From the IMG/VR virus record IMGVR_UViG_3300021440_000133, positions 1-22,129 of that record: a stretch of 22,129 nucleotides of DNA; one strand, given 5' to 3'. Origin of the DNA: a virus. How positions within the stretch are numbered: position 1 is the first letter of the stretch; every line of letters starts with the position of its first letter. The position numbers and the translations under genes are program-made. The notes under the pieces are model-generated. The model saw only the letters and a list, made by a program, of their open reading frames with translations, was not told where the DNA came from and made no database searches. Below are positions 1-22,129 of the stretch, in pieces.

Positions 1-1406
1 AATCCTCCAGTAGAGTTAAGTTCCATAGTTCCAAACAGTAGATCTTCTGCCTGTCTGTAAGATGAGACTGGAGCCAATCCAGCTCCTAAGTTAGTTCCAT
101 TTTTTGTATAATCGTTTGCAGTATTGTGTGCAATAGTTGCAAGATCGCTAGGGTCTGCATGGGGATTTCCACTTATTAAATGTTCGCGGAGTCTCTCATA
201 AAGATCCAGCCGAACCTCATGCTTATTACCTCCGATCAAATCATACATCAGCATTGGAGCTGCAGTTTTCTGATACAGCGAGGCCATCTCTTTCTGCGAA
301 GACTTAGTCATAACTCCCACAGTTGAGAGCAAGGCAAGACGATCTGCCCCATTATCTTCTAATGGAGAGTTTACAATTTTAAGAAGTTCATCAACTGCCG
401 CGCCACGAGCCTCAGGAGATTCTATAGTATCTACGGCACGTGCAACTTGTTCATTGATGGCCATGTCCACAATATCTGACGCACGTCTAGCACGTCCAGC
501 CATGACTGGATCAGCTGTTGCAGCAATAAATTCTTCAGAAGTCTTGATATAATTCTTGGCTTTATTTGCTCGCATCAAGGCATCGCCAGGTTCCATTCCT
601 AAGAATGATCCTAACTCTCCCAACACTGGGCCATAGAATTTTTCAACTGCTTCCAAATCTGCAGCTTTAACTGCCTTGCTTACATATCCAAGTCCTTTAA
701 TTCCTTCTACCGCTCCTTGTACTGCTGTTCCTCCAATGAACCAAGTTGATAATGCGTTATCCTTTGTAAGTTCCCAAGTAGATTCGAAGGCTCCTTTATC
801 ATGATCTGGATTCAACGCAATGTTCTGGTTGTTCGCTAAGTTGCCAGCTACCAAACCTACCGCATTTTCTAGAAGTGCTTGCTTAAATCCTTGAGCGTAG
901 ACTCCCATCATTGCAGTAGAAATCTTAGAGAATGTTTCAACTCCCTCAGTAGAAGTTAGGATAGCACTACGGACAGCACTGGAACCTAGAACAATGTCAG
1001 CATTGCTCATTCCAGTTGCAAGTTCATAGGCTCCTCCAAGAGTGCCTGCAAGCTGGGCAGCCCGTAATCCTGCGATAGCTACTCCACTTGTAAGAACCAT
1101 AGATCCTACCATACCAGCCATATCAATGCCAGTCTTGTGTCGACGGTAGAAGTCAGCAGTTTCATTTCCAGCTAGAGAGCCAATAACTTCTGCTTCATTC
1201 AGATAGTCTGAATCAGTGACACCTATAGCCCGACCAATTCCTATTGCAGAATTAGCTAGCCCAACTCCTGCAGATGCAGCAGCTGAGAAGGTTCCCTTTA
1301 CTAAGTAATCTTCTGCTGAATCCGATATTGATTCTCCTGTAGCTTGCTTAGCAGAATAGTCTGCTGCTTGATACATAGAGTTGAGTTGATCTTTTGTATA
1401 TGGCAT
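1..1406 (-). CDS. Large ejection-type virion protein, N-terminal part (cut by left edge)
   Basis: An open frame runs from ATG at 1406 off the left edge, giving 468 visible codons without a stop. The ATG follows an AGGAAG Shine-Dalgarno that overlaps the stop region of the gene before it. The protein starts MPYTKDQLNSMYQAADYSAK and is rich in Ala, Gly and Ser. Two stretches of small hydrophobic residues (about 38-62 and 94-125) could be membrane-active or packing helices; the rest is predicted helical with charged segments. No enzymatic motif such as a transglycosylase Glu motif is visible in this part. It is third in a row after two internal-virion-like genes, the place of gp16 in T7-type phages, so a large DNA-ejection protein is the best guess. 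That role is inferred from position and composition, not from a recognised domain. Confidence 0.6.
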   Translation of the reverse strand, partial: MPYTKDQLNSMYQAADYSAKQATGESISDSAEDYLVKGTFSAAASAGVGLANSAIGIGRAIGVTDSDYLNEAEVIGSLAGNETADFYRRHKTGIDMAGMVGSMVLTSGVAIAGLRAAQLAGTLGGAYELATGMSNADIVLGSSAVRSAILTSTEGVETFSKISTAMMGVYAQGFKQALLENAVGLVAGNLANNQNIALNPDHDKGAFESTWELTKDNALSTWFIGGTAVQGAVEGIKGLGYVSKAVKAADLEAVEKFYGPVLGELGSFLGMEPGDALMRANKAKNYIKTSEEFIAATADPVMAGRARRASDIVDMAINEQVARAVDTIESPEARGAAVDELLKIVNSPLEDNGADRLALLSTVGVMTKSSQKEMASLYQKTAAPMLMYDLIGGNKHEVRLDLYERLREHLISGNPHADPSDLATIAHNTANDYTKNGTNLGAGLAPVSSYRQAEDLLFGTMELNSTGG

Positions 1407-1418
1407 GGTAACTTCCTA

Positions 1419-3341
1419 TTATTTCAAATAGTCTGGAATGTTTCCGGAAGGATTCAGTCCTAGATTCTGCGGCTTTCTTTGTGCAGCTTTTCTGGCTTCT
1501 TCCATCTTACGCTTTCTGCTATCTAATGCAGCCATCAAACTCATTGGATCTGATATATCAACTTCTTTCAACGCAGCAAATTTATCAGCATCTGCGGCCG
1601 CATTGCTAGCAAAGAAAGGTCTTGGAGTTTCTTGAGAAAATTTAAGACTTGTCCTGAAGTCTCCATTAGTGGCAAGTTTTATAGAATCTACTAGACTTCC
1701 CAACTCAGGATCAACTTGTCCTATGCTTCCTGTTGCAGTGGTGCTGAGAAGCTCAGATACAAGTTTAATAACTTCAGTCTTATTTGGTTGTATAACTTTT
1801 CCGGAGTCTGGATCAGCCATGTTAACTGTACTAAGTTCTGAAATCAGGCGGTCTGCAATACTTAGAACTCCGTCACCTTTACCAGTGAAAAGATCTGGAT
1901 GTCCACGTAATGCATTTTGCAGCTGAGTAGATCTCAGAAGTTTCAGCCGATTAGGAGAAATCTTTGCTGCAATCTCAGGGTCAGACGTCATAGCACCTAC
2001 AGTTGCAAGTACACTATTCTGAGAAATATAGGAATCTGGAGTATCCGCGAATCTGCGAGCTACATGATCCTCTGCCATTTGCTTATTATTCGCAAGTTGC
2101 TGAGTAACAGGAATAGCTCGTAATTCCTTCAGAGCTGTCTCCCTCGCATAAGCTACTTCAGTAGCTGTAAGTTGAGGAGCTTTTTGCACAACTCCTACAG
2201 AAGTCTGAACATCTTCAGGTTGCTTCTGTGCAAGTATTTGCCTTCCTATCTCATTAGCTCGCAAGTTAATCTGGTCATTCGTAGGAGCGTAAGCTTCCAG
2301 TCCTGTAATATCTCCATTCTGTTTTGCAAAATGTTCGAAGTCTGCAACAGTTCCGTTAGTTGCAACAGAGACTGCAGCCATTGTTGGATCTATAGTAACT
2401 CCTGTCTGATGCGCATGATCAAGAGTCTGAGCCCACTTAGTTGCTTGCTCATACTCCAAGCGCTTAACTTCGTCAGGTTGCACTGCAAGCCAATTAGCTA
2501 AATTTGAGTTATTGGCAGAAGTATCATCTAAGCCACGAACAGCTCGCATATGTTTAATAACAATACCATTCATAGCTTCATCAATTTGCGATGACTTTAA
2601 AGCCATTTCCTTCTCTCGCAGAGCCATTCCTCTTTTATCTAAGTTCATTTGATCTGCTGCCATTTGATCTTGCAGAGCTTGGCGATTCCGCTCATACAGG
2701 TTAGAGGCAACTCCCATCTCAGTCTTAGCTGCATAGGTAGAAGTTTGCTTTGCCAGCATAGCATTGTTGTATACTGAATCCGCTAAAGCCTTAGCCGCGC
2801 CTTGTTCTGCAACTAGGACTTCCTTGCGCTGATTGTAACTAGCTTTCAGCCCATCAAGTTCTGCGTTGACTTTTGAAGTCTCAACATTCTTGTAAGCTGT
2901 AAGCTGGTTATAAATGCGGGAAGACTCAGCTGCCTCAGACTGCAATTGCATTTTCTGGTGAGCATTTGATATCTTCTTGAAAATGTTAATTCCTGCATCC
3001 TTAGAATCTTCTGAGAGTCTCTGCATTTCCTTGAGATCGTTGATAACTATATCGCGGTTTTTCTCAAGAGTAGGATCAACTGCATTATTAAATCCATCAT
3101 TCTTGGCTTTAGCAATATCAGCCTTAGCAGCCATCTCAGCATTAAGTTTCTTAAGATTCTCTGTGTAGTCAACTACAGACTTTGCTGCGTCATTATTGGC
3201 TTGCTGCTGCAACTTAGTCTGCGCTAGCTGCAAATCTATATCTTGTGCAGACGCAGCAACATCTACAGAATTAGCCTGCAGTCTTGCTGTTCCTACATCT
3301 GATGTATTCTTTACTCCAACAGGAGAATACGCATCTGCCAT
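1419..3341 (-). CDS. Putative internal virion (ejection) protein, coiled-coil rich
   Basis: A 640-residue protein with ATG at 3341, preceded by GGAG seven bases upstream. The first ~260 residues are strongly helical and charged, rich in Ala, Lys, Gln and Glu with heptad-like spacing, for example around residues 60-130 and 215-255, consistent with long coiled coils. The C-terminal half is mixed and ends in a basic segment rich in Arg, Lys and Asn. No signal peptide or catalytic motif is seen. It lies between a small protein resembling T7 gp14 or P22 gp7 in type and a very long protein, so it sits where gp15 would be; T7 gp15 is 747 residues. The role would be part of the proteinaceous channel released into the cell envelope at infection. 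The assignment rests on order, length and composition. Confidence 0.6.
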   Translation of the reverse strand: MADAYSPVGVKNTSDVGTARLQANSVDVAASAQDIDLQLAQTKLQQQANNDAAKSVVDYTENLKKLNAEMAAKADIAKAKNDGFNNAVDPTLEKNRDIVINDLKEMQRLSEDSKDAGINIFKKISNAHQKMQLQSEAAESSRIYNQLTAYKNVETSKVNAELDGLKASYNQRKEVLVAEQGAAKALADSVYNNAMLAKQTSTYAAKTEMGVASNLYERNRQALQDQMAADQMNLDKRGMALREKEMALKSSQIDEAMNGIVIKHMRAVRGLDDTSANNSNLANWLAVQPDEVKRLEYEQATKWAQTLDHAHQTGVTIDPTMAAVSVATNGTVADFEHFAKQNGDITGLEAYAPTNDQINLRANEIGRQILAQKQPEDVQTSVGVVQKAPQLTATEVAYARETALKELRAIPVTQQLANNKQMAEDHVARRFADTPDSYISQNSVLATVGAMTSDPEIAAKISPNRLKLLRSTQLQNALRGHPDLFTGKGDGVLSIADRLISELSTVNMADPDSGKVIQPNKTEVIKLVSELLSTTATGSIGQVDPELGSLVDSIKLATNGDFRTSLKFSQETPRPFFASNAAADADKFAALKEVDISDPMSLMAALDSRKRKMEEARKAAQRKPQNLGLNPSGNIPDYLK

Positions 3342-3365
3342 AAATTTCTCCGATTATCCAGTATG

Positions 3366-4004
3366 TTAGTCTTTAGAATTCATAGCTGCGTAAGCTTGCG
3401 CACCTGAGCCAATTCCCGACACCAGACCAGTAGCCCAGTTGGAAGAAGTTGCAGCAGCGCCTGAAGTAGCCCCCACACTCTGAGAGTTGCTCTTTGTTTT
3501 CTGGCGTTGAGTAACTTCTGCCTGAAGCCCAAGAGCTTTCATAAGTTCGTCCTGCTGCATCATGTCTTGTTGCAGTTTGAATTTTTGTTGGTCTTGTACA
3601 ACTCTGAGTACCGTATCCGACGCCTCCGCTGTAGCTTTTGCAAACGCATCATTCGCCATAAGTTGGTGAGCCGTAGAATCATAAGATCCTCCTCGGTTGC
3701 TCATGTCTGCAATCTTAGGAAGTGCTGTCTTTTGATATGCGTCAAAGATAGACTTAACTACACCAGAGGCAGAAGCCGCAGCAGCTGCAGGATCAAATGC
3801 AGTCTGGCCTTCTACTGTAGCAGAAAGTCCTCCAGTGAACTTATCCAGATAACCCTTTGAGAGTTTATCCATAAGATTGAGTTCTGACTTAGAAGAACTT
3901 TTAGTTCCTCCAATAGAAGTTCCACTAGAACTAGACTCATTTCCTTGAGTAGCTCCATAGACTCCTGCTGCTGCTGTTACAACTGCTGCAATTGCGACTG
4001 GCAT
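3366..4004 (-). CDS. Putative small internal virion/ejection protein (gp14- or gp7-like)
   Basis: A 212-residue protein with GGAG six bases before ATG 4004; the Shine-Dalgarno lies at the stop codon of the upstream oxygenase gene, so the two are probably translationally coupled. It starts with a short hydrophobic Ala/Val/Gly helix (residues 3-20), followed by a low-complexity Ser/Gly/Thr stretch (24-40). A Gln-, Asp- and Lys-rich amphipathic region follows (about 120-165), then a Ser/Ala/Gly-rich tail. This architecture of a hydrophobic N-terminus plus Ala/Gln-rich helices is typical of the small ejection proteins that enter the outer membrane first. It begins the three-gene set that continues to the left edge. 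There is no motif that proves the function. Confidence 0.55.
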   Translation of the reverse strand: MPVAIAAVVTAAAGVYGATQGNESSSSGTSIGGTKSSSKSELNLMDKLSKGYLDKFTGGLSATVEGQTAFDPAAAAASASGVVKSIFDAYQKTALPKIADMSNRGGSYDSTAHQLMANDAFAKATAEASDTVLRVVQDQQKFKLQQDMMQQDELMKALGLQAEVTQRQKTKSNSQSVGATSGAAATSSNWATGLVSGIGSGAQAYAAMNSKD

Positions 4005-4005
4005 G

Positions 4006-4986
4006 TTATTCTCCTACATTCAAGGATGAATGGATACAGAACCACTGAGAGTCCTCAATAGCTTTATATCTGTGGTATATGTCAGCGTCAATCACAGTTG
4101 TGACAGCGCCATTAGTTGCATCAAGCTCTAACTGCTGAAATGGGAGTTCTTCATTGGGTCGAAATTTCTCGAGAATCCCACGACCTTTTGTAAGCATACT
4201 TATATGCGTATAATCATGAACATGCTTTCCAATCATCTTACCTGCAGGTATTTCCATTTCCATAGACCAGAGATTATCTGCAAGATGCATATCTTTATTT
4301 GGATCGAACTCCAGAACTCCAAAATTCTTGGAATCTACAAAGAGTTGCTCAGTAGGAGTTTCAGCCATCTGCAATTTCGGAGCGTTCTCTGCAACAGCTC
4401 TTGCGAAAGTTCTGATGTTGAAGGTGGCGATGATCATGTCCTCAGTTTCTGAGTCATTGACTAATCCATGCCAGATATCATCTTCGAACTTCCATAGTTC
4501 TCCAGCCTTTGGAACCATTGTGTTATTCTCCCACCAGAATTTTCCAGTAGGAGAATTAGTTAAGCATACAAGATACTTGTCATAGAAATGGCTATGCCAA
4601 CTTCCATCAATGCGAGCCTTCACACTTTTCTTGGGCGGGACTCGTATGATATAAATTCCACCAAGAATCTCTCCTACAACTTGGCGCATTACAAGCGCAG
4701 CAAGTGGAAAGATCTCAGAAATCTTGTAGGCTTCTGCATACCACTGACTTATGTGCTCTCCAGCAAACTCCTGCACACTCATCTTATCCATGCGATCTGC
4801 AGGATTGAAACGTACCCAAACATCTGGAGCATCTACATGCGGAGATGGCATTCCTTGGCGATCATCCTTTCTAAATGCATACTTATCGTACACGTCAGGA
4901 TTCTCCTGCAATTGCTGCAAGAGTCCTGAGACTTGAAAGCCGTCAGAGATAAGCTGAAATTCTGGGCAAGAGATTGTGCGAAGCAT
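4006..4986 (-). CDS. Two-domain protein: Asp/Asn hydroxylase-like fold fused to a cupin
   Basis: A 326-residue protein. Residues about 55-195 resemble the aspartyl/asparaginyl beta-hydroxylase branch of Fe(II)/2-oxoglutarate oxygenases. A VRFNP segment at 58-62 and GGIYIIRVPP at 109-118 precede H131-S-H133 with D136, then the GELWKFEDDIWH block (162-173) with the distal H173, then R192. The usual proximal His-x-Asp is not clean: H131/H133 and D136 are the only candidates. Residues about 235-320 carry a textbook cupin motif 1 spacing, G249-x5-H255-x-H257-x3-H261-x6-G268, with His in place of the usual Glu, and H305 as the likely fourth ligand. The gene starts directly after the stop of a holin-like gene and precedes the ejection proteins. 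The substrate is unknown; it could modify a virion or host protein or a small molecule. Fold calls come from motifs read by eye. Confidence 0.6.
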   Translation of the reverse strand: MLRTISCPEFQLISDGFQVSGLLQQLQENPDVYDKYAFRKDDRQGMPSPHVDAPDVWVRFNPADRMDKMSVQEFAGEHISQWYAEAYKISEIFPLAALVMRQVVGEILGGIYIIRVPPKKSVKARIDGSWHSHFYDKYLVCLTNSPTGKFWWENNTMVPKAGELWKFEDDIWHGLVNDSETEDMIIATFNIRTFARAVAENAPKLQMAETPTEQLFVDSKNFGVLEFDPNKDMHLADNLWSMEMEIPAGKMIGKHVHDYTHISMLTKGRGILEKFRPNEELPFQQLELDATNGAVTTVIDADIYHRYKAIEDSQWFCIHSSLNVGE

Positions 4987-4987
4987 A

Positions 4988-5218
4988 TTACAGGATACCT
5001 TTCAATTTCTTAGAGGTTTTGAAGCGAAGTGCGCTGTTTATGATAATGCCGCCCATCGCCAGAAGTTGTGCTTGCACTTCAGGATCTTTAGCAATTTCTG
5101 CCAAAGTCATAGCAATTGGATTCTTACTCATAGTTGCAAGTAGGATGCCAAGGCCAAGAATGTTAGCTCCTAGAGTAGAACTGCGGGCAACTGGCTTTGT
5201 ATTAGAATTGAGTGTCAT
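4988..5218 (-). CDS. Small membrane protein, holin-like
   Basis: A 76-residue protein with AGGCGA before ATG 5218. It has two hydrophobic segments, about residues 16-30 and 50-64, joined by a short acidic and polar loop, and a strongly basic tail (RFKTSKKLKG). Two membrane helices in under 80 residues with a basic C-terminus is the usual design of class II holins and other phage membrane proteins. It follows the DUF5675-like gene, which itself follows another small membrane protein, so the three together look like a lysis cassette. No sequence family is recognised. It could instead be an antiholin or a virion-associated membrane peptide. Confidence 0.5.
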   Translation of the reverse strand: MTLNSNTKPVARSSTLGANILGLGILLATMSKNPIAMTLAEIAKDPEVQAQLLAMGGIIINSALRFKTSKKLKGIL

Positions 5219-5226
5219 AAGATCGC

Positions 5227-5637
5227 CTATTTAATTGTTAAAATAAAATCTTCGCCTTTAGCAATATCCATGAATTGCTTAACTGCGTCTCTGGAATTAC
5301 AGAGCATAGTTTGAGGAGTCTGCGCAATACTGAGTCCTAATGCAATACAGCCTTGCAATTCTGTCTTAAATCCTTTTGACTTATCTCCCGCAAAGTTAGC
5401 AGGATGAATTAGAATTGCTTCTCTGTCCTGCACTCGCAGAACTTCATAGAGACTGCGCTTGAATCTATTACTATAGCGCATACGACAAGTATAAGTTCCA
5501 GCAGGAATGCAGCTAATTTGAGCTTGGTTATCTCTCCAAGGAAGTTCTAGACTTTTGAAAGTCTTTCCATCAATAGAGAAATCTCCAACAGTTCCTTGAT
5601 TGCCTGTTGAAGTTCTTATAAGAGTTGCGGATTTCAT
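5227..5637 (-). CDS. DUF5675-like protein, candidate lysis enzyme with YkuD-like His/Cys motif
   Basis: A 136-residue protein. ATG 5637 was chosen because it overlaps the TGA of the upstream gene as ATGA (coupled translation); an in-frame ATG at 5649 exists, and neither has a strong Shine-Dalgarno. It matches what I know of DUF5675 phage proteins: RTSTGNQGTVGDF at the start (8-20), LELPWRDN (30-37), an IPAGTYTC turn (44-51), ILIHP (75-79) and GCIALG (96-101). The His78 ... Gly96-Cys97-Ile98 arrangement resembles the catalytic signature of L,D-transpeptidases (YkuD: His-Gly, then Ser-x-Gly-Cys). A murein-active cysteine enzyme is therefore possible. No signal peptide is present, which would fit export through a holin. 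Nothing else in the window looks like an endolysin. The family call is fairly sure; the enzymatic role is inference. Confidence 0.6.
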   Translation of the reverse strand: MKSATLIRTSTGNQGTVGDFSIDGKTFKSLELPWRDNQAQISCIPAGTYTCRMRYSNRFKRSLYEVLRVQDREAILIHPANFAGDKSKGFKTELQGCIALGLSIAQTPQTMLCNSRDAVKQFMDIAKGEDFILTIK

Positions 5638-5849
5638 GGGAATAACCATTTACGAATTACTGAGATACTTCCGATGATGAAAGCTAGCCAACCTACTACG
5701 CGACCGATGACTACTACAACTGCCAAGAATCCCTTAGATGCATGGAAGGCATTCAGTAGATCTTTTAGATCATCGCGGATCAATGCAATATCTGTCTCTA
5801 TCTTCGAGATTCTAGTTGGCATTGACAGTTCGATTTCATCAGGTTCCAT
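5634..5849 (-). CDS. Small membrane protein, putative holin (XhlA-like layout)
   Basis: A 71-residue protein with GGAGG four bases before ATG 5849. The first 38 residues are acidic and helical with heptad-like Ile/Leu spacing (RISKIETDIALIRDDLKDLL). The rest is one long or two short membrane helices (about 40-69) ending RKWLFP. An N-terminal amphipathic coiled coil with a C-terminal membrane anchor is the layout of XhlA-type haemolysin/holin proteins. Its stop codon overlaps the start of the DUF5675-like gene, which supports a shared job in lysis. It opens the lysis cassette after a ~105-base gap behind the mosaic fibre module. The role is inferred from topology and position. Confidence 0.55.
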   Translation of the reverse strand: MEPDEIELSMPTRISKIETDIALIRDDLKDLLNAFHASKGFLAVVVVIGRVVGWLAFIIGSISVIRKWLFP

Positions 5850-5954
5850 AATACCTCCAAATTATATCTTATGTTAGCACTCGCGCCATAAAATACAACT
5901 AGGGATTTCTAATTTCAGCCAGTCGCATTAACTACAGCATCTGCTGGAATATCT

Positions 5955-6035
5955 CTACATTGCTACGTTGCGCATGGTGAGCAAATGGGCGATGCTACAA
6001 GCGACTACGATCAGCAGGGCGGCTGGGAGTTTCAT
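5955..6035 (-). CDS. 26-residue hydrophobic peptide, possible mini-lipoprotein
   Basis: ATG at 6035 overlaps the TGA stop of the 57-residue gene in an ATGA junction, and the frame closes with TAG at 5955. The peptide begins MKLPAALLIVVAC and then has 13 more residues. A Lys after the Met, a Leu/Ile/Val core and VVAC (fits a lipobox, with Cys at residue 13) look like a minimal lipoprotein signal, as in outer-membrane spanins. The part after the Cys is too short for a working spanin. There is no Shine-Dalgarno, so expression would depend on coupling. It may be the surviving start of a longer gene cut when the fibre module was acquired, or it may be chance. Base composition matches the acquired segment. 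Confidence 0.35.
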   Translation of the reverse strand: MKLPAALLIVVACSIAHLLTMRNVAM

Positions 6036-6205
6036 TCGGATGGTTGCTCGACAACAGTAAATTCGCCGTCGATTGTTTGACCCTGCCCGGTTCCCCATTC
6101 CACTTCGCACGATCCATCGGCATTGCGCAAAACAACCGTCGCGTCTGGATTTTCAGCCATAAAGTCGCGGAACTTCTGGCCTTCGTTTTCAAATGATATT
6201 TTCAT
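6032..6205 (-). CDS. 57-residue protein downstream of the tail fibre
   Basis: ATG at 6205 lies two bases after the stop codon of the fibre gene. This start (MKISFENEGQKF) was preferred over an in-frame ATG at 6253 inside the fibre gene. The Shine-Dalgarno is weak (ACGGAAC), so re-initiation after the fibre is likely. The protein is acidic and reads as a small compact domain (residues ~15-50 rich in Asp, Glu, Val, Gly). Codon use and GC content match the distal part of the fibre rather than the rest of the phage, so it probably arrived with it. A gene just after a fibre is often a fibre-assembly chaperone, but this one is much shorter than those and no family is recognised. The function is unknown. 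Confidence 0.55.
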   Translation of the reverse strand: MKISFENEGQKFRDFMAENPDATVVLRNADGSCEVEWGTGQGQTIDGEFTVVEQPSE

Positions 6206-6207
6206 GA

Positions 6208-7737
6208 TTAAGTTCCGTCGTTTCTGCCAGTGGTTGATTCTATGCCGGGGCAAAAATATAACCAGTCCGTAGACGCTGGCAGTTGCACTGATATTTGCCG
6301 AGTCAAGTTCGCGAGAGTTTGCGGTGATGAGGACACCCCAGAAATTAAGACCTTATCTGTTGCTGTAAAAATTGCCGCGCCGAATGACACCGCTGTAATC
6401 AGACCAGTAGTGGCAGTAAATGTGCTACTGCCGTGAACAACCCCTCCTGTGTAGTTTCGGTATGTGCGAGTACCTGAGGCCGCTTTTGCTAGTATCCACG
6501 CGTTAGAGTGCCCTGCGCTGTCTTTTCTGCGCAACAGTCCAGCAGGGTATGTATACGTCCACGGGATGTACGTCTCAGCAGTGTTTGTTCCAAGATTGCC
6601 GCTAGTTGATTGCGAAACCGAGCTTGTACACTGAAACGTATTTGCATCAATTCTTGTGAAGTTAGTAAACCATCCTGTTGTAGCACCTCCTGTAGAAATG
6701 GTTAGATGCACTTTGCATCCGTCTATTACAGACGCCGGGATTAAGTGCGAAGTCAGCGTTACTGTAATGGTCGTACCGCTCTGACTGTAAGTCCCGCCAC
6801 TTCCGCCGATAATCAAAGCCCCATCAGAGCTTCCGAAGAATCCGTTGTAGACGGTTGCCCCGCCATGTCGCCAATCTCCAGAAAGCGCACTGTTTGTTGC
6901 GGTTGTAATAAATGGCCCAAGGTCTGTAATCTGGATAGACGATGTCGATGGGTACAGTGTGCTATCTGGCCGTCCAGACCATGCGCCGCGATACACACTA
7001 GACTGAGGCTCCAACACTCCCGCAATCACGCGCACTTCATAGCCGATGCTGTCATTGCAGAATAGCAGCGTGCCGGCAGGGAATGGGGCGGAAAGGTGCG
7101 CTGCCTTCAGGTTTACCCACGAATCCGTCATTGCGTAATGACGAAAAATTGTTTTCAGCCAGGTCTTCATGGCTGCTGCTGTCAGCAGTTTTATTTTACC
7201 GCCATCTGCTGAATCTGAATAGCCAAATCCGTCACCGTCAGCTGGTGTTGTTTTTGTAGTAGCACCAGCAAACAGTGATCCGATAACAGATACCGTTACT
7301 GCTGCTGCAGTCCTAACGGCGGTAAAAAACAGGTTAGTGCTGCCTTCTGTAAGATCATCAGTAGATCCTCCGATATCTAATTTACCAGCAACAACTCCTG
7401 CAAGCGCAGAAATATCAGAAGTATTAGTTGCTATATTGGATTCAGCTGTAGCAATATCTGCAGTGTTAGTTGCAATAGCTGCATTAGCAGAAGCTATATC
7501 AGAAGTAAGAGTATCCAAAGCAGTCTCAGTTGCTTCAGACATAGTTATCTCTGCCCAAGTCCTAGGGCTTACTGCAGTAAGTCTGAAGTATCTACCAGTA
7601 TCATTTACTTTAGCAAACTTATCAATGTCTGCAGAAGTAATAGTAACTGTGGAGAGCAGAGATTTAGTTCCCACTTCCCAGTTATGAATTGCGTGGCGTT
7701 GGGCCAATGGAATATCTTTGTGCTCGAGAGTTGTCAT
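6208..7737 (-). CDS. Tail fibre / receptor-binding protein (mosaic)
   Basis: The gene encodes 509 residues from ATG 7737, which has GGAGT nine bases upstream and lies just after the stop of the previous gene; ATGs at 7773 and 7752 fall inside that gene. Residues 1-65 would be the virion-binding head. Residues ~70-115 hold short Ala/Thr/Asn/Asp repeats (IATNTADIATAESNIATNTSDI) that suggest a trimeric coiled stalk, ending in the common fibre phrase LTEGSTNLFFTAVR (about 132-145). The remaining ~360 residues are Gly/Ser/Thr-rich beta material, including IIGGSGGTYSQSGTTITVTL, typical of a fibre tip. No lyase or esterase motif is seen. GC content and codon choice change sharply near that phrase (7300-7340): the tip-encoding DNA is GC-richer. 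The tip was probably swapped in from another phage or prophage and sets host range. Confidence 0.8.
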   Translation of the reverse strand: MTTLEHKDIPLAQRHAIHNWEVGTKSLLSTVTITSADIDKFAKVNDTGRYFRLTAVSPRTWAEITMSEATETALDTLTSDIASANAAIATNTADIATAESNIATNTSDISALAGVVAGKLDIGGSTDDLTEGSTNLFFTAVRTAAAVTVSVIGSLFAGATTKTTPADGDGFGYSDSADGGKIKLLTAAAMKTWLKTIFRHYAMTDSWVNLKAAHLSAPFPAGTLLFCNDSIGYEVRVIAGVLEPQSSVYRGAWSGRPDSTLYPSTSSIQITDLGPFITTATNSALSGDWRHGGATVYNGFFGSSDGALIIGGSGGTYSQSGTTITVTLTSHLIPASVIDGCKVHLTISTGGATTGWFTNFTRIDANTFQCTSSVSQSTSGNLGTNTAETYIPWTYTYPAGLLRRKDSAGHSNAWILAKAASGTRTYRNYTGGVVHGSSTFTATTGLITAVSFGAAIFTATDKVLISGVSSSPQTLANLTRQISVQLPASTDWLYFCPGIESTTGRNDGT

Positions 7738-7738
7738 A

Positions 7739-8104
7739 TTATGCGACTCCATTAGATCCGAGGATTGCGCCAACTGCTTGGTTCATCTTTGTTCGATCAA
7801 GACTTATAACTGGAGGTGGAATCTCTGTTATAGTGCCATCAGCTGCCTTGGGAGTTGTACTATTTGGATGATCCCATTGGTTAGCATCTTCTGGAGTTGT
7901 ATTTCCAGGAGGTTGTATTTTATTCTTTGGGTTATTCTTCATTTCCTGTATGGCATTCATGCTAATAGCGAAGTTCTTATTTGCATCCTCTACTGTAAGT
8001 CCCTGACCTAGAATACTAAGAGCAGACCGACGAGCGGAATCAGCTTCATCAATTGCAGAGGCTGCTCCGATTGCGAAAGATCTATCAAGTTGCAACGCTG
8101 ACAT
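7739..8104 (-). CDS. Hypothetical 121-residue structural-region protein
   Basis: ATG 8104 follows GGAG nine bases upstream and overlaps the previous gene by 20 bases. The N-terminal ~65 residues are helical and Ala/Ser/Asp-rich (SFAIGAASAIDEADSARRSA). A Pro/Asn/Thr-rich linker follows (about 64-100), then a short C-terminal helix. Its stop lies two bases before the fibre start, so it is co-translated with the fibre. By place it could be a fibre-attachment or tail accessory protein, like the small genes between nozzle and ejection genes in T7-type phages. No family is recognised. Confidence 0.6.
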   Translation of the reverse strand: MSALQLDRSFAIGAASAIDEADSARRSALSILGQGLTVEDANKNFAISMNAIQEMKNNPKNKIQPPGNTTPEDANQWDHPNSTTPKAADGTITEIPPPVISLDRTKMNQAVGAILGSNGVA

Positions 8105-8330
8105 AAACTTGCTCTCCGTTAACTGTTACTGGAATTCCAGCAGATACTAATTCATACTCTCCTGATGGAACTGCTTCACTTTCTACAAATGCGCTATTAA
8201 GTTCCAGAACTGAGCCTTTAATTCTACGAATTACTTTATATAATTTAAGAAACTCTTGATGGGTTTCCTTAGAGAGTCCTGAAGGATTTGGAAGATTATC
8301 CAGAATACCATGTAATGGATCAGTTATCAT
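8085..8330 (-). CDS. Hypothetical 81-residue structural-region protein
   Basis: ATG 8330 is preceded by GGAG five bases upstream, and that Shine-Dalgarno overlaps the stop codon of the nozzle-like gene. The first half is predicted helical with charged residues (SKETHQEFLKLYKVIRRIK). The second half looks like beta strands (YELVSAGIPVTVNGEQVYVSV). It overlaps the next gene by 20 bases. Codon use matches the other late genes, so it is very likely real. The function is unknown; co-transcription with tail genes suggests a small tail component or assembly factor. Confidence 0.6.
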   Translation of the reverse strand: MITDPLHGILDNLPNPSGLSKETHQEFLKLYKVIRRIKGSVLELNSAFVESEAVPSGEYELVSAGIPVTVNGEQVYVSVAT

Positions 8331-8332
8331 AA

Positions 8333-10819
8333 CTACTCCGGGGAAGATCCACTTGCGTCATAGAAACCGTTCATGTCAAAGTCTGAAGTATATTCCATAA
8401 CTTCTCTAACATGCCACCATACAGGAGCTTCCAAGCTATTGCTCACTGGCATATTCCTAGAACCGAAAGCTTCTAAGTTTATGGTAAGATCTGTGAGCGT
8501 GAAATGTCCTGCAAGTAATATGCTAACAGAATCTCCTGCAGCCCTGCCTGCAAATCTTCCATGATCTCCCATCATCCAGTTAAGTTGAGTGCTATATGCA
8601 GGTTGCGCGTAGGTCGGGTCTCCTGGATGCAATTGTCTAACATACGCAGACTGCGCATCTAGAACTTCTTTAGTCTGATTTATGGTCTGTATATTATTAA
8701 AAGGTATAGGAGCTAGACACTCTCCATCCTCTGCATGGGGCAGTGCCCACACAGATACAATTCCAGCTGCCGCAATCTTACTAAAAGTTACACTGTGCAA
8801 AAGACTTCCAGAGTCCCTTGAAACTTTATATCTTCCGTGGCATAGGTGAGGAAGTCCTTGGAGTGCGAGTCCTGACTCATCTTCCTGACGCATAAGAGCT
8901 GCTGCTGCATCATATCCTTCGGTTCTTTGAACTTCTTGGAAGTATTTTCCATCAAAAAGTTTTACTAGGAATACTCCGCCCCTGCGACTTACAACTCCGA
9001 AATTCTCGCCAAACTGAGAAGTGCGAAGTTCCTGTTCAATGCCCAGAGCTGCATAAGTTACATCACTTTCTGGTTGAATAAAAGTTCCCCAGTCCGTATA
9101 GTAACTTGAATATGCTATCTTCTGACTAGCGTCGTAATTGTCATTAGCTAAGAAGTAATCATGGGATGCGATAGATTGGAAGTCCTGATAACGATAAGCG
9201 CCACCTTCATCAATCCCAAGAGCTTCTCTGCGTAAGAGTTCCTCATAAGTTATCTTGACTGTAAACTGCGGAACAGAGAACTCGAAGAAATCAATATGTT
9301 CACAATCCAAGCGTCCCCAACGATTCAATGCCTTATCATAGATATATGCGAAGTCGTAGAACTTCTTGTCTACTGCAGCTATTTCTGTAGGAGGGTATTT
9401 ATCTCCTATAGTTATGTACGCAGGAGTAGGATCTACCATAGGATAATTTGAATCCACTGGAAATCCATCACTCGTTCCATCTTCGCTAAGTCCTGCATCA
9501 GTTAGCTGAAATTCTTTATCTTGATAAACTCCAACAGATACAGCTATATAGCGCTCGCCTACAGAGTTAACTTTTATACGGAAAGGCCCTTTCCAATCTA
9601 CTCGAGTTGGAACAGAGGTGGAAGTTTTAAGCTGGCGGGAGACTAAATTCTTGTGCCATTTGATATGATCTACAGGAACATGATACCCATCTTCGTTATG
9701 AGTATAATGAAATGGATACTTAGAAAGTTCCAGATAGTGATCTCCTACATTATCTGGATCAGTATGCTCCGCAGTTGTTTCATTAGTTTGAAGTCCTCCA
9801 TAATTCTCATGGATGGGCATTCCATTATAGTTGTAGGTTCTCTGATTTGAGAAACCTGTGAAGATTTCACGCGCAATAGAGTCGGAAAGCTCTGGCCAAA
9901 TAGGAGAAGCTTCCCTCATTGAGATAACTTGAAAACCAGAAGAAGTCCAAGCAATGTGGTTATCTTCAGCAGTTCCATAAGCTACATGCTCAGCACTTGC
10001 CACTCCACCAGAGCCTGCAATTTCCCTGAAGATCCACGGATCATTAGCATTTCCACTATACGTGGCTGCTATAGCCTGCATAGTTGTGTACACTATGAAG
10101 CCATCAGAGATTGGAAGGATACAAGTTATGGAACCTTTCTGCGCTAACAGCTTACTAGAACCTGAGCCTGTTACCAGACTAGGCAGGAAATCTGTTGGAT
10201 CTGTATCACTTGACCAGAACAGATAGTTAGAATTCCAGAGCAATAAGTAGTTCAGTGAGCTTGCAACTCCTAACATTGTGGAACCAACTGCTCCAGTTAG
10301 CGGAACCGAGTCAAGAGTTTTGGTATCAAAATTATACGAAACTAAATCTACCCCCGCAAAGCATACATAAGTTTTGCCTTTCAGATATGTAGAAGTAACC
10401 ATACCTTCAGTAAATCCTGAAAGGGTAAAAGTCTTCCATCCTAACTGCTGTGGATCATACACAAACGCATGGCCAAAGGCAGGAACTAGAATTGCCGAGG
10501 AGTCATAATTCTCCCTCAGAACTATTACCTGATCCTTTGGCACATTTGTAATGTCTTCTACTTCCTCAGACGATATGTCTCCTATAACTCTTTTGTAATA
10601 TACACTAGAGAAGCCGCGAGTTATAGGCATTACATTAGACATGAACCAAGTCTGGCAGATTCCAAAAGAATCAACAACATCCCGTCCGTCAAATCCCTGC
10701 AACAACTGACGGTTTTGTTCTCTGCCTTGGTTAATAAAGACAGTCGAAGAAAGTTCGTCGCAAGAAAACGGAAAGTTCTTGCTAGTCAAATTGCAGTGGT
10801 ATTTGTAGGACTTAGGCAT
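8333..10819 (-). CDS. Putative tail nozzle protein (tail tubular protein B-like)
   Basis: An 828-residue protein. The A of its ATG at 10819 is also the last base of the upstream TAA; an AAGGT Shine-Dalgarno lies about eight bases upstream. The sequence is rich in aromatic residues and Gly, with repeated short strand-turn-strand elements (for example residues 100-290, LLLWNSNYLFWSS, ITCILPISDGFIVYTT), which suggests a beta-propeller core with inserted domains. No enzymatic motif is apparent. Length and order, after a gp11-like adaptor and before fibre and ejection genes, match T7 gp12 (794 residues), the nozzle that closes the short tail. I infer this role from context and fold impression; a receptor-binding or structural spike role cannot be excluded. 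Confidence 0.6.
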   Translation of the reverse strand: MPKSYKYHCNLTSKNFPFSCDELSSTVFINQGREQNRQLLQGFDGRDVVDSFGICQTWFMSNVMPITRGFSSVYYKRVIGDISSEEVEDITNVPKDQVIVLRENYDSSAILVPAFGHAFVYDPQQLGWKTFTLSGFTEGMVTSTYLKGKTYVCFAGVDLVSYNFDTKTLDSVPLTGAVGSTMLGVASSLNYLLLWNSNYLFWSSDTDPTDFLPSLVTGSGSSKLLAQKGSITCILPISDGFIVYTTMQAIAATYSGNANDPWIFREIAGSGGVASAEHVAYGTAEDNHIAWTSSGFQVISMREASPIWPELSDSIAREIFTGFSNQRTYNYNGMPIHENYGGLQTNETTAEHTDPDNVGDHYLELSKYPFHYTHNEDGYHVPVDHIKWHKNLVSRQLKTSTSVPTRVDWKGPFRIKVNSVGERYIAVSVGVYQDKEFQLTDAGLSEDGTSDGFPVDSNYPMVDPTPAYITIGDKYPPTEIAAVDKKFYDFAYIYDKALNRWGRLDCEHIDFFEFSVPQFTVKITYEELLRREALGIDEGGAYRYQDFQSIASHDYFLANDNYDASQKIAYSSYYTDWGTFIQPESDVTYAALGIEQELRTSQFGENFGVVSRRGGVFLVKLFDGKYFQEVQRTEGYDAAAALMRQEDESGLALQGLPHLCHGRYKVSRDSGSLLHSVTFSKIAAAGIVSVWALPHAEDGECLAPIPFNNIQTINQTKEVLDAQSAYVRQLHPGDPTYAQPAYSTQLNWMMGDHGRFAGRAAGDSVSILLAGHFTLTDLTINLEAFGSRNMPVSNSLEAPVWWHVREVMEYTSDFDMNGFYDASGSSPE

Positions 10820-11895
10820 TAGCGATACCTTATGAAATATGGGAGTGATACGTTATCAACGCGAGCAGCTCCGAAATACTTGGAGTAGAAATCATTTTCA
10901 GCAGTACCTTCATCTGGCATAGTGTTATAATCTGCCCCAGTTGTAGTTTTGGCTACGCTTAAGCGAAGTTTCGCAGTTGTATTTCTTGGATCCGCATAAG
11001 GATCACCAGAGCCCGAAGTTAAAGCTCCAACTTTATCCCAGCCAAGAAGCTCTTTAATTCCTGCAAGAGTGGTCGGGTCAGATTCAGAATCTGCTTTAGT
11101 AGCTCCAACATTCGCCAAAGCGCTAACTCTAGCAGTGCCATTGTTATCATCTCCACTTAGAAGTGACGCAGCTTGATAAGTTCCAGGAATCCTACCATAA
11201 TCTGGTTGGCGAAGTAGGACATTCAGAGGCTCATACGCTGGAGGGACTGCGTCAGTTCCATTATACGCATTAGCCCCCCGAATAACTCGACCTTTCAAGT
11301 TAGGAAGATACAGAGCATAGTTTCCAGATTCCCAGCCAGCACTAGCAGTTGGATCTCCCCCAAGGGTTGTCATAGCTGTTCGGAAAGAAGTTACAAGCCA
11401 TCCACCAGATGACCAGTTAGCGCAAACTACTGGGCAATCTGCATCAGCTGCTGTAGGATTTAAAGTCTTCCATAAGTTAGCTGCATACTTCATGAAGTCC
11501 CAGAGAACTGCAAAGAGCGCGTAATAGATTTCGGTGGAATCAGAAATGTCTGGCTGGGGTAGTAAAGGTCCATCTGCCTCAGTTCGCTTACGTCCTATGT
11601 TACGGCCGTCGCAGAGTAGATGGTTAGCAAGATCAGAACCTACAGATCCTAAGCGCATAAATGGAGTAATCTGTCCAATGTCTCCGCCAAGGAAAGATGC
11701 AGCAGCTTCTTGAATTTCTAGAAGAGTTGCATTTGTAAAAGTAACAAAAGATTCTTGAGAAGTTTCAAGTTCTGTGAGTCGCGTTTGCATAGTTTTTACA
11801 TATTGTTTCAGCGCACGAAACTCAGCTGCAGCCGCCCCGACTCCTTTAGAGTCCTTTGGTTCTGTTACATCTGTAGGGTCTGGAGTATACGACAT
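10819..11895 (-). CDS. Tail collar-domain fibre protein
   Basis: A 358-residue protein from ATG 11895, with GGTGA seven bases upstream and the previous stop two bases before. Residues 20-60 form an amphipathic helix with coiled-coil spacing (FRALKQYVKTMQTRLTELET). From about residue 74 it reads as a phage tail collar domain: LCDGR (94-98), YALFAVLW (125-132), LPNLKGRVIRG (197-207) and the terminal DNVSLPYFIRYR, where collar proteins usually end in a similar Leu-x-Tyr-x-Ile-x-Tyr phrase. Insertions rich in Ala, Thr and Asp separate these blocks. Such proteins form short tail fibres or tips that contact the host. Its place between the adaptor and nozzle genes is unusual for T7-type phages, which have no collar protein there. 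Confidence 0.7.
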   Translation of the reverse strand: MSYTPDPTDVTEPKDSKGVGAAAAEFRALKQYVKTMQTRLTELETSQESFVTFTNATLLEIQEAAASFLGGDIGQITPFMRLGSVGSDLANHLLCDGRNIGRKRTEADGPLLPQPDISDSTEIYYALFAVLWDFMKYAANLWKTLNPTAADADCPVVCANWSSGGWLVTSFRTAMTTLGGDPTASAGWESGNYALYLPNLKGRVIRGANAYNGTDAVPPAYEPLNVLLRQPDYGRIPGTYQAASLLSGDDNNGTARVSALANVGATKADSESDPTTLAGIKELLGWDKVGALTSGSGDPYADPRNTTAKLRLSVAKTTTGADYNTMPDEGTAENDFYSKYFGAARVDNVSLPYFIRYR

Positions 11896-11897
11896 GA

Positions 11898-12530
11898 TTA
11901 TTTCACCGTAATTTCATTTGTGAGGATTTGATCTTCCTGCGCTCTTATCTCAGCTTTCAGAGATTCAGATAAATCAGAAAGTCCTAGCATCTTAGCCAAT
12001 TGCTGAGTTGCTAAGTTAGAAACATACATTGGATAGTCCGTTACCATAAAAGACGCATCCAATGAAGCTTCTGTTGGATATGCAAAATAGCGCAGAATGC
12101 CATAAGCTGGAGTGCTAGAAAAATTGATCTGCAAAACCCGCCCAACTTGTGCGTAGTAGTCCTTCCAGAGTCGTTTAAAATCATCATACAATGGATCCTC
12201 CGCACGATTTTTGAAAGTCTGCCAAGTCTGATTCAGATAGGCTGCATCTGAGAATATTTGAATCTCGTACAATCTGCGCCAGTCATAATCAGTTGCGAAT
12301 ACTGGAGAGTCCAATGCAATTCTTGCAACTACATTGGAATCCGGATCAACCCAAGTCCACTTTTCCGCAGTTATGATATCTGCGAAGTTTGTCTCTTGGA
12401 TATCTTTTTGAAAGAATCCTAGATTGTGAGCCTGTCGCAGAGCTTGGAATGTATGGAAACTTACACGAGCTGCCATATCAGGCCGTGCAATGTTCCAAGT
12501 CACAGTGTCTAGGATATCTTGATAGGACAT
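11898..12530 (-). CDS. Head-tail adaptor (tail tubular protein A / gp11-like)
   Basis: A 210-residue protein. ATG 12530 was chosen because GGAG lies seven bases upstream; an ATG at 12575 would overlap the previous gene by 41 bases. The sequence is mostly helical with many aromatic residues (DILDTVTWNIARPD, VSFHTFQALRQAHN, LYDDFKRLWKDYYAQ), a design common in gp11-like adaptors that bind under the portal. Length is close to T7 gp11 (196 residues). The C-terminus has an Ala/Leu/Glu-rich helix (ATQQLAKMLGLSDLSESLKAEI). It follows the capsid gene and one small gene, as expected for this role. Confidence 0.65.
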   Translation of the reverse strand: MSYQDILDTVTWNIARPDMAARVSFHTFQALRQAHNLGFFQKDIQETNFADIITAEKWTWVDPDSNVVARIALDSPVFATDYDWRRLYEIQIFSDAAYLNQTWQTFKNRAEDPLYDDFKRLWKDYYAQVGRVLQINFSSTPAYGILRYFAYPTEASLDASFMVTDYPMYVSNLATQQLAKMLGLSDLSESLKAEIRAQEDQILTNEITVK

Positions 12531-12534
12531 GAAA

Positions 12535-12831
12535 TTACTCCGCAGTTGCTGCAGGGTCTGTAAGTTCGAAGGCATTTCCTACTGCTGCTGCTTCCAGCAA
12601 TTGCGCCAGGACTTCTTCAGTTTCGGCGTACACGCAGTCTACTCCATTGAAAGGAGTTGCGACTAAGCGCTCACCAGACTTAAGACAGAAAGAACGAGAG
12701 CCTCCAACAAGCGCAAATTTGCGAACTGCAGAAGGATCAGTCTTTCCTCTAGTAGATGGAGTAGGAGTTGGGGTCTTTTCGGCTGCTACAATAGCTGCAG
12801 CTGTTGGCAAAGTTTTTGGATCAGCTGGCAT
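12535..12831 (-). CDS. Hypothetical 98-residue protein after the capsid gene
   Basis: ATG 12831 is preceded by AGGTGATTT; the 15-base stretch TATAGGTGATTTATG that includes the start also occurs at the plus-strand gene starting at 19820. The N-terminal third is Ala/Pro/Thr-rich and probably disordered (TPTPTPSTRGKTDPS). A small domain follows (about 35-85), with KFALVGGSRSFCLKSGERL likely forming strands. It overlaps neither neighbour from the chosen starts. A small gene between capsid and adaptor could encode a head decoration or completion protein, but no family is recognised. Confidence 0.6.
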   Translation of the reverse strand: MPADPKTLPTAAAIVAAEKTPTPTPSTRGKTDPSAVRKFALVGGSRSFCLKSGERLVATPFNGVDCVYAETEEVLAQLLEAAAVGNAFELTDPAATAE

Positions 12832-12847
12832 AAATCACCTATATAGT

Positions 12848-12868
12848 TAAAAGAAAGCCATCCTTGGC
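12848..12868 (-). terminator. Weak candidate terminator after the capsid gene
   Basis: On the minus strand GCCA-AGGA-TGGC is followed by TTTCTTTT, just past the capsid stop. The stem is only four base pairs, so at best it is a partial terminator. Its place, directly after the most highly expressed gene, matches the partial terminator after gene 10 in T7. Confidence 0.35.
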
Positions 12869-12889
12869 GACGCTCCAGTAAGCTGCAAC

Positions 12890-14116
12890 TTAGCCCACTG
12901 CTGCTGCGGTAAGACCATAAACCACTGCGTTGGCTGCAGGGTTCAAGATCTCCATCGTCAACTCAGAAGTCAAAGTACCGCCGATGGAATCCTGACCAGA
13001 GTCTGGGATATCAACTTTCGGACCGTACTCCTGATTCTGCTGCTTACGGCCAGGAAGATAGGCCAACTTGATAGAAGGCAGATCCACTGACAGCATCATT
13101 TTCTTCCAAACATCGTTGGAGTTCAGCATTGGATGTTCAATCATGCGGAAGTTTCCACGAGAGGTTTTGAAAGTCATGAACTGCAGGCCGAAGGAAGTTT
13201 GACCATCCATTAGCTGATAAGTTCCATTCAAGCGGCCGATATTATTGATTACACTGCGAGCAGAACCACCAACAAATGCAATACGATCATTGCCATTACG
13301 CTGATCAGTAATTACATCAAACTGGCCATTCAGCATAGCTTCCAGCTGAGTGTAAGTTGTAGTAGCACCTGCAGTGGTAGTGTTACCAGCGGGAGCCAGC
13401 AAGCGAGTGGTTTCAACCAAACCATCCATAGTTGTACGCCATTGTCCTGAAGGGCCAGTTGCCTGAGACTTCTGAGAAAAGATAATGCTCTTCTCGATAT
13501 CTGCGGCGTGGAACAGCGCGCAATCAGAACGAGACTCCGCTACGTTACCACTTCCCACGATTGCTTCAATCGCAGAAATAGTTCCAGGAATCGCCCAAGA
13601 GTTACGAAAGATCTGAGTGTAGTTCAGAATCCGTGTAGGAGTCATAAGGCGGGAAGCTGGACGATTGGAAGCTTGATCAAATGCGTTACCGATCTGATAT
13701 AGAACGGCATTGTCAGCTACAGAAGTTGAACCTGCTGCAGCAATCGCACCGATAGACCGCTCCACGGTGATGTGAGTTGAGTCAGCAATGGCTGTAATCT
13801 GCATAATTTCGCCTGAAACTTCTGAGCGAAGCAAATCACCAACCAGAACTTGTGCAGATGAATCAACTACGAAAGTTGTAGTAGACGCATCATAAGCAGT
13901 TCCGCCGTTGTTGATTGTAACACTCGGGAAGATCATAGTCTTGGAGAAGTAACCATGCTCAACTGAGAGCGCAGTTTTATCACCAGACATAGAAGTCAGA
14001 GCGAACAGAGGAGCCATACCATTTGGGGCATAGCGCACCAAGTTACCAGCAAAAGACTTCTTCAGGTAATCAGGTGAGTTGGATTGAAAGTAGTTAAAAT
14101 CTTGTAAGACAGTCAT
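12890..14116 (-). CDS. Major capsid protein (DUF5309-type, HK97 fold)
   Basis: A 408-residue protein with a strong AGGAG Shine-Dalgarno before ATG 14116. It shows the look of DUF5309-type phage capsid proteins: a short N-arm (to about residue 50), a beta-rich insertion with turns such as TINNGGTAYDASTTTF (66-81), a spine region with RILNYTQIFRNSWAIPGTI (about 163-181), and a long segment leading to a domain with QDSIGGTLTSELTMEI near the end. The scaffold-like gene directly upstream in the operon supports the call. No protease domain is fused. Codon use is somewhat more GC-rich than its neighbours, as is common for a highly expressed gene. Confidence 0.85.
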   Translation of the reverse strand: MTVLQDFNYFQSNSPDYLKKSFAGNLVRYAPNGMAPLFALTSMSGDKTALSVEHGYFSKTMIFPSVTINNGGTAYDASTTTFVVDSSAQVLVGDLLRSEVSGEIMQITAIADSTHITVERSIGAIAAAGSTSVADNAVLYQIGNAFDQASNRPASRLMTPTRILNYTQIFRNSWAIPGTISAIEAIVGSGNVAESRSDCALFHAADIEKSIIFSQKSQATGPSGQWRTTMDGLVETTRLLAPAGNTTTAGATTTYTQLEAMLNGQFDVITDQRNGNDRIAFVGGSARSVINNIGRLNGTYQLMDGQTSFGLQFMTFKTSRGNFRMIEHPMLNSNDVWKKMMLSVDLPSIKLAYLPGRKQQNQEYGPKVDIPDSGQDSIGGTLTSELTMEILNPAANAVVYGLTAAAVG

Positions 14117-14144
14117 GAGTAACTCCTAGGCACGTTGGCCAAAA

Positions 14145-14864
14145 TTAAGACTTAAAGAAATTGTCCCAATCCATTTGTTGCTGCTGACCAAAACCATTAG
14201 ATATAGAAGCTTGAGGTTGTGGCTGATTGCCGCCGCCAAGAATCTTCAAGAAAGACACAGTCTTTTCTGCAACTTCTTGAGGTGATGCAGTTGGCATGTT
14301 CTTAGCAATTTGCAACGCTAATTGTTGGGTGAAACCAGCAGTGGCTTCATGGCTTAATGTAGGATCTTTCCGAAGTTCTGAAATGATCCCTTCTTGGCGT
14401 ACCATTGTAGGAGCTTGAGCTTGCAGATAGTTGATAGTACCTGAAGTCATCTGATCTACAACAGAGGAGTTTGCTATAGCACTTCTGAGGAAAGCTGCTT
14501 GGCTTACTTTGTTGAGAAGCTGAGTGAAAGTTGTTACATCTCCTTGCTGAATCTTTGCGAAATCTTCAGGAGATACTTGAATACCGAAGTCCATTGTTCC
14601 CACAGTTTCCTGCAACTTTGCAACATCCAAGTTAATCTTTGGAGCCTGCATTGGCTGCGGGTCGCCATCTTTGATTGGAGCATTGTGTAACAGTTTCGTA
14701 AATTCATCAAGTGGGGATACTTGAGCCTGCGTGTTATCTTTTGGGCTAGCAGCAGTCCCCTGAAATCCTGGGACATCTGTGTTCGGAGGAGTTACAGGAG
14801 CAGGAGTTGCAGGAGCAGCTTGTTGAGCTTTGCCGTTGAAAAGATCCATAATATTGAAAGCCAT
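14145..14864 (-). CDS. Capsid scaffolding protein
   Basis: A 239-residue acidic protein with GAGG nine bases before ATG 14864. The N-terminal ~95 residues are Pro/Ala/Gln/Thr-rich and probably disordered (QQAAPATPAPVTPP). The middle and C-terminal parts are helical and Gln-rich, with QAAFLRSAI and TQQLALQIAKNMP segments. It ends in a Gln/Gly/Asn-rich linker and a short WDNFFKS tail. Low-complexity helical proteins directly before the major capsid gene are usually scaffolds that template the procapsid. No serine-protease motif is present, so a fused prohead protease is unlikely. Confidence 0.75.
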   Translation of the reverse strand: MAFNIMDLFNGKAQQAAPATPAPVTPPNTDVPGFQGTAASPKDNTQAQVSPLDEFTKLLHNAPIKDGDPQPMQAPKINLDVAKLQETVGTMDFGIQVSPEDFAKIQQGDVTTFTQLLNKVSQAAFLRSAIANSSVVDQMTSGTINYLQAQAPTMVRQEGIISELRKDPTLSHEATAGFTQQLALQIAKNMPTASPQEVAEKTVSFLKILGGGNQPQPQASISNGFGQQQQMDWDNFFKS

Positions 14865-14875
14865 GATTTGTTACC

Positions 14876-15202
14876 TCAGTAAGATTTAGATGGATCTGTA
14901 GCTTGCAAGTTATCAACATGCAGCTCAATCAAATCCTGTAGGAGTTCAAGTTTGGCATCGAACCATGCCATTAACCTGAGAGTTTTTATTGCATAGTTCG
15001 GATCATCCAGATCCACTTGGAATCCTAACTTCTCCACAGCGATCTGATTTCTCATACGCTGTAAATAGCCAAGGCTGTTAACATCCAGATGGAAAACATC
15101 TGCGTCTGGATCTAGTACAAACAAAGGATTGCGGACTAGAAGTCTACTGTCCAGTTTGCTGTTGTTGAGCGGCTGCTGCGAGTTGCTGTTGCTGTTGGTC
15201 AT
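14876..15202 (-). CDS. Hypothetical 108-residue protein between portal and scaffold
   Basis: ATG 15202 lies inside the portal gene, so the first 59 bases are read in two frames: a Gln-rich tail in the portal and a Ser/Asn/Gln-rich start here. An AGAGGAAA stretch upstream is the best Shine-Dalgarno, at a longish spacing. After residue ~20 the protein looks like a real folded domain (VRNPLFVLDPDADVFHLDVN, then a helical C-terminal half with AWFDAKLELLQDLIELHVDNL). It ends just before the scaffold's Shine-Dalgarno. It could act in capsid assembly; no family is recognised. A non-ATG start nearer 15140 is also possible. Confidence 0.6.
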   Translation of the reverse strand: MTNSNSNSQQPLNNSKLDSRLLVRNPLFVLDPDADVFHLDVNSLGYLQRMRNQIAVEKLGFQVDLDDPNYAIKTLRLMAWFDAKLELLQDLIELHVDNLQATDPSKSY

Positions 15203-17000
15203 AAGCTTGAATTTCCTCTGGAGAGCGTTGATACATTGAAAGGTCTGGCATTCCTGCTGCGCGAATCAAAGATACAGCCATGTCAGAGGCTTTATAAGTT
15301 CGAGCTAAGTCTGGAATAGTGGAAAGTGCTTGCAAGGCAAATTGCATACCTTGTGCATTTATAAGTTTCTCAGAAGGAAGAACGCCATCAGAAACTTTGA
15401 AAGCTGCTTCCATCTCTCTGAGTTTCACGGGGTCAATGGTAACTTGCTTACCTGACTGAGTATCTATTACATTCTCTGCAATTGCATATTGCAAGTAGTT
15501 AGATTTCAGGATTTCTTTTATGCAAGCAAATCCAGTAGACTCCCACAGAACTGCCATCTTACGCAAACGACCTTGTGCGTTGGAAGCTACATCATCGTAC
15601 TCATGCAAAGTTCTGTTACCTTTGACAAAGTTACCTTGCATAGTCTGATTAACTCCAGTTGCAGAGGATGCAAGTCCTACAACGGTGTTAAACTCTTGAG
15701 TTATGGTAGCTCCAGTATCATCACGGAAAGGAATTGGATAATATGCAGAACTCAGATCCTTGTGGTACTGATTAAGTTTCACAGGAATCTTGGCGTCTGG
15801 CTGAGCTGTATCTATGTCAGCTTTGCGAATTCTGTCAGAGTCATAAAGTCCACGATCTGAAATAGCTCTGCGCAGAGATTTAAGTCGGCCATTCTGCAGG
15901 GCAGTTGCAATGTCCTGAATGTCCATTAAGTTTTCTGAGAAAGTCTTAGTCTGCAAGCCAAGGCCATCATCATAGGCTTGCAACATTGCTACAGGAATAA
16001 GACCATGCGCATGCGGCATTGGCTCTGCGTAAATTAGTTTACCGTTAAGAAGATAGAAGCAATATACCTGAGGAGTTCCAGAGAAAGAAGTTACAATCTC
16101 AAACTCTTTTGGAATGATGCGCACGAACAGTTTTGTAACTTCGTAGAGCCCAGACTGATTTCCTCTGTACTTTTCTCCAGAGTTGAAACCGAAAAAGGTT
16201 GCCCAATTTGTGGAGCCGGTGCGAGAGTTAACTTCATCTGAACGAATCTCTGGCTCGAAGAAATTGTTAATTCCAGAAGAAATCTTCAAAGCTTCATTGA
16301 TTGCATCCTGGAACTTGTATTCCTTCTGCAAGTTATTCAACAGTCTGCGAACTTTGATGTAGTTCCAAACTTCTATATAACCAAAGAACAGGCCATCTTC
16401 TGCAATATGCGCAGGGGCTACTGAAGTGTCATAGAAGATGTTGTAAGGATTCAAGCGATGGAGAGCATTGCCGCCTAGTTTGATCTGCTGAGTCTTGGAG
16501 CTTTGCACCTCTCCAACTTTCATATCGTTTATGATCTTGTTGGAAGAAGTGATTTTCCAGTCAACTTCTATAGCTCCAATATTCTTGGAAAGTGTGTCTC
16601 CGAACAGGAGCATAAGTTCCCGAGCCCAGGAAAATCTCAGGGAGTCCCGTCCCATCATTGCGTGCATCATGGTTGCCTGAGCTTCCATTGGCTTATCTGC
16701 TACGACTCCGAAGATCGGATAACTTGAAAGAAAGACTTCAGTGAAGTAGGCTGCGGCAGAGTCCAACTGACTGAACATGATAGGAGGCTCGAAGTTCCGC
16801 AGAACAGTTTTGTCTCCGTTACGGTTAAGTTCCTTCGCTCGCAGAGTTGCAGAAGTCTTATCAGACTCCCGTGCTATATAGCGATCTATGAACTCAAATC
16901 GAGTTCGTGACTTAGCAAGCTCAGAAATCCCACTCTCCTGCAACTTTGTGCAGAGTTCTTTGAAACTTTCAATTGTTTTCTGTTTGTAAACAGTTGCCAT
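15144..17000 (-). CDS. Portal (head-tail connector) protein
   Basis: A 618-residue protein with AGGAAAAG before ATG 17000. It directly follows the large terminase and precedes the scaffold and capsid, the canonical place for a portal. The N-terminus is a basic helix (KQKTIESFKELCTKL). The middle holds features often seen in podovirus connectors: LNPYNIFYD (about 187-195), FGYIEVWNYIKVRRLL, and an NLMDIQDIATALQNGRLKSLRRA helix that would line the tunnel. A long helical C-terminal region ends in an extreme Gln/Ala stretch (QQQQLAAAAQQQQ). T7 gp8 is 536 residues, so this is somewhat longer. It forms the dodecameric ring through which DNA is packaged. Confidence 0.8.
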   Translation of the reverse strand: MATVYKQKTIESFKELCTKLQESGISELAKSRTRFEFIDRYIARESDKTSATLRAKELNRNGDKTVLRNFEPPIMFSQLDSAAAYFTEVFLSSYPIFGVVADKPMEAQATMMHAMMGRDSLRFSWARELMLLFGDTLSKNIGAIEVDWKITSSNKIINDMKVGEVQSSKTQQIKLGGNALHRLNPYNIFYDTSVAPAHIAEDGLFFGYIEVWNYIKVRRLLNNLQKEYKFQDAINEALKISSGINNFFEPEIRSDEVNSRTGSTNWATFFGFNSGEKYRGNQSGLYEVTKLFVRIIPKEFEIVTSFSGTPQVYCFYLLNGKLIYAEPMPHAHGLIPVAMLQAYDDGLGLQTKTFSENLMDIQDIATALQNGRLKSLRRAISDRGLYDSDRIRKADIDTAQPDAKIPVKLNQYHKDLSSAYYPIPFRDDTGATITQEFNTVVGLASSATGVNQTMQGNFVKGNRTLHEYDDVASNAQGRLRKMAVLWESTGFACIKEILKSNYLQYAIAENVIDTQSGKQVTIDPVKLREMEAAFKVSDGVLPSEKLINAQGMQFALQALSTIPDLARTYKASDMAVSLIRAAGMPDLSMYQRSPEEIQAYDQQQQQLAAAAQQQQTGQ

Positions 17001-17012
17001 GATCTTTTCCTA

Positions 17013-18539
17013 TTAAGTCATTAAACAGTTACGGGGAATTTCATCTACTGGAATACTTCTACGCCAGCACCAATCTTCAAAACTTTCATGCTGCAGAACT
17101 ATCTGGATAGCTTCTGGATGTTCCTTAACAATATCTACTGAGTAAGCTAGAATATCCAGAATGTCGTCTATGTTATTGGCGCGAAGCGGATCGAAAGTTA
17201 CAGCCTGATTCGTGCACACAGAGAAGTATTCAGTTCCTACTAGGAGTTCTCCAGCTTGCCACTGTTTCAGCATTGTTAGTATGCGGGAACTCTTAGGGCG
17301 ACCACCTGGGTAAACTTCTATCACTTGAATGTGATGGAGTTGCAGCTCTTCCAGCGCCTCATTGATCCAGAATCCTAAAGTGGCCTGATAAGCTACAGAC
17401 TCTACAGCTATGCAAGAACAATTCCATTTTACACACAGTTCTAGAACTCTGCGAATGGTTTGCTTAGGAGTTCTTACTTCAGATTCTAGTTCTCGCAAGA
17501 TAGGAGTGCTGTCGTGAACTTCGAAGTATCCTATTGCAGTATCATCGGATTTCTTCTTAGATCCCGATGGGTCAATTATAATGAAAGACCCAGAAGGCAG
17601 CAAAGCTGGATGGAACTCAAATCCTGCAACTTTGTTCCTATCGAAATGAGAGGACTGCCCAGGCATTGGAGAGTTCAGCACTTCTGCATAGAAAATCTCT
17701 GGTTGCCCAAGATCACAGTCAGACTCGTATTCCTTCAAGAGTTCTTCAAGAGGCCGAAGTTCTTCCCATAAGGCTTTTCCATCCGCTAAGATTCCACCTA
17801 CGATAAGTGAAGTCCAGAACTTAGAACGCTGCAGATTACGCAGAATGCACGTGAACTGCTTATCAGGAGTCTGTATGTCTGGATACATGTTTCCGATATA
17901 TAGAGTTGTGCAACCAAAAGGACTGCAAGCTTTCAACAAAGTTGCGACAAACCAGCGCAGGAGTTGCATGGATTCAGGAATAGATTGAGCAGCTTCCCGA
18001 TCCTGTAAGTCATCACAGATGATAAGATCTGGACGTGCATTCTTCTCTTGGATACCACGAATAGAAGTTCCAGCTGAGGCAGACTTAAGGATTATACTGC
18101 GCCCACGAAAGGTAAACTTCTTCTTGTCCTGCCTATCTATCTCCAATTCAATACGCCAATTACCATAGACTTGCAGAATGTTCTCAGAGTCCAACATGTC
18201 AGAGATATCTGCAAGTATGTTCTGTGCATTCTCCTTAGTAGAAGATACGACTAAGATGAATCTCTTGTTGGAATACAGTATTGCATACAGCACTAAGAGT
18301 TTCATTACGAAAGTCTTACCGTGGCCGCGAGGCAAGCCAAGTGCGAACTTATCAAAGGCTCTCTGAGTCTTAAGCATTACTCCACAGAGGATTTCCCAGA
18401 ACTGATGATAGAACTCTGGGAATGCGTAGATTACATCTTCTGGAAGTGCAAGAGCTCCAAAGAAGTCCAAGTTACCTTTCGCTTGTTGTTCTACCTCTGC
18501 AGCTGAAACACTTACAATTTCTTGATCTTGGAACTCCAT
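17013..18539 (-). CDS. terL: Terminase large subunit (packaging ATPase-nuclease)
   Basis: A 508-residue protein. The N-terminal ATPase has Walker A GLPRGHGKT (68-76), a likely adenine/coupling segment VVSSTKENAQ (97-106), and Walker B LIICDD (172-177). The C-terminal RNase H-like nuclease has the expected acidic residues: D323 in IIIDPS, E380 in AVES, and D458/D459 with D462 in IDDILDILAY. All motifs appear intact. ATG 18539 lies two bases after the stop of the small subunit; the Shine-Dalgarno is weak, so coupling is likely. It moves DNA into the prohead through the portal encoded next and cuts the concatemer. Confidence 0.93.
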   Translation of the reverse strand: MEFQDQEIVSVSAAEVEQQAKGNLDFFGALALPEDVIYAFPEFYHQFWEILCGVMLKTQRAFDKFALGLPRGHGKTFVMKLLVLYAILYSNKRFILVVSSTKENAQNILADISDMLDSENILQVYGNWRIELEIDRQDKKKFTFRGRSIILKSASAGTSIRGIQEKNARPDLIICDDLQDREAAQSIPESMQLLRWFVATLLKACSPFGCTTLYIGNMYPDIQTPDKQFTCILRNLQRSKFWTSLIVGGILADGKALWEELRPLEELLKEYESDCDLGQPEIFYAEVLNSPMPGQSSHFDRNKVAGFEFHPALLPSGSFIIIDPSGSKKKSDDTAIGYFEVHDSTPILRELESEVRTPKQTIRRVLELCVKWNCSCIAVESVAYQATLGFWINEALEELQLHHIQVIEVYPGGRPKSSRILTMLKQWQAGELLVGTEYFSVCTNQAVTFDPLRANNIDDILDILAYSVDIVKEHPEAIQIVLQHESFEDWCWRRSIPVDEIPRNCLMT

Positions 18540-18540
18540 C

Positions 18541-19065
18541 TTACAGAAGATCCGCCGGAATCATTGCAGCAGCTTGAGTGGCCTGCTGAGCCATAAGTCT
18601 CAAATTGGACGGCTGGATGGTTTCCATTGGACGCCCATCAATCTCAAGAATCTCACCTCTAGGAGATACCACAACTGACTGCTGCGTGATTCTTACAGGC
18701 ATATTGATCTGCACAATAGATCCACCAGTTCCCTGAGAGTTCCCTGAGTGTATTCCTGTTCTGCGTTTAAGTCCATTCAGGAGTTGCACAGTTTGAGTGA
18801 GTTCTCTAATCTTGAGGCTCATACCTTCCGTGGCGATCTTGCGCTCCAAAAGACTGGCAACTCTCGCTTCCAAGGAGTCATACTTGTCATCAAAGACTTT
18901 CGCGTCTGTGCGCAGCTGGAAGTCCTCTTTGAGTTTCTGCACATCCTCCTGCTGCAGGGCTTGGGTGATTGCAGAAGTCGTAACTCCTAGGATTCCTGCT
19001 ATGTCTGTAGGAGAATGATTCTCCGCTGAGAGTCTTGCTAGTTCAAGACTGTTGATCTGTTTCAT
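18541..19065 (-). CDS. terS: Terminase small subunit (DNA-recognition)
   Basis: A 174-residue protein. ATG 19065 was chosen because GGAGG lies five bases upstream; a longer in-frame start at 19077 is GTG and would overlap that Shine-Dalgarno. Residues ~8-40 read as a helix-turn-helix (LARLSAENHSPTDIAGILGVTTSAITQAL), the DNA-binding domain of small terminases. A long helical middle (43-95) would form the oligomer, and the C-terminal part is extended. It is the first gene of the minus-strand block, immediately before terL, which makes the assignment strong. It recognises the packaging site and regulates the large subunit. Confidence 0.8.
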   Translation of the reverse strand: MKQINSLELARLSAENHSPTDIAGILGVTTSAITQALQQEDVQKLKEDFQLRTDAKVFDDKYDSLEARVASLLERKIATEGMSLKIRELTQTVQLLNGLKRRTGIHSGNSQGTGGSIVQINMPVRITQQSVVVSPRGEILEIDGRPMETIQPSNLRLMAQQATQAAAMIPADLL

Positions 19066-19098
19066 ACAGTCCTCCACCTTATTAGTTTAGTAACTTGC

Positions 19099-19107
19099 AC
19101 TATAGCA
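19099..19107 (-). promoter_or_regulatory. Candidate late promoter, extended -10 element
   Basis: On the minus strand TGCTATAGT fits an extended -10 (TGn plus TATAGT), about 34 bases before the TerS start. No good -35 is present. A second -10-like TATACT lies at 19121-19126. This is the only place where a promoter for the whole late block could sit, but the element itself is weak evidence. Confidence 0.3.
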
Positions 19108-19273
19108 CAGAGGAGTTCTAAGTATAGCGGGGAGCGCCGAGCAAAGTTGTAAGTTTGGAATAGCTGTGAGTTCTAAGTTAGAGTTGCATAAACTCAAAAA
19201 ATTTAGAAAATTTTTATTGGTTCCAAAGGAATTAGAGGGCGGCAGGATTAAAAAAGGTTCGCGGGTGCCAATT

Positions 19274-19326
19274 GAAAATGATTCGCGTTCTCACTGGCGC
19301 TACAGTTGAGAGTGATAATCATTCGC
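19274..19326. promoter_or_regulatory. Two Fur-box-like sequences in the divergent control region
   Basis: Positions 19274-19292 match 13 of 19, and 19308-19326 match 15 of 19, of the classical Fur consensus GATAATGATAATCATTATC. The second, with a TGATAATCATT core, is the stronger. Centres are 34 bp apart. The consensus is established knowledge; binding here is inference. The sites lie 70-120 bp upstream of the candidate plus-strand promoter and 160-200 bp from the minus-strand one, so a direct steric role is uncertain. The rest of the 435-base gap (19066-19500) holds AT-rich tracts, a CCTATAGG palindrome at 19334-19341, and nothing that looks like a gene. Confidence 0.35.
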
Positions 19327-19397
19327 AGTTGTTCCTATAGGCTCAGGAGTTGGATCACTTGGCACGAAACTTGCTAAGGAATGCAAGGCTCAAAACT

Positions 19398-19426
19398 TTA
19401 ATAAAATAATAGTAAAATAATATAAA
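19398..19426 (+). promoter_or_regulatory. Candidate early sigma70-type promoter
   Basis: TTAATA (19398-19403) and TATAAA (19421-19426) are separated by 17 bases, four and five matches to the bacterial consensus hexamers. The tract is very AT-rich, so chance matches are likely. A transcript would start near 19434 and lead the first plus-strand gene with about 65 bases of leader. Confidence 0.35.
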
Positions 19427-19500
19427 ATAGTTGTTGCTTTCTGTGGCTGGATCGAGTAACCTATATCTATGTTGATTATATGGTAAATGGAGTATATAAA

Positions 19501-19797
19501 ATGAAGGCGGCACGGTTCTCTAATTTGGATGTCCTTTTGACAGACTTGCACTATAAAGCCTGCTCAGTTGCTATGATCCTGAAGGTAGGTGGCTTGGATA
19601 AAGCCAAAAGGCTGAGAGTTGCAAGACTGGCAATGAACAAAGCGCGCTTGCTACTGGCTAGGTTCCGTTCACTGTTTCAGATCTTGGAACTTAGCTGGTA
19701 TGATACATGTGCGGATGAGTTTAGGATCTGCCCAAGACTTACAGGAATTTCAAGGAAGGCTGGCAAGGTTGCAAGTTCTGCAACAACTTCAATTTAA
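19501..19797 (+). CDS. Hypothetical early protein, 98 residues, basic
   Basis: ATG 19501 has GGAG eight bases upstream and is preferred over ATG 19480, which lacks a Shine-Dalgarno. It is the first plus-strand gene after the divergent region, so it is probably early. Residues 1-70 are helical and rich in Lys, Arg, Leu and Ala (DKAKRLRVARLAMNKARLLL). The last ~25 residues are less convincing as protein, and an overlapping frame there (from 19700 or 19715 to 19804) encodes a clean amphipathic helix. Small basic early proteins often act on host processes, but nothing here shows which. No family is recognised. Confidence 0.5.
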   Translation: MKAARFSNLDVLLTDLHYKACSVAMILKVGGLDKAKRLRVARLAMNKARLLLARFRSLFQILELSWYDTCADEFRICPRLTGISRKAGKVASSATTSI

Positions 19798-19819
19798 ACT
19801 TTAATCTTATAGGTGATTT

Positions 19820-20047
19820 ATGACAGTTTCGATTAAGAAAGTTTCAGACTCAAATCAGAATCCAGTTCTAGTAGAACGGCTAGCCGGCAGAGTTGAAGCG
19901 CGTATCATCGCTCACGCATTGCAGAACCAGACCACAGAACTCCTGTGCAATCTGGCAGGCCAAAAGAACTTTTCAGACACAAGAAAGACAATACGTAAGC
20001 TTAATGCGATCAGAAAAGAGCTGGCCAGATTGCAGACTATTCTGTGA
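19820..20047 (+). CDS. Hypothetical early protein, 75 residues
   Basis: ATG 19820 follows AGGTG four bases upstream. The protein is almost all helix and basic at its C-terminus (KTIRKLNAIRKELARLQTIL), with a central LLCNLAGQKNF. It lies 22 bases after the previous gene, so the two are probably one transcript. Its C-terminal Arg/Lys/Leu helix loosely resembles the helix of the preceding protein, which may point to distant relation or only shared composition. The function is unknown. Confidence 0.6.
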   Translation: MTVSIKKVSDSNQNPVLVERLAGRVEARIIAHALQNQTTELLCNLAGQKNFSDTRKTIRKLNAIRKELARLQTIL

Positions 20048-20062
20048 GCTAAGACTAAGACT

Positions 20063-20096
20063 ATGTTAAGGATCAGAAGATGTTAAGGATCAGGAG
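20063..20096 (+). repeat. 17-bp tandem direct repeat, two copies
   Basis: ATGTTAAGGATCAGAAG (20063-20079) is followed directly by ATGTTAAGGATCAGGAG (20080-20096), differing at one base. It is preceded by a shorter AAGACT duplication. This looks like slippage or a duplicated binding site. Confidence 0.85.
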
Positions 20097-20185
20097 TTAC
20101 AAGGTGCAAGCAAGAATCCCTGTCAGGACAGCTAGGACAGCCAGGACAAGTGCCGGGGGGCACTTCCCATACCCTTGTAACTCCT
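20092..20185. repeat. 13-bp perfect inverted repeat enclosing iterons and a GC hairpin
   Basis: AGGAGTTACAAGG (20092-20104) is exactly complementary to 20173-20185. Inside are the left AGGACA triplet and AAGTGCCGGGGGGCACTT (20148-20165), a 7-bp stem with a GGGG loop. A long outer stem plus an inner hairpin could form in RNA or as a DNA cruciform. There is no T-run after it, so it is not a usual terminator. Confidence 0.7.
20122..20148 (+). repeat. Left iteron set: three 9-bp units
   Basis: GTCAGGACA, GCTAGGACA and GCCAGGACA are directly adjacent, with consensus G-Y-Y-AGGACA. The perfect 9-bp phasing is close to one helical turn, as is usual for protein-binding iterons. Confidence 0.75.
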
Positions 20186-20372
20186 TGCCAGTTACTAGCC
20201 ATATATCCTATGCCCTTCTATCTTTTATATATAAAAATTTTAAAGGGTTAAATATACAGACGCAATTATATAAGGAAGGGGAGAAACTTACAGAGAACAG
20301 AATAGGCTCAGGAATTAGAATAGAAAGGAACAGTCAGAACTTAGGAAGGCAGGGAACAGGGGGCGCGCCTTC

Positions 20373-20399
20373 TGTCCTGAGTGTCCTGCGCGTCCTGTT
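20373..20399 (-). repeat. Right iteron set: three inverted 9-bp units
   Basis: TGTCCTGAG, TGTCCTGCG and CGTCCTGTT are adjacent; on the minus strand they read CAGGACG, CAGGACA and CAGGACA with two variable bases before each. They mirror the left set at the same 9-bp phase, about 250 bp away. GAAGGC/GCCTTC (20345-20350 and 20367-20372) forms a stem just before them. Confidence 0.75.
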
Positions 20400-20442
20400 G
20401 GGGATCGAGAGCTTGCAGGCTAACTTACAGAAAAGATTTAAA

Positions 20443-20475
20443 TTGACTATAACAGGTTATCTGTTAACCTATACA
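20443..20475 (+). promoter_or_regulatory. TTGACT with nested palindromes, candidate controlled promoter
   Basis: TTGACT (20443-20448) is a good -35. Downstream lie two interleaved inverted repeats: TAACAG/CTGTTA (20450-20455, 20461-20466) and AGGTTA/TAACCT (20454-20459, 20465-20470). The best -10, TATACA at 20470-20475, sits 21 bases from the -35, which is too long for strong activity. The palindromes would be suited to a dimeric regulator covering the promoter of the gene at 20547. Confidence 0.35.
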
Positions 20476-20507
20476 TTCAATAGGGCTTTTGCGGCTCCCT
20501 ATAGAAT
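20475..20507 (+). other. Imperfect stem-loop in the leader of the 227-residue gene
   Basis: ATTC-A-ATAGGG pairs with CCCTAT-A-GAAT across an 11-base loop: ten of eleven positions pair, with one A-A mismatch. It ends 39 bases before ATG 20547 and would lie in the 5' leader or act as a DNA site. Confidence 0.45.
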
Positions 20508-20546
20508 TCAGCCAATGCCGCTAACTCACTCAAAAGGTAAATATCT

Positions 20547-21230
20547 ATGAAAATCCAGACTACTTACAATTTCAAGTCTATCACTGCTGCTGCTTTCGCT
20601 GTAATCCTGAGCAATTATGACGAAGCAAGTCAAGATGTTATCAAGGAACAGTTTGCCTTCACTGAAGGCGCAGAAAAACCCTATAAACGGAACCCAGTAA
20701 CAGTAGATATTACACTGCCTGAAGTTGTTGCAAGCTTTAGCGATGACGAAGGTGGTAAGTTGATGAAACGCGCAATTCAGCGCATTGTCGAAGACTTTGT
20801 TAAAGCTGTCTATATTGAGGAATTCCAGCCAGTAGGACAGCACGATTGGGACTACATTGCAGCAGAACTGGCTAAGTCTGGACGCGGTGGTATTTCCATT
20901 GCCGTAGCAGACGAACTCTGGCAGTTGGCAGCATCTACAGTGAAAGCTTGGGCGACTGCTTCAGAACTTAATCCTAAACTCATTGGCGCATTTACCAATG
21001 TAATAGCAGGTAAGTTCACTGAGAACAATATACGCAAGCACTTTGGAACTTCTGAGCCTGAAACACTGCGCAAGATTGAAATCAAGATAAATCAGTGGGC
21101 AAGCTGGATCTTGGAAAATGACAAGGACAATGCGGACGATCTAGCTGTGGTTTATGAGGCGATAACCAAGAAAATGGATAAGATGCTGAAACGTGAAAGT
21201 GGCGAGATTCTGGCTAACCTGCTGGACTAA
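20547..21230 (+). CDS. Hypothetical early-region protein, 227 residues
   Basis: ATG 20547 is preceded by AAAGG nine bases upstream. The protein is acidic, mixed alpha/beta, with no signal peptide or membrane helix. Residues 1-60 contain YNFKSITAAAFAVILSNYDE and a short strand-rich part. Residues 70-100 are a charged helix region (GGKLMKRAIQRIVEDFVKAV). The C-terminal half is helical, with KIEIKINQWASWILENDKDN and a Lys-rich end. It lies next to the origin-like stretch and ends at a rho-independent terminator, so it is expressed as its own short unit. A replication-linked or regulatory role would fit the place, but no family is recognised. Confidence 0.65.
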   Translation: MKIQTTYNFKSITAAAFAVILSNYDEASQDVIKEQFAFTEGAEKPYKRNPVTVDITLPEVVASFSDDEGGKLMKRAIQRIVEDFVKAVYIEEFQPVGQHDWDYIAAELAKSGRGGISIAVADELWQLAASTVKAWATASELNPKLIGAFTNVIAGKFTENNIRKHFGTSEPETLRKIEIKINQWASWILENDKDNADDLAVVYEAITKKMDKMLKRESGEILANLLD

Positions 21231-21255
21231 CAGGAACCAGAGTAAGAAAGGAATT

Positions 21256-21276
21256 GGCGCACGGAAGCGCCTTTTT
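21256..21276 (+). terminator. Rho-independent terminator
   Basis: GGCGC-ACGGAA-GCGCC is followed by TTTTT, 26 bases after the stop of the 227-residue gene. It is a compact GC stem with a six-base loop and a T-run, a standard intrinsic terminator. It separates that gene from the one beginning at 21347, so the latter needs readthrough or its own promoter; no obvious promoter is seen in 21277-21340. Confidence 0.8.
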
Positions 21277-21346
21277 CTGTTTGTCTATTTTCACAAGTAG
21301 ATAAACCGAAAAGGCAAGAAAGTTACAAGGCAGCAGGAGTTAATCT

Positions 21347-22129
21347 ATGCATTATATCTGCACAATTACAGATCAACGGGTTAAAGTCGATGGGAACTTA
21401 TTTAGTTCTATCGTGCTGAATCAACCGCATCCCATCTTTAGGCTAAGTTTGAAACAGTTATGCAAGCTGGCGCAGCAAAAGATACAGAACCAGAATGAGC
21501 AGGAGTTGCTATTCCTTGCAATGGCCTTGCAACTGCCATCAGTGAACCTATCCGGCAAGATACCTTTGCCGCTGCCAAGCCACTATCCAAGATTTGCCCA
21601 GTTATATCAGTCCAAGTTATTAGAACTATTAGACTGGTCTGATACTTATAAGCTTGGCAAATTACCAGAATTCAATCTTAGCAAAGATACATTGCTGGCC
21701 TTTCCTAACTATCTAAAAATGCTGGCCGACATAAAACTGTGTGGCGACTATAGGCCAAAGAACTATGAGCCGCTCGACATGGAGTCAAGACTCGCCAGAA
21801 GGCAGGAACTAGCTAAAGCCTCAGCTATAAGAAAGGCTCAGGACAAGCTAAGTCTTGCCAATGTAATAGACTGGGCAAGTGATGTTCTACAGTATTCTGC
21901 AATCCAGCGCAAGCTGTTTCACAAGGCCGCATCCAAGCAAGGAAACGGCATAGACAACTTACAAGACTTTGTGAATGATTGCCTAGACCGTCTGCCAGAA
22001 TCTAACGAACTGCAATATATAAAAAAGGTGTGGCTCTTGGATCAATTGCAGGCTCAGCTATACGATAGGATAAAGATATTGCAGGCTCTTGGAGTTGATA
22101 TTAGCCATCGCACAGAATACTTAGAAGTT
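21347..22129 (+). CDS. Hypothetical early-region protein, N-terminal part (cut by right edge)
   Basis: ATG 21347 has a perfect AGGAG seven bases upstream and the frame stays open for 261 codons to the window end. It begins MHYICTITDQRVKVDGNLF. Residues ~35-60 and 165-260 are helical and charged. A Pro-rich middle (about 68-82) and an Arg/Lys/Glu-rich helix (around 150-170, SRLARRQELAKASAIRKAQD) stand out. No Walker, zinc-finger or nuclease motif is visible in this part. Its codon use (CTG, GCC, AAG, CAG) matches the other plus-strand genes. The place after the origin-like stretch suggests DNA replication or an early role, but I do not recognise it. Confidence 0.65.
   Translation, partial: MHYICTITDQRVKVDGNLFSSIVLNQPHPIFRLSLKQLCKLAQQKIQNQNEQELLFLAMALQLPSVNLSGKIPLPLPSHYPRFAQLYQSKLLELLDWSDTYKLGKLPEFNLSKDTLLAFPNYLKMLADIKLCGDYRPKNYEPLDMESRLARRQELAKASAIRKAQDKLSLANVIDWASDVLQYSAIQRKLFHKAASKQGNGIDNLQDFVNDCLDRLPESNELQYIKKVWLLDQLQAQLYDRIKILQALGVDISHRTEYLEV

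Follow-up and report, generated by a model that had tools for sequence, protein, structure and literature searches.

Phage P4 replicates with an alpha protein, a primase-helicase initiator that recognizes two iteron clusters, ori and crr, lying kilobases apart. In archaeal ORB origins (Orc1/Cdc6) the AT-rich unwinding element is flanked by initiator sites in inverted orientation; the ORBs are longer single sites. In the SaPI origin, iteron clusters flank an AT-rich region. The short SaPI iterons lie near replication genes, and the initiator that binds them seems to work as a pair of hexamers (PMC7581432).

The window, by which we mean the whole 22,129-base viral record analysed here, carries late genes (TerL, portal, SU10-like major capsid) on the minus strand and early genes on the plus strand. 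Among the early genes, upstream of gene X (p227), lies a non-coding element with two facing arrays of short repeats (Table 1). We propose that this element is probably an iteron replication origin in which two half-origins face each other across an unwinding element. An origin is the most likely function because in related phages the repeats are wholly different while the layout, and the gene next to it, are retained.

Anatomy of the element

The mirror-image AGGACA triplets reported by an earlier, sequence-only reading of this DNA are borne out: three perfect copies on the plus strand face two perfect copies and one AGGACG on the minus strand (plus-strand letters TGTCCT at 20373 and 20382, CGTCCT at 20391). 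The arrays are well separated, as had been noted, but by 224 bp, slightly less than the 250 bp given. Reading from the left, a 13-bp inverted repeat encloses the left array of three iterons, which has an outer block before it and a GC hairpin after it; then come the AT patch, a strand rich in purines, the three iterons of the inverted array and the reversed outer block. Continuation of the dyad beyond the iterons (TGCAAGC..ATCCC / GGGAT..GCTTGCA) and the 13-bp inverted repeat are additions to the earlier description, whereas the GC hairpins that it placed between the arrays were found again, one adjoining the left array and the other (GGCGCGCC) near 20361. Its AT-rich core had to be narrowed to a single patch of ∼ 50 bp, which ranks in the top 0.05% of windows for AT; the whole inter-array gap is 58% AT, compared with 56% for the record. 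The stretch thus holds several short direct repeats with a candidate unwinding element beside them, as expected of an iteron origin. A direct repeat, ATGTTAAGGATCAG, occurs twice, 17 bp apart, just ahead of the element (20063–20093).

Table 1. Coordinates of the element, its parts and the neighbouring genes in the window.
Feature	Position	Strand	Details
Non-coding stretch housing the element, 499 bp, between 75-aa ORF and 227-aa ORF	20048..20546	.	
13-bp perfect inverted repeat AGGAGTTACAAGG / CCTTGTAACTCCT around left array	20092..20185	.	arms 20092-20104 / 20173-20185
Outer dyad block, left half: TGCAAGC + ATCCC	20105..20120	+	sequence
Left iteron array: AGGACA x3, period 9 bp	20125..20148	+	copies at 20125, 20134, 20143, all perfect
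GC hairpin AAGTGCC-GGGG-GGCACTT adjoining left array	20148..20165	.	sequence
AT-rich tract, candidate DNA unwinding element	20219..20273	.	84% AT over 50 bp from 20224
Right iteron array, mirror orientation: AGGACA x2 + AGGACG, period 9 bp	20373..20396	-	
Outer dyad block, right half: GGGAT + GCTTGCA	20401..20417	-	sequence
Gene X, 227 aa (p227), neighbour of the element	20547..21230	+	family with P5_0035, PaMx41 gp01, Tiera_055, ORFs of L004 and L005
Gene Y (p261), cut by window end	21347..22129	+	weakly similar to P5_0037

A 156-aa ORF overlapping the element (20080–20550) was rejected as a gene, its codon statistics being non-coding, and an Rfam search of the element gave no match at the gathering score. 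The 24-bp array pattern (≤ 3 mismatches) occurs twice in the window and in none of 100 dinucleotide shuffles. A score based on any 6-mer was equalled in 1 of 2000 shuffles of the local 499-bp stretch and in 8 of 200 shuffles of the whole 22-kb window, a modest genome-wide significance. Because of the latter figure, the mirrored arrays of the window, taken alone, are suggestive rather than overwhelming. Between the two arms the hexamers agree at 17 of 18 positions, and the two 3-base spacers at 1 of 6, about chance level; judged from these letters, this is the pattern of repeated protein sites.

Neighbouring genes

Compared with a profile built from its relatives in Table 1, which match one another, gene X gave a weak hhalign match (probability 69%, E 4.5e-5, single comparison). 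We found no close relatives of X among cultured phages and none of X or Y in viral_contigs, and blastn of the region against phages gave nothing useful. Structure models of both proteins were of low confidence (mean pLDDT 63 for X and 42 for Y), and a fold search with the X model yielded no usable match. The family members in L004 and L005 have acidic C-terminal tails (DDIDVDLFETE in L005) reminiscent of ssDNA-binding proteins, and terminator-like hairpins lie 3′ of several genes of the family. P5_0037, the protein to which Y is weakly similar, precedes a Dda-like helicase. No primase-helicase was detected in the 22-kb window with PF19263 or phrog_1156; the record, a fragment, stops within Y in the early region. 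The 75-aa ORF preceding the element had no family matches, so the SaPI/P4-like placement of iterons directly downstream of an initiator gene is not seen here.

Three related podoviruses keep the layout with other iterons

Relatives were gathered by their TerL, all at 33–41% identity: the viral contigs L003–L005, Aeromonas P5, EBPR podovirus 3 (EBPR3), Polaromonas Tiera and the Jamesmcgillvirus group (Fredfastierviridae). When whole genomes were scanned for 6-mer clusters that face each other, the window, PaMx41 and L004 were each found to have a single element, and L005 two. One of the two in L005 lies inside a helicase-like gene; all others adjoin X. The element of PaMx41 has three CAAGGT copies facing four (ACCTTG), a configuration reached in 0 of 2000 local shuffles; it spans the record end, and its continuity was confirmed in FBPa48 and 20Aug470. 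L004 has AGAATC ×4 facing ×3 in exact 9-bp steps, plus one further copy farther away, and L005 has GGAACG ×3 facing ×3, with steps of 20 and 10 bp in one arm against 29 and 29 in the other. Genome-wide nulls were 0/200 for each of these three phages. The cores of the window, L004 and L005 contain 50-bp patches of 78–84% AT, each in the top 0.05% of its own record. Facing arrays lie within ∼ 250 bp of X in all four phages, at 119–149 bp in three and ∼ 230 bp in PaMx41, upstream of X in the window and downstream of it in PaMx41, L004 and L005. Within Jamesmcgillvirus the arrays and the AT core persist through indels, and the arrays are kept in all seven isolates aligned.

The sequence-only reading had named relatives lacking the repeats as evidence against an origin. 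On this point the result is mixed: AGGACA arrays were found in none of the TerL relatives, three of them have an equivalent array, and the facing-cluster scan of P5 and EBPR3 found no such element. Tiera has a weak version only, TGTTCG ×2 facing CGAACA ×2, with a 23-nt dyad. This mirror lies in a 780-bp non-coding stretch (L129:43392-44171) that also carries a perfect 72-bp tandem duplication, the 23-nt dyad being long-range.

Alternative functions

The element could instead be a transcriptional control region, where a repressor or activator would bind both arrays, loop the DNA and control early genes and possibly a carrier state. Lying in the X leader in the window and amid early genes in the relatives, it is well placed for such a role; two facing arrays would suit DNA looping, and the turbid plaques and persistence of the phage Shea (PMC13348215) would also agree. 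However, a scan of the non-coding stretch, which covers sigma-70 type promoters only, revealed no promoter-like site, the element lies 3′ of X and of a terminator-like hairpin in three relatives, and the AT-rich patch would be superfluous for an operator. We consider a control region unlikely.

The repeats might also form a packaging (pac) site recognized by the small terminase subunit. In these phages ∼ 1–2.3 kb separates the element from TerS, and two records, those of PaMx41 and PaP2, start inside its core, but record starts vary among isolates (FBPa48, 20Aug470, TF17, Neko) and the constant neighbour is X, not TerS. Symmetric arrays around an AT patch are, moreover, unusual for pac sites, and we consider this explanation very unlikely.

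Iteron arrays act in partition and incompatibility in plasmids, and a segregation protein could bind the iterons for episomal maintenance. The reported episomal persistence of the relative Shea (PMC13348215) would agree with this, but the proteins scanned included nothing resembling ParA or ParB, and a partition/incompatibility site seems highly improbable.

A long-range RNA helix joining the two arrays in an early transcript, which the sequence-only reading offered as its second option, can practically be dismissed: folding does pair the arrays (z = −4.2 for the window element), but the spacers between the hexamers are not complementary, arm spacing and copy number differ (as in L005, above), the z-scores are nearly equal on the two strands (−4.25 and −4.29 in the window, −6.4 and −6.1 in L005), which is what a DNA dyad, and not a strand-specific RNA, should give, and a 23-bp insertion splits one arm in the Jamesmcgillvirus isolates Neko and 20Aug470 with no partner change in the other. 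Spacing and strand symmetry are the grounds for this rejection. Arms that differ in iteron count and spacing, and that match in their hexamers and not in their spacers, fit DNA sites for a protein better than an RNA helix.

GGACA arrays in other contigs

A scan of viral contigs for the AGGACA triplet returned many coding repeats and one non-coding class. In six contigs (L023, L025, L082, L099, L134 and L135), GGACA/TGTCC arrays follow a primase-helicase gene: they start no more than tens of bases from its stop codon and cluster within ∼ 230 bp of it. The primase-helicases are of the VapE, D5/DUF5906, Prim-Pol and PriCT_2/AAA_25 types, and that of L135 has a predicted HTH at its end. SaPI origins sit just downstream of rep (PMC7581432), and by analogy the arrays at the 3′ ends of these genes would represent a SaPI-like layout. 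PF19263 or phrog_1156 was matched in 6 of 8 records > 10 kb of the non-coding class and in 4 of 27 coding-repeat records, a comparison that is descriptive and not blind because six proteins from the non-coding class had already been viewed when the records were sorted by eye on their repeat pattern.

GGACA itself was rejected as a signal. Most of what the triplet scan picks up is coding repeats, and in the viral contigs the mirrored motif occurs no more often than a reversed-letter control (5 loci against 8). Repeat-selected viral loci gave 45 loci with a match in 1.2 Mb and were not taken as a null because of this inflated background. The facing GGACA pattern was also seen in 96 bacterial stretches of genome_contigs (L145–L224), several per genome in MAGs of Acidobacteria and Chlamydiae; these are probably repeats of another kind. 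Other arrays came to light in the scans. Four near-identical contigs (L061, L078, L091, L093) carry TCCTAG/CTAGGA mirror arrays ∼ 80 bp apart, with no PF19263 or phrog_1156 match on these short contigs. In an IMG/VR contig (L126:9526-9789), 14 AGGACA/TGTCCT copies, some in each orientation, are densely packed close to integrase-like ORFs. The control scan matched facing TAACAGGTG arrays with a 9-bp period, 66 bp apart, in one virus group (L137, L139, L140, L141, L144), where they sit upstream of terminase-like and head-tail connector genes.

Model for a proposed iteron origin

For the element as a double-stranded DNA replication origin, we envisage that a phage-coded initiator binds the 9-bp iterons of both arrays and that the AT-rich patch between them melts. 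Helicases would then load on the two strands, so that forks may leave in both directions. Candidates for the initiator are X and Y, a different early protein, or a helicase of the DUF3987 family that is predicted to lie past the window end. The sequence-only reading had likewise suggested an origin bound by a phage initiator; its origin gains support from a layout kept near the same place in relatives with a replaced iteron, and the initiator's binding is predicted. The cumulative GC-skew that it put forward as a check was uninformative, as skew tracks the direction of transcription and does not single out the element. Among the genes of the TerL relatives are those for Pol I, a DUF3987 protein and a Dda-like helicase; PaMx41 gp29, called ORC2-like by its depositors, matches DUF3987. 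A D5-type initiator was dropped as the primary idea for the window because the TerL relatives carry DUF3987 and Pol I, and DUF5906 was not found in the three viral-contig relatives. DUF3987 is a predicted helicase family of mobile-element replication (PMC5862659).

A broader and more tentative proposal, which we regard as possible but doubtful, is that the origin of this podovirus group is plasmid-like and self-sufficient, made up of two half-origins that face each other, with an initiator family without a recognized fold, a recognition sequence replaced wholesale between lineages, and a genome living as an episome in dividing cells. If true, it is the self-sufficient replicator that would permit this episomal life. 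For most phages with Pol I-type replication, no mapped origin is known. A layout that stays fixed while the recognition sequence changes offers a direct route to the initiator, which should be whichever early protein varies along with the iteron, and to a test of replicator specificity. Testing the origin reading is practical in cultured phages because episomal persistence has been reported for Shea (PMC13348215), a Jamesmcgillvirus isolate that shares 98.6% identity with PaP2; with cultured isolates and a reported episomal carrier state in this genus, the prediction is testable at once.

Comparison with known systems

In the literature searched we found nothing on this podovirus group in work on phage iteron origins and no earlier description of the Jamesmcgillvirus CAAGGT element. 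The locus shares with the SaPI origin and its Rep initiator helicase short iterons close to replication genes. It differs in that the SaPI origin directly follows rep, whereas the window element adjoins X, an initiator only by candidacy, and in that the window belongs to a podovirus, with Pol I and DUF3987 genes present in its relatives. Iterons in two clusters are common to P4 and the window, but the window has a single compact element of 270 bp, and no P4-type protein was seen in its 22 kb. Archaeal ORB origins likewise have inverted sites on either side of an AT-rich patch; their sites are longer and single. An Orc1/Cdc6 homologue was not found here; PaMx41 gp29 gives a DUF3987 match. The CAAGGT element of Jamesmcgillvirus (PaMx41, PaP2, FBPa48) differs in its iteron, its ∼ 10-bp rather than 9-bp spacing and its position downstream of X, and has the same layout, a similar size and the same neighbour, X.
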